47,916 nt of DNA from Limosilactobacillus avistercoris (lineage in GTDB: Bacteria; Bacillota; Bacilli; Lactobacillales; Lactobacillaceae): the NCBI RefSeq assembly GCF_014836425.1, contig NZ_JACSQW010000014.1, positions 1 through 47,916 on the forward strand, written 5' to 3'. Under the pieces are notes generated by a model. That model had not been told where the DNA came from, did not search any database, and saw nothing but the letters and a program-made list of their open reading frames with translations. Numbering within the stretch: the stretch's first letter is position 1; the number at the start of each line of letters is the position of its first letter. Below are positions 1 through 47,916 of the stretch, in pieces. The translations under genes and the position numbers were made by a program.

Positions 1-1
1 T

Positions 2-169
2 ACAAATGGATTAATCCGGGAATATTTTCCCAAGCGAACAGATATTGATAATTATACAGAACAGGACGTTGAACACTGCCAAAAGCAGTTAAATCAACGT
101 CCGCGCAGAGTGGTAAACTGTGAAACCCTATATGAAGTATTTTTTGATAAACCGTTGCACTTAGTTTGA
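2..169 (+). CDS. IS30-family transposase, C-terminal end (cut by window start)
   Basis: This reading frame is open from the window edge and ends at TGA 167-169, giving 55 residues. It begins T-N-G-L-I-R-E-Y-F-P-K and ends Y-E-V-F-F-D-K-P-L-H. The N-G-L-I-R-(E/Q)-Y-F-P-K motif and the terminal T-x-Y-E-V-F segment are characteristic of the catalytic C-terminus of IS30-family DDE transposases, near the final glutamate. The rest of the element lies upstream of the window, so intactness cannot be judged. The right end of the IS was not pinned down; it should lie within the first 50-150 bases after the stop. Confidence 0.85.
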   Translation, partial: TNGLIREYFPKRTDIDNYTEQDVEHCQKQLNQRPRRVVNCETLYEVFFDKPLHLV

Positions 170-209
170 CAATTCGCCCAACTGTTAGCTCGAATTCAAG
201 CGCTACAGT

Positions 210-300
210 GGGGCTAGCTCAGTACGATAAATCAAAAAAAGGCCGTTCGACCAAGGGGCAAGTACGCCCAAAATTGAGGATCAAAGATTTATCCAGCCCC
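210..300. repeat. Nested inverted repeat downstream of the IS30 transposase
   Basis: GGGGCT (210-215) pairs with AGCCCC (295-300) and GATAAATC (226-233) pairs with GATTTATC (286-293), so the 91-bp interval can fold into a two-step stem. It lies between the IS30 remnant and the first secreted-protein gene. It may be the end of another mobile element or a hairpin RNA. I see no gene in 170-405 beyond a short closed frame ending near 400. Confidence 0.5.
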
Positions 301-405
301 ATAATTTAGTAGCCTTTAGTAAAAACAGTACATCTTGTTTTGACTACGCCATAGCAGCACGAGAATTGGTCCAAAATTGTGCGGTATGCCGATATTAAAC
401 CTCGT

Positions 406-870
406 ATGAATAATTCGGGTATTTTGGTTACTGCTATAGTAATCTTGGGTGGTTGTTTATTCTTAAATGTTAAGAATAAATCAAATTCAAAAACTGAAAA
501 TCTTCGTATTGAAAATTCAGCAAAACGTAATTCTCAAAGTGAGAAGTCGTCATCTGGTTCTGGGTCGGCTAGTGATATCGAAGTTAATCAAACATCTGAA
601 GAATCTCAAGAATCCAATACTGAGAATAGCGAAACAAGCTCAATTCCTAGTGGAAGTATAATTGTTCAAAATGGACCAGAGTTTAATTATAGGGCAGCAC
701 TAAAATTAGGAATAATTGACGCATCTGTATCAATTAGAGACTTCTACGAAAATTGTAGCGATGATGAAAACGGGTTTACTTACAATGGGATAAGGTACAA
801 TACACAAGTTATCAAGGATGGACATGAAAACGAATATCACTGTAATATTTTAGTAATTCCAGAAAGTTGA
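406..870 (+). CDS. Small putative lipoprotein of unknown function
   Basis: The 154-residue product (ATG 406) starts with a hydrophobic segment ending in L-G-G-C at about residues 14-17, a plausible lipobox. A Ser/Glu/Asn-rich linker of about 60 residues follows, then a C-terminal part containing F-Y-E-N-C and Y-H-C-N. An in-frame GTG at 379 would add nine residues with two Arg and one Lys, giving a more normal signal-peptide N-region. Neither start has a good ribosome site. It sits directly after IS debris and 10 bp before a related-looking secreted-protein pseudogene. I do not recognise the family; the architecture suggests a surface-anchored accessory protein. Confidence 0.5.
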   Translation: MNNSGILVTAIVILGGCLFLNVKNKSNSKTENLRIENSAKRNSQSEKSSSGSGSASDIEVNQTSEESQESNTENSETSSIPSGSIIVQNGPEFNYRAALKLGIIDASVSIRDFYENCSDDENGFTYNGIRYNTQVIKDGHENEYHCNILVIPES

Positions 871-880
871 GGATAATATC

Positions 881-1450
881 ATGAAGTATCGCGTTAAAAT
901 TCTTTTTAAGATACTGCTTATTCTTTCACTGTCTATTTTGGTAGTTTGTATTATCTTTTTCATGAAGAACCAAAGTAATACTATTAAGAATGATGCTGTG
1001 GTATCAAGTAAACAGTCAAAAATAAAACGAAGTCAAAAGAGAATAATACTTCAAAAAGTGATAGGAGTAATATACCAAAAGAAAACGGTGATTCGGAAAA
1101 AGGTAAACCGAATGAAGGAAAAACACTATACTTTAATACTGTTAATGAAGCCGAAGATACAATAAACCAACATAGAGCTACTTGTCCTTATGGTGGAGAA
1201 CCATTTTATCCTGGGCTTGTATACTGGAACATATCGTTGCAAGTGCGGTCTCAAAATTATATGGTGGGATCAAGCTTTAAAAGATGGCTTTAATTCTGGC
1301 CATGGTGATGATCCAAGAGTAAGAACTATTATGGGTGAGGATACCTCGTCTAACGAAAGTAATAATAGTGAAGAGTCTAAGGAGAATTCTGAGGATCCTA
1401 TAATTAATGATGAGAATAATCATGAGGCTCACACTGGATATGATAACTGA
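881..1450 (+). pseudogene. Frameshifted membrane-anchored secreted protein, unknown family
   Basis: ATG 881 follows the ribosome site GTTGAGGATAA. It opens a Lys/Arg start plus a hydrophobic helix (about residues 9-28). The frame then leaves a polar Ser/Lys linker at an A-rich run near 1019-1029. In the next frame the linker continues sensibly (K-S-K-E-N-N-T-S-K-S-D through R-A-T-C-P-Y-G-G). Near 1190-1225 the sensible frame returns to the original one (Y-T-G-T-Y-R-C-K-C-G, then an acidic Ser/Asn tail to TGA 1450). One lost base and one gained base would restore a single protein of about 189 residues with the cluster C-P-Y...C-K-C. The 5' module resembles the preceding gene (signal/TM plus Ser-rich linker). 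The function is unknown. Confidence 0.55.
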
Positions 1451-1567
1451 TTATATATAGAAATTACTTTTGGGATATTTATAATCGTTAATGCTAAGAA
1501 ATATAGAATTTCCTCGAGTCTTCTTCCCCAAGGCTCCTTTTTACTTTAAAACCACCTTCCGCCCTCT

Positions 1568-1581
1568 TGAAAGCGCTATAG
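1568..1581. promoter_or_regulatory. Possible catabolite-responsive element upstream of mgtC
   Basis: TGAAAGCGCTATAG matches 12 of 14 positions of the Gram-positive cre consensus TGWAANCGNTNWCA, failing only at the last two. It lies 31 bp before the mgtC start. A single imperfect match is weak evidence. Otherwise 1451-1611 shows only the mgtC ribosome site, GGGAGGAG at 1598-1605. Confidence 0.25.
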
Positions 1582-1611
1582 TAGAAGTAAAAGGTTAGGG
1601 AGGAGTCGAAA

Positions 1612-2286
1612 ATGGTTGAATTAGATTGGTGTCTGCGAATGATCTTGGCTGCAATCTGCGGTGACTTTATTGGCTTTGAACGAAAGACTAAAGCAAAGAA
1701 TGCGGGTATTCGGACACATGCATTAATTGCGTTAGGTGCAGCAATGGCAATGCTTGTCTCTAAGTACGGATTCTTTGACTTATTAAAGATTACACATGAA
1801 AATTGGGCCGTCGATCCATCACGGATTGCGGCTCAGGTAATTAGTGGAATTGGTTTCTTGGGTGCTGGAACAATCCTTAACCGCCATAATCAGGTTATCG
1901 ATGGTTTAACGACTGCGGCCGGTATTTAGGTTACTGGTGCAATTGGTTTAGCATACGGAAGCGGCTTATATAGTATTGGTGTTATTGGAACAGCATTTGT
2001 TCTGTTAGCGGAATTTCTTGGGAAGTACCTAAATAAATTTGCGGTTAACCAGGAAAAACAGGTTTCTTGGTTTATCCAATTAGCAGGGGATCCAGCTGAA
2101 TTACACGCAATTATCAAGCACTTGCGGAAATATTTTAAAGGTGAATTAGGGTATTCACTATATGGCTATAGTGACCATGAAATTGCTTTTCGTATCTTTG
2201 GGAGTTTGAAGCCGGGGATTACTGTTGATGACGTCTTTACTGATTTGATTTCCCAAAAGAACATAAAGCGGGCAGAATTAGAATGA
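1612..2286 (+). pseudogene. mgtC: MgtC/SapB-family membrane protein broken by an amber codon
   Basis: The full frame is 225 codons including the stop and is interrupted only by TAG at 1927-1929 (codon 106). Upstream it reads as the MgtC core: R-(L/M)-x-x-A-x-x-x-G-x-x-(I/F)-G-x-E-R-K near residues 9-25, A-G-I-R-T-H-A-L, G-I-G-F-L-G-A-G-T-I and G-L-T-T-A-A-G-I. Family members continue with W-V-(T/V)-x-A-I-G, and V-T-G-A-I-G-L-A-Y-G-S-G follows the TAG immediately, so TGG (Trp) to TAG is the likely change. The C-terminal ACT-like cytoplasmic domain after residue 145 is intact. MgtC proteins are linked to growth at low magnesium and to ATP homeostasis. The clean downstream frame points to a recent mutation or a sequencing error. 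Confidence 0.88.
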
Positions 2287-2353
2287 AGTAAGCCTAATTA
2301 CCAGTTAATTTGGTAAGATAGAGGTTGAACTATTCGCATAAAGGAGCCTTAAA

Positions 2354-2674
2354 ATGACTTACGAAGAATTAATTCCTAAGATTATGGAATGGGCGCACCA
2401 ACGAAAAATTGACCAAGCCGATCCGCGAGTTGAATTCATGAAACTAGCGGAGGAAGTCGGCGAACTATCTGGCGCCTATAACAAGAAAAATCATGAACGG
2501 CTAGTTGATAGTATTGGCGATCTCCAAATTGCCCTATTAATTTTTTGTCGGTTGGTTGGTGTTGACCATAAAGAAGCATTGACTGCCGCATACCAAGAGA
2601 TTGCACATCGTCAGGGTGAGACGACCCCGGATGGTGTTTTCATTAAACAAAGCGATATTGAGAAAGAAAACTAG
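2354..2674 (+). CDS. MazG-like nucleotide pyrophosphohydrolase
   Basis: This 106-residue all-alpha protein carries the MazG-type metal site: E-E-V-G-E-L at about residues 33-38 and D-S-I-G-D at 52-56. The family hydrolyses (d)NTPs to NMP and PPi, often as house-cleaning against non-canonical nucleotides. The length fits a single-domain MazG-like protein, not the two-domain E. coli MazG. The ribosome site AAGGAG lies about 8 bp before ATG. It ends 11 bp before exoA, so the two are probably co-transcribed and fit a nucleotide-pool/DNA-repair pair. The exact substrate cannot be read from sequence. Confidence 0.85.
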   Translation: MTYEELIPKIMEWAHQRKIDQADPRVEFMKLAEEVGELSGAYNKKNHERLVDSIGDLQIALLIFCRLVGVDHKEALTAAYQEIAHRQGETTPDGVFIKQSDIEKEN

Positions 2675-2685
2675 GGGGAGTTACG

Positions 2686-3513
2686 ATGAAACTAATTTCA
2701 TGGAATATTGATTCAATCAACGCGGCCTTAACCGGGACTTCAACCAGGGCTAGTGAAACCCGGGAAGTCCTTCATAAAATCGCTGATGAAAAGCCGGATG
2801 TCATTGCGATCCAGGAAACGAAACTTTCCAAAAATGGTCCCACAAAGAAACACTTTGGAGTTCTTCAAGAGTTATTCCCAGATTACCAGGTAGCCTGGCG
2901 GAGTTCGGTTGAACCTGCACGGAAAGGCTATGCGGGAACGATGTACCTTTACTTGAAAAAGTATGAACCAACTGTTACCTACCCAAAAATTGGTGCACCG
3001 GAAACGATGGATGATGAAGGGCGGATTATTACACTTGAATTCCCCGATTTCTTTGTGACCGAGGTTTATACCCCTAATTCAGGAAGTGGCCTGAAGAGGC
3101 TAGCCAGTCGTCAACTTTGGGATGATTGTTACCGGAAATACCTCCATGAGCTGGACCAACAAAAACCGGTAATGGCGAGTGGTGACTTTAACGTTGCCCA
3201 TGAGCCAATTGACTTGGCCCATCCAGAAAATAACCACCATTCAGCCGGTTATACTGATGAGGAACGGGAGCACTTTACTCAGCTGTTAGAAGCAGGCTTT
3301 ACTGATAGTTTCCGTCACCTTAATCCCGATAAAGAAGGGGCTTACTCCTGGTGGGCTCAACGGGTAATCACCAGTAAGCAGAATAACTCTGGCTGGAGAA
3401 TTGACTACTGGCTTGTTAGTGACCGGATCGCAGGTAAAATTAAGAATTCGATAATGATTGATTCTGGAGAACGGCGCGATCACACACCGATTGAATTGGA
3501 AATTGATCTTTAA
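2686..3513 (+). CDS. exoA: Exodeoxyribonuclease III / AP endonuclease
   Basis: This 275-residue member of the exonuclease III (EEP) fold acts in base excision repair, cutting at abasic sites and trimming 3' blocked ends. Visible motifs are S-W-N-I-D-S near the N-terminus, I-Q-E-T-K-L with the metal-binding Glu, Y-T-P-N-S-G, the catalytic G-D-F-N-V-A-H, R-I-D-Y-W-L-V-S, and the closing D-H-T-P-I that carries the catalytic His. The length is normal for the ExoA subfamily. The ribosome site GGGGGAG sits 7 bp upstream of ATG. It follows the MazG-like gene closely, and no terminator separates them. Confidence 0.95.
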   Translation: MKLISWNIDSINAALTGTSTRASETREVLHKIADEKPDVIAIQETKLSKNGPTKKHFGVLQELFPDYQVAWRSSVEPARKGYAGTMYLYLKKYEPTVTYPKIGAPETMDDEGRIITLEFPDFFVTEVYTPNSGSGLKRLASRQLWDDCYRKYLHELDQQKPVMASGDFNVAHEPIDLAHPENNHHSAGYTDEEREHFTQLLEAGFTDSFRHLNPDKEGAYSWWAQRVITSKQNNSGWRIDYWLVSDRIAGKIKNSIMIDSGERRDHTPIELEIDL

Positions 3514-3608
3514 TTATAAAAAATACGACGATAATTAATAAAAACTTAATATCTTGGTCACACTTTGGTAAATATTATTGGATAGAATGATTAACATTAA
3601 GAAAGAAG

Positions 3609-4313
3609 GTGGCTGAGATAGGGATCTTTCGTCTTCTTAAACGATTGGTCGTTTGGACATTAATTATCGGTGGTTGCTGGTTATACTTTACTAATTCACA
3701 AATTCAAGCAGCATCAACTGCAATGATCTGGAACTTCCGTCAACGAATTGTTAATTTAATTGGCAATGGGGATGATACATCTACTCAGAGTTTAAACCTG
3801 AGCGATTCTTCCCAGAAAAACGAACAAACTAGTCAACAAAAGACTGATTCGACAACGATTCCTACCAATGGACGGTGGGCAACAAATACGGCAACGATCT
3901 ACGTGAATACGGGTAATAAAACCCTTGATTCAGCTGCTCAATCAGCAATTCAGCAGTGGAACCAGACAGGGGCGTTTACTTTTCGCCCTGTTAATAGCAG
4001 TCAACAAGCGGAAATAGTTGTAAGTGCAATGGACAACGATAGTACTAATGCGGCTGGCTTGACTAAAACGTCATCAAACTCAATTAATAACCACTTTGTT
4101 CACGCCAACGTTTATTTAAACCAACGCTATCTTCTTGATCCGGAGTACGGTTATGATCAGCAGCGGATCGTTAACACGGCTGAACACGAACTCGGCCATG
4201 CAATTGGGCTTGATCACACCAAGCAAGTTTCTGTAATGCAGCCTGCTGGATCTTTCTATACCATTCAACCCGGTGACATCCAAGCCGTTAAAAAATTATA
4301 TGCAACAAACTAA
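3609..4313 (+). CDS. Matrixin-like extracellular zinc metalloprotease
   Basis: An N-terminal hydrophobic segment (about residues 13-31) exports or anchors the protein. A Ser/Gln/Thr-rich linker to about residue 85 leads to a catalytic domain. H-E-L-G-H-A-I-G-L-D-H (193-203) is the extended metzincin zinc motif, and V-M-Q-P with Met210 is a plausible Met-turn. Ending about 30 residues after the zinc site, it is close to the minimal matrixin domain (Peptidase M10A-like) seen in lactobacilli. The start is uncertain: the GTG at 3609 overlaps the ribosome site GAAAGAAGG (3601-3609) and no ATG exists nearby, so initiation slightly downstream is possible. Substrates are unknown; cell-wall or surface proteins are likely given its export. 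Confidence 0.82.
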   Translation: MAEIGIFRLLKRLVVWTLIIGGCWLYFTNSQIQAASTAMIWNFRQRIVNLIGNGDDTSTQSLNLSDSSQKNEQTSQQKTDSTTIPTNGRWATNTATIYVNTGNKTLDSAAQSAIQQWNQTGAFTFRPVNSSQQAEIVVSAMDNDSTNAAGLTKTSSNSINNHFVHANVYLNQRYLLDPEYGYDQQRIVNTAEHELGHAIGLDHTKQVSVMQPAGSFYTIQPGDIQAVKKLYATN

Positions 4314-4321
4314 AAGGGATG

Positions 4322-4491
4322 AAGCTGGGAATTAACCTCCTCGAGAGCCTGGTTGGCTAACCTAGAACGATGAATGATGATGAAATCATCAGAATCGTTC
4401 GAAGCCAAATAGGCTTGCTCCGCTGCGTTAGACTCGAAGGCTCTGGTTACGACGCGAAGCTAGCCTATTCGGATTCTCGCGATTAGACTCT
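4322..4491 (+). repeat. 170-bp dispersed repeat, copy A
   Basis: The interval is nearly identical to the reverse complement of 33092-33259, differing by a handful of substitutions and small indels. Its core folds perfectly: TTGGCT (4353-4358), GAACGAT (4365-4371) and GATGAT (4376-4381) pair with ATCATC (4385-4390), ATCGTTC (4394-4400) and AGCCAA (4403-4408). AGAGCC and GGCTCT form a wider stem. It begins just after the protease stop codon and carries no credible ORF. Confidence 0.85.
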
Positions 4492-4520
4492 ATAAGTTCG
4501 GAGACTATTAGTGACAGAAA

Positions 4521-4563
4521 GAGGATTGGAAAAATGTTTCGTTTTTCCAATCCTCATCTTTTT
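4521..4563 (+). terminator. Intrinsic terminator between convergent genes
   Basis: GAGGATTGGAAAAA (4521-4534) pairs with TTTTTCCAATCCTC (4542-4555), followed by a T-rich run to 4563. It lies between the rightward protease gene and the end of the leftward P-type ATPase gene and could serve both. Confidence 0.85.
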
Positions 4564-4571
4564 ATATATAT

Positions 4572-6392
4572 TTAATCCAATTTAATTTTCCGTGCCTTTA
4601 ATGCCCACAAGATTGAAACCGTGTCGATAACTTCCTGAAACATTGCACCGACAAAGGCAGGTAGGATTCCGGTGCAAGCAATTAGCATTAGGATTGTACA
4701 AATCGCGATCCCAATTAACACGGCCTGCTTAGCAATTTTAATCGTGTCTTGCGAAATTTCCACAATTTTAGCGATTCGTGAAAGGTCATCCCGGATAATT
4801 ACAACCGAAGCAGACTCACTAGCTGCAGTCGCACCATGAGCACCCATCGCGATTCCAACATCGGCGGTGACAAATGATGGAGCATCGTTAACACCATCCC
4901 CCACCATGAATACCGGGTGCTGATCTAGTGGGATGGCTTTTAATGCCGCAATCTTTCCTTGAGGCAGGAGGTTAGTCTTCACATCTGAAATCCCAACCTG
5001 CTTGGCAACCTCTTTAGCAAACGAGGCTTGATCTCCAGTTAGCATCATTAGATTAGTAACGCCCATTTTACGTAATTCATCCATTGTGCGTCGTGCTTCG
5101 GGACGAACATGGTCAACAAATGTGACTGCTCCGGCGTACTGACCATCAATCGCAATATAAACAGCAGTATAGGGGAGGAGTTCCTGCTTCCCGGCTGGAT
5201 CAACGAATGTGAGTTTCCCGATTTTTAGTTGGTGATCGTCAACCCTTGCAGTAATTCCCTTTCCGGTTAACTCCTGTAGCTCTTTAACTGGACTTAACTT
5301 AATCGACTGCTTTTTAGCATAGTTAATTAGCGACCGGGCAAGAATATGTGATGACTCACTTTCGGCACTAGCAGTAAGTTTAAGAACTTCCTCACTAGTA
5401 AATTTAGTATTGGGCGCAACGATAACTTGACCGACTTCCAATTGTCCGTTGGTGATCGTTCCGGTCTTGTCAAAGGCCCCGGTTTTCGCATTCGCTAATT
5501 TTTCCAGGACGGTTCCTGTTTTAACTACAATCCCGTTTCGTGAAGCCCGGCTCATCCCCGAGACCATTGCGATCGGTGCCGCCAAAATTAACGGGCATGG
5601 TGAGGCGACCACCAGAACTTCCGCAATCCGAACGGGGTTACCAGACCACCACCACGCAGCGAGTGCGATGACAATCGCTACAATTGTGAAGGGTACGGCA
5701 TAGTGATCGGCAAGGCGGACAAAGTGGGCTGGGGAGGATTCAGCGGTTTTAACTAACTTAACCAGTTGTTGGTATTGGCTATCCTTAGCCAACTTTGTAA
5801 CCCTAATTGTAATTGAATTAGCACCGTTCACTGAACCGGACATTACCTGGTCGCCAGGAATCTTACTTACTGGTCGTGATTCACCAGTTAGCGATGACTC
5901 ATCAAGGTCACTTTGTCCAGTAATTACTTTACCGTCAAGGGGAATAATTTCGCCTGGCTTAACAATAACATCGGCACCAACCGGAACTTCCTTGACTCCT
6001 ACGTCAATAGTAGTCCCATCCTTAACCACATGAGCAGTTTGCGGAGTATTGTCAAGGAGTGTCTTCAACTCGGTATTAGCCTTCTTTGCTGCGTAATCTT
6101 CTAGGGCATCTCCACCAGTGAGCATCACTAGAATCACCATTGCGGCCCAGTATTCACTAACTGCCAGGGTTGCCACTACTGCTAGAATTGCCAGCAAATC
6201 CACCCCGTAGTCACCAGTACGGATCGACTTAACCATCCCGATAAACATCGAAAGGGCGACGACCGCTCCAACGACCGTTACAAGAATTTGGGCAAGGAGC
6301 GGGTAACCACAAGCATACTGTAAAATTACCGCCACAGCAGCGATAATAATAATTAAACAAAGCTTTTGCTTATTTGATAATTTTTGCACCAT
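4572..6392 (-). CDS. P1B-type heavy-metal-translocating ATPase (SPC class)
   Basis: This 606-residue pump has no N-terminal metal-binding domain. It shows the actuator motif L-T-G-E-S (168-172), the membrane metal-site motif S-P-C-P (264-267), the phosphorylation motif D-K-T-G-T (308-312), a P1B-type S-S-H nucleotide-binding segment near residue 345 and G-D-G-V-N-D-A-P near the C-terminus. S-P-C in place of C-P-C puts it in the P1B-4 class, whose members export cobalt, ferrous iron or zinc, not copper. The ribosome site GGGAGG is 5 bp before ATG. It is a monocistronic, leftward gene, divergent from the pyr operon. The metal cannot be settled from sequence. Confidence 0.9.
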   Translation of the reverse strand: MVQKLSNKQKLCLIIIIAAVAVILQYACGYPLLAQILVTVVGAVVALSMFIGMVKSIRTGDYGVDLLAILAVVATLAVSEYWAAMVILVMLTGGDALEDYAAKKANTELKTLLDNTPQTAHVVKDGTTIDVGVKEVPVGADVIVKPGEIIPLDGKVITGQSDLDESSLTGESRPVSKIPGDQVMSGSVNGANSITIRVTKLAKDSQYQQLVKLVKTAESSPAHFVRLADHYAVPFTIVAIVIALAAWWWSGNPVRIAEVLVVASPCPLILAAPIAMVSGMSRASRNGIVVKTGTVLEKLANAKTGAFDKTGTITNGQLEVGQVIVAPNTKFTSEEVLKLTASAESESSHILARSLINYAKKQSIKLSPVKELQELTGKGITARVDDHQLKIGKLTFVDPAGKQELLPYTAVYIAIDGQYAGAVTFVDHVRPEARRTMDELRKMGVTNLMMLTGDQASFAKEVAKQVGISDVKTNLLPQGKIAALKAIPLDQHPVFMVGDGVNDAPSFVTADVGIAMGAHGATAASESASVVIIRDDLSRIAKIVEISQDTIKIAKQAVLIGIAICTILMLIACTGILPAFVGAMFQEVIDTVSILWALKARKIKLD

Positions 6393-6497
6393 TATGCCTC
6401 CCAGATTATTTTCACTTTTAATTATACGTTAAATAACTGTCGATATATATGTGCTCGCCTATTTTTATTAATTAATAAAATTATTGGCCAAATTTGA

Positions 6498-6526
6498 TTG
6501 ACATTTTGCGATGGTGAGAGTAAATT
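6498..6526 (+). promoter_or_regulatory. Promoter of the pyr operon
   Basis: TTGACA (6498-6503), a 17-bp spacer and TAAATT (6521-6526) give a sigma-A-type promoter. Transcription would start near 6533, just before the PyrR leader. Confidence 0.7.
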
Positions 6527-6546
6527 ATTAACAACAATCAATGTCC

Positions 6547-6651
6547 TTTAATTTAGTCCCGTGAGGCTAGAAAGACGACTTTTTCAAAGTAAGATTAACT
6601 AACTTTAAAAAAATTCGTTAACACCAGGCCTCCAATGTGCCTGGTGTTTTT
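6547..6651 (+). promoter_or_regulatory. PyrR-responsive transcription attenuator
   Basis: The segment TTTAATTTAGTCCCGTGAGG followed by CTAGAAAG (6547-6573) matches the conserved PyrR-binding loop (AGTCC...GAGGCT). Downstream, AACACCAGGC (6620-6629) and GCCTGGTGTT (6639-6648) followed by T residues form the terminator. In Firmicutes, UMP-bound PyrR stabilises the anti-antiterminator so transcription stops before pyrB; when pyrimidines are low the operon is read. No pyrR lies in the window, so PyrR must be encoded elsewhere. Confidence 0.92.
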
Positions 6652-6690
6652 CTTTAGGGCAAATTTTAAATAAAGGAAGTTAATTCAATT

Positions 6691-7647
6691 ATGACTGAAT
6701 TACCATTAGTTAAGCTCCCCCACTTTGTTACTGTTGAAGATTTAGCAGCAGAACAAGTCCTCTCACTCATTCACCGTGCTGAATATTATAAAGACGGCGG
6801 AAAGACACCAACGTTAACTAAGTCAGTTTACGTTACTAACGCCTTCTTTGAAAATTCAACGCGGACGCACACCAGTTTTGAGGTTGCAGAAAAGCGTCTT
6901 GGCTTAACCGATATCTTTTTCGATCCCCAACACAGTTCAGTTAAAAAGGGTGAAACCATGTACGACACGATGTTGGTAATGGATGCTCTTGGGGTAGACT
7001 TAGCGGTTATCCGTCATTCAACTAATGCTTACTATGAACCATTAATTCATCCTCAAGCAGGTTCCCACCTTGATATGGGAATTGTTAATGCCGGTGATGG
7101 TTCGGGACAACACCCATCCCAAAGTATGCTTGACATGATGACAATTCATGAACACTTTGGCCACTTTGACGGCCTCAAAGTTGGGATCATTGGAGACATT
7201 ACCAACTCCCGTGTAGCCGGTAGTAATATGGAAATCTTAAACCGTCTCGGCGCTTCGGTTTACTTCTCCGGTCCTGACTACTGGTACGACCACGCATTTG
7301 ATAAGTACGGCAAGTTCATGCCCCTTGATGACTTAGTTAGTGAAATGGACGTCCTCATGCTCCTTCGGGTTCAACACGAACGTCACGCTGGGGATGCCAA
7401 TGAAGCAAAGTTTTCAGCCGAATCCTACCATGAAAAGTATGGAATTAACGAAGCACGTTACAACCGGATGAAGAAGAATGCGATCATTATGCACCCGGGC
7501 CCAATTAACCACGATGTTGAATTAGCAGGAAGCCTGGTAGAAGCACCTAACTGCAAGTTTTATGAACAAATGCAGAACGGGGTCTTCATGCGGATGGCAA
7601 TGTTAGAAGCAGTTCTTCGCGGACGGAAGTTAGGTGGCTTGGACTAA
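6691..7647 (+). CDS. pyrB: Aspartate carbamoyltransferase, catalytic subunit
   Basis: PyrB joins carbamoyl phosphate and L-aspartate to N-carbamoyl-aspartate, the committed step of UMP synthesis. The 318-residue protein shows the carbamoyl-phosphate site [12 protein letters not shown] near residue 55, the H-P-S-Q-S-M-L-D segment near 145, and H-P-G-P-I-N near 270. The length is normal. Ribosome site AAAGGAAG precedes ATG. It is the first gene after the PyrR attenuator and overlaps pyrC by one base (TAATG), implying translational coupling. No regulatory pyrI is present, as usual in lactobacilli. Confidence 0.96.
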
Positions 7648-8945
7648 TGAAAATGCTAATTAAGGATGGTCAATGTTTCGTCAATGGCCGATTAGTGGAG
7701 ACGGACGTTTTAGTCCAAGCGGGTAAGATTCAAGCCTTGGGAAAAGGACTAATTGCCGAAGAAAAGGCTGACCAAGTGATTGATGCTCATGATAAATTAG
7801 TTGCTCCGGGATTAGTGGATGTTCATGTTCATTTCCGGGATCCCGGCTTCACTTATAAGGAAACGGTCGAAACAGGGAGTAAGGCTGCTGCTCATGGTGG
7901 CTTTACAACCGTGGGGGCAATGCCCAATGTAGATCCCGTTCCTGATACTCCAAACAAAATTCGTCAAATGGTTGAGCATAATCAAAAAACTGGTGTTGTT
8001 CATATTGCTCAATATTCAAGTGTCACGGTCAATCGACAGGGTGATCACCTGGTTAATTTTCAGGCAATGAAGGATGCCGGAGCTTTTGCCTTTAGCAATG
8101 ATGGCAGTGGAATTCAAACCGCTGGGACAATGTATCAGGCAATGGCCGGAGCAGCTAAGGTTGGCTTACCCTTAGCTGCCCATGTTGAGGATAATTCCCT
8201 TCTTTTTGGTGGAGTGATGACTGCGGGAAAACGGGCAGATGAACTTGGCCTTCCTGGGGCACCAAGCGTTTCCGAATCGGCACAGATTGCCCGGGATTTA
8301 GTCCTTGCTAAGGCAACGGGGGTTCATTACCATATTTGCCACGTTTCAACGAAGGAAAGCGTTGAATTAGTTCGCCTTGCGAAAAAAGAGGGAGTTAATG
8401 TGACCTGTGAAGTAACACCACACCACCTCTTACTAGCTGACCGGGATATTCCTGCAAATAATTCGTACTTTAAGATGAACCCACCGCTTCGGCATGAGGA
8501 AGATCGTCAGGCAGTGATTGAGGGACTGCTTGATGGCACAATTGATATGATTGCCACCGATCATGCTCCTCATTCTCAAGAAGAAAAGCCACAAAACGAC
8601 ATGCGTGGTGCTGCAAACGGGATTACCGGGAGTGAAACTGCTTTTGCGATGCTTTATACCAAGTTTGTCCGGTCAGGGATCTTTAGTTTGTCCCAATTAT
8701 TAAACTGGATGAGTACGGTTCCAGCAGAGCAATTTGGCCTAAAGAACGCTGGCCACTTGGAACCGGGACAACCGGCCGACATCGCAATTTTTAACTTGAA
8801 TACCGAACGGCGGATTACCGAAGAGGGTTACCGTTCAAAGGGAGTCAATAATCCCTTTACTGGCCAACAGGTATATGGAACCACGGATCTAACCTTGGTA
8901 GATGGTAAAGTTGCTTATTCACGAAATGGGGAGGAATTTGCATGA
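7647..8945 (+). CDS. pyrC: Dihydroorotase
   Basis: PyrC closes N-carbamoyl-aspartate to dihydroorotate. The 432-residue protein is a class I amidohydrolase-fold enzyme: [10 protein letters not shown] gives zinc ligands His60 and His62 plus the substrate Arg, H-V-E-D and H-I-C-H-V-S give further ligands, and M-I-A-T-D-H-A-P-H carries the catalytic Asp. It overlaps pyrB by one base and pyrD by four (ATGA), a tightly coupled operon. The length and all motifs are as expected. Confidence 0.96.
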
Positions 8946-9859
8946 CAGATGTACGCGTTGCCGTAAACTTACCTGGCTTGAAAATGAAAAACCCAGTGAT
9001 GCCCGCTTCAGGAACCTTTGGCTTTGGGGATGTCCCCCAGGCACGCAAGTATGACCTTAACCGACTTGGGGCAATTGTAATTAAAACGACCACACCCCAA
9101 GCGCGGACAGGGAATCCGCAACCGCAAATTGCTGTATTAGGGGATGGGGTCTTAAATTCGGTTGGCTTAACAAACCCTGGAGTAAAGGTGGTTGCAGAAG
9201 AAAAGATTCCCCAACTAAAGCGGCAATATCCAGACTTACCGTTAGTTGCAAGTGTTGGTGGGGCAAGTGTTGAGGATTATGTTAAGGTTACCCAGCAATT
9301 AGTAGCAACAAAACTAGTAGATGCATTAGAGATAAATATCTCTTGTCCAAATGTTAAACATGGGGGAATGGCATTTGGGACTGATCCTAAGATTGCGGAA
9401 AAACTAACGCAGGCTGTTAAGGTGGCAAGCGGGGGTGTCCCAGTCTATGTTAAGTTAACGCCGAACGTTACTGATATTGTTGAGATTGCAAAGGCTGTAG
9501 AGGCAGGGGGTGCCGATGGCCTGAGTATGATTAATACTTTATTGGGGATGAAGATTAATCTTAAAACCCGAAAACCAGTTTTGGGTAATGTGATGGGTGG
9601 CCTTTCTGGAACTGCTATTAAGCCATTAGCTATCCGGATGATTTACCAGGTTTCCCATGCCGTTAATATTCCAATTATTGGTGAAGGAGGAATTGCGTCC
9701 GCAGAAGATGTGATCGAATTCTTTCTAGCTGGTGCCTCTGCCGTTCAGGTTGGTTCTGCTCATTTTCATGATGCATTTGCCATGCCACATATCATTGAGC
9801 AGTTACCTCAAGCAATGGCAAAATTAGGGATTGGCTCTTTAGCAGAGCTAAATAAATAA
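8942..9859 (+). CDS. pyrD: Dihydroorotate dehydrogenase, class 1 catalytic subunit
   Basis: This 305-residue FMN enzyme oxidises dihydroorotate to orotate. I-N-I-S-C-P-N places the catalytic base at Cys135, which marks the soluble class 1 family (class 2 enzymes use Ser). The overall sequence resembles class 1B, the NAD-linked form that normally partners PyrK. No pyrK lies next to it, and the operon ends here at a strong terminator. PyrK may be elsewhere or the enzyme may use another acceptor. Start ATG overlaps the pyrC stop and has the ribosome site GGGGAGG. Confidence 0.95.
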
Positions 9860-9880
9860 AATAAGCTTTCGTATAGAGAA

Positions 9881-9918
9881 AACTCCAGAGCTCGAAGATT
9901 CGAGCTCTGGAGTTTTTT
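9881..9918 (+). terminator. Bidirectional intrinsic terminator after pyrD
   Basis: AACTCCAGAGCTCG (9881-9894) pairs perfectly with CGAGCTCTGGAGTT (9901-9914), with T residues following on the plus strand and A residues preceding, so it can end both pyrBCD and the leftward channel gene. Confidence 0.95.
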
Positions 9919-9924
9919 ATACTA

Positions 9925-10647
9925 TCATTCACTCTTTTTCTCAATTTTAGCCAGGTGTTCATTTAATTTCTTTAATTCAGCCCGTAATTCTCGGTTTTCT
10001 TTTTCGATCACGTCTAATTTATCCTGGACTTGGTTATTATCTTCTTGGGAGAAGTAGTCAGTAATAGTACTTGTAATAACTCCAATCAGGCCAATCCCGA
10101 CTAACATTAGCAGGACACCGGCGATTCGTCCAATTGTGGTTTTAGGTGAAATATCACCATAACCAACAGTGGAAGCAGTTGTGATTGCCCACCAAAGAGC
10201 ATTTGAGAAAGGTGTCTTTTCGGAAACACTATACATGGCGGCAGAAATTAACAGAACCGTACAAGTAACGTAAATATAATAAAGAAGGCCATCCTTTTCA
10301 ATGAATTTATTTAGTCGACCGGTTAACCCAACTAATCTAGCAATTCGTAAAATAGTAAAGGCTCTCCCTATTCGATTCCACCGGAAGATCCCGACAAGAC
10401 CACCGACTGGAATAATCGAAAGTAGATCAAAAATATTATGTTTAAAAAACTTCTTCTTATCCTTGGCGAGGAAAAAGCGGGTAAAGTAATCAACTGTAAA
10501 AATAACTAGGATCCCGTTATTGACTGCTTTGAATGGTTCAGTATTAAGGTCAAGTTCGTGAGCAAAGTCAAACGCAATGAGGAGGATCGAGACGACCGCC
10601 AGGATTGCCATTGTCAGAAGATATAAAATGTATAATTGTCGTTTCAC
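9925..10647 (-). CDS. Voltage-gated-type potassium channel protein
   Basis: The 240-residue protein has hydrophobic segments at about 8-27, 44-60, 72-86 and 124-140, an S4-like stretch rich in spaced Arg (R-W-N-R-I-G-R-A-F...R-I-A-R-L, about 89-104), a pore loop with the selectivity filter T-V-G-Y-G-D (160-165), and a last helix at about 173-195. The tail (about 205-238) is a charged coiled coil that probably helps tetramer assembly. This is the compact ion_trans/Kch-like type. It ends at the shared terminator with pyrD and lies 23 bp downstream of the prenyl synthase, so they may be co-transcribed. Confidence 0.88.
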   Translation of the reverse strand: MKRQLYILYLLTMAILAVVSILLIAFDFAHELDLNTEPFKAVNNGILVIFTVDYFTRFFLAKDKKKFFKHNIFDLLSIIPVGGLVGIFRWNRIGRAFTILRIARLVGLTGRLNKFIEKDGLLYYIYVTCTVLLISAAMYSVSEKTPFSNALWWAITTASTVGYGDISPKTTIGRIAGVLLMLVGIGLIGVITSTITDYFSQEDNNQVQDKLDVIEKENRELRAELKKLNEHLAKIEKKSE

Positions 10648-10670
10648 ATTATTACTTCCTTATGCTTACC

Positions 10671-11648
10671 TTACATTGAGCGATCTAAGAGTTGGGTGGT
10701 GACCTTCTTTAATAATTTTTGCGTATTACTTGTTGGTAACTCATCAATTAGCTGTAACGCCTTTTTAGTAAACTTTCTAGCAAGTGCGTGTGCCATTTTA
10801 ACACCGCCATATTGGTTGACCAGTTCTTGGACCTTTAGGGTATCTTCATCTGTCATGAATTGTTTCTTTGTGAGGTATGGTCTAAGCTCTTGGTGGTGTT
10901 CCCTAAGAATAAGAAGTAAGGGGAGCGAATAAACGCCAGTCGAAAGATCTTCGAGAATTGGTTTATTTAATTTACCATCTGTACTGTAGTCGAGAATGTC
11001 ATCCAGAATTTGAAAAGTGATTCCGATGTTTTGTCCAATGTGTTTTGCAAGATGGACCACTTTTGGATCGGCACCCCCAAAATAAGCCCCTTCTTGTGCT
11101 GCCAAACTGAACAAGGTGGCAGTCTTACCATTAATATTTCGGTAATATTCAAGAAGTGATTGTTGTTGGTAGCGTTTGTCCATCTGACCAAGTTCACCAG
11201 CCAAAATTTTTCTCATTGCTTGAGCATTCGTTGTCAGGTATGGTGAGTTACTCATAGTTTCTACCAAAAGATCGAAGAAAACTGTAAATAGAAGATCACC
11301 ACTATAAACCGCAGTATCTTTGCCAAAGGCGGCCTGAATACTCTTTGCCCCTCGACGTTCAGGTGAATCATCAATTACATCATCATGAATTAATGTAGCC
11401 ATGTGGAGGATTTCTAGTGACGAAGCAATTTTAATTAGTTTAGTGCTGTTCCAATTACTTTTGCCGCCAAGCCGTGCAAATGTTAGGCAAAAAGCGGGGC
11501 GTAAATATTTACCACCTTGTGAAGCCATTTGTTTTAATGCGGCTTGTAAATCCTGATTACTAACGGTTATTCGTTGGTTAATTAGACGGTTAACTTCTTT
11601 TAATGCATTATTTAATTGTGGATCACTACGAAAATAATGTTTGTCCAT
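10671..11648 (-). CDS. Polyprenyl diphosphate synthase (long chain, menaquinone side chain)
   Basis: This trans-isoprenyl diphosphate synthase of 325 residues has both aspartate-rich motifs: D-D-V-I-D-D at 89-94 (followed by S-P-E-R-R-G) and D-D-I-L-D at 216-220. K-Y-L-R-P near residue 47 and the G-Q-N-I-G-I-T-F-Q segment are also typical. It fits the HepT/IspB catalytic subunit type. Divergent pairing with menA (58-bp gap) says the chain is for menaquinone. A separate small subunit (HepS-like) is not in the window. Confidence 0.9.
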   Translation of the reverse strand: MDKHYFRSDPQLNNALKEVNRLINQRITVSNQDLQAALKQMASQGGKYLRPAFCLTFARLGGKSNWNSTKLIKIASSLEILHMATLIHDDVIDDSPERRGAKSIQAAFGKDTAVYSGDLLFTVFFDLLVETMSNSPYLTTNAQAMRKILAGELGQMDKRYQQQSLLEYYRNINGKTATLFSLAAQEGAYFGGADPKVVHLAKHIGQNIGITFQILDDILDYSTDGKLNKPILEDLSTGVYSLPLLLILREHHQELRPYLTKKQFMTDEDTLKVQELVNQYGGVKMAHALARKFTKKALQLIDELPTSNTQKLLKKVTTQLLDRSM

Positions 11649-11721
11649 TGAATGATAATTCCTTTGTATTGGTGTACTATCATATTGTAACAGTAATTTT
11701 AAATGAATGGGAAGTATGATT

Positions 11722-12618
11722 GTGTCATTAGATGTCTTTTTAGAATTAGTTGAAATTAAAGCGAAAACTGCTAGTATCCTCCCGATGCTTCTTGGAGTCT
11801 GTATGAGTGTTTATTATTACCACTCGTTTAATCTTGTTAACTCAATCCTCTTCTTTGTGGCGATGCTACTGTTTAACATGGCAGTCGACATGATGGATAA
11901 TTATAACGATTATAATCACGCGGTCGATACTAAGGATTATAAGAAAAATACTAATATTATTGGGCGAGAAAAGATTTCTCCAAAATTGGTATTGTCCTTA
12001 ATCTTAATTTTTAGCATCATCGCAGCGTTAATCGGGATTTATTTGGTAACCCGGGTTGGTTTGCCGCTCTTGTGGATGGGAATTTTCTGCTTTGCTGTGG
12101 GGATCCTTTATTCGTCAGGACCATTTCCACTTAACAGTCTTCCAGTTGGTGAGTTTTTCTCTGGATTTACAATGGGCTTTATGATTATGCTGATTTCGGT
12201 TTACATCAATAAGACTGGTAATTTTGACTGGAGCTGGCGGAACCTAATTAAAATCTGGCTGGTTGCCTTGCCATGTGAACTCTGGATCTCAAATTTAATG
12301 TTGGCTAACAATATCTGTGACGCCCAAGAAGATGAAGATAATCATCGGCACACGATTATTCACTTTATCGGAGTCAAGCAAGGACTCAATAGTTTCACGA
12401 CCAAAAACGTAATTGCCTTCTTAGCAATTATTACCGCCGTTATGGCTCGCCTTGCTCCCTGGACAATGCTTCTGACGCTTCTAATTATTCCGTTTGTAGT
12501 TAAACAAACCAAACTTCTCTATCATGAGCAAGTCAAAAAACGCACTTTCCCCTGTGCCGTCAAAATTCTCCTCGTCGGCTCCCTTATTCAAGTAATAACG
12601 TATGGGATTGGAATTTAG
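11722..12618 (+). CDS. menA: 1,4-dihydroxy-2-naphthoate prenyltransferase
   Basis: MenA is a UbiA-family integral membrane enzyme that attaches a polyprenyl chain to DHNA, giving demethylmenaquinone. The first Asp-rich motif D-N-Y-N-D-Y-N-H-A-V-D-T lies near residue 60 and a second Asp-rich loop (N-N-I-C-D-A-Q-E-D-E-D-N) near 200, with about eight hydrophobic helices. I place the start at GTG 11722 (M-S-L-D-V-F-L-E-L-V-E-I-K-A-K-T), which has GGGAAG 7 bp upstream; the in-frame ATGs at 11707 and 11716 lack a usable ribosome site. It is divergent from the prenyl diphosphate synthase. A palindromic repeat begins immediately after its stop. Confidence 0.92.
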   Translation: MSLDVFLELVEIKAKTASILPMLLGVCMSVYYYHSFNLVNSILFFVAMLLFNMAVDMMDNYNDYNHAVDTKDYKKNTNIIGREKISPKLVLSLILIFSIIAALIGIYLVTRVGLPLLWMGIFCFAVGILYSSGPFPLNSLPVGEFFSGFTMGFMIMLISVYINKTGNFDWSWRNLIKIWLVALPCELWISNLMLANNICDAQEDEDNHRHTIIHFIGVKQGLNSFTTKNVIAFLAIITAVMARLAPWTMLLTLLIIPFVVKQTKLLYHEQVKKRTFPCAVKILLVGSLIQVITYGIGI

Positions 12619-12621
12619 ATT

Positions 12622-12752
12622 AGAGTGCGAGCCAGCGAAGGACTTGCGGAAAGCTAGCGATTTCTCCACTGAACGGCGAGTAAGTCGTCGGAAGTGGAGG
12701 TCGTTAGCTTGAGGAAGGCTCGACTGAGTATGCTTTGACTTTGTTGCCTTAG
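12622..12752 (+). repeat. Modular palindromic repeat, copy 1
   Basis: Four nested pairings make one long hairpin: CGAGCC (12628-12633)/GGCTCG (12717-12722), GCTAGCGA (12653-12660)/TCGTTAGC (12701-12708), CTCCACT (12664-12670)/AGTGGAG (12693-12699) and CGGCGA (12674-12679)/TCGTCG (12685-12690). The end, GAGTATGCTTTGACTTTG plus TTGCCTTAG (12726-12752), matches the 3' tails of the copies at 19301 and 41466. It starts 3 bp after the menA stop. Confidence 0.85.
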
Positions 12753-12935
12753 TTAGTAGTAATTGAAGTTCAAAGTAGAATAACATGTATTGTTTCTACG
12801 CTTAGTCAAGAGAAATTACCGACATTATTTGCTTTCATGTTGGCAGTTCCTCTTTTCTTTTGGTTTAAATTAAAGGATATGACTGGCGAAAGCCTATTTA
12901 AAGGTACGACAAAAAAGCCCATTGTCGAGAAATGA
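12753..12935 (+). pseudogene. C-terminal fragment of a membrane protein
   Basis: The frame is open from just after a TAG at 12750 to TGA 12933-12935, with no start codon. It ends in a hydrophobic segment (F-A-F-M-L-A-V-P-L-F-F-W-F) and a basic tail (K-G-T-T-K-K-P-I-V-E-K). It looks like the last helix of a transporter left behind by rearrangement between the palindromic repeat and the IS110 insertion. The parent family is not recognisable. Confidence 0.35.
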
Positions 12936-12977
12936 TTTAACAGTGGACTGAACCCTTAATTTGAATCAATTTCTTGG

Positions 12978-14180
12978 TTATCCTTTAGCTAATGTATAAT
13001 CGTAAAATTGATTATTTATGACGAGATGATAAATTGTGCGTAATAGACGGTGGATGGTAGCGATGGCAATCTTTTTAGTGCCATGTTGACCATCTTCTTT
13101 TTTTCTACGCTGATAATAGTCATTAATATGGTTAGGGTGGTAGTGAGCGGCGGAAGCGATATTTTGAATTGCTTTGAATAGGATCTTCCTGACAACAGTG
13201 TTTCCTCGTTTACTAATGTGGTCAGTAGCTATATATTCTCCTGATTCGTAATGACGAAGATCAATCCCGATAAAGGCGTTCAGAGCGTTACTGTTTCTAA
13301 ATCGTCAAATATCCCCAAGTTCGCCAAGAAGAGAGACGACGGTGCGGATGCCTAATCCAGGAATGCTTAAAAGTTTATTGTACTCGGGTAAGCTTTTAGC
13401 CAACTCTGTCATTTGCTCGATAATATGATCCTTTAACTTTGTTTCTCCTTGGATCTGATTAACGAGGTGTTTAACTTGCTGATATACGGGAGAATCATCA
13501 TCAACTGCTGAATACGAGATGCCGGCAGCGCTATAAAGGCTGTGTGCTATCTGTTCTGCACGAGCACGAGAAATTCTTTTATTGGTTCCATGCTGAATAG
13601 TGTCGGTTAATTCAGTAAACGTAAGCTCTTGAGTTACGCGCTTAGCATGGGCAAATTGGCTAACTATTGACCAATAGAGTTCATTATTCGTATTACTTAA
13701 GACGTCTTCTATTTCGGGAAAAACTAGCTGTAACGCACGATGAAGTCGATTTTTATGGGTGGCGACATCTTTAGTCACTTCCTGATAAAAACGACTGTAG
13801 TCCATTAGCTTACGGTAAGTGGGACTGATTTTGTAAGTAATAGCACGCTTCATAATAAATTGAGTTTCAGCTAAATGACGAGCATCATTACGATCTGTCT
13901 TATATGGTCGAAGACTATCAAGTTGTTTCTTAGCTACTAATGGATTTAGACAGGTATAATTACGCCCTAAATCATCTAAGAAACGTTGAAGTCGCCTGGA
14001 GTATACGCCAGTTGCTTCGAAGACGATCTCTGGATCATTAAAAGAAGCCAAAGCTTTTTCTAGCTTAGTAAAACCATCTCGATTTAAAGGGAGTTTAGTT
14101 TCATTAAATAATATCTTATCAATAACGATAGCCACACTAATTGAATCTTTACTAATATCGATTCCAAACACACATTGCAT
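12978..14180 (-). pseudogene. IS110-family transposase with one in-frame opal codon
   Basis: Starting at ATG 14180 (ribosome site AAGGAG), the protein opens M-Q-C-V-F-G-I-D-I-S-K, the RuvC-like DEDD domain start, and has D-R-N-D-A-R-H-L near residue 100. The C-terminal transposase_20 domain contains L-L-S-I-P-G-L-G near 280. TGA at 13305-13307 interrupts the frame right after L-G-D-I. The same frame then continues R-F-R-N-S-N-A-L-N-A-F-I-G-I-D through to TAA 12978-12980, as intact relatives do, so CGA to TGA is likely. The downstream part includes the catalytic Ser-bearing region, so the truncated protein should be inactive. Reading from an in-frame codon further upstream (14207) would add nine residues but has no ribosome site. 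Confidence 0.9.
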
Positions 14181-14420
14181 CAAGTTACATCTCCTTGTGA
14201 AGCTCAATCGTTCCTTCCATTTCTAATTTTCTATACACGACTTTAAAGCCAGCAGACTCAAAACAGATTATGAAAGGAAAATGAAGTTGCCACTTTTTAT
14301 TACGACATCGAGTGTCAAAGTACTTTGCGACATGTCAACTTCAGTAATTGCTTTTAAACGAAAAAAGCAATGAAATCCTTAATCCGTCGATTAAAAATTC
14401 CATTACTAATCTTAGTCTGT
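14181..14420 (-). ncRNA. Candidate IS110 bridge-RNA region
   Basis: About 240 bp of noncoding sequence lies upstream of the IS110 transposase, the place where IS110-group elements such as IS621 encode their bridge RNA. GAAGTTG (14283-14289) and CAACTTC (14336-14342) are complementary and enclose a GACAT/ATGTC inner pairing, giving a stem-loop. No ORF is present. The RNA itself is inferred from family precedent. Confidence 0.3.
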
Positions 14421-14422
14421 TT

Positions 14423-15127
14423 TCATTCTTTAATCCCAAAATGAAGTGCAGCGGCACCAAGGTTAAGTGGTGTATAGTTTACCGACTTAAATCCAGCGTC
14501 CTCCATCATCTTAGCTAACTGCTTAGCGGAGACGAACTGTTGACTCGTCTTTTGGAGGTACTGGTAATCCTTTATGTGACCACCTGCAACTTTAGCTAGG
14601 TAAGGGAAGGCTTTAAAATATGCTTTCCATCCAAGCTTGACTAGTGAATTAGTCGGCTGTGACATTTCAAGAACTCCTAGCTGACCACCGGGTTTCAGTA
14701 CCCGGTAAATTTCAGCTAATGCTTTATCGGCGTCCGGAACGTTCCGCAAGCCAAAACCAATGGTGACAATATCAAAGGATTCGTCGTCCAACGGGAGGTT
14801 CATCGCATCCCCGTTAATCAAGATTAAGTTCGGGATCGCCTTTGTTTTACGCTTCGCAATCTTTAACATTGCTGCATTAAAGTCGACCCCGGTAACACGA
14901 CCTTGGGGTAATCGTTTTGCCATCGCAATTGCTAAATCCCCCGTCCCGCAGCAAATATCAAGCGCTTTAACTCCAGGCTTGAATTCTAACCCTGCCAGGA
15001 GCTTCTTTCGCCAGAGCTTCTGCGTTCCCAAACTAATCACATTGTTGAGCTTGTCATAGTGGGGCGCTACTCGAGTGAATAGCTGGTTAACTTCGTCTTC
15101 ATTTTTTAAATGGTTTGTTTTTGTCAT
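14423..15127 (-). CDS. menG: Demethylmenaquinone methyltransferase
   Basis: MenG/UbiE uses S-adenosylmethionine to make menaquinone from demethylmenaquinone. The 234-residue protein has the Ubie signature V-A-P-H-Y-D-K-L-N near 20-28, the SAM-binding D-I-C-C-G-T-G-D (57-64), the acidic loop V-T-G-V-D-F, and G-F-G-L-R-N-V-P-D, all normal for the family. I choose ATG 15127 (M-T-K-T-N-H) because GGGAGAT lies 8 bp upstream; a longer frame to 15178 has no such site. With menA and the prenyl synthase it completes the side-chain and methylation steps; the IS110 element separates it from menA. Confidence 0.93.
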   Translation of the reverse strand: MTKTNHLKNEDEVNQLFTRVAPHYDKLNNVISLGTQKLWRKKLLAGLEFKPGVKALDICCGTGDLAIAMAKRLPQGRVTGVDFNAAMLKIAKRKTKAIPNLILINGDAMNLPLDDESFDIVTIGFGLRNVPDADKALAEIYRVLKPGGQLGVLEMSQPTNSLVKLGWKAYFKAFPYLAKVAGGHIKDYQYLQKTSQQFVSAKQLAKMMEDAGFKSVNYTPLNLGAAALHFGIKE

Positions 15128-15140
15128 GGCTAACATCTCC

Positions 15141-16352
15141 CTAGTTGGTAGCGGTCTTCTTTGGTTGAACAAGGACAATCAAGATGAAGTTTATGAGTAA
15201 AGTAAGTCCGGTAATCGCAAAGACCATTGGGTATGAGGATAACCCGGAAATAACAGAGCCTAGCAACGAACCAAACACCGCACCCCCGGCTTGGAAGGAC
15301 TGGTTAATACTGAAGACCCGTCCAAAGGCTTCCGTTGGTACGTTAAGGGTAAGAACAGTTTGCGCAGCGGGCATTAAGGCAGCGTTTGCGAAGCCAAGGA
15401 GGAACCGCCAAAAGGCCAATGACCAAGGTGAGTGGGTAAATGTCATCGGGATAAAGAGGATAAAGGCAGTGATTAAACCGATTCGCAAAACCCTTTCTGG
15501 CCCAATCTTATCCATTGTATGACCGACTTTAGAAGCGGCAGTCAATGTTCCGAGTCCTGGCGTTGCGGCGACAATCCCGGCAACAAAGGCAATGTTCCCG
15601 TGGTTATGCATCAACTGACGGACATATAAACTGATGATTGGACTGATGGACATTGATGATACCATTACGATCAGGGTCGTAAAGAAAGTAACAAAGATTA
15701 ATTTTAGGTTCGGAATATCAGCCATTACTTCCCGAATAGGGTGCATCTTTTCCTTCTTGATTGGAACAAAATGCCGTTCCTTAACCAAAAAAGTAGTGCT
15801 AAGGAATACGCAGAACATTAAGAACCCGGTAATAAAGAAGGGGATCCGGTAACCAAATGAACCGGAAAGAGCCCCACCAAGCAATGGGCCAACCAGGTTT
15901 CCGGCAATTCCGGCGGTTGAAATGGCGGACATTGCCCAACCAGATTTACTGTGGGGTGTTTCACCAGCGATTAATGCTGCAGCGTTGTTAATATAGCCAG
16001 AAAAAGCACCTTGAAGGAACCGCATTCCGATGATCATCCACGCTGATTGAGAAAGCCCCGTAATAAAGATGGTACAGGCCATCACTCCTGAAGCCCGCAT
16101 ACACATTAGTTTTCGGCCCTTTTGGTCAGCGAGGCTTCCCCAGAGTGGAGAAACAATTGCCTGGCTAACGAAGGTCGCACCGAATGCTAGACCGGAGTAG
16201 AAGTTTAATTGGAATTTGGAAAAATCGCCAAGTTCGTTAATAAAGAGTGAAACGAACGGCATCGTCATTGAGAATCCCATCCCGGTTATAAAACAGCCAA
16301 TCCATAACGAATAGAAAGTTTTGCGCCACTGGGGAGATAGCTCAGAATCCAT
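15141..16352 (-). CDS. MFS multidrug-type efflux transporter (12 TM)
   Basis: This 403-residue major facilitator protein has twelve predicted helices. The loop-2 motif G-S-L-A-D-Q-K-G-R-K (about 75-84) matches the MFS motif A, and the helix-5 segment N-L-V-G-P-L-L-G-G resembles antiporter motif C, which marks proton/drug antiporters (MdtG/YfmO-like DHA1). ATG 16352 (M-D-S-E-L-S-P) has AAAGGAG 10 bp upstream; a longer N-terminus is not supported. It is in the same direction as menG (13-bp gap) and the next MFS gene (62-bp gap), probably one transcript. The substrate is unknown. Confidence 0.87.
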   Translation of the reverse strand: MDSELSPQWRKTFYSLWIGCFITGMGFSMTMPFVSLFINELGDFSKFQLNFYSGLAFGATFVSQAIVSPLWGSLADQKGRKLMCMRASGVMACTIFITGLSQSAWMIIGMRFLQGAFSGYINNAAALIAGETPHSKSGWAMSAISTAGIAGNLVGPLLGGALSGSFGYRIPFFITGFLMFCVFLSTTFLVKERHFVPIKKEKMHPIREVMADIPNLKLIFVTFFTTLIVMVSSMSISPIISLYVRQLMHNHGNIAFVAGIVAATPGLGTLTAASKVGHTMDKIGPERVLRIGLITAFILFIPMTFTHSPWSLAFWRFLLGFANAALMPAAQTVLTLNVPTEAFGRVFSINQSFQAGGAVFGSLLGSVISGLSSYPMVFAITGLTLLINFILIVLVQPKKTATN

Positions 16353-16414
16353 ATAAATATTTGCTCCTTTATAATTGTAATAATTATGAGTATAACAAGT
16401 TCCCATACAAGAAG

Positions 16415-17782
16415 CTATTTCTTGTTAGCTTTCTTAATATTTAAATAATGATAGAAGCTTAAAATCATTAGGATCACCATAATCACGGTTGACCACATTC
16501 CATAGCGGATCCCGCTTACTAATGAAGCAGGGGTGTTGGCAATTACCACGCAGAGGGTAACTGAAACAGCTCCTGATATCTGGCGAAGAGTGTTATTGAG
16601 GGCTGTTCCGTGACTATTTTCTTCCTTGCTCAAGTCAGAGAATGCTTCCGATAGGGCCGGACTGAAGACAAAGGCATTCCCAATCATCCGCAGCATGTAA
16701 GCCACTGTAAGAATAATGACTGAAGAGTGGTTATTAACTAAGACTAATGGAATCGAAGCCACAAGCATGATTACAGCACCGATTGTAACGAGCCATTTTG
16801 GACCATACTTGTCATAAATGGGACCAACAAAGTAAGCGGTGATTGCGTTACCAATTGCTCCAGGAAGAAGGATTAACCCCGAGAGAAAACTTCCCATTCC
16901 GAGAATCTTTTCCGTATAGATTGGCATCAGTTGTTCGGTTCCCAGAAGAACCATGAAGGTAAAAATTCCGACAATTGTCATCCACCGGAAAGAAGGGTAA
17001 GTAAAGATTTGAACCTTTAACATTGGGTTCTTCAGGTGAAGTTGTCGCTTAGTAAAGACAGCGATAATAAGGAGCCCAATGATTAACATTGCTAAACCGT
17101 ACCACAGGTTAATTTGGAAAACAGTTAAGCTTCCTAGCGCTAGTCCAGAACCAATTAAAGAAATTAAAACTGAAAGATAGTCGATCTTGATTGGTCGTGG
17201 GGTAGAAAAGTTTGGTAACTTTAGGTACCCGACAATAAATGCCAGGATCATTAATGGAAGGACTAAAATGAACAGCCAGCGCCACGAGAGAAATTCCAGG
17301 ATTAACCCAGAAATTGTTGGCCCCAGAGCTGGCGCTGCAGAAATGACCAGACTAGACAAGCCGAGGATTGCGCCCCGTTTTTCGATTGGGTAGATTGAAA
17401 TCATGGTTGTCATTTGGAATGTCATGAGCATTCCCCCAGCACAGGCCTGGATTAGACGAGCTAACAAGAGGGTAGCAAAGTTATTAGCGAAACAGCCTAC
17501 CAATGTCCCAAGAATAAATGTTCCGATAATTCCAGTAAAGACGTGTCGGTTGGTAAACTTTTCATACATATTAGATGAAAGTGGGGTTACAATCCCAATG
17601 ATTAAGGTATACCCGGTTGTTAACCACTGTACCGCATTTAATGAGACGTGAAGATCCTCCTGAATAACTGGCAGTGCCGTTACCATCATGGTTTGGCTTG
17701 CTAAACTGATAAAACAGGTGCCAAGTAACACAGCAGTCACAATTCGGCGGATCCGTGGATTAATTTGACCTTGTTGATTCAC
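16415..17782 (-). CDS. MFS drug efflux transporter, EmrB/QacA-like (DHA2)
   Basis: The 455-residue protein has about fourteen hydrophobic segments, an early T-A-L-P-V-I-Q-E-D-L motif, W-L-T-T-G-Y-T-L in helix 2 and G-P-T-I-S-G-L-I-L in helix 5, as in the 14-helix DHA2 efflux family. The GTG start at 17780-17782 has AAGGAG about 7 bp upstream. It reads divergently from the metallophosphoesterase gene. Its drug or metabolite cannot be deduced. Confidence 0.87.
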   Translation of the reverse strand: MNQQGQINPRIRRIVTAVLLGTCFISLASQTMMVTALPVIQEDLHVSLNAVQWLTTGYTLIIGIVTPLSSNMYEKFTNRHVFTGIIGTFILGTLVGCFANNFATLLLARLIQACAGGMLMTFQMTTMISIYPIEKRGAILGLSSLVISAAPALGPTISGLILEFLSWRWLFILVLPLMILAFIVGYLKLPNFSTPRPIKIDYLSVLISLIGSGLALGSLTVFQINLWYGLAMLIIGLLIIAVFTKRQLHLKNPMLKVQIFTYPSFRWMTIVGIFTFMVLLGTEQLMPIYTEKILGMGSFLSGLILLPGAIGNAITAYFVGPIYDKYGPKWLVTIGAVIMLVASIPLVLVNNHSSVIILTVAYMLRMIGNAFVFSPALSEAFSDLSKEENSHGTALNNTLRQISGAVSVTLCVVIANTPASLVSGIRYGMWSTVIMVILMILSFYHYLNIKKANKK

Positions 17783-17912
17783 ACTATTACTCCTTTATTT
17801 TAGACTACTAAAATAGTTTACCATGCACTGTCAAATCAAATTTTGCATCAGTTAAACATTCTTTTGGTACAATAAAAAGTAAAATGTGATTCTAGGAGAG
17901 GGAGCAGGCTTA

Positions 17913-18767
17913 ATGAAGACAAGGATTGCAGTCTTTTCTGATGTCCATGGAAACCTAAGTGCGATGCGGGCAATGTACCGTGATAGTCGTCAACAACATG
18001 TTGATCAGTACTGGTTTGTGGGTGACCTATTGATGCCAGGGCCAAGTGTAAGCGAAATCTGGCGGTTATTTAAGATAATTAATCCAACGGTGATTGTCCG
18101 GGGAAATTGGGATGATCTGGTGGTAAATGGTGTCCGGGGGAAGATGGACGTGAAATTTCCATCCCACATTTACTTTGCTCGGTTAGCCCAGTATGTTGGT
18201 CAAAACGCGCCACGGGGGATGGTCGAAGAGATTGCTAATTGGCCATTGCATGTCACAAAAAAGGTTGGTCCACTTAACTTTGGAATTTCCCATAACCTGC
18301 CATGGTTAAATATGGGTCAGGATCTCTTCCCAACACAGTCAACACAGAATTTTGATCAACTTTTTCCACCTGAAGATCCAGCAATTGATGTCGCAATTTA
18401 TGCCCATGTTCACCATGAAATCATGCGCTATGCTAGTGATGAGCGGATTGTGATGAATCCGGGAGCAGTTGGTGAACCATTTAATGGTTGGGATAAGCTC
18501 CACCGTGATATGCGCGCCCATTACCTGGTGATTGAGGTGGATGATATGGGGATGGCATCCGTCAACTTACGTCATGTTGGGTATGACCGGAAAGCTGAGC
18601 AGGCGATTGCTGATCAGTCTGCAGTTCCGTATCTCGAGCTTTATGACTTGATGATGAAGACGGGTCGGGCATATACTCATGATCCAGAAAAGTTAACCCG
18701 GCTTAACCATAAATATGACTATGCACAACAGTATTTAGACTACTGCAAACGAATTGGTCAAAAATAG
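17913..18767 (+). CDS. Calcineurin-like metallophosphoesterase (YfcE-type)
   Basis: Metal-site motifs run in the expected order: S-D-V-H-G-N near residue 9, G-D-L-L-M-P-G-P near 38, G-N-W-D near 70 (usually G-N-H-D) and A-H-V-H-H, followed by N-P-G-A-V-G-E-P. The 284-residue protein is probably a cytosolic phosphodiesterase or phosphatase. ATG 17913 follows GGAGAGGGAG; a GTG at 17886 would extend it without a ribosome site. The C-terminal third (about 205-284) is extra relative to minimal YfcE. It is monocistronic; the rpsN promoter begins 14 bp after its stop. Confidence 0.87.
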   Translation: MKTRIAVFSDVHGNLSAMRAMYRDSRQQHVDQYWFVGDLLMPGPSVSEIWRLFKIINPTVIVRGNWDDLVVNGVRGKMDVKFPSHIYFARLAQYVGQNAPRGMVEEIANWPLHVTKKVGPLNFGISHNLPWLNMGQDLFPTQSTQNFDQLFPPEDPAIDVAIYAHVHHEIMRYASDERIVMNPGAVGEPFNGWDKLHRDMRAHYLVIEVDDMGMASVNLRHVGYDRKAEQAIADQSAVPYLELYDLMMKTGRAYTHDPEKLTRLNHKYDYAQQYLDYCKRIGQK

Positions 18768-18780
18768 TCAAACTTTTCTC

Positions 18781-18809
18781 TTGTAAGTCTTACAAAAAGT
18801 TAGTATAAT
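18781..18809 (+). promoter_or_regulatory. rpsN promoter with palindromic operator over the -35 box
   Basis: TTGTAA (18781-18786), a 17-bp spacer and TATAAT (18804-18809) form a strong promoter. TTGTAAGTCTTACAA (18781-18795) is a perfect 7-1-7 palindrome covering the -35 box. Its layout resembles the Zur box of Gram-positives (TCGTAATNATTACGA, with most positions conserved). That would fit control of a zinc-independent S14, but it is inference. Confidence 0.65.
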
Positions 18810-18861
18810 AAAATGTAAAGAATTGTTCGCAAATGTTAATTAATAGTTGTGTGAACCTTAA

Positions 18862-18967
18862 TAATGTGTGGGGGTAAGCACATTTCGTTGCAGTCACATA
18901 GAAACAGGATATAAGCTAATTGGGAAAATTAAGAACGGGCTTTTACCAATTAGTTTATTTCTGTTTC
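18862..18967 (+). promoter_or_regulatory. Structured 5' leader of rpsN
   Basis: The transcript leader is about 210 nt long. AATGTG/CACATT form a small hairpin (18862-18883). GAAACAG (18901-18907)/CTGTTTC (18961-18967) enclose CTAATTGG (18916-18923)/CCAATTAG (18946-18953), a two-tier stem. No terminator or known riboswitch motif is visible, so any control would be translational or via stability. Confidence 0.45.
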
Positions 18968-19026
18968 GCCATTCTGTTATCGTCAATTTATTTCAAAAAG
19001 TATATATAAAAGGAGATCTTGAATAT

Positions 19027-19296
19027 ATGGCAAAAAAGTCAAAGATTGCTAAATTAAAGCACCAAGAAGCATTAGTAAAGAAGTACGCTGCCAAGCGTAA
19101 GGAATTAAAGGCCAAGGGTGACTACATTGGCTTGTCCAAGTTACCACGGAATTCCAGTGCCGTTCGTCTACACAATCGTGATCGTTACGATGGCCGTCCT
19201 CATGCTTACATGCGGAAGTTCGGTATGTCTCGTTTAACCTTCCGTGAACTCGCCCACAAAGGTCAAATTCCTGGCGTAAGAAAGGCTAGTTGGTAA
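19027..19296 (+). CDS. rpsN: Ribosomal protein S14, zinc-independent paralog
   Basis: The 89-residue protein ([10 protein letters not shown]) is the long S14 form without the C-x-x-C zinc ribbon; it has no cysteine at all. In Firmicutes this form (rpsN2/rpsNB) usually replaces the zinc-binding 61-residue S14 during zinc limitation. It stands alone, not in the large ribosomal operon, as expected for the paralog. ATG 19027 follows AAAAGGAG; a longer open frame upstream is leader. The palindromic promoter suggests zinc-responsive control. A palindromic repeat begins just after its stop. Confidence 0.93.
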
Positions 19297-19300
19297 ATAG

Positions 19301-19430
19301 TAGAGTGCGAGCCCGTTAAAAGCTTCCGGTGGCTAACGATTTCTCCACCGAACGACGAACTTGTCGTCGGAGGTGGAGGTCGTTAGCTCGAGGAAGCTTA
19401 GGGCGAGCACATTTTGACTATGTTGACTTG
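19301..19430 (+). repeat. Modular palindromic repeat, copy 2
   Basis: This is the most perfect copy: AAGCTTCC (19320-19327)/GGAAGCTT (19392-19399), GCTAACGA (19332-19339)/TCGTTAGC (19380-19387), CTCCACC (19343-19349)/GGTGGAG (19372-19378) and CGACGA (19353-19358)/TCGTCG (19364-19369). The tail GAGCACATTTTGACTATG plus TTGACTTG (19405-19430) matches the other copies. It starts 4 bp after the rpsN stop. Confidence 0.9.
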
Positions 19431-19580
19431 ATAATTTCTCCTGACGAAGGCGGCTTGCGCCTAGGAAGGAGTTTGCTAGCTCTAGGAAATTCGGGCGAAG
19501 CGCAGTAGCTGAGTGGGCTCACAGACGAAATTGATGAATCAATTTCTGATTCACTCCAACATTTCCACTATGCTACCTAG
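19431..19580 (+). repeat. Modular palindromic repeat, copy 3 (divergent, tandem with copy 2)
   Basis: TTTCTCCTGACGAAGG near its start resembles the inner part of other copies (TTTCTCCnnnGAACG). The 3' half folds as GTAGC/GCTAC outside GAGTG/CACTC outside AAATTGAT/ATCAATTT. It ends CATTTCCACTATGCTACCTAG without the first C, close to the common tail. The match to the family is looser than for copies 1, 2 and 4. Confidence 0.5.
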
Positions 19581-19620
19581 AACTAATTTCATACTACTAA
19601 GACTTTTAGTAAAACTATTG

Positions 19621-19736
19621 TTAACATAATCACGAGCGTGTGCTATACTATTAGCTAAAATAGTTAAGTAAGTAAATTAATTGATTAATAACAGTTAACT
19701 TAGGTTGGGATATCCTAAGTTGGCTGTTTTTGTTTT
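19621..19736 (+). ncRNA. Candidate small RNA upstream of ahpC
   Basis: TTAACA (19621-19626), a 17-bp spacer and an extended -10 TGCTATACT (19641-19649) form a good promoter. About 40 bp beyond the expected start, AACTTAGG (19697-19704) pairs with CCTAAGTT (19714-19721), flanked by ACAG/CTGT, and is followed by a T-rich run: an intrinsic terminator. The unit would yield an RNA of about 78 nt with no ORF of note. A separate ahpC promoter follows, so it need not be an ahpC leader. Confidence 0.45.
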
Positions 19737-19748
19737 AAATAAATCAAT

Positions 19749-19825
19749 TTAAAATAATTCTAATTTGGCCTTGATATTAATCTTAAATTGACTATACTAA
19801 AAAGTGTAATTAAGAATGATTCTAA
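19749..19825 (+). promoter_or_regulatory. ahpC promoter with two PerR-like boxes
   Basis: TTGATA (19771-19776), a 16-bp spacer and TATACT (19793-19798) form the promoter. TTAAAATAATTCTAA (19749-19763) and TTAAGAATGATTCTAA (19810-19825) each resemble the PerR/Fur-type box TTAnAATnATTnTAA; the second contains the perfect repeat AGAAT-G-ATTCT. One lies upstream of -35 and one downstream of the start, a layout that fits peroxide-sensing repression. Confidence 0.75.
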
Positions 19826-19842
19826 ATTAAGGAGAGGATTTT

Positions 19843-20409
19843 ATGATGAACTTTATCGGTCACGAAATTGATGATTTCAAGGTTAATGCATACCAAGATG
19901 GAAAGACTAAGGAAGTTACTAAGGCCGACGTTTTAGGTAAGTGGAGCATTTTCTTCTTCTACCCAGCTGACTTTTCATTCGTTTGTCCAACTGAACTAGA
20001 AGCCCTCCAAGATAAGTATGAAGACTTCAAGAAAGCTAATGCTGATATTTATTCTGTTTCTGAAGATACAGAATTCGTTCATAAGGCATGGGCTGAAGCA
20101 TCAGAAAAGATCGGTAAGATTAAGTACAACATGTTAGCCGACCCAGCTGGTAAGCTTGCCCGGATGTTTGATGTCTTAGACGAAGATGCTGGTCAAGCTT
20201 ACCGTGGTGTCTTCATTGTTGACCCTGATGGTAAGATCCAATCCTACACAATTAATAACATGGGCATTGGTCGGAGCGCCGATGAAATTTTACGGACACT
20301 TCAAGCTGCCCAATTTGTTCGTGAACATGGTGATCGTGTTTGCCCTGCCAACTGGAAGCCAGGTCAAGATTCAATTAAGCCAAGTCTTGACCTTGTTGGT
20401 AAGCTTTAA
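19843..20409 (+). CDS. ahpC: Alkyl hydroperoxide reductase subunit C (2-Cys peroxiredoxin)
   Basis: The 188-residue peroxiredoxin reduces hydrogen peroxide and organic peroxides. F-V-C-P-T-E places the peroxidatic cysteine at Cys48 and V-C-P-A-N-W the resolving cysteine at Cys167, the typical 2-Cys AhpC pattern. Ribosome site GGAGAGG precedes tandem ATGs. The reductase gene follows 20 bp later, and the PerR-like boxes indicate peroxide induction of both. Confidence 0.97.
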   Translation: MMNFIGHEIDDFKVNAYQDGKTKEVTKADVLGKWSIFFFYPADFSFVCPTELEALQDKYEDFKKANADIYSVSEDTEFVHKAWAEASEKIGKIKYNMLADPAGKLARMFDVLDEDAGQAYRGVFIVDPDGKIQSYTINNMGIGRSADEILRTLQAAQFVREHGDRVCPANWKPGQDSIKPSLDLVGKL

Positions 20410-20429
20410 TTTAATAGGAGGAAACACCG

Positions 20430-22085
20430 ATGAGCGAGCATATCTATGACTTGATCATCGTCGGTGCCGGGCCAGCTGGATTAACGGCTGGCCTTTATGC
20501 TGGTCGGGCAACCCTTGATACATTAATCCTTGAAGGAAATAGTGTCGGTGGGCAAGTAACGACGACATCCGTTGTTTATAACTATCCCGGGGTAGCAGAA
20601 GTCGACGGTACCGAACTGATGAACAAGATGCAAAAACAAGTTGCGGACTTTGGTGTTGAGATTAAGCACGCTGAAGTTACTAAGTATGATCATTTAAATG
20701 ATGATGTTAAAACTGTGATTGATGCTAATGGGCAACAATATCAGGCCCGAAGCATTATTATTTCTGGTGGGGCTAACCCCAAGAAAGTTGGTTTTCCTGG
20801 TGAAGATAAATTCCGTGGTCGGGGAGTAGCATACTGTTCGACTTGTGATGGCGAACTCTTTACTGGGTTGCAAATCTTCGTTGTTGGTGGGGGTTATGCA
20901 GCAGCAGAAGAGGCTGATTACTTAAGCCGTTATGGTAAACACGTTACCGTATTGGTTCGGGGTGATCACTTTACCTGTCCACCATTGATTGCTTCTCGGG
21001 CATTGGATAATCCCAAGGTAAGTGTTGAGTATAATACCGAAGTCGAAAGCGTTGAAGGTGATGATTACCTTACCGCTGCTACCTTGGTTAATAATAAGAC
21101 TGGTAAAAAGACCGTTTACCACCTTGATGATGGTGATCAGACTTTTGGTGTCTTCGTTTATGTTGGCACCCGGCCAGCAACGCAAAACCTTAAAGGGATC
21201 ATCAAACTTAACCAGCAGGGTTATATCATTACTGATAATCATCGACAAACGAATATTCCTGGTGTCTTTGCTGCTGGTGACATTATTGAAAAGGAACTTC
21301 GGCAAATCGTCACAGCAACTGCTGATGGCGCTGAAGCTGCAACAGCTGCGGAAAAATATGTAACTGAACAAAAGCAGCGGCTAGGGATCCCAATTCATCT
21401 TGAAGCTAAGAAACCAGCAAAAACGGTTGGCCAAACTTCTTCCCTTGATAACCAGGAAGAAGTCACTCCCCATTCAGGTGATTGGTTAACTGCCGATATT
21501 GTGCAACAATTGCAGCCAATCTTTGCTCGTTTAACAAAGAAGATCACCTTACAGGTTCTGACCAACGAAACACCTTTAAGTGACCAACTGGTTGGCTTTG
21601 TAACCGAATTTGCTACATTGGATGAACACATAAATGTTGAAACAAAAGCAGCTCCTCTGGACGTTAAGTACCTTCCTCAATTGAGGTTGCTTGACGATAC
21701 GGAAAAAGATACTGGGCTCCACTATGCTGGTATTCCAACGGGACACGAATTAAATTCGCTTGTCCTCGGTGTTTATAATGTTGTAGGACCCGGACAGACG
21801 ATCTCGCCAGAAATGGTTGAACGGATCAAAAAGCTTCCTGCAGCTAATATTAAGATTGGTGTCTCACTTACTTGTCACTTCTGTCCGGATGTAGTGGCTG
21901 CATGTCAACGGATGGCAGCATTAAATCCTAACATTACTGCCACAATGATTGACCTTCAGCACTTCCCTGAACTACGAAAAGCTAAGAACATCATGAGCGT
22001 GCCTGCCACGATAATTAATGATGGTCCGGTTATCTTTGGTAGTCAGACAATGGAACAACTTGTTAAAGCAGTTGAAGAAGCATAA
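20430..22085 (+). CDS. AhpF-like NAD(P)H peroxiredoxin reductase with permuted domain order
   Basis: The protein (551 residues) starts directly with a thioredoxin-reductase domain: FAD motif G-A-G-P-A-G (12-17), redox pair C-S-T-C (136-139), NAD(P) motif V-G-G-G-Y-A-A near 153-159, and the FAD-closing A-A-G-D-I near 285. A linker of about 40 residues then leads to an AhpF-N-like double thioredoxin domain with C-H-F-C (482-485) and a cis-Pro segment S-V-P-A-T. Enterobacterial AhpF has the C-x-x-C domain first, so the order is reversed here. A ribosome site AGGAGG and the 20-bp gap after ahpC support its role as the electron donor of AhpC. Confidence 0.92.
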   Translation: MSEHIYDLIIVGAGPAGLTAGLYAGRATLDTLILEGNSVGGQVTTTSVVYNYPGVAEVDGTELMNKMQKQVADFGVEIKHAEVTKYDHLNDDVKTVIDANGQQYQARSIIISGGANPKKVGFPGEDKFRGRGVAYCSTCDGELFTGLQIFVVGGGYAAAEEADYLSRYGKHVTVLVRGDHFTCPPLIASRALDNPKVSVEYNTEVESVEGDDYLTAATLVNNKTGKKTVYHLDDGDQTFGVFVYVGTRPATQNLKGIIKLNQQGYIITDNHRQTNIPGVFAAGDIIEKELRQIVTATADGAEAATAAEKYVTEQKQRLGIPIHLEAKKPAKTVGQTSSLDNQEEVTPHSGDWLTADIVQQLQPIFARLTKKITLQVLTNETPLSDQLVGFVTEFATLDEHINVETKAAPLDVKYLPQLRLLDDTEKDTGLHYAGIPTGHELNSLVLGVYNVVGPGQTISPEMVERIKKLPAANIKIGVSLTCHFCPDVVAACQRMAALNPNITATMIDLQHFPELRKAKNIMSVPATIINDGPVIFGSQTMEQLVKAVEEA

Positions 22086-22132
22086 AAAAGCGTTTCATTT
22101 TATACTAGATAAAAAATAAATAATGTATTATT

Positions 22133-22176
22133 AAAGAGTTCCTTACATTCTTACTTGAGATGGGGGAGCTCTTTTT
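22133..22176 (+). terminator. Terminator after the ahpCF operon
   Basis: AAAGAG (22133-22138) and CTCTTT (22169-22174) plus flanking TCC/GGGA form a stem with a long loop, followed by a short T run. An extended -10 TGCTATAAT (22193-22201) for the following locus lies just downstream. Confidence 0.65.
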
Positions 22177-22218
22177 ATAAAAATAGTAAGTCTGCTATAA
22201 TTGAATCTAGAAAGAAGG

Positions 22219-22551
22219 ATGGACAAATCGAGAGTACATATTACCAATACTCACCATATGATTGGGGTAGCTAAGTTAACACAGCATATGGTAACTGACA
22301 TTGCAACTAAGGAACTTGGCTTTCGTGAAATCGGTGTTTTTCAATATCATGATAAAAATGAAAGCAATGATTCATTAACTGCACGATTTGACGGAATGTT
22401 GGCTGGAGTTGAAATGGGGAACGTAATTGTCTTTCAGTCGCCATCCTGGAATTCAGTTGAATGGGATACCGCGTTGCTTAAACGAACGTTGATTTATGAT
22501 CACTTAAAGCGGATTATCTTCATCCATGATGTGATTCCCTTGCTGAAATGA
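22219..22551 (+). pseudogene. gtf3-type accessory-Sec glycosyltransferase, 5' fragment
   Basis: The 110-residue remnant reads V-H-I-T-N...H-M-I-G-V-A-K-L-T-Q near its start, then G-F-R-E-I-G-V-F-Q-Y, V-I-V-F-Q-S-P-S-W-N and I-I-F-I-H-D-V-I-P-L. These are landmarks of Gtf3/Nss-like sugar transferases that extend glycans on serine-rich-repeat adhesins. Intact members have about 330 residues. The frame stops just after the H-D-V-(I/V)-P-L motif, where secA2 sequence begins, so the C-terminal two thirds are deleted. An extended -10 TATAAT (22196-22201) precedes it; the ribosome site AGAAAGAAGG is unusually tight to ATG 22219. Confidence 0.8.
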
Positions 22552-24641
22552 AAACCGGTGAAGGGAAGACTTTAACTGCTACCTTAGTCTTGTATCTCAA
22601 TGCTTTAAGCAAGCAGGGTGCGATTTTGGTGACACCAAATGCCTACCTGGCACAACGTGATGAGGAACAATTAGCTCCCGTTTATGAGTGGATGGGCCTA
22701 ACTGTAAGTACTGGTTTTCCTAAGGATGATCCAGACCGGAAAGTTCGTCCTGAAGAAAAGCGAAAATGGTACAACTCAGATATTCTGTACACAACCGCAA
22801 GTAACCTTGCTTTCGATTACCTATTTAATAACTTGGCGGCAAATAAGGATGGTCAATATTTGCGTCCCTACCACTACGTAATTATTGATGAAGTGGACGA
22901 TGTGCTTTTAGACCAGGCTACGTCACCATTTGTTGTTGCAAGTGCCCCGATGCTACAGTCTAACCTTTACCGGCTATGTGATGACTTTGTGCGGATACTT
23001 GTGCCAAAACGTGACTTTACTGTTCGCCGTCGAGACAAGGCGGTCTGGTTGACGTATAACGGTGTTCAACGTGCTGAACAATATTTTCGGATTCGGAACT
23101 TGTATGATGATGAAAGTCGTGAAGTATACCGTCATATTGCCTTGGCATTGCGGGCCCACTATTTCATGAAGAATGGTCATGATTACTTGGTTGAGAAAGG
23201 GAAGGTCGTTCTCCTTGATGAAACCGATGGTCGGCTAAAGAACGGGGTTAAAGTTAACACCGGTCTTCACCAAGCAGTTGAGCAAAAGGAACACGTTGAA
23301 GTTACTGATAACCAAAAAACGGCTGCCTCGATTACGTTCCCAAGCCTTTTTGGTTTGTTCGATAAAATCTCCGGAATGAGTGGGACCGTTAAGGGTGATG
23401 AAGACGAATTTATCAACGTTTATAATATGGAAGTTGTTCAGATTCCTACTCACAAGCCAGTTATTCGGAAAGATTATCCGGCTAAGATCTACCTAACAAC
23501 TTCAGAAAAATTAAAGCAGGCTCTTAATGATGTCATCACTCTCCATAAAGCAGGACGCCCAATTTTACTAGTTGCTGGTTCAGTAGAAAATTCTGAAATT
23601 ATTTCTAAATTACTCCTGGACCGGGGAATCCCGCATAACGTCCTAAACGCCTTTAATATCGCTCGAGAAGCCGCAATCGTTAAGGATGCTGGCCAGCCAG
23701 GAGCGGTAACGGTAGCGACTAATATGGCCGGACGGGGAACCGATATTAAATTAGGATCCGGTGTTAAGGAAAAAGGTGGTCTTGCCGTTATTGGGACTGA
23801 GATGCTTCCGGAACGGGTTAAATTACAGCTTGCTGGTCGTGCGGGTCGGCAGGATGATCCCGGCTCGAGTCAGTTCTATATTTCACTGGAAGATAGCTAC
23901 ATCGCAAAGGCAAGTACTAAACGATTCAAGAAGATGTACCGGAAGTTAGTTGAAAAACGGCGTAAAGGTGCAATGCCAAAAGAATTAAAGAGCTCACGAA
24001 TCCGGTTTAGTCTTGAAATGTTAAAGAGCCGGGTAGCGGATGGTGAAGTTCGTTCACGGAAGAAGACGAATAAGTATGAAGTGGCTTTGCGGATTCAGCG
24101 GACCCAGTTCTACAAGGAACGGGCAAAGTTGATGAATAATGCCCGGCTAGAGCGAACGGTTGGTAACTGGTTAAGTGAAGGAAACGATGATTTCTTAAAC
24201 ACCCAGACCGAATGGACGGCTAGTCAGTTACAACACTTAATTAATGAGCACTTTACGTATAAGAAAGTCAAGGTCCCAGATAACCTAATGTATAACCGGA
24301 AAGCGCTAAAGAAATATCTTGAAGGTTTATGTACTGATATTTTGAAGGAAAAGTACAAGACCTTAATTAATACGGAGCAGTTAAACCAGTTTTACCGTTC
24401 AGCCCTGTTAACCGCGTTGGATAATTGTTGGACTGATCAGGTTAATTGCCTTAATGATTTACGAATTATTGTTGAACCATGGTCACTTTCTGGTCGTGAT
24501 CCCGGTTATGTATATCAAGTAAAGGCTTTTAACTCTTACAAAAATATGCTTCGTGAAGCACGAAAAAAAGTGGTTGATAACTTGCTGCTTAGTCGGATCA
24601 AACTAAACAAGAAGAACCAACTAGTGGTTAGTTTCAACTAG
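22539..24641 (+). pseudogene. secA2: SecA2 accessory translocase ATPase lacking its N-terminus
   Basis: Homology begins at L-A-E-M-K-T-G-E-G-K-T (22539 onward), a few residues before the Walker A box of SecA proteins. About 85-95 N-terminal residues normally present are missing, replaced by the gtf3 fragment in another frame. The remaining approximately 700 residues are intact: D-E-V-D (DEAD-like box), S-G-M-S-G-T, M-A-G-R-G-T-D-I and G-R-A-G-R-Q-D helicase motifs, and a divergent C-terminus without the SecB zinc tail, as in SecA2. An ATG at 22548 could start a 697-residue protein but has no ribosome site and would lack part of the nucleotide-binding fold. SecA2 drives export of SRR glycoproteins with SecY2 and Asp1-3, none of which are here. 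Confidence 0.85.
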
Positions 24642-24661
24642 TTACACGGGAGGAAGATTAG

Positions 24662-26197
24662 ATGACTGTATATAATGTCAACCTCGGGATTGGTTGGGGA
24701 AGCAGTGGTATAGAATACGCCCAGGCTTACCGTGCGCAATCCTTGCGAAAATTAAAAGTACCAGCTAAATTTATCTTTTCAGATCTGATCTTGGCCAATA
24801 ATATCGAGGATCTAACAAAGAATCTTGGCTATTCCGATGATGAGATTATCTGGTTTTACAATTTCTTTACTGACGTGAAGATTGCACCGTCAGATTACCC
24901 GTTGGGTCAATTTGAAAAGGATATTAACCTTAATGAACGGAATGCTAAACGTGAAGAAATTAATGGCGGAAAGAACTATTTCTATACTTTAGCTGATGAA
25001 GGATTATCAATTAATGTGCGTTTTCATGATCAGAAAAAGAAAACGATTGATCAAGTGTCTTACGTTGCTAATGAAGTGATGGTTAAGCGTGATTTCTACT
25101 CTTACACGAAATATGCGACCGAATATTACAATGGGGTTAAGGAAAATAATCAGGTTACCCACCGTGACTTTTACAACGAAGATGGTAGTGTTGCCTATAC
25201 CCAACATGTTCGGGGACAACATGAGGTTTTTGAATTTCCTGATAAAATCTACTATTCAAAGAATGACCTTTATTTAGAAATGTTGAAACGACTGAAGTTA
25301 ACCAAGGACGATACCATTATTCTTGATCGGGAAGATGATGGAAATATCTTGATTAATGGTCAATTAATTTTTGAACACCATGATCCCGCCAAGTTGGTAA
25401 TCGTGGTCCATGCTGATCACTATGATGAGCACTATACTAACAAGAAGACTGTTTTATGGAACAACTTCTATGAGTACCAATTCACTCATACTAAAGATGT
25501 TGCTAGTTTTATCGTTGCTACTGATAAGCAACGTGACTTATTAAAAAAGCAATTTAAACAATATCAAAACGTACAACCAAATGTTACAACGATTCCGGTC
25601 GGTAATCTTAAACAATTAACGAAGCCGACAACTAAACGGAAACCTCATTCTCTAATTACTGCTTCCCGATTAGCTACCGAAAAGCATATTGACTGGCTAA
25701 TTAAAGCAGTAGCAAAAGCCCACCAGGAAGTGCCGGATGTAACACTTGATATTTATGGCCAGGGTGGTGAAATGGGCCGGTTGAGTCAATTAATTAACCA
25801 GTATAAGGCTAACTCGTATATTCGCCTCATGGGACAACATGATCTAACTACCGTTTACCAAAAGTATGCCGCTTATATTGCTGGTTCGACTAGTGAAGGA
25901 TTTGGCTTAAGTTTGCTTGAAGCAGTTGGTTCTGGCTTACCAATGATTGGTTTCGATGTTCCATATGGTAACCAGACCTTCATTGATGATGGTAAAAATG
26001 GTTACCTATTGCCGTATGCTCAGGATTGGAGTGACGATAAAAAGGTTGACCTTTTGGCCGGAGCGGTCGTCAAACTCTTTACCAAAGCCGATCAAGAAAA
26101 GTTCGTCCAGCGTTCATATGAATTGGCTGAGCCATATTTAACCGATAATGTTGCTAAACGCTGGGGAAAGCTATTGGAGGAATTGAAGAATGATTAA
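24662..26197 (+). CDS. gtfA: Accessory Sec glycosyltransferase GtfA
   Basis: GtfA, with GtfB, adds the first GlcNAc to Ser/Thr of serine-rich-repeat adhesins in the cytosol before export. The 511-residue protein starts T-V-Y-N-V-N-L-G-I-G-W-G-S-S-G-I-E-Y-A-Q-A-Y, the GtfA acceptor and nucleotide-site opening. It has the GT-B/GT4 donor motif G-S-T-S-E-G-F-G-L-S-L-L-E-A near residues 399-412. The central DUF1975-like extension (about 70-210) is present. It follows the truncated secA2 by 20 bp with ribosome site GGGAGGAAG and overlaps gtfB by 8 bp. The gene appears intact although its substrate and export partners are missing here. Confidence 0.92.
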   Translation: MTVYNVNLGIGWGSSGIEYAQAYRAQSLRKLKVPAKFIFSDLILANNIEDLTKNLGYSDDEIIWFYNFFTDVKIAPSDYPLGQFEKDINLNERNAKREEINGGKNYFYTLADEGLSINVRFHDQKKKTIDQVSYVANEVMVKRDFYSYTKYATEYYNGVKENNQVTHRDFYNEDGSVAYTQHVRGQHEVFEFPDKIYYSKNDLYLEMLKRLKLTKDDTIILDREDDGNILINGQLIFEHHDPAKLVIVVHADHYDEHYTNKKTVLWNNFYEYQFTHTKDVASFIVATDKQRDLLKKQFKQYQNVQPNVTTIPVGNLKQLTKPTTKRKPHSLITASRLATEKHIDWLIKAVAKAHQEVPDVTLDIYGQGGEMGRLSQLINQYKANSYIRLMGQHDLTTVYQKYAAYIAGSTSEGFGLSLLEAVGSGLPMIGFDVPYGNQTFIDDGKNGYLLPYAQDWSDDKKVDLLAGAVVKLFTKADQEKFVQRSYELAEPYLTDNVAKRWGKLLEELKND

Positions 26198-27533
26198 CCT
26201 ATTTGAAAAATATGACGGTAGTTCCCGTGATTTCCTTTTTTCCCAAAAAATGGCCAAAATTAAGATTCCATCAGTAGCAATGATTGATAATGGCTTTTTG
26301 CCTGATGATGTTGACTCACCATTTAAGTACTTCTGTAATTTAAATGATGACCATGATCCACTCTACTTTGATCAACTTAAGATTCCGTACTATTGGCGGA
26401 TCTTGAGTACTGGCGAAAGTGGTCAGATTTATGATTTAGACAAAATGAAAGCGCGAATTATTTACAGTGCAACGGATAATTCCCGCTTTGTTAAAGAAGT
26501 CCAGTGGTTTAATGATGTTGGGACGACATCATGGGTTGATCACTACAATAACCATGGCCACCTTTTTGCTAAGACCTATTATCAAGATGGAAAAGCAACT
26601 TACCGAAAATACTTTAATAATCATGGTCAGACCGTAATTGAGTGGAATTTTGCGGCTGAAGATCTCTTCTTGGATGTGAAGGGACTCCATCGGCACTTTA
26701 CGTCATTGGCTAAGTTTGTAACCTTCTACCTCCAATTCCGTAAATATAACTTGGATCACGTCTTCTATAACTCGCTGAGTCATCCGCTATGGGTGATGGA
26801 TGAATTACCGGCTGGTGGAACAGATACCCTATTTTGGAATGAGGATACTGGTGCAACGATTCCTGGTAATATGCAATACCTTCTTAACAAAAATACGCGA
26901 ACAAAGCACATTGTTTTCCAGAAGTACCGTGATTGGGTTCGTCGGCGAGAATTATTCCCTGAAGGAACTGGTAATGTAGCTGATTTTCATTACTTGGGGA
27001 TGATTTATCCTCATCCACGAGGAAATAAACTTCAACCGCGGATTTTAATTATGACTAATTCTGATGAAATTGAACATTTGGATCAATTGGTAAATGCAAT
27101 GCCAAATATTGAATTCCGGATTGCTGCAGTAACAGAAATGTCTGGGAAATTATTGGCATTTGGTGAACGACCAAATGTTGAAGTTTATCCAAATGTTAGT
27201 CGTAAGCGAGCCTTACAGTTATTAAAAGACTGTGATATTTACCTTGATATTAATCATGGTAGTGAAATTCTTGATAGTGTTCGGGCGGCATTTGAACAAA
27301 ATATGTTAATTCTTGGCTTTAAGGATACTCTTCATGAGCCGCAATTTGTTGCTCCACAAAACGTCTTTGAGTCTAATCAAGCTCAGCAGATGACCCAAAC
27401 AGTCTTAACAGCATTGCTCAAACCAGCGCTAATGAAGAAACTAATTGATACTCAACGTGAATATGCTAATGATTCAACTGTTGAACAGTATAAAGAAGTG
27501 ATTGGGGCGATAACGGATGGCAAAGCAAGATAA
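26190..27533 (+). CDS. gtfB: Accessory Sec glycosylation stabiliser GtfB
   Basis: This 447-residue GtfB (TagE-like) protein is the non-catalytic partner that binds acceptor peptide for GtfA. It has the opening I-N-L-F-E-K-Y-D...S-S-R-D-F-L-F-S-Q-K-M-A and the central W-Y/W-F...D-H-Y-N...G-H-L-F-A-K-T-Y segment typical of the family. Its nucleotide-binding C-terminal domain is degenerate relative to GtfA. ATG 26190 overlaps the end of gtfA and has GGAGGAATTG upstream. The next small ORF starts within its last codons, so translation is coupled. Confidence 0.92.
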   Translation: MINLFEKYDGSSRDFLFSQKMAKIKIPSVAMIDNGFLPDDVDSPFKYFCNLNDDHDPLYFDQLKIPYYWRILSTGESGQIYDLDKMKARIIYSATDNSRFVKEVQWFNDVGTTSWVDHYNNHGHLFAKTYYQDGKATYRKYFNNHGQTVIEWNFAAEDLFLDVKGLHRHFTSLAKFVTFYLQFRKYNLDHVFYNSLSHPLWVMDELPAGGTDTLFWNEDTGATIPGNMQYLLNKNTRTKHIVFQKYRDWVRRRELFPEGTGNVADFHYLGMIYPHPRGNKLQPRILIMTNSDEIEHLDQLVNAMPNIEFRIAAVTEMSGKLLAFGERPNVEVYPNVSRKRALQLLKDCDIYLDINHGSEILDSVRAAFEQNMLILGFKDTLHEPQFVAPQNVFESNQAQQMTQTVLTALLKPALMKKLIDTQREYANDSTVEQYKEVIGAITDGKAR

Positions 27534-27703
27534 TAATAATGAGTCAATGATAGAAAAGCATGCCCTTGATCGGTTAAACCATGTTGAAAAGGAACACCGG
27601 AAGGCATATGCAAAAAAAGCCTGAAAAGTTTAGTCCCGCTAAAATTATCATGGGAATTATTCTAATCGTTGTTCTTTTGACCTCATTAGTAAGCATTCTC
27701 TAG
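27517..27703 (+). pseudogene. Small membrane protein (Asp4/SecE-like), split by an A-tract frameshift
   Basis: Two overlapping frames are present. ATG 27517 gives 35 residues (M-A-K-Q-D...K-A-Y-A-K-K-A, stop TGA 27622-27624). ATG 27608 gives 31 residues (M-Q-K-K-P-E-K-F-S-P-A-K) with a hydrophobic helix to TAG 27701-27703. They meet at a run of seven A (27612-27618). With six A the frames join into one 61-residue protein: a charged helix followed by one C-terminal transmembrane segment, like the Asp4/Asp5 (SecE/SecG-like) proteins that end accessory Sec operons. It could be a frameshifted pseudogene, a slippage-controlled gene, or two peptides. Confidence 0.55.
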
Positions 27704-27738
27704 TTATAAGGAGTACTAGATAGTTAATCTCTTTTGAA

Positions 27739-27792
27739 AACTTACAATAAGTTAGTATATCCTATTGACTTTTAGTAATTATCATGTAGAAT
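27739..27792 (+). promoter_or_regulatory. Promoter region of the cysteine-transporter operon
   Basis: TTGACT (27765-27770), a 16-bp spacer and TAGAAT (27787-27792) would start transcription near 27799, about 26 nt before the leader ORF. Upstream lies CTTACAATAAGTTAGTATA (27741-27759), 18 of 19 identical to the rpsN promoter segment 18789-18807, and the wider repeat AACTT-ACAAT-AAGTT (27739-27753). It may be an operator or a second promoter. Confidence 0.6.
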
Positions 27793-27824
27793 TTAGGTAA
27801 TTAATCACGAAGGGAGTTCAGATT

Positions 27825-27938
27825 ATGCAGAGTTTTGCCATGCCAAAAGAAGTTTGTCTTGCTTGTTGCAGTGTTTGTAACAAGACTTTTGGTGTGGAAA
27901 AATTCAGTAATTTGTACTCTAGTAAATGGTTGAGATAA
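27825..27938 (+). CDS. Cysteine-rich leader peptide (37 aa)
   Basis: ATG 27825 has AGGGAG (27811-27816) at an ideal 8-nt spacing. The peptide reads M-Q-S-F-A-M-P-K-E-V-C-L-A-C-C-S-V-C-N-K and ends at TAA 27936-27938. Cys codons stand at positions 11, 14, 15 and 18: four within eight codons, mixing TGT and TGC. An intrinsic terminator follows 26 bp later, ahead of a cysteine-type ABC transporter, so I read it as an attenuation leader peptide that senses Cys-tRNA charging. The alternative is a small metal-binding protein (C-x-x-C-C-x-x-C), but nothing else about the peptide suggests a stable fold. Confidence 0.72.
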   Translation: MQSFAMPKEVCLACCSVCNKTFGVEKFSNLYSSKWLR

Positions 27939-28008
27939 GTGTTTATTTTGACTGCTCATAAACTAGGCTTACAATTCTGGATTTGGAATTGCAAGCCTTT
28001 TTTATTTT
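27843..28008 (+). promoter_or_regulatory. Candidate cysteine-responsive attenuator (pause hairpin, antiterminator, terminator)
   Basis: CCAAAAG (27843-27849)/CTTTTGG (27886-27892) enclose CTTGTTGC (27862-27869)/GTAACAAG (27877-27884): a hairpin spanning all four Cys codons. AGGCTTACAATTC (27965-27977)/GAATTGCAAGCCT (27986-27998) plus a T run is a strong terminator. CAGTAATTTGTACTCTAGT (27905-27923) is complementary, with small bulges, to ACTAGGCTTACAATTCTG (27962-27979), so it can capture the terminator's 5' arm. A ribosome stalled at Cys codons would leave 27905-27923 free and allow readthrough. Confidence 0.7.
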
Positions 28009-28045
28009 AACTTCGCGGTAAAAAAGGAGAGAGGATGATCTATCG

Positions 28046-28705
28046 ATGGATTGGACGATAATCCAGCAAAGCCTACCCAATTTCGTCCAGGGATTTAAAT
28101 TAACCCTGTGGCTTTCACTGGTTGGGATTGTTGGATCGATTATTGTTGGTATCATTACGAGTTTGATTCAGTACTTTCGGATCCCGGTATTACGCCGGAT
28201 GTTCGGGATTTACGTTGAGGTTGCACGAAATACCCCCTTACTAATTCAGCTATTTTTCCTGTACTATGCATTTCCGGTAATGGGGATTAAGATGACAGCT
28301 GAGACCTGTGGGATTATCGGTTTGATTTTCCTCGGTGGTGCATACATGGCTGAGGGATTTACCGGTGGTTTCAACGGGGTGAGCCAAACCCAGATTGACG
28401 CGGGAGAGGCACTGGGGATGAACCAGTACCAACTTGCCTGGTATGTCGTCTTGCCCCAAGGCTTATCGTTGAGTGTTCCGGCATTGGCAGCGAACATTAT
28501 TTTCCTAATTAAGGAAACATCAATCTTTTCTGTAATCGCCATCCCGGAACTAACCAACACCGCCTTGGACTTGATCGGGATGTACTACCGGTCCAACGAA
28601 TACCTGTTGATGTTGGTAATCGCCTACGCAATTATCATGATTCCAGTAATCTTACTACTTGATTGGCTTGAAAGGAGGGTCCGTTATGGCGCATTCGGGG
28701 ATTAG
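28046..28705 (+). CDS. Amino acid (cyst(e)ine-type) ABC transporter permease 1
   Basis: This HisM-family permease (219 residues, about five helices) has the EAA-type loop D-A-G-E-A-L-G-M-N-Q-Y-Q...V-V-L-P-Q-G near 115-140, which docks to the ATPase. The N-terminal polar-amino-acid permease signature V-E-V-A-R-N-T-P-L-L-I-Q-L is at about 57-69. ATG 28046 follows GGAGAGAGG. It overlaps the second permease by 20 bp. With that gene, an ATPase and a binding protein it forms a complete uptake system under the upstream leader. Confidence 0.92.
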   Translation: MDWTIIQQSLPNFVQGFKLTLWLSLVGIVGSIIVGIITSLIQYFRIPVLRRMFGIYVEVARNTPLLIQLFFLYYAFPVMGIKMTAETCGIIGLIFLGGAYMAEGFTGGFNGVSQTQIDAGEALGMNQYQLAWYVVLPQGLSLSVPALAANIIFLIKETSIFSVIAIPELTNTALDLIGMYYRSNEYLLMLVIAYAIIMIPVILLLDWLERRVRYGAFGD

Positions 28706-29366
28706 TGTTCTCTTTGAAGGGACGAACTTTACCCGACTAATGGGCGGCCTGTGGACGTCGGTTTGGATCGCGGTTGTTTCCCTAGTGATTGGTCTTTTGA
28801 TTGGGACAATCTTTGGCCTTCTGCGGACCATGCGGAGTCGGATTATCCGCTTCATCCTCTTGTTATACCTTGAATTTTTCCGGATTGTCCCGACGGTAGT
28901 CCTCTTGTTCCTGGTTTACTACATCTTGCCACGGCAATTTGATATTAACCTCCCGGCAACCTGGATGGCAGTCTTAGCGTTTTCCCTGTGGGTTGCTGCT
29001 GAATTTAGTGACATCGTTCGGGGAGCGCTTGAATCGGTTCCCCAACACCAGCGAGAATCTGGCTTAGCGTTGGGCTTGAACCAATGGCAACTTTTCCGTT
29101 ATGTCTTGCTTTCCCAAGCAATCCAGCTTGAATTGCCGGCAACCATTAATTTGGCTACCCGGGTGATCAAGACGACTTCGCTGTTGCTGATGATTAGCGT
29201 TATGGATGTAATTAATGTCGGCCAACAGATTATTGAGGCGAATAACCAGACACACCCAACCGGAATCTTCTGGGTGTACGGGTTAATCTTTATCCTCTAC
29301 TTTATTGTTGATTACCCATTATCACTATGGTCAAAGCACTTAACCGCAAAGGCAGAACGAAAATAG
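28686..29366 (+). CDS. Amino acid (cyst(e)ine-type) ABC transporter permease 2
   Basis: This is the second membrane subunit, 226 residues from ATG 28686 (M-A-H-S-G-I-S), preceded by AAAGGAGGG. L-E-F-F-R-I-V-P-T-V-V-L-L-F and the EAA loop E-S-G-L-A-L-G-L-N-Q-W-Q-L are present. The frame is open a little further upstream, but that part has no ribosome site. The overlap with permease 1 suggests translational coupling and a heterodimeric channel. The sequence contains no cysteine. Confidence 0.92.
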   Translation: MAHSGISVLFEGTNFTRLMGGLWTSVWIAVVSLVIGLLIGTIFGLLRTMRSRIIRFILLLYLEFFRIVPTVVLLFLVYYILPRQFDINLPATWMAVLAFSLWVAAEFSDIVRGALESVPQHQRESGLALGLNQWQLFRYVLLSQAIQLELPATINLATRVIKTTSLLLMISVMDVINVGQQIIEANNQTHPTGIFWVYGLIFILYFIVDYPLSLWSKHLTAKAERK

Positions 29367-29378
29367 GCAGGTGGAATT

Positions 29379-30119
29379 ATGACGGAAGAAATTCTAAAAG
29401 TTGAACATTTAAATAAGTTTTATGGTGATTGGCAAGTCCTCCACGACATTAACTTTGATCTCAAGAAGGGTGAAGTTGTGACCCTTCTTGGACCGTCTGG
29501 TTCGGGGAAGAGTACCTTGATCAGGACGCTCAATGGTCTTGAACCATTCCGGAAAGGAAGTATTTACTTTAAAGGAAAGAAAATTGATCCGACCCCGAAG
29601 GAATGGCAGAAGTTGCGTCAAGAAATCGGGATGGTTTTCCAGAGTTACGATCTTTTCCCGAACTTGACTGTGTTGGACAACATTCTCCTGGCACCAACTA
29701 AGGTTCAAGGACGGAACCGCGCGGATGTTAAAAAGGAAGCGATGGAGCTCTTGGACCGGGTCGATCTAGCAGACCAAGCTAATTCGTACCCCCGGCAATT
29801 ATCCGGTGGACAAAAGCAACGGATCGCCATCGTTCGGGCATTGGCGATGCATCCTGAATTGATGCTCTTTGACGAAGTGACCGCATCACTAGATCCCGAA
29901 ATGGTCCGTGGAGTTCTCGAAATTATTAAGGAGTTATCTGATCGTGATCACATGACGATGATCATTGTGACCCACGAAATGAACTTTGCTGCCCAGATTG
30001 CGGACCGGGTCCTGTTCTTAGAGAATGGCCGGATCCTGGAAGAAACCCCAGGAAAGCAATTCTTTGAACACCCACAAACCGCCAGAGCAGCAGAATTCTT
30101 ATCAAGTATGGAATTTTAG
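29379..30119 (+). CDS. Amino acid ABC transporter ATP-binding protein
   Basis: The 246-residue ATPase has Walker A G-P-S-G-S-G-K-S-T (38-46), Q-loop V-F-Q-S near 87, signature L-S-G-G-Q (141-145), Walker B L-M-L-F-D-E (161-166) and the switch His in V-T-H-E-M. It belongs to the GlnQ/HisP group (polar amino acid transport). It starts 12 bp after permease 2. It contains no cysteine, which is unusual and fits a transporter needed when cysteine is scarce. Confidence 0.95.
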   Translation: MTEEILKVEHLNKFYGDWQVLHDINFDLKKGEVVTLLGPSGSGKSTLIRTLNGLEPFRKGSIYFKGKKIDPTPKEWQKLRQEIGMVFQSYDLFPNLTVLDNILLAPTKVQGRNRADVKKEAMELLDRVDLADQANSYPRQLSGGQKQRIAIVRALAMHPELMLFDEVTASLDPEMVRGVLEIIKELSDRDHMTMIIVTHEMNFAAQIADRVLFLENGRILEETPGKQFFEHPQTARAAEFLSSMEF

Positions 30120-30134
30120 GAAGGAAGAGTTAAG

Positions 30135-30989
30135 ATGAAGAAGATTAATTGGAAGAAAATTATTGCCGGTGCCCTTACCGTAGCCGGCGCAGTCGCTTTA
30201 CTTGCCGGATCAAGCTACGTTAAGCCAACTACCGCCAGTGCCGCAAGTAACTCAAGTTCTGTTTCCGCCATTAAGAAGCGGGGAACGCTCCGGGTCGCTG
30301 TCTTTGGTGACTTACCTCCATATGGTTGGGTAAACAAAGACGGTAAGCGGGTTGGTTATGATGTCGAGTTAGCCCGTCAAATGGCCAAGGATCTTGGAGT
30401 AAAGCCAAAGTTCATCCAAGTTAACGCCAATAACCGGGTGGATACTTTGAACTCCAACAAGGCCGATATCGTTTTGGCTAACTTCACCGTTACCCCAGAA
30501 CGGAAGAAGGTCGTTGATTTCGCTAAGCCTTACATGAAGGTTTCTGTTGGTGTCGTTTCTCCTAAGAAGAAGGCCATCACCAAGGTTAGCCAATTGAAGG
30601 GTAAAAAAGTCATCGTTACCAAGGGAACTACTGCTGAAAACTACTTCACCAGTAAGCAACCCGGCGTTCAACTCTTAAAGTTTGACTCCAAGACCCAACA
30701 ATTCAATGCCTTGAAGAATAACCGTGCTGCTGCCTTGGCCGATGATAACTCTTACCTCTATGCTTGGGTAAAGAAGAACCCGAAGTATACTGTTGGTATC
30801 AAGAGCATCGGTCCTAAGCAATACATTTCCCCAGCCGTTAAGAAAGGTAACAAGTCCCTCCTCGATTGGTCCAACAAGGAAATCACCAAGTTAACCAAGA
30901 AGGGCTTCTTCACCCAAGACTACAACAGCCAATTAAAGCCTTACTTCGGCAGCGAAGTAAAGCCGGGAGATATTGTGTTGGATAAGTAG
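30135..30989 (+). CDS. Cysteine/cystine-binding protein (CjaA/BspA-like)
   Basis: The 284-residue protein has a signal peptide (K-K-I-N-W-K-K, hydrophobic to about 25, A-S-A cleavage near 34-36) but no lipobox cysteine, and indeed no cysteine anywhere. R-V-A-V-F-G-D-L-P-P-Y-G-(W)-V, A-N-F-T-V-T-P-E-R-K-K-V-V-D-F, K-G-T-T-A-E-N-Y-F-T, the D-D-N...A-W-V-K segment and P-A-V-K-K-G match the Campylobacter CjaA-type cysteine receptor region by region. The strongly basic, non-lipidated form recalls BspA of L. fermentum, a cystine-uptake surface protein held by charge. It is the last gene of the operon. Confidence 0.87.
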   Translation: MKKINWKKIIAGALTVAGAVALLAGSSYVKPTTASAASNSSSVSAIKKRGTLRVAVFGDLPPYGWVNKDGKRVGYDVELARQMAKDLGVKPKFIQVNANNRVDTLNSNKADIVLANFTVTPERKKVVDFAKPYMKVSVGVVSPKKKAITKVSQLKGKKVIVTKGTTAENYFTSKQPGVQLLKFDSKTQQFNALKNNRAAALADDNSYLYAWVKKNPKYTVGIKSIGPKQYISPAVKKGNKSLLDWSNKEITKLTKKGFFTQDYNSQLKPYFGSEVKPGDIVLDK

Positions 30990-31105
30990 GGTGTGAGCCA
31001 GCATAGAGCCTGCGGAAAGTTAGCAATTTCTCCTGGCGAACACGTTTCGGCTAGGTTGCCTAGGATTGCTAGTCGGAGATCGCGGTCACAACAATGCCTA
31101 TCTCA
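30990..31105 (+). repeat. Modular palindromic repeat, copy 4 (3'-truncated)
   Basis: TGTGA (30992-30996)/TCACA (31086-31090) enclose TAGCAAT (31021-31027)/ATTGCTA (31065-31071) and TCCTGGC (31031-31037)/GCCTAGGA (31058-31065). The opening GTGTGAGCCAGC and the phrase GCGGAAAG resemble copy 1 (GTGCGAGCCAGC, GCGGAAAG). It begins right after the binding-protein stop and lacks the long tail motif. Confidence 0.7.
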
Positions 31106-31113
31106 ACCAAAAT

Positions 31114-31158
31114 AAAAACCAGTCAGCAATTTTTACGTTGTTGACTGGTTTTTATTTA
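31114..31158 (+). terminator. Bidirectional terminator between transporter operon and antitoxin gene
   Basis: AAAAACCAGTCA (near 31115-31126) pairs with TGACTGGTTTTT (31142-31153), with A/T tracts on both sides, so it can end the rightward transporter operon and the leftward antitoxin gene. Confidence 0.9.
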
Positions 31159-31434
31159 TTTAAAATTATCCCAATAATCATCAGTTGATTTAACAATTGG
31201 ATCATCGGGAAGGACATTCATGCCAATTAACTTATCCCGGGCAATTGCAAAGTCTAACGAGTTCTCTTTACCATGTGTCGCATCAAGGAGAGTATCTAAT
31301 TCACCTTTAGAAAAGATCGCAACTGCTTTTTGCTTTGTACGGGTAATAAGAATTGTTTGCTTGTCTTCGCTGACTTGGTCAAGGTAATTGTTAAGGTGTT
31401 TTTTAAAGTTAGCTTCAGTGGTTGTAATCGCCAT
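31156..31434 (-). CDS. Phd/YefM-family antitoxin, no adjacent toxin
   Basis: The 92-residue protein starts M-A-I-T-T-T-E-A-N-F-K-K-H-L-N-N-Y-L-D-Q-V, the Phd/YefM DNA-binding fold, followed by T-I-L-I-T-R...A-V-A-I-F-S and an acidic C-terminus (D-D-Y-W-D-N) suited to toxin binding. AAGGATG is 8 bp before ATG. The expected YoeB/Doc-like toxin gene is absent: the gene is followed by a terminator and preceded by the dipeptidase terminator. It is either a solitary regulator or the remnant of a TA pair. Confidence 0.85.
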   Translation of the reverse strand: MAITTTEANFKKHLNNYLDQVSEDKQTILITRTKQKAVAIFSKGELDTLLDATHGKENSLDFAIARDKLIGMNVLPDDPIVKSTDDYWDNFK

Positions 31435-31452
31435 GCTAATCGCATCCTTATG

Positions 31453-31464
31453 TGTAATATTACA
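31453..31464. promoter_or_regulatory. Palindromic operator upstream of the antitoxin
   Basis: TGTAATATTACA is a perfect 12-bp palindrome lying 19 bp before the antitoxin start and overlapping a possible -10 (TAATAT). YefM-type antitoxins autoregulate through TGT...ACA palindromes, so this is a reasonable operator. Confidence 0.5.
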
Positions 31465-31479
31465 ACCTATTTTAAACCA

Positions 31480-31513
31480 AAAAAAGCGCCGATAATAAGC
31501 CTATCAGCACTTT
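31480..31513 (-). terminator. Terminator after the dipeptidase gene
   Basis: On the minus strand GTGCTGATA (near 31509-31501) pairs with TATCGGCGC (near 31494-31486, one wobble), followed by seven T residues. It ends the leftward pepD transcript before the antitoxin promoter. Confidence 0.8.
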
Positions 31514-31525
31514 ATCTTTATCCCA

Positions 31526-32929
31526 TTACAGATTCTCATCCGTCTTAAAGTTCAATTCACAATAATCGGTCATCTTAGTAATCAATTCTAGAGCTAAGTT
31601 CTTGTAAGCCGTCAAAGTATCGGTAGCAAACTTGTCGCTTTGGTCATTCAAGTAATCGGTCAATGCATCACCATGCAATGTAGGAACTGTCTCGTCCGTC
31701 ACCCGAATAAGCTTTTGAGCAGCGCTGTTCCGTTCTTTTTGAACATCCCGGAGAAGGGGAAGGAAGTCGTGGAGGTGACTATCAACCAGGACACTAGCAT
31801 GCTTGAAGATCCAGTAAGCTGAATTTAATTGAGCTGGTAATTTTCCGCGGCCATATGGGGCAGGAAGCTTCGTGATCCCATTAAAGAATGGGACATAGGT
31901 ACTTTCGTTAGCAACTCCCATGGCGAGCCAGTGGATGCTTGGACCCTTTCGTCCAGTTTGGAGAACGTGTGATTCCTGTGTCTTTGCCAGGCTGATTGGC
32001 CGGTACTTATGAGCGTTCGGACCATCAGTGAGTGGATCAAATTTGGTTCCTTCATAGTGGTTGCTCAAGTAGTTTTGGGCATCAATAACTGAAAGTAAAC
32101 GATCCGGCTTCATCAAGAATGGCAATTCGGTTGATTCTGGAGTTTCGTCGCTAGCTTGGCTTGGACTGAACATCTGGTGACCAATCCAGACTCGTGGTTC
32201 ACTGTAGATTGCGTCGGAACGATCCGCGGTTCCAAAGATCTTACGGAAATTAAATGTGCTTGGGTCGGGGTTCAAGTGGTTCTTTTCGACAAACTCTTGG
32301 ATCCCAGGTTGGAACATGAAGTTGTCCGGATCGTTGAAGTCGATTTCTTGGATTGCCAATTGGTTAGCAACTACCGCGTAGCAATCATCCGGGATCCGTT
32401 GGGCAACCCAGTAGTGCCCCGCACCGGTTTCAAAGTACCAGGCTTCATCATCATCGGCGAATAGGACACCATTTGTTTCGCCAGTTCCGTACTTGGCAAT
32501 CAGGCTACCCAGGCGGAGAACCCCTTCACGGGCAGTTTTTACAAATGGCAATACAACGGTGACCATTGCTTCCTCGTTCACCCCGTTCTTTACCAGTGGG
32601 TCCGCACCAAGGACTAGGCTATTGGAGTAGGCACTTTCGGTCGCACTCATTGCAACACCGTATTCGTTAATCCCGTCTTCTTCGAACAGCCCATACTTGT
32701 CCGTCCATTCTGGAGTAGCGGAATAACGGGCACTATCGTCTGGTAAGTCGATTTCAAGCTTAGTTTCTTTTGAAGTAAACTTTCGTGGAACCGCACCATG
32801 TGGGTGGATTACCATGTGCTTTGGCCAGGCAGCCTTGGCATCTTCGTTTCGCCCAATCATGATTGAGCCGTCAATGCTGGCTTTTTTCCCAATCAAAATA
32901 CTCGTACATGCGGATAATTTGTTTGGCAT
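31526..32929 (-). CDS. pepD: C69-family dipeptidase
   Basis: The 467-residue cytosolic Ntn-hydrolase hydrolyses a broad range of dipeptides. M-P-N-K-L-S-A-C-T-S-I-L-I-G-K-K-A-S provides the nucleophile Cys8 (family members expose it as the N-terminal residue after processing), and D-G-S-I-M-I-G-R-N-E-D is the next conserved block. Ribosome site AAAAGGGG precedes ATG. The length is normal for PepD/PepDA. It is monocistronic with its own terminator. It supplies amino acids from peptides, in keeping with the amino-acid-dependent lifestyle. Confidence 0.93.
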   Translation of the reverse strand: MPNKLSACTSILIGKKASIDGSIMIGRNEDAKAAWPKHMVIHPHGAVPRKFTSKETKLEIDLPDDSARYSATPEWTDKYGLFEEDGINEYGVAMSATESAYSNSLVLGADPLVKNGVNEEAMVTVVLPFVKTAREGVLRLGSLIAKYGTGETNGVLFADDDEAWYFETGAGHYWVAQRIPDDCYAVVANQLAIQEIDFNDPDNFMFQPGIQEFVEKNHLNPDPSTFNFRKIFGTADRSDAIYSEPRVWIGHQMFSPSQASDETPESTELPFLMKPDRLLSVIDAQNYLSNHYEGTKFDPLTDGPNAHKYRPISLAKTQESHVLQTGRKGPSIHWLAMGVANESTYVPFFNGITKLPAPYGRGKLPAQLNSAYWIFKHASVLVDSHLHDFLPLLRDVQKERNSAAQKLIRVTDETVPTLHGDALTDYLNDQSDKFATDTLTAYKNLALELITKMTDYCELNFKTDENL

Positions 32930-33091
32930 ATCTAAAACCCCTTTTAAAATTAATTTATCTCACCATTTTAAGAAACGGTGACACTATCCTTACTATCGTT
33001 ACCTCAATTATACACCGCACTACTTAGCAAAGATTGGAAAAAGCATTTTATTTTTAAGTATCAATATATAACTAACGCTTTTTAAAATTAC

Positions 33092-33259
33092 AGAGTCTAA
33101 TCGCGGGAATCCATAGGCTAGCTTCGCGTCGTAACCAGAGCCTTTGAGTCTAACGCAGCGGAGCAAGCCTATTTGGCTACGAACGACTCTGATGATTTCA
33201 TCATCATTCATCGTTCTAGGTTAGCCAACCAGGCTCCCTAAAAGGTTAATTCCCAGCTT
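33092..33259 (-). repeat. 170-bp dispersed repeat, copy B (inverted relative to copy A)
   Basis: The minus strand of this interval matches 4322-4491 almost base for base, including the nested hairpin and both ends (AAGCTGGGAATTAACC and GATTAGACTCT). It lies in the intergenic region between the divergent pepD and antiporter genes, so unlike copy A it does not follow a stop codon. Confidence 0.85.
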
Positions 33260-33268
33260 GAATATTTA

Positions 33269-33298
33269 TTGGTGTTCACCATAAAAAGATCATATAAT
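33269..33298 (+). promoter_or_regulatory. Antiporter promoter with overlapping dyad
   Basis: TTGGTG (33269-33274), an 18-bp spacer and TATAAT (33293-33298) form the promoter. TGGTG-TT-CACCA (33270-33281) is an inverted repeat over the -35 box and could bind a regulator. The rest of 32930-33330 holds the pepD start region and repeat copy B. Confidence 0.6.
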
Positions 33299-33330
33299 GA
33301 GGTAATTATTTTCGAGAGAGAAGGTAGAAC

Positions 33331-35160
33331 ATGGAACAACTATCACTATTGATTGTGATGTTGGCCGCACTAATAATTCCAATTGTGATGGCCCGTTTTA
33401 AGGTCTCAAGCATCCCGACCGCGGTTGCGGAAATCGTCATCGGGATCCTTTTAGGAAAAAGTGCGTTTAATGTCGTTCAGGAAACGGGTTACTTGCACCT
33501 CCTGTCTAGCCTTGGGGTGATCCTGTTAATGTTCCTTTCCGGGATGGAGATTAACTTTGATCTCTTCAAAAAGACACCCGGACAGAAGCGGACAGCTAAT
33601 TCGCCAGTCTCAATGGCCGCGCTGAGCTTTACTTGTGTCATCATCACCGCATTCCTACTGGGGGTTATTCTCCACTTCATGGGCTTCTTTTCGGACATCC
33701 TCTTAGGGACGATTCTTTTTTCAACGGTGGCCTTAGGAGTGGTCATTGCAACCCTGAAGGAAAAGGAAATCTTGGGTCGGCCAATGGGGCAAACGATCCT
33801 CTTGACGGCGGTCTTGGGTGAAGTAGTCCCGATGATTGCACTGACCTTTTACGCCTCGATCTACGGTCATAATGCTGGCCGTCTGTGGTTGATTGTCCTC
33901 CTTTTCTTGGCGGCAATTATCCTCTTACGACGGTTCCAGCAACCATACATCTGGTTCAATAAGGTCTCCAAGGCCACGACCCAGCTTGATATCCGGCTAG
34001 CCTTCTTCCTGATCTTTACCCTGGTTACCGTTGCCGAAACTGTCGGTGCGGAAAATATCCTGGGGGCTTTTCTTGCGGGGATGGTCATGAAGCTCCTCGA
34101 ACCAAGTGAAGCTACTCAGGAGAAACTAACTTCGATCGGTTACGGCTTCTTTATCCCGGTCTTCTTCATCATGACTGGGGTCCGCCTTGATCTGAAATCA
34201 TTATTCGCTAATAAGACGGCCTTAGCCTTGATCCCAGTTTTAGTTCTCTGCTTTATCATCGCCAAGTTGCCAACGGTCTTGGTTTACCGGCGGCGCTTTA
34301 ACGGGCGTAATTCCTTCGCTGGTGGTTTCTTAACGGTAACGACTATTACGTTGGTTTTGCCTTCGTTGCAAGTTGCTCAAAACCTCCATGCGATTACCAG
34401 TAGTCAATCGGCTGCCTTTGTCCTGGCCGCGGTGATCGTTTGTATCGTTGCCCCAATCGTCTTCAATTCTAGCTACAAGTTGGCTAAGGAAGACCTCGTT
34501 AAGGAACGGGTTGTCATTATCGGTAGTAATATTCTGACTGTCCCGGTTGCCCAGCAGCTTTCTCATAACTGGTACAATGTGCGAATGCTGACGGACCAGG
34601 AGGATAACTATAAGACCTTCAATAGTGAGGTTGATGACTTGAAGTACTTCCCCGAGATTACTGAAGAGGTCTTGGAAGAGCGCAAGTACTTTGATACCGA
34701 CGTCATGGTCCTCGGTTTCCGGAAAGACGAGAAGAATTACCGGTTGGCGAACCTGGCTAAACAGCACGGGGTCAAGCGGGTAATCGCAAGTGTCCAGAAT
34801 CCAAAGACGGCAGTGGATCACATTGAAGAACTTCACCGTCTTGGCGTGGAAATCTTCAATAGTTACATGGTTCAAAACAGTGTCTTGCGTTCCCTGATCG
34901 AGTCGCCATCAGTCTTTGAAATGCTGATGAGTGCCCATTCTGGACTTTTCGAAGTCACAATCCGCAACCGGCGCTACGTTGGAGCAGAATTGCATGAGTT
35001 GCCATTGATTGATCAGATCACGATCAGTCGGATTTACCGGAAGCACCGACCAATCTCACCAAATGGTGATACCGTCATCGAATACGGTGATCACATTCTT
35101 TATACCGGGCCATATGAGATCGTTAACGAAGTTCGTCAACGGCTTGGTCGTCGGGGTTAA
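33331..35160 (+). CDS. CPA2-family cation/proton antiporter with C-terminal TrkA-like domains
   Basis: The 609-residue protein has about twelve membrane helices to residue 385, including the G-I-L-L-G and L-M-F-L-S-G-M-E signatures of Na_H_Exchanger (CPA2, KefB/NapA-like). Helix-5 region V-T-V-A-E-T-V-G-A-E-N-I-L-G-A-F-L-A-G lies near 231-250. A Rossmann-like domain (E-R-V-V-I-I-G-S-N near 391) and a TrkA-C-like domain (about 520-600) follow. The Rossmann Gly motif is degenerate (G-S-N in place of G-x-G-x-x-G), so nucleotide gating is uncertain. It exchanges K+ or Na+ for protons. Ribosome site GAGAGAAGG; monocistronic. Confidence 0.88.
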   Translation: MEQLSLLIVMLAALIIPIVMARFKVSSIPTAVAEIVIGILLGKSAFNVVQETGYLHLLSSLGVILLMFLSGMEINFDLFKKTPGQKRTANSPVSMAALSFTCVIITAFLLGVILHFMGFFSDILLGTILFSTVALGVVIATLKEKEILGRPMGQTILLTAVLGEVVPMIALTFYASIYGHNAGRLWLIVLLFLAAIILLRRFQQPYIWFNKVSKATTQLDIRLAFFLIFTLVTVAETVGAENILGAFLAGMVMKLLEPSEATQEKLTSIGYGFFIPVFFIMTGVRLDLKSLFANKTALALIPVLVLCFIIAKLPTVLVYRRRFNGRNSFAGGFLTVTTITLVLPSLQVAQNLHAITSSQSAAFVLAAVIVCIVAPIVFNSSYKLAKEDLVKERVVIIGSNILTVPVAQQLSHNWYNVRMLTDQEDNYKTFNSEVDDLKYFPEITEEVLEERKYFDTDVMVLGFRKDEKNYRLANLAKQHGVKRVIASVQNPKTAVDHIEELHRLGVEIFNSYMVQNSVLRSLIESPSVFEMLMSAHSGLFEVTIRNRRYVGAELHELPLIDQITISRIYRKHRPISPNGDTVIEYGDHILYTGPYEIVNEVRQRLGRRG

Positions 35161-35228
35161 GAAGAATGATTGCCGGACACCTGGTGATATGGTAAGATTA
35201 AAGAAAATTGAACAAGGAGGGCACACAG

Positions 35229-35414
35229 ATGCCATTAGTACATATTGACTTACTTGAAGGTCGGACCGATGAACAATTGAAGGCCTTGGTAAAGGACGTT
35301 ACTGCTGCTATTTCTAAGGATGCCAACGTTCCAGCCGAACGGATCCACATCGTATTGAACGAAATGCGTAAGGATCGTTACAGTGTTGCCGGCAAGATGG
35401 TTAGCGACAAGTAA
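35229..35414 (+). CDS. 4-oxalocrotonate tautomerase-family protein
   Basis: The 61-residue protein reads M-P-L-V-H-I-D-L-L-E-G-R and ends near the conserved V-A-G-K-M. After Met removal Pro1 is the catalytic base, as in the 4-OT family of small tautomerases; the Arg in the L-L-E-G-R segment is also conserved. In lactobacilli the natural substrate is unknown. ATG 35229 follows AAGGAGGG; an upstream in-frame extension has no ribosome site. A plausible promoter (TTGCCG, 17 bp, TAAGAT) lies at 35172-35200 and a strong terminator follows. Confidence 0.9.
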   Translation: MPLVHIDLLEGRTDEQLKALVKDVTAAISKDANVPAERIHIVLNEMRKDRYSVAGKMVSDK

Positions 35415-35419
35415 GATAA

Positions 35420-36988
<1,569 letters not shown>

Positions 36989-37024
36989 TGACGAAAACAT
37001 TTAATCCCGAAAGGAGTTTTTTAA

Positions 37025-37525
37025 GTGAACCAGAACGTCAACCCGCAAAAATTGATTGATGATATGCAACGGTGGATTACCGCAACCCGTGAGGATCAGG
37101 TGTGGACCCAACACGAATCCCTGTACCTTGAAGTCCTTGCCCAGTGGAAGGCGGTCAACCGTTACCGCCCAGAACACGGGACTGCGGAGGATCAACGTTT
37201 GTACCAGCTTTACTGGACCGCGATGGATCAGTGGCACCAGTCATTCTCTCAGCAAAGCGAGGAGATCTTTGACGCCATGCCGATCCAAGCAACGGATAAG
37301 GCCGGCTTCTATGACGGGATCCTGCAGGAATTACAGTCATCTATTCTGGAACGGATTCCCAAGATTCAGCAGGGGAAGATTGTCCGGATGACGAGTTTCT
37401 TAAATATTCTCCGGGTGAGCCTCAATGACATGACTAAGCTTAGTCTCGATGACTTGAGCGTGGTCGACATGTCACTCCTGTTGGACTATTGGAAGTTCTT
37501 GGGGGATGCGCTACGGGAATTCTAA
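37025..37525 (+). CDS. Conserved-looking hypothetical protein, helical
   Basis: The 166-residue product starts at GTG 37025 (M-N-Q-N-V-N-P-Q-K-L), with AAAGGAG about 9 bp upstream. It looks all-helical and soluble, rich in Gln, Trp and Leu, with no signal peptide, membrane segment or motif I recognise. Codon use and GC match glpK, and the 36-bp gap and shared terminator make it the second gene of the glpK transcript. I cannot assign a function. Confidence 0.7.
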   Translation: MNQNVNPQKLIDDMQRWITATREDQVWTQHESLYLEVLAQWKAVNRYRPEHGTAEDQRLYQLYWTAMDQWHQSFSQQSEEIFDAMPIQATDKAGFYDGILQELQSSILERIPKIQQGKIVRMTSFLNILRVSLNDMTKLSLDDLSVVDMSLLLDYWKFLGDALREF

Positions 37526-37552
37526 AAACAAGCTAGAAATTAGCTATTGAAA

Positions 37553-37590
37553 AGAGACGAGGAAAGCAGAACGCATTCCTCGTCTCTTTT
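37553..37590 (+). terminator. Terminator after the glpK transcript
   Basis: AGAGACGAGGAA (37553-37564) pairs with TTCCTCGTCTCT (37576-37587), followed by T residues. It also lies at the end of the leftward sigma-factor operon and may work both ways. Confidence 0.92.
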
Positions 37591-37598
37591 TCTCTATA

Positions 37599-37844
37599 TT
37601 ATTGCTTACGAAGCCAGTTAGTCAAAAAATCTTTAAGCAAGGCCGCATCTTCTCGGGTGAGGGAGAAGGTGTTGTCAAACGTGTGCCCATCAAAGCCGAC
37701 ATTGGTTAAAAGTAGCTCAAGGCGATCCGCTTCTTCCTGGCTGGGCTTAATGCTGAGTTCATTTTGGCAACCATCGTCCTGGTCTTCACCGTCATAACAA
37801 GAGTGGAACCACTGATCATGATTGCTTGTTTGATGTTGATTCAC
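37599..37844 (-). CDS. Small acidic hypothetical protein
   Basis: The 81-residue protein has an acidic, His/Gln/Asp-rich first third (H-S-C-Y-D-G-E-D-Q-D-D-G-C) with two cysteines, then a likely helical second half ending L-K-D-F-L-T-N-W-L-R-K-Q. ATG follows GGTGAGGTGG, a moderate ribosome site. It starts 25 bp after the sigma-factor stop in the same direction, so they are probably co-transcribed. No family is recognised; a small protein coupled to a sigma factor could be a regulator, but that is speculation. Confidence 0.6.
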   Translation of the reverse strand: MNQHQTSNHDQWFHSCYDGEDQDDGCQNELSIKPSQEEADRLELLLTNVGFDGHTFDNTFSLTREDAALLKDFLTNWLRKQ

Positions 37845-37869
37845 AATACCACCTCACCGGTATTATAGA

Positions 37870-38436
37870 CTAGATCGGACAATCAAGCGACCGGGCTTTC
37901 TTAATTAGTCCCCGTTTCCATGAATAAACGGACTGACGGGAGACATTATACTTCTTAGCAATCTCGGCGTCCTTGAGATCCAAGAGGAGGACTGCTTTGA
38001 GGTAGCGCTTTTCATTTGGTGAACAGCAAGCTGCTAGTTGGGTAAAAAAGTCGCTGTTCTCAAGATGGGCAAAACCGACTTGACTGCTGGGATCAAAGTT
38101 AAAGCGATTACGGGTGGTTTCATCTAGAGATTCGTCATTCATCGAACCGAGCCAGTGTTCCTTTTCCCAGACTTGCCGGCGCAACTTGTCCAATAGTCGC
38201 CAGTAGATCCGCTTAAAGGCAAAGTTCATTAACTGCCGTTCGTTTTCCGGATCGGTTGGGTCGTCGGGAAACTTCGTGTAGGCTTGGCCGAAGATCAGGC
38301 ATCCTTCCTGGAAGAAGTCGTCGTAGCAGTCATGCATTGGTGAAAGGTGGAGCTGCTTTAAGACGCTGTGGACGAGATTAATTCGCTTGTTTGTCGATAA
38401 ATAAACGAGACCTTCAATAATTTTTTCATTTGTCAT
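37870..38436 (-). CDS. Sigma-70-family factor, ComX/SigH-like
   Basis: The 188-residue protein has a region-2-like part (D-D-F-F-Q-E-G-C-L-I-F-G-Q-A-Y near 39-53 and F-A-F-K-R-I-Y-W-R-L-L-D-K-L-R-R near 72-87) and a C-terminal region-4 helix-turn-helix (D-A-E-I-A-K-K-Y-N-V-S-R-Q-S-V-Y-S-W-K-R, about 155-174). It lacks regions 1 and 3, as alternative sigma factors do. Lactobacilli carry a competence sigma factor of this size (SigH/ComX). The divergent ComK-like gene 218 bp away makes a competence role plausible. Ribosome site AAAGGATG. Confidence 0.8.
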   Translation of the reverse strand: MTNEKIIEGLVYLSTNKRINLVHSVLKQLHLSPMHDCYDDFFQEGCLIFGQAYTKFPDDPTDPENERQLMNFAFKRIYWRLLDKLRRQVWEKEHWLGSMNDESLDETTRNRFNFDPSSQVGFAHLENSDFFTQLAACCSPNEKRYLKAVLLLDLKDAEIAKKYNVSRQSVYSWKRGLIKKARSLDCPI

Positions 38437-38549
38437 TTGGAAACATCCTTTGTGAGATTATTCCCAAGAGCTCTTGAGTGACTTAAAGTTATCAAAAAGC
38501 CGCTGACTGAGCGAGTGATAGAAAATGGTCTAATCCGCTTAAAAAGCTG

Positions 38550-38578
38550 TTGACACCGGTTGCATAATCGCATATTGT
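38550..38578 (+). promoter_or_regulatory. Promoter of the ComK-like gene
   Basis: TTGACA (38550-38555), a 17-bp spacer and TATTGT (38573-38578) fit a housekeeping promoter; TATTAT at 38579 is an alternative -10 with longer spacing. It sits in the 218-bp divergent region shared with the sigma-factor gene. Confidence 0.55.
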
Positions 38579-38654
38579 ATTATTTGTTATTAAATGAGCA
38601 AATTTTAGATTAATTATGCTTAAATTTACGATTTGCAAAGGGAGGGCCACCTAC

Positions 38655-39374
38655 ATGAATGGAATAGTTGATATTTCACGACTAGGGGAGCTTGAGGATT
38701 ACTTAGTTACGAGCGGTTTCCAGCCGCGTTGGGATAATGTTTTATTGATGACGGGATATGATCGGGAAAGAACGTACGTGTTGACACGCGATGGTGAAGG
38801 GATCATTTTACCGAAGCGCTTGAAAGAAGTCCTGCACGATTTCAGTGAGTGGGCGGACGTTCCGCGGATTGAAATGCAGATCCTGTATCGGATGGTCGGG
38901 GGACACACACCGGGGATTATCGCTGGTCACTATGAGTTAGTACCGACGTGTGGACAGGGCAACTGCCGGGTTGCTTATTACATGGCCCACCACATGGATA
39001 ATTACCAGTTGAACCAGGAAAATAAGAATATCTTGATCACATTTAAAGGAGCTAATCAACGACTAATCACGGTTATGGTCGATGCTTGTATGGCAACTTT
39101 TAACCGCCTTTTGCAACAAGCTCATGCAGTGGGGAAGATCCAGCTGGAGTCGGTGAAGAACCTTTGTAATAAATTTGGGATTGGTGATCAAGAACTGAAC
39201 CATCTTTCCTGTACCACGACTTACCATGAACGTTACCTTCATCGGAAACAATACGAAAAAGTTTTCCTGGATCAAATTTTAGATGGAGTTAAGCAGACGG
39301 CGGATAAGTGCTATGGGGATGACTTGAGCACTGATTTTTATGCCCAATTGCGGCGGACTTTGACCTTATATTAG
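38655..39374 (+). CDS. ComK-like competence transcription factor (tentative)
   Basis: The 239-residue soluble protein starts at ATG 38655 with GGGAGG 9 bp upstream (an upstream in-frame ATG at 38616 lacks one). The central segment G-H-Y-E-L-V-P-T-C-G-Q-G-N-C-R-V-A-Y-Y-M-A-H-H matches the ComK core pattern (H-G-x-(Y/F)-x-F-P-T-x-S...C-x-W-x-x-Y-H-H) in spacing and type. The preceding T-Y-V-L-T-R-D-G-E-G-I-I-L-P and later F-N-R-L-L-Q-Q segments are also compatible. Similarity is remote. Location beside a ComX-like sigma gene strengthens the idea. If wrong, it is an uncharacterised cytosolic protein. Confidence 0.5.
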   Translation: MNGIVDISRLGELEDYLVTSGFQPRWDNVLLMTGYDRERTYVLTRDGEGIILPKRLKEVLHDFSEWADVPRIEMQILYRMVGGHTPGIIAGHYELVPTCGQGNCRVAYYMAHHMDNYQLNQENKNILITFKGANQRLITVMVDACMATFNRLLQQAHAVGKIQLESVKNLCNKFGIGDQELNHLSCTTTYHERYLHRKQYEKVFLDQILDGVKQTADKCYGDDLSTDFYAQLRRTLTLY

Positions 39375-39472
39375 AAAATTTTATATACAAAAGACTAACA
39401 ATTTGTCTGATAATCTATTATGATATGAGGAGAAGGGGGATATTCAGAGCGGAAAGGCATGGAAGTGTTATT

Positions 39473-39877
39473 ATGAAGAATGTTTCTAAACAAAGTGGAT
39501 TTACATATGCCAAAAAGGTTTTGGCTGATCCAGATCAAGCAGCCTTGATATTCTAGCTGGAATTTCGGCCCTTCGATGAAGATGAACTTGCTGTTCTGAT
39601 CGATAGTGAAAGTACAGCAATTGAGCTTGCATTACAAAAGCTACGTGAGAACGGTGTGGTCAATCCAATTAAGGACGACAAACAAAAATGGACACTATCA
39701 AATGATGGTGAAGACTTACGGAATATGTTAATTTCGTTAAGTGTTTGGGGTCGTCAACGAATGGATGACCAAGAAGAGATTATCCCACAACTGATTGTTG
39801 AACCGGAACAGGTTGCTGACTTAAAGTCCCTGGTTAAGTTTCGGGATGAAGTTGTGCGGAAGTATATGAATATTTAG
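39473..39877 (+). pseudogene. HxlR-like winged-helix regulator interrupted by an amber codon
   Basis: The frame from ATG 39473 to TAG 39875-39877 is 135 codons with one internal TAG at 39554-39556 (codon 28). Downstream, A-I-E-L-A-L-Q-K-L-R-E-N-G-V-V, W-T-L-S-N-D-G-E-D-L and L-S-V-W-G-R-Q-R resemble the winged helix and the T-x-x-G-x-x-L...W-G hallmark of HxlR/MarR-like repressors. CAG to TAG or TGG to TAG is the simplest explanation. A terminator follows. An internal start after the stop could give a shorter protein missing the first helix. Confidence 0.65.
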
Positions 39878-39900
39878 TGAGATATGAGAATAGAAGTAGA

Positions 39901-39937
39901 ACAAGGTCACGGATGAAGTTCTGTGACCTTGTTTTTT
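39901..39937 (+). terminator. Terminator after the HxlR-like gene
   Basis: ACAAGGTCAC (39901-39910) pairs with GTGACCTTGT (39923-39932), then T residues to 39937. Confidence 0.92.
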
Positions 39938-40002
39938 AGGTTAAAATTAATTCTTTTAGCAAGATGTTCTTTAATCTTTTGTGAAAATTTTATATAATCA
40001 CT

Positions 40003-40151
40003 AACTGTAGGTCATTGCCTATATTCCCAATCTCTAAAAATTGTGTCAACACAGATTTTTATTCATGGGCGATGACTAGATTGTGATTCTTTTGGCAGGA
40101 AAATTACCAAAAGGGTTAATGAAGAGCTGCTTTGGCGGCTCTTATTTTTTA
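40003..40151 (+). ncRNA. Orphan structured RNA with own promoter and terminator
   Basis: A -10 TATAAT (39993-39998) sets a start near 40004. GTCATTGCC (40011-40019) pairs with GGCGATGAC (40068-40076), enclosing AAAAATTGTGT (40036-40046)/ACACAGATTTTT (40049-40060). A further hairpin CTTTTGG (40089-40095)/CCAAAAG (40107-40113) leads to the terminator AAGAGCTGC (40122-40130)/GCGGCTCTT (40135-40143) plus T run. There is no ORF. The next gene starts 319 bp later from its own promoter, so this is more likely a trans-acting RNA than a riboswitch. I do not recognise the family. Confidence 0.6.
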
Positions 40152-40388
40152 GGCCAATTACTTCTTAACTGTTAGTCATAGCCTAAATTATAGTTAATAA
40201 GTGATAAAAGAAGAGTATGTAAAAAGTGAACGGTTGCTGAAAATTGATTCGGAAAGGTTAGTGAAAAAAGCATTTTTATTATTTAAGGTAGCTAAAATGC
40301 TGGTATTGAAGCTAATTAGTAGAAGGAAAATTATTATTCTAGCGATAACCCAATCAAGCGTTTTTACTTGACAACCTTTCAAAGCGGC

Positions 40389-40417
40389 TTGAAATAGACA
40401 ATTTTTTACAGTATGAT
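40389..40417 (+). promoter_or_regulatory. Promoter of the LCP gene
   Basis: TTGAAA (40389-40394), a 17-bp spacer and TATGAT (40412-40417). The interval 40152-40388 shows nothing else convincing. Confidence 0.6.
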
Positions 40418-40469
40418 ATAAAAATTAAAGTTTATAGAAAAATTAAATAATGCGTGGGGAGATATTAGT

Positions 40470-41462
40470 ATGTCGGAAAATGATTGGTCTTCAGAAAATA
40501 GCGTAGAAAAGCACCATCACCATAGACATCATCACCACCACCGTCACCATCATATGCGGCGGGGATGGAAGATCTTTTGGTCAATCCTGGGAGCCTTGGT
40601 TATCATTGCTTTGATTTTTGCGGGAGTTGCGTACCATAATTTGGATGTGACGACTGATAACATGTATAGCACTTCAGGGGCCAATACCAAGCGAAATGCA
40701 CAACAAGTACTAGCACAAAAGAAACCAGTATCAATCCTCTTAATGGGAACAGATACCGGTGAATTTGGCCGGACAGAAAAGGGACGGACAGATACGTTAA
40801 TGATTATGACCCTCAATCCCAAAACGAAGACAACTACTGTGGTTAGTCTTCCGCGGGATATGAAGGTCAACCTACCTGGTTATCCTGAATATTCACCGTC
40901 AAAGATTAACGCTGCCTATACTTACGGTGGAGTTAAGGAAGCAATTAATACCGTTCAAAAAGAATTTAATATTCCAATCGACTTCTACCTCTTGGTTAAT
41001 ATGAACGGTTTGGAAAAAGCAATTAATAAAGTTGGCGGAGTCGATGTGGTTTCACCATTAACCTTTACCTATGAAGGACATTCATTTGAAAAAGGAAAGA
41101 AGTATCACCTAAATGGTAAAGAAGCTCTCGCCTTCAGTCGGATGCGATATGATGATCCGAATGGTGATTATGGTCGCCAACAACGACAACGATTAATCAT
41201 TGCAGCCTTACTAAAGAAGTCAGTTTCATACAAGACAGTCCTTAATAAGAGCTTTTTGAATTCAATCGCTGATAGTTCACAGACTGATCTTACAATGCAC
41301 AACATGTTACAACTTGCCCAGCATTATTCCGACGCTCGTGACCATATCGTTCAGGACCACGCTGAAGGAGATAACGACAACGAAGGCGGTGTTTCCTTCC
41401 AAACCGTCAACAACGACGAACGTCAACGGATCACGAATTTAGTGGAGAAGTCACTAGAATGA
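40470..41462 (+). CDS. LytR-CpsA-Psr (LCP) family glycopolymer transferase
   Basis: LCP enzymes attach teichoic acids or capsule/EPS to peptidoglycan on the outer face of the membrane. The 330-residue protein has one membrane helix (about 34-55). The LCP domain has I-L-L-M-G-T-D-T near 86, R-T-D-T-L-M near 103-108, S-L-P-R-D-M near 123-128, K-I-N-A-A-Y, N-M-N-G near 180 and the R-M-R-Y-D-D-P-N-G-D-Y-G-R-Q-Q-R-Q core near 225-241. The cytosolic N-terminus carries 12 His in residues 15-28, broken only by two Arg. Ribosome site GGGGAG. It heads the EPS locus, separated from it by a repeat. Confidence 0.92.
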   Translation: MSENDWSSENSVEKHHHHRHHHHHRHHHMRRGWKIFWSILGALVIIALIFAGVAYHNLDVTTDNMYSTSGANTKRNAQQVLAQKKPVSILLMGTDTGEFGRTEKGRTDTLMIMTLNPKTKTTTVVSLPRDMKVNLPGYPEYSPSKINAAYTYGGVKEAINTVQKEFNIPIDFYLLVNMNGLEKAINKVGGVDVVSPLTFTYEGHSFEKGKKYHLNGKEALAFSRMRYDDPNGDYGRQQRQRLIIAALLKKSVSYKTVLNKSFLNSIADSSQTDLTMHNMLQLAQHYSDARDHIVQDHAEGDNDNEGGVSFQTVNNDERQRITNLVEKSLE

Positions 41463-41465
41463 GAG

Positions 41466-41675
41466 CCACGACGAACTAGCAATCGAGCACTAAGGGATTC
41501 CCGGCCGATGATTGGCTTGCAATCAAGGACGGGATATTTAGGCGGAGATTGCGGTCGTGGCGAACATATTTAGACTGTGTTGCATCAGAGATTCTAGCAA
41601 GTCTCTGGCAAGCATATTTAGATTACGAGGCATTAGAAAGGTTAGGGCGAACACGTTTTGACTGTGCTGCCTTAG
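41466..41675 (+). repeat. Modular palindromic repeat, copy 5, with three tail motifs
   Basis: CCACGAC (41466-41472)/GTCGTGG (41554-41560) enclose GCAATC (41479-41484)/GATTGC (41547-41552). The tail motif then occurs three times: GAACATATTTAGACTGTG plus TTGCATCAG (41562-41588), a weaker form at 41609-41636, and GAACACGTTTTGACTGTG plus CTGCCTTAG (41649-41675). It starts 3 bp after the LCP stop. The rest of 41676-41758 holds the likely EPS promoter region and ribosome site. Confidence 0.8.
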
Positions 41676-41758
41676 AAGCTAACGACCTTCGGTCAAATAA
41701 TCTAATAAAAATCTATTTTACCTTAATATATAAAACTAACTAAACAGGAGAGAAAAAA

Positions 41759-42640
41759 GTGAATAACAATAGTTCTACTGAAAAAGAAAGTCAAGAAAAT
41801 CAAATTGACTTACACCGTTTAATGGAAATCTGTCACAACCACGTGAAGTTGTTTGCTATTTGGACAGTAATTATGGCCGTTCTTGGTTTTGTGGTGGCTG
41901 AGTTCGTAATTACACCGCAATATACGGCATCTACACAAATCTTGGTTAATCAAAAGCATAACAATGCTGACGGCCAAGCTTACAATAATCAGCAAGCCGA
42001 TATCCAAGTAATTAATACCTATAAAGATATTATTACCAATCAGGTTATTTTATCGAAAGCTAGTAAACAGCTAGAAAATCCGGTTAAAGTGATCACGCCA
42101 GCTAAGAAGGCTGTTTACGAACGAAATGCGAATGGTAACCGAGAACTTGTTCGCTCAGCTAAACCGGCAGTTGTTGAACAAACCGGTCAAAAGTCCTACC
42201 ATGTTACGACAGCACAATTAAAGAAGGCTATCTCTGTTCAGACCCAACAGAATTCGCAAGTCTTTACCTTAAATGTAAAAACTGATAATGCAGAAAAGTC
42301 TGCAGCAATTGCCAATACCGTTGCGTCAGTTTTTAAGAAGCAGATTAAGCATATTATGTCTGTCAATAATGTAACAATCATTTCACGAGCTAATGCACCC
42401 AAGGCAGCGTCTTTTCCAAACAAAAAGTTATTTACGCTTGTGGGAGCTGTTTTAGGCCTTGTGCTTAGTTTTGCTTACGCTCTAATTAAGGAATTAACTG
42501 ACACGACTGTGAAGAGTGATGACTTCTTAACAAACGAATTAGGGTTAACTAACCTTGGTACCGTTGCTCATATTCATATGAAACCAAGTGAACACGGAAT
42601 TCAATCAAGTCAATCTGCAGATCACCATCGTCGGGTATAA
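41759..42640 (+). CDS. Polysaccharide chain-length regulator / BY-kinase activator (Wzz family)
   Basis: The 293-residue protein has two membrane helices (about 36-56 and 221-242) flanking an extracytoplasmic region, the Wzz/YveK (CpsC/EpsA-type) layout. A Pro/Phe-rich P-K-A-A-S-F-P-N-K segment precedes the second helix as usual. Its cytosolic ends activate the tyrosine kinase encoded next, together setting polymer length and export. The start is GTG 41759 with AGGAGAG upstream. The kinase gene follows 15 bp later. Confidence 0.9.
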   Translation: MNNNSSTEKESQENQIDLHRLMEICHNHVKLFAIWTVIMAVLGFVVAEFVITPQYTASTQILVNQKHNNADGQAYNNQQADIQVINTYKDIITNQVILSKASKQLENPVKVITPAKKAVYERNANGNRELVRSAKPAVVEQTGQKSYHVTTAQLKKAISVQTQQNSQVFTLNVKTDNAEKSAAIANTVASVFKKQIKHIMSVNNVTIISRANAPKAASFPNKKLFTLVGAVLGLVLSFAYALIKELTDTTVKSDDFLTNELGLTNLGTVAHIHMKPSEHGIQSSQSADHHRRV

Positions 42641-42655
42641 GGAGGGATCGTTCAG

Positions 42656-43411
42656 ATGAGTCTATTTAAGAGAAAATCAGTTGTAAGTAATGAAACCACC
42701 AAATATGGTGCAAAATTGATTACAGTACGAAAGCCAAAAAGTGTTATTGCTGAACAGTTCCGGACTATTCGTACCAATATTAGTTTTATGGGAATTGATC
42801 ATCCTATTAAGACCTTTGCCTTTACTTCAGCCAATATTAGTGAGGGTAAGTCAACGGTTACTGATAATATTGCAGTAGTTGCAGCAAATGCAGGTAAAAA
42901 AGTCTTGTTGGTTGATGCTGACTTGCGTCGACCAACGCTTCATAAGACCTTTAATGTGCCTAACCAAAAAGGATTAACAACAATCTTGACTTCAGAAGCA
43001 GCGGAAATGGATATTACCGACATGATTAAAGAAACAGAGGTGGAAAATCTGTCGATCCTTACTTCTGGTCCAATTCCACCCAACCCAGCCGAATTATTGA
43101 ATTCCCAACGAATGCAGGCATTGATTGCTAGTATGAAGGATAACTATGATGTTGTAATTTTGGATGTACCGCCGATTTTGGCCGTCTCTGATACCCAAGC
43201 GTTAGTTAGTCACCTTGATGGTGTTGTTTTGGTTGTCAAAATGGGACAAACTGAAAAAGCGGGTCTTAAGCGCTCAGTTGAACTATTAAAATTAGCTCAT
43301 GCCAATATTCTTGGCTATATCATGAACGATGTTGATCGGAACGGTGATGCAGGTTATGGCTACGGATATGGTTATGGTTATGGCTACGGATATTCTTCAG
43401 AATCAAAGTAA
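42656..43411 (+). CDS. Bacterial tyrosine kinase (CpsD/EpsB type)
   Basis: The 251-residue kinase has the BY-kinase Walker A S-A-N-I-S-E-G-K-S-T (58-67), Walker A' V-L-L-V-D-A-D-L-R-R-P (83-93) and Walker B V-V-I-L-D-V-P-P near 162-170. A C-terminal tail of seven consecutive Gly-Tyr pairs (233-246) is the autophosphorylation cluster. It depends on the preceding Wzz-like protein for activation and is dephosphorylated by the following PHP phosphatase. Ribosome site AAGGAGGG. Phospho-cycling controls EPS chain length and output. Confidence 0.95.
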   Translation: MSLFKRKSVVSNETTKYGAKLITVRKPKSVIAEQFRTIRTNISFMGIDHPIKTFAFTSANISEGKSTVTDNIAVVAANAGKKVLLVDADLRRPTLHKTFNVPNQKGLTTILTSEAAEMDITDMIKETEVENLSILTSGPIPPNPAELLNSQRMQALIASMKDNYDVVILDVPPILAVSDTQALVSHLDGVVLVVKMGQTEKAGLKRSVELLKLAHANILGYIMNDVDRNGDAGYGYGYGYGYGYGYSSESK

Positions 43412-43429
43412 GAAATGGATTGATGATTA

Positions 43430-44203
43430 ATGGTAATGGTTGATCTACACTGTCACCTCTTGCCAGGGGTTGATGATGGATCAAAGAATATGGAAATCTC
43501 TTTACGATTAGCTCAAGAGGCCGTTGAAAATGGGGTTACCCATGCATTGTTAACTCCACACCATATGAATGGGCGGTACGTTAACCATAAACAGGATGTG
43601 ATTAAAGAAACTGTCGAGTTTCGGCAGCAATTAAAAGAACATAATATTCCATTAACAGTTTTTCCGGGCCAGGAAGTGCGAATTAATGGGCAGCTGATTG
43701 AAGCGTTGGACAAAGATGACATTTTATTTGCGGACGAGGGGAATCGGTATTTAATGCTAGAGTTTCCTGATGACGATGTACCGCATTATACTAATCAAAT
43801 GATCTTTGCACTCCAGCAACGGGGAATTACACCAGTAATTGTTCATCCAGAACGGAATACTAAGATTATGGCACATCCGGAATTGTTGTATCAGTTATTA
43901 CAAAAGGGATGTTTATCACAAATTACCGCTAGCTCCTATGCTGGAACTTTTGGTAAGAAGGTAGAAGACTTTAGTAAAAAGTTAATTGCAAATGGGCAAG
44001 GATACTTGTTTGCTTCTGATGCTCACGATTTACCAGGGCGGAAGTATGAAATGCGTCAAGCATTTGAAAAGTTGAGTCGTCAATTTGATGCAGAACTTGC
44101 TAAACGTTATGCAGAAAATGCCCGATTAATTATTAATGGTGAGAATGTACCGATAAATGAGATTCGGGAATTAAAGAAGAAAAAGAGGTTCTGGTTGTTT
44201 TAA
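43430..44203 (+). CDS. PHP-family tyrosine phosphatase (CpsB/Wzb type)
   Basis: The 257-residue metal-dependent protein tyrosine phosphatase has the PHP metal motifs D-L-H-C-H-L-L-P-G-V-D-D-G near 5-17, L-T-P-H-H near 41-45, P-G-Q-E-V near 79-83, V-H-P-E-R-N near 138 and A-S-D-A-H near 195. It reverses the kinase's autophosphorylation. ATG 43430 or ATG 43436 may be used; the first has the weak site GAAATGGATTG. The order Wzz, kinase, phosphatase, priming transferase is standard for lactobacillus EPS operons. Confidence 0.93.
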   Translation: MVMVDLHCHLLPGVDDGSKNMEISLRLAQEAVENGVTHALLTPHHMNGRYVNHKQDVIKETVEFRQQLKEHNIPLTVFPGQEVRINGQLIEALDKDDILFADEGNRYLMLEFPDDDVPHYTNQMIFALQQRGITPVIVHPERNTKIMAHPELLYQLLQKGCLSQITASSYAGTFGKKVEDFSKKLIANGQGYLFASDAHDLPGRKYEMRQAFEKLSRQFDAELAKRYAENARLIINGENVPINEIRELKKKKRFWLF

Positions 44204-44234
44204 TTATTATTTAGAGAGGAGCTAATTTAATTTG

Positions 44235-44885
44235 ATGATTGAACAACAGAAGTTAATAGACCAAAAACAAGTTGAATCTCGTAAAGTCTACCATTTGACG
44301 AAACGTTTTCTTGATATTGTGTTATCAACTTTAGGTTTAATTGGTTTAAGTCCAGTAATGGGAATAGTTGCTTATAAGATTAAGCGAGAAGATGGTGGAC
44401 CAGTATTCTATAAGCAGGTACGAGTTGGAAAAAATGGTAAAAAATTCAAAATGTATAAATTTCGTTCAATGGTGGTTAATGCAGATCAGTTATTAGATAA
44501 ATTGAAAGAAAAAAATGATGTAGATGGTGCAATGTTTAAGATGAAGCACGATCCTCGAATTACAAAAGTCGGACATTTTATTCGAGAACATAGTTTAGAT
44601 GAATTGCCACAGTTAGTAAATGTCTTAAAGGGCGATATGAGTCTTGTTGGGCCACGTCCACCACTACCATCTGAAGTAGAACAATACACAAGTTATGATA
44701 AGCAAAGACTGTATGTAGTACCTGGCTGTACGGGACTATGGCAGGCAACCGAACGAAATAATGTTGGTTTTGATGAAATGGTTGGATTAGATTTGAAGTA
44801 TATTAAAAATTGTAGTGTAAAATACGATCTTTTAATTATTTGGAAAACCATTGCTGTTATTTTTACACCTAATAGTTCATATTAA
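44235..44885 (+). CDS. Undecaprenyl-phosphate sugar-1-phosphate transferase (EPS priming)
   Basis: The 216-residue Bac_transf (WbaP/WcaJ-type) protein keeps only the catalytic part. It has one membrane-associated helix (about 26-46), the K-R-x-x-D-I-x-x-S start, P-V-F-Y-K-Q-V-R-V-G, Y-K-F-R-S-M, D-E-L-P-Q-L-V-N-V-L-K-G-D-M-S-L-V-G-P-R-P and P-G-(C/I)-T-G-L-W-Q. It loads the first sugar phosphate onto undecaprenyl phosphate. The start may be TTG 44232 or ATG 44235, with GAGAGGAG upstream. The stop is next to the first glycosyltransferase. Confidence 0.94.
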   Translation: MIEQQKLIDQKQVESRKVYHLTKRFLDIVLSTLGLIGLSPVMGIVAYKIKREDGGPVFYKQVRVGKNGKKFKMYKFRSMVVNADQLLDKLKEKNDVDGAMFKMKHDPRITKVGHFIREHSLDELPQLVNVLKGDMSLVGPRPPLPSEVEQYTSYDKQRLYVVPGCTGLWQATERNNVGFDEMVGLDLKYIKNCSVKYDLLIIWKTIAVIFTPNSSY

Positions 44886-44897
44886 ATGGAGAAAGTT

Positions 44898-46043
44898 ATG
44901 CATAAAAATAAAGTTACAGTTGCTATGATAGGACAAAAAGTCGTACCTTCTAGAAATGGAGGTATCGAAAAAGTTTTGACAACATTAACCCCTCTCCTAG
45001 TTAGAGATGGTTATAATGTTATTTGTTTTAATCGAGACTTCGATGATATAGATAATGAATATAATAATGAAATAGTTAATAATACATATAAGGGTGTACA
45101 TTTAAAAAGTGTTTTTACTCTCAAAAAGAAAGGATTAGCTGCAGTATCTTCATCCTTTTTTGCAAGTATTCGTGCAAGCTTAAATAAAAATATAGATGTT
45201 GTACATTTTCATGCAGAAGGGCCATCTTTATGGATAATGATACCAAAACTGTTTGGAAAAAAATGTATAGTTACAGTTCATGGATTGGATTGGAAACGTG
45301 ATAAATGGAAAAATGGCTTTGGCTCTAAATATATAAAATTTTCTGAAAAGATATTAGCCAAATATGCAGATGAAATAATAGTTTTAAATCAAAGCACGAA
45401 AAAATATTTTTTGAGTGAGTATAGTAGAAAAACATATTTAATTCCTAATGGTGTAAATTCACCTAAAAAAAGTGAAAAAAAAATATTTCTAGATAAGTAC
45501 AATTTAAAGCCAGATGGGTATATATTAAGTGTTTCTAGATTGACTCAAGAAAAGCAGATTCATCTATTAATGAAAGCATATATGCAAGTAAAAACCAAAA
45601 AGAAATTGGTAGTAGTTGGTGATTCAAGTGATACTGATGAATATAAAGCAAAGCTGTATAAAATAGCTAAAACCAATCCTAACATAATTTTCACAGGTTT
45701 TTTATCGGGTGAAGCTTTAAATGAACTTTATACATATGCGTATAGTTATGTAATACCGTCAAAAATTGAAGGAATGTCGATGTCATTATTAGAAGCCATG
45801 GCGTATGGAAATTGTGTCATTGGTTCAAGTATAGAAGAGATTAAGTCTGTAATAAAAGATAATGGATTAATATTTAAAAATAATGATTTAGAAGATCTAA
45901 AAAATAAATTACAGTTTGTATGCGATAATCCTTTAATTGTAAAAAAGTATTCAGATAGGAGTAGCAATTATGTATTATCTAAGTTTAATTGGAATGATAT
46001 AGTCAAAGAAACCGAAAAACTATATGGCCTAGGAGGACATTAA
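44898..46043 (+). CDS. GT4-family glycosyltransferase (DUF1972-like N-terminus)
   Basis: The 381-residue GT-B enzyme opens A-M-I-G-Q-K-V-V-P-S-R-N-G-G-I-E-K-V, the pattern of EPS rhamnosyl/galactosyltransferases of the DUF1972-GT4 type. The donor site S-K-I-E-G-M-S-M-S-L-L-E-A-M-A is near residues 288-302. ATG 44898 follows TGGAGAAAG; the ATG at 44886 overlaps that site. It adds a later sugar to the repeat unit. AT-rich codon use sets in here. Confidence 0.88.
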   Translation: MHKNKVTVAMIGQKVVPSRNGGIEKVLTTLTPLLVRDGYNVICFNRDFDDIDNEYNNEIVNNTYKGVHLKSVFTLKKKGLAAVSSSFFASIRASLNKNIDVVHFHAEGPSLWIMIPKLFGKKCIVTVHGLDWKRDKWKNGFGSKYIKFSEKILAKYADEIIVLNQSTKKYFLSEYSRKTYLIPNGVNSPKKSEKKIFLDKYNLKPDGYILSVSRLTQEKQIHLLMKAYMQVKTKKKLVVVGDSSDTDEYKAKLYKIAKTNPNIIFTGFLSGEALNELYTYAYSYVIPSKIEGMSMSLLEAMAYGNCVIGSSIEEIKSVIKDNGLIFKNNDLEDLKNKLQFVCDNPLIVKKYSDRSSNYVLSKFNWNDIVKETEKLYGLGGH

Positions 46044-46044
46044 A

Positions 46045-47148
46045 ATGCCTATTAGAATTCTTCAGGTAGTGAATAGTATGAATCATGCTGGATTGGAAAC
46101 TATGTTAATGAATTACTATAGGAATATTGATAGGAATAGGATTCAATTTGATTTTTTAACTCATAGAGATTTTGTGGGAGACTATGATTCTGAAATTTTA
46201 GAAATGGGAGGACATATTTATCATGCTCCAAGATTATATCCACAAAACTATGTAAAGTATTTTCATTTTATGCGTGATTTTTTTGCAGAACATCCAGAAT
46301 ATAAGATAGTGCATTCACATATTGATTCTATGAGTTATCTTCCACTTTTAGCTGCAAAAAAAGCAGGAGTACCTATTAGAATCGCTCATAGTCATAATAC
46401 TTCAATAGATTTGGATTACAAATTTATATTAAAAGAGCTTTTTAGATACAAAATTGTTAATGTTGCAAACGAATTTTGTGCTTGTGGGCAAGAAGCAGGT
46501 AAATATTTATTTAGAGATAAGAGAAAATTTACATATATTCCTAATGCAATCGATAAAAATAATTTTGTCTACAATCCTAATATTAGAAGAAAAATAAGAA
46601 AGCAATTGTCGTTAAATGGAAAATTAGTAATTGGAAATGTTGGGAGACTTGTTAATCAAAAGAATCAGTCCTTTTTAATTGATATTTTAAATATTCTTAT
46701 ACGTAATGATATCAACTCACATTTAATTATAGTTGGTGTTGGAAAAAAAGAAAAACGTTTAAAAGAAAAAGTAGAGAAATTAAATTTAAAAAAATATGTA
46801 TCTTTTTTAGGTAATAGAAATGACGTTAATGAATTGTATCAAGCAATGGATGTTTTTGTCATGCCTTCTTTGTATGAAGGAATCCCTGTTGTAGGTATAG
46901 AAGCGCAATTTTCCGGATTGCCATGCATATTTTCTGAAAATATACCTAAAGAAGTTGCGTTTAGTAAAAATTCAGAATTTATTTCATTAAAATCATCTAA
47001 ATATGATTGGGCAAAGTTAATTTATAAAAGTGCTAATAATAGCGAAAGTCGTGAAATATTAAAATTAAATAACAATGATTATGATATATCAAAATCGTAT
47101 AGAATACTCGAGAATTTCTATTTAAATCTTTCTAGGAAGTGTGAGTGA
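46045..47148 (+). CDS. GT4-family glycosyltransferase (EpsF-like)
   Basis: The 367-residue enzyme starts R-I-L-Q-V-V-N-S-M-N-H-A-G-L-E-T-M-L-M-N-Y-Y-R, as in EpsF-type galactosyl/glucosyltransferases, and carries I-A-H-S-H-N near 112 and the donor motif S-L-Y-E-G-I-P-V-V-G-I-E-A near 273-285. AGGAGG lies 8 bp upstream. It follows the previous gene by one base. The sugar specificity is unknown. The gene is very AT-rich, suggesting acquisition. Confidence 0.88.
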   Translation: MPIRILQVVNSMNHAGLETMLMNYYRNIDRNRIQFDFLTHRDFVGDYDSEILEMGGHIYHAPRLYPQNYVKYFHFMRDFFAEHPEYKIVHSHIDSMSYLPLLAAKKAGVPIRIAHSHNTSIDLDYKFILKELFRYKIVNVANEFCACGQEAGKYLFRDKRKFTYIPNAIDKNNFVYNPNIRRKIRKQLSLNGKLVIGNVGRLVNQKNQSFLIDILNILIRNDINSHLIIVGVGKKEKRLKEKVEKLNLKKYVSFLGNRNDVNELYQAMDVFVMPSLYEGIPVVGIEAQFSGLPCIFSENIPKEVAFSKNSEFISLKSSKYDWAKLIYKSANNSESREILKLNNNDYDISKSYRILENFYLNLSRKCE

Positions 47149-47152
47149 TAGC

Positions 47153-47916
47153 ATGCAACCATTAATTAGTTTTATAATTCCCGTTTATAATAATTCGTTC
47201 TTTGAACTAGAGGAATGTATTAAATCGATTAAACAAATTACTTTACTAACATATGAAGTTTTGATTATTGACAATAATTCAGATATAGAAAAAAGTAAAG
47301 TATATAAAAAATTATCAAATAATGATGATAAGATAAACTATTATTACACTAAAAAAAAAGGTGTTGGTAAGGCAAGAAATATTGGCATAAAAATGGCTAA
47401 GGGGGAATATATTTTTTTTGCTGATGCGGATGATAAAATTATTCCTAAATTTTTTAATAATTTGACTATTAATTTAAATGATAGAGTGGATCTATATATT
47501 TTTAATATTCTTGTAAAAAATTCAATAAAAACAAGTACCCTTAGTATGGTTACTAGTAATTCACAACCTTATATGAGTGAACGAGAATTAGCTTATAATA
47601 TAGTTATAGGTTTTAATTTGAATAATGTCTTTGGAAGGTTATTTAGAAGAAAATTCTTGATTGATAACAAAATTATTTTTAAGGACATAAAAAATGGAGA
47701 AGATGTATTATTTATGTCCGATGTAATAATAACAAATCCATTAACAAAATATATTAATAAGAATTCATATATTTATTTTGAAAAAGTTAATAATTCAAAT
47801 AAAAGGTTAATAAATGATCCGTTGGGTATATATAAATATTCTAAAATGACATTTGAATTAAAAAAATCTCTTGCCCAAAAGTTAAATATTGATACTGAAG
47901 ATGTATTACTTAGGAT
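47153..47916 (+). CDS. GT2-family glycosyltransferase (cut by window end)
   Basis: The frame starts at ATG 47153 (M-Q-P-L-I-S-F-I-I-P-V-Y-N-N-S) and stays open for 254 codons to the window end. I-I-P-V-Y-N-N and I-D-N-N-S-D form the nucleotide-sugar fold and A-D-A-D-D (near 99-103) the metal-binding DxD motif of family 2. G-K-A-R-N-I-G-I-K-M-A-K-G-E-Y-I-F-F-A-D-A is typical. Ribosome site TAGGAAG. It is the third glycosyltransferase of the EPS cluster; its C-terminus and the following wzx/wzy genes lie outside. Confidence 0.9.
   Translation, partial: MQPLISFIIPVYNNSFFELEECIKSIKQITLLTYEVLIIDNNSDIEKSKVYKKLSNNDDKINYYYTKKKGVGKARNIGIKMAKGEYIFFADADDKIIPKFFNNLTINLNDRVDLYIFNILVKNSIKTSTLSMVTSNSQPYMSERELAYNIVIGFNLNNVFGRLFRRKFLIDNKIIFKDIKNGEDVLFMSDVIITNPLTKYINKNSYIYFEKVNNSNKRLINDPLGIYKYSKMTFELKKSLAQKLNIDTEDVLLR

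Follow-up and report, generated by a model that had tools for sequence, protein, structure and literature searches.

How is a putative cysteine importer adjusted to cysteine supply in a lactobacillus when no T-box is detected ahead of its operon? Amino acid genes of Gram-positive bacteria are textbook T-box territory, and the window analyzed here (the whole 47,916-nucleotide stretch of Limosilactobacillus avistercoris contig NZ_JACSQW010000014.1) carries a small upstream ORF (uORF) with clustered cysteine codons in front of such an operon. The original prediction had stated that a T-box is lacking here, and this was borne out: no Rfam family, T-box included, matched the window at gathering score, and a T-box search of the whole genome, which returned 27 matches at E ≤ 0.01, including 12 above the family cut-off, placed none on the window's contig at that threshold. 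We conclude that the leader very probably works by ribosome-mediated transcription attenuation, with Cys-tRNA supply as its signal and the putative cysteine importer as its target. The uORF, its Cys cluster, the hairpins, the terminator, their covariation and the exchange with Cys T-boxes can be read from the DNA itself; the features of the locus are collected in Table 1.

Table 1. Features of the leader, the operon and the neighboring genes (positions in the window)
Feature	Positions	Strand	Basis and remarks
Accessory Sec glycosylation chaperone GtfB, directly upstream	26190-27533		TIGR02919
Promoter-like sequence TTGACT-16-TAGAAT	27765-27792	+	consensus scan, 10/12 consensus matches
Ribosome site (Shine-Dalgarno, SD) of the leader ORF	27809-27816	+	GAAGGGAG; ATG 8 nt beyond its end
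Leader hairpin P1	27813-27920	+	fold; inner stem 27862-27870 with 27876-27884 carries Cys codons
Leader peptide ORF	27825-27938	+	37 codons plus stop; encodes MQSFAMPKEVCLACCSVCNKTFGVEKFSNLYSSKWLR (37 aa)
Cys codons 11, 14, 15 and 18	27855-27878	+	TGT, TGT, TGC, TGT
Proposed antiterminator, 5' strand	27900-27923	+	folds; overlaps the 3' strand of the P1 base
Proposed antiterminator, 3' strand	27962-27984	+	folds; equals terminator 5' arm plus loop
Intrinsic terminator	27965-28003	+	fold, -15.0 kcal/mol; stem 27965-27998, then U-run; one A.C mismatch
Amino acid ABC transporter permease 1	28046-28705	+	PF00528, E = 1.2e-18
Amino acid ABC transporter permease 2	28686-29366	+	PF00528, E = 1.5e-14
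Amino acid ABC transporter ATPase	29379-30119	+	PF00005, E = 2.1e-38
Substrate-binding protein (family 3), cysteine the probable substrate	30135-30989	+	PF00497
C69 family dipeptidase, downstream on the opposite strand	31526-32929	-	

The assignment of the operon follows from its binding protein: among solved structures, 2yjp (E = 7e-80) and 1xt8 (E = 1.9e-72) are its best relatives. We take these to be the cysteine receptors of Neisseria and Campylobacter, in agreement with the resemblance to cysteine receptors noted beforehand, and judged from these relatives the substrate of the importer is probably cysteine. In an operon tree, the closest relative of the window is Limosilactobacillus fastidiosus (96% identical).

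Sequence and translation both confirm the 37-codon ORF, with Cys at codons 11, 14, 15 and 18, on which the original prediction was built; the ribosome site that it called ideal is indeed present at a suitable position, and is better described as good. The promoter-like sequence upstream is weak, because three such sites were found where 1.2 are expected by chance. Given a Cys background of 0.546% (213,489 ORF residues from the fetched loci), four or more Cys in 36 residues would arise with P = 4.6e-5, and the cluster at codons 11-18 alone with P = 6e-8, the latter for a segment chosen after the fact. A cluster that stands out in these chance and background tests, together with the putative cysteine importer downstream, is what would be expected of a ribosome-mediated attenuator, as is the predicted translatable uORF, the start, SD and frame of which are retained among relatives. 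Homologous leader DNA was found in 6 of 94 relatives. Among 13 aligned leader peptides C11, C14 and C15 are invariant and C18 is not (it is absent from leaders L010 and L018); N19 and F22 are likewise conserved. The length of the ORF is more variable: among 16 leaders of the window's type it comprises 28 codons in 12, 32 in L016 and L099, and 37 only in the window and its relative L. fastidiosus (L008), where a frame shift carries the ORF across the antiterminator strand. In the 12 shorter leaders the ORF stops at the edge of that strand, whereas the window and L. fastidiosus read through it in the shifted frame; as judged from the aligned sequences, the frame changes and the RNA is kept.

The leader RNA is far more stable than shuffled sequences. 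The segment 27800-28020 folds at -75.1 kcal/mol, compared with -47.4 ± 3.95 kcal/mol for 200 shuffled sequences (z = -7.0), none of which was equally good. The Cys codons do lie within a hairpin, as had been proposed, and the span given for it, 27843-27892, proves to be the inner part of a longer structure, P1, which spans 27813-27920 and pairs the SD region with the segment 3' of the Cys codons. The distance from the start to codon 11 is roughly that of one ribosome, and an initiating ribosome queued behind a stalled one would therefore cover the SD strand of P1. The covariation tests are based on an alignment (A2) of the 16 leaders of the window's type. For P1, 83.7% of the alignment cells are paired, 14 pairs show changes on both sides and the covariation score was reached in 0 of 500 shuffles; like the other shuffle tests on A2, this is support rather than proof, since the shuffles leave the relatedness of the leaders in place, and a small number of events among related species may account for many of the covarying changes.

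An intrinsic terminator between the uORF and the first gene of the operon, the next element to be expected of an attenuator, is indicated by both fold and covariation. In A2, 96.4% of its cells are paired, with five pairs changed on both sides and a covariation score reached in 0 of 500 shuffles. The perfect-type terminator that had been placed at 27965-28008 is therefore confirmed as a co-varying terminator, with the corrections that its stem contains a mismatch and that its U-run extends to 28003. A simple terminator scan did not list 27965-28003, its sole listed site being the inner leader hairpin. The position of the terminator bears on the proposal that Cys-dependent stalling acts on translation of the operon or on RNA stability and not on termination. 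We regard this as very unlikely: it would draw on the moderate strength of the evidence for the antiterminator described below, and is opposed both by a co-varying terminator standing between ORF and operon and by a fold of 27800-28045, in which the operon's own ribosome site is free of the main leader structures.

The antiterminator is the step of the attenuator that is moderately supported by these comparisons. Pairing of 27905-27923 with 27962-27979 had been suggested; the segment 27900-27984 does adopt this pairing in its minimum-energy fold (-20.1 kcal/mol), in a duplex that is larger than suggested and reaches 27984, and the shuffle tests on it are weak. On A2, 91.9% of the antiterminator cells are paired, versus at most 46% when the strands are slid against each other, and one pair changes on both sides, from U-A to C-G in 8 of the 16 leaders. 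Out of 500 shuffles, 29 reach the pairing percentage, 14 the number of changed cells, 179 the covariation score and 415 the number of changed pairs; the window's own duplex ranks 12 of 100 shuffles. The changes are linked across the competing structures: columns 117 and 188, which are common to the P1 base, the antiterminator and the terminator, change together in 8 of 16 leaders, and in those eight column 21 (the partner of 117 in the P1 base) follows in six and column 205 (the partner of 188 in the terminator) in five, the other three retaining G-U. The terminator loop, which pairs within the antiterminator, is mostly conserved. When the 5' part of the leader was omitted, mimicking a stalled ribosome, and the RNA ended before the 3' arm of the terminator, the antiterminator was the best fold (-20.1 to -20.4 kcal/mol). 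For RNA extended to 27999 the antiterminator still wins in two of four starting points, and for RNA extended to 28009 the terminator wins in all four; the switch must therefore be largely kinetic, as in classical attenuation.

From these elements we infer translation, stalling, the antiterminator switch and the response in vivo as follows. With ample cysteine, the ribosome would pass the Cys codons, the 5' strand of the antiterminator would be covered by the ribosome or paired in P1, and the terminator would then stop transcription. With Cys-tRNA in short supply, the ribosome would stall at codons 11-18 and open the leader hairpin, and the freed 5' strand would pair with the 5' arm and loop of the terminator, such that the operon is transcribed. 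If the leader were not translated, it would fold as a whole and the terminator would form.

A simpler arrangement is suggested by the leaders of the mucosae type (L037, L039, L101 and L109), in which the peptide ends Cys-Cys-stop (...ACC-stop) and these same codons constitute the 5' arm of the terminator. Their terminators have folding energies of -29.9 to -33.0 kcal/mol and the pairing is retained despite sequence change (L037 and L039 are alike there); a ribosome stalled on this variant would block the terminator directly. By extension, a stalled ribosome might cover or displace the terminator arm in the window and related leaders too, with no dedicated antiterminator. This appears unlikely, if worth keeping in mind, since 87 nt separate the last Cys codon of the window from the terminator arm downstream, a distance beyond the reach of a ribosome, and the conserved terminator loop fits the antiterminator. 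For the window, attenuation by way of the proposed antiterminator is the preferred reading.

The conservation of the leader was followed across orthologous operons. Within the genus, some permease match was present in 50 of 50 genomes and the 24 places at ≥72% identity were counted as orthologs. Each of the 24 is preceded by a Cys leader: 20 of these leaders satisfy a strict rule (an SD, 10-65 codons, at least three Cys within 10 residues and no more than 330 nt to the gene), and in four (L101, L106, L107 and L109) the peptide ends Cys-Cys-stop. Alignment of the leader across Limosilactobacillus had been proposed as a check, and its outcome was favorable, with the Cys codons kept in 24 of 24, the peptide drifting, and P1 and the terminator co-varying. 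When 2400 shuffled leaders were put through the strict detector it matched 19, and on 120 reverse strands it matched none. A search of a genome collection with the binding protein retained the best 80 of 211 relatives. In loci L008-L087 the detector fired upstream of 35 of 734 ORFs of ≥120 aa, 31 of the 35 being the cysteine ABC operon. Among the other four matches, L082 is the leader of another gene. Cys-cluster ORFs before other genes in L030 (a GTG start, overlapping the next gene) and in the near copies L077 and L078 (the latter with no clear terminator) were dismissed on sight as chance. An RNA model (R1) of the 16 window-type leaders matched 13 of 50 genomes of the genus at E ≤ 1.8e-13 and one more at 0.086, matches that add little because the members of the model match by construction.

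Across the family, the permease was found at E ≤ 1e-70 in 88 of 396 Lactobacillaceae genomes, and the total of 188 loci was reduced to 120 groups that share no 120-base stretch. Of the 120 non-redundant upstream regions, 34 contain a strict Cys uORF and 39 contain a T-box motif (defined by a regular expression); 47 have neither and none has both. The counts for Cys leaders and T-boxes are lower bounds, as the detectors miss some cases. The 47 regions with neither include the Cys-Cys-stop leaders, several Lactobacillus species, Leuconostoc, Fructobacillus and Heyndrickxia. Locus L175, taken for a Cys leader by a looser classifier, has the T-box motif and was dropped by the strict rule. No T-box reached the Rfam gathering score in one set of 12 loci; the T-box model gave E values of 3.5e-9 to 3.5e-14 at the orthologous operon in six of six loci tested, and the T-boxes of L064 and L069 exceed the gathering score. 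In four of four operon T-box alignments (L030, L040, L043 and L056) the specifier triplet, its position read by eye, is UGC, for cysteine. A crude motif search for a Cys-specific T-box elsewhere in the window's own genome gave nothing convincing.

PMC6004538 describes a Cys T-box ahead of the L. paracasei glnP2-glnM2-artM2-glnH4 operon, the expression of which is reported to be higher without cysteine. A plasmid of L. paracasei ATCC 334 (L145, NC_008502.1) carries an operon with the same gene order as that of the window; its binding protein shares 84.8% identity with the window's across residues 46-282, and we infer that this is the operon described there. The L145 importer operon lies on a mobilizable plasmid, flanked by insertion sequences, and similar plasmid copies occur in Lactiplantibacillus plantarum. 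In a quick tree of 81 operons, the Cys leaders of Companilactobacillus fall among T-box clades, apart from those of Limosilactobacillus and Lactobacillus, and at least three changes between Cys leader and T-box are required. The best reading is that the attenuator of the window belongs to a family-wide set of Cys leaders that has repeatedly traded places with T-boxes.

Control of the operon by a metabolite-binding riboswitch or a T-box, with the ORF present by chance, would be in keeping with the strong folding of the leader, and a SAM riboswitch does precede the orthologous operon in Heyndrickxia acidiproducens (L079, 2327-2433). Nevertheless, we consider it scarcely credible for the window, as the Cys cluster is far above chance and neither the window nor any of 19 related leader loci (two of the cysteine ABC type, the remaining 17 ahead of other genes) has an Rfam match at gathering score.

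Cys leaders of this kind also precede genes other than the cysteine ABC operon. A leader-peptide profile, built from 13 peptides and then from 23, was run on the 396 Lactobacillaceae genomes and matched 20 of them at E ≤ 0.02 and 62 at E ≤ 0.05, also before other genes, the weak matches including chance ones. In an order-wide sample of 295 genomes, eight had a profile match at E ≤ 0.02; the two outside the family (A5 matches G566 and G525) are chance, with no SD-led Cys uORF. In its own genome the profile found the leader of the window only, besides one chance match (G000:C53:77078, E = 0.056) that is antisense to a phosphoglycerate-mutase-like gene and was rejected as a second leader. By the strict rule, 82 distinct leaders with 78 different peptides were collected (L240 counted via its twin locus L265); the cysteine ABC operon follows 39 of them and other genes follow 43. 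Eight further profile matches (L299, L303, L304, L305 and L310-L313) have no Cys ORF by the SD rule and stand outside the 82; some may be real, since L299 and L304 precede OppA-like genes and L303 precedes the permease operon.

As judged by N-terminal sequence, the 43 other genes or operons comprise 37 OppA-like binding proteins, two SDF symporters, two cystine-type permeases and two operons in which a ProC-like gene comes first. Pfam searches confirmed SBP_bac_5 in five of five OppA-like proteins and SDF in the single symporter that was run; for the one permease tested, the nearest model is a cystine permease, below its cut-off. The OppA-like set (L228, L230, L231, L236, L237, L242, L245, L265, L269-L271, L273-L280, L282-L284, L286, L289-L298, L300-L302 and L309) spans several Lactobacillaceae genera, and its peptides often contain CCPCC or CCxCC followed by NM. 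The leaders suggest that these proteins take up cysteine-containing peptides. The SDF-family symporter with a Cys leader (L233 and L235, at about 1477 in the oriented locus) is from two other genomes of the window's genus. In L307 and L308 the Cys leader is followed by a ProC-like gene, a VOC-like gene and then an amidohydrolase or a family-3 binding protein (names given by sight), an operon that perhaps serves sulfur salvage.

This wider set also bears on whether the ORF could encode a functional Cys-rich microprotein, metal-binding or redox-active, that lies before the operon by chance, the RNA folds being secondary. Motifs such as C..CC..C and CCxCC do resemble metal ligands, and N19 and F22 are conserved alongside the cysteines. 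Nonetheless, we judge the idea highly improbable, as the number and spacing of the Cys vary (28 different patterns in 82 leaders, with peptides of 26-48 residues), the Asn-Met that follows the Cys codons is the outcome expected from complementarity to TGTTG, and the mucosae-type peptide ends in the very codons that form the terminator arm. A terminator-like hairpin, moreover, follows 80 of the 82 leaders (in a search without shuffle control). In 63 of 80 leaders, the 5' region pairs with the stretch that follows the Cys codons well enough to fall within the best 5% of shuffles; the antiterminator duplex does so in only 17 of 80, and for this reason it is not claimed as a general feature of all leaders. 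Cys makes up 13.4% of residues in the 82 leaders, by construction, since Cys was the selection criterion; Met, which was not selected for, makes up 8.0% versus a background of 2.2%. Met frequently stands just ahead of the Cys codons (MMMCCPCC), and part of its excess may come from pairing with them, although Met could conceivably contribute to sensing as well.

The trp and his attenuators of Proteobacteria share with the window a uORF with clustered codons for the regulated amino acid, alternative hairpins, an intrinsic terminator and a related operon. The window differs in that the amino acid is cysteine, the operon encodes an importer rather than a biosynthetic pathway, the host belongs to the Lactobacillaceae, where T-boxes are common, and the long hairpin also pairs the ribosome site of the uORF. 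Mycobacterial poly-Cys leaderless ORFs are said, in the title of a 2020 article by Canestrari, to be cysteine-responsive attenuators. Runs of Cys codons ahead of sulfur genes are common to the window and the actinobacterial leaders: PMC1262725 predicts Cys-run leader peptides before cys operons of Mycobacterium and other Actinobacteria, in which the runs are close to the stop codon; a conserved terminator hairpin was not found in Mycobacterium. Unlike the mycobacterial ORFs so described, the leader of the window is SD-led, with a central cluster and an intrinsic terminator. The uORFC-8-2 motif, predicted before cysS of Rhodobacterales in PMC8632094, has tandem Cys codons, usually 14-15, within a first stem, and a terminator with a U-run as in the window; likened here by its description, it differs in belonging to alpha-proteobacteria and to a synthetase gene. 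In bacilli, a His leader peptide before hisS/hisZ has been predicted in place of a T-box (PMC2965389), an ordinary leader peptide replacing a T-box in Firmicutes that differs in its amino acid, genes and genera. The L. paracasei Cys T-box of PMC6004538 apparently controls the same operon as the leader of the window and, like it, responds to uncharged tRNA-Cys, but there the RNA reads the tRNA directly, with no leader peptide.

In the open-licence PMC literature, no Cys leader-peptide attenuator in Lactobacillaceae was found among the matches listed, and passages of PMC10219788 (uORF4u) name neither cysteine nor lactobacilli. The original prediction of an unusual cysteine sensor stands insofar as a Lactobacillaceae set of Cys leaders was not found described there, and gives way insofar as the sensor is not unique, with predicted precedents in PMC1262725 and PMC8632094 and, for histidine, in PMC2965389. 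Attenuation of this sort is a classical principle. Within the literature covered, its novel aspects are the setting in which it occurs, the amino acid concerned, the exchange with T-boxes and the variant built on the terminator arm.

Taken together, it is likely that the Lactobacillaceae possess a cysteine regulon governed by Cys-codon leader peptides, covering the putative cysteine ABC importer along with cystine-type ABC genes, OppA-like peptide-binding proteins, an SDF symporter and a mixed operon with a possible role in sulfur salvage, in which leaders and Cys T-boxes were swapped several times before the same operon and one clade is minimal, its tandem Cys codons and stop forming the 5' arm of the terminator. 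Cys leaders and Cys T-boxes would then constitute a natural experiment, in which the same operon and the same signal are served by two exchanged RNA sensors, and the leaders offer a testable guess at the substrates of the OppA-like proteins, cysteine-containing peptides, and at the sulfur supply of lactobacilli.
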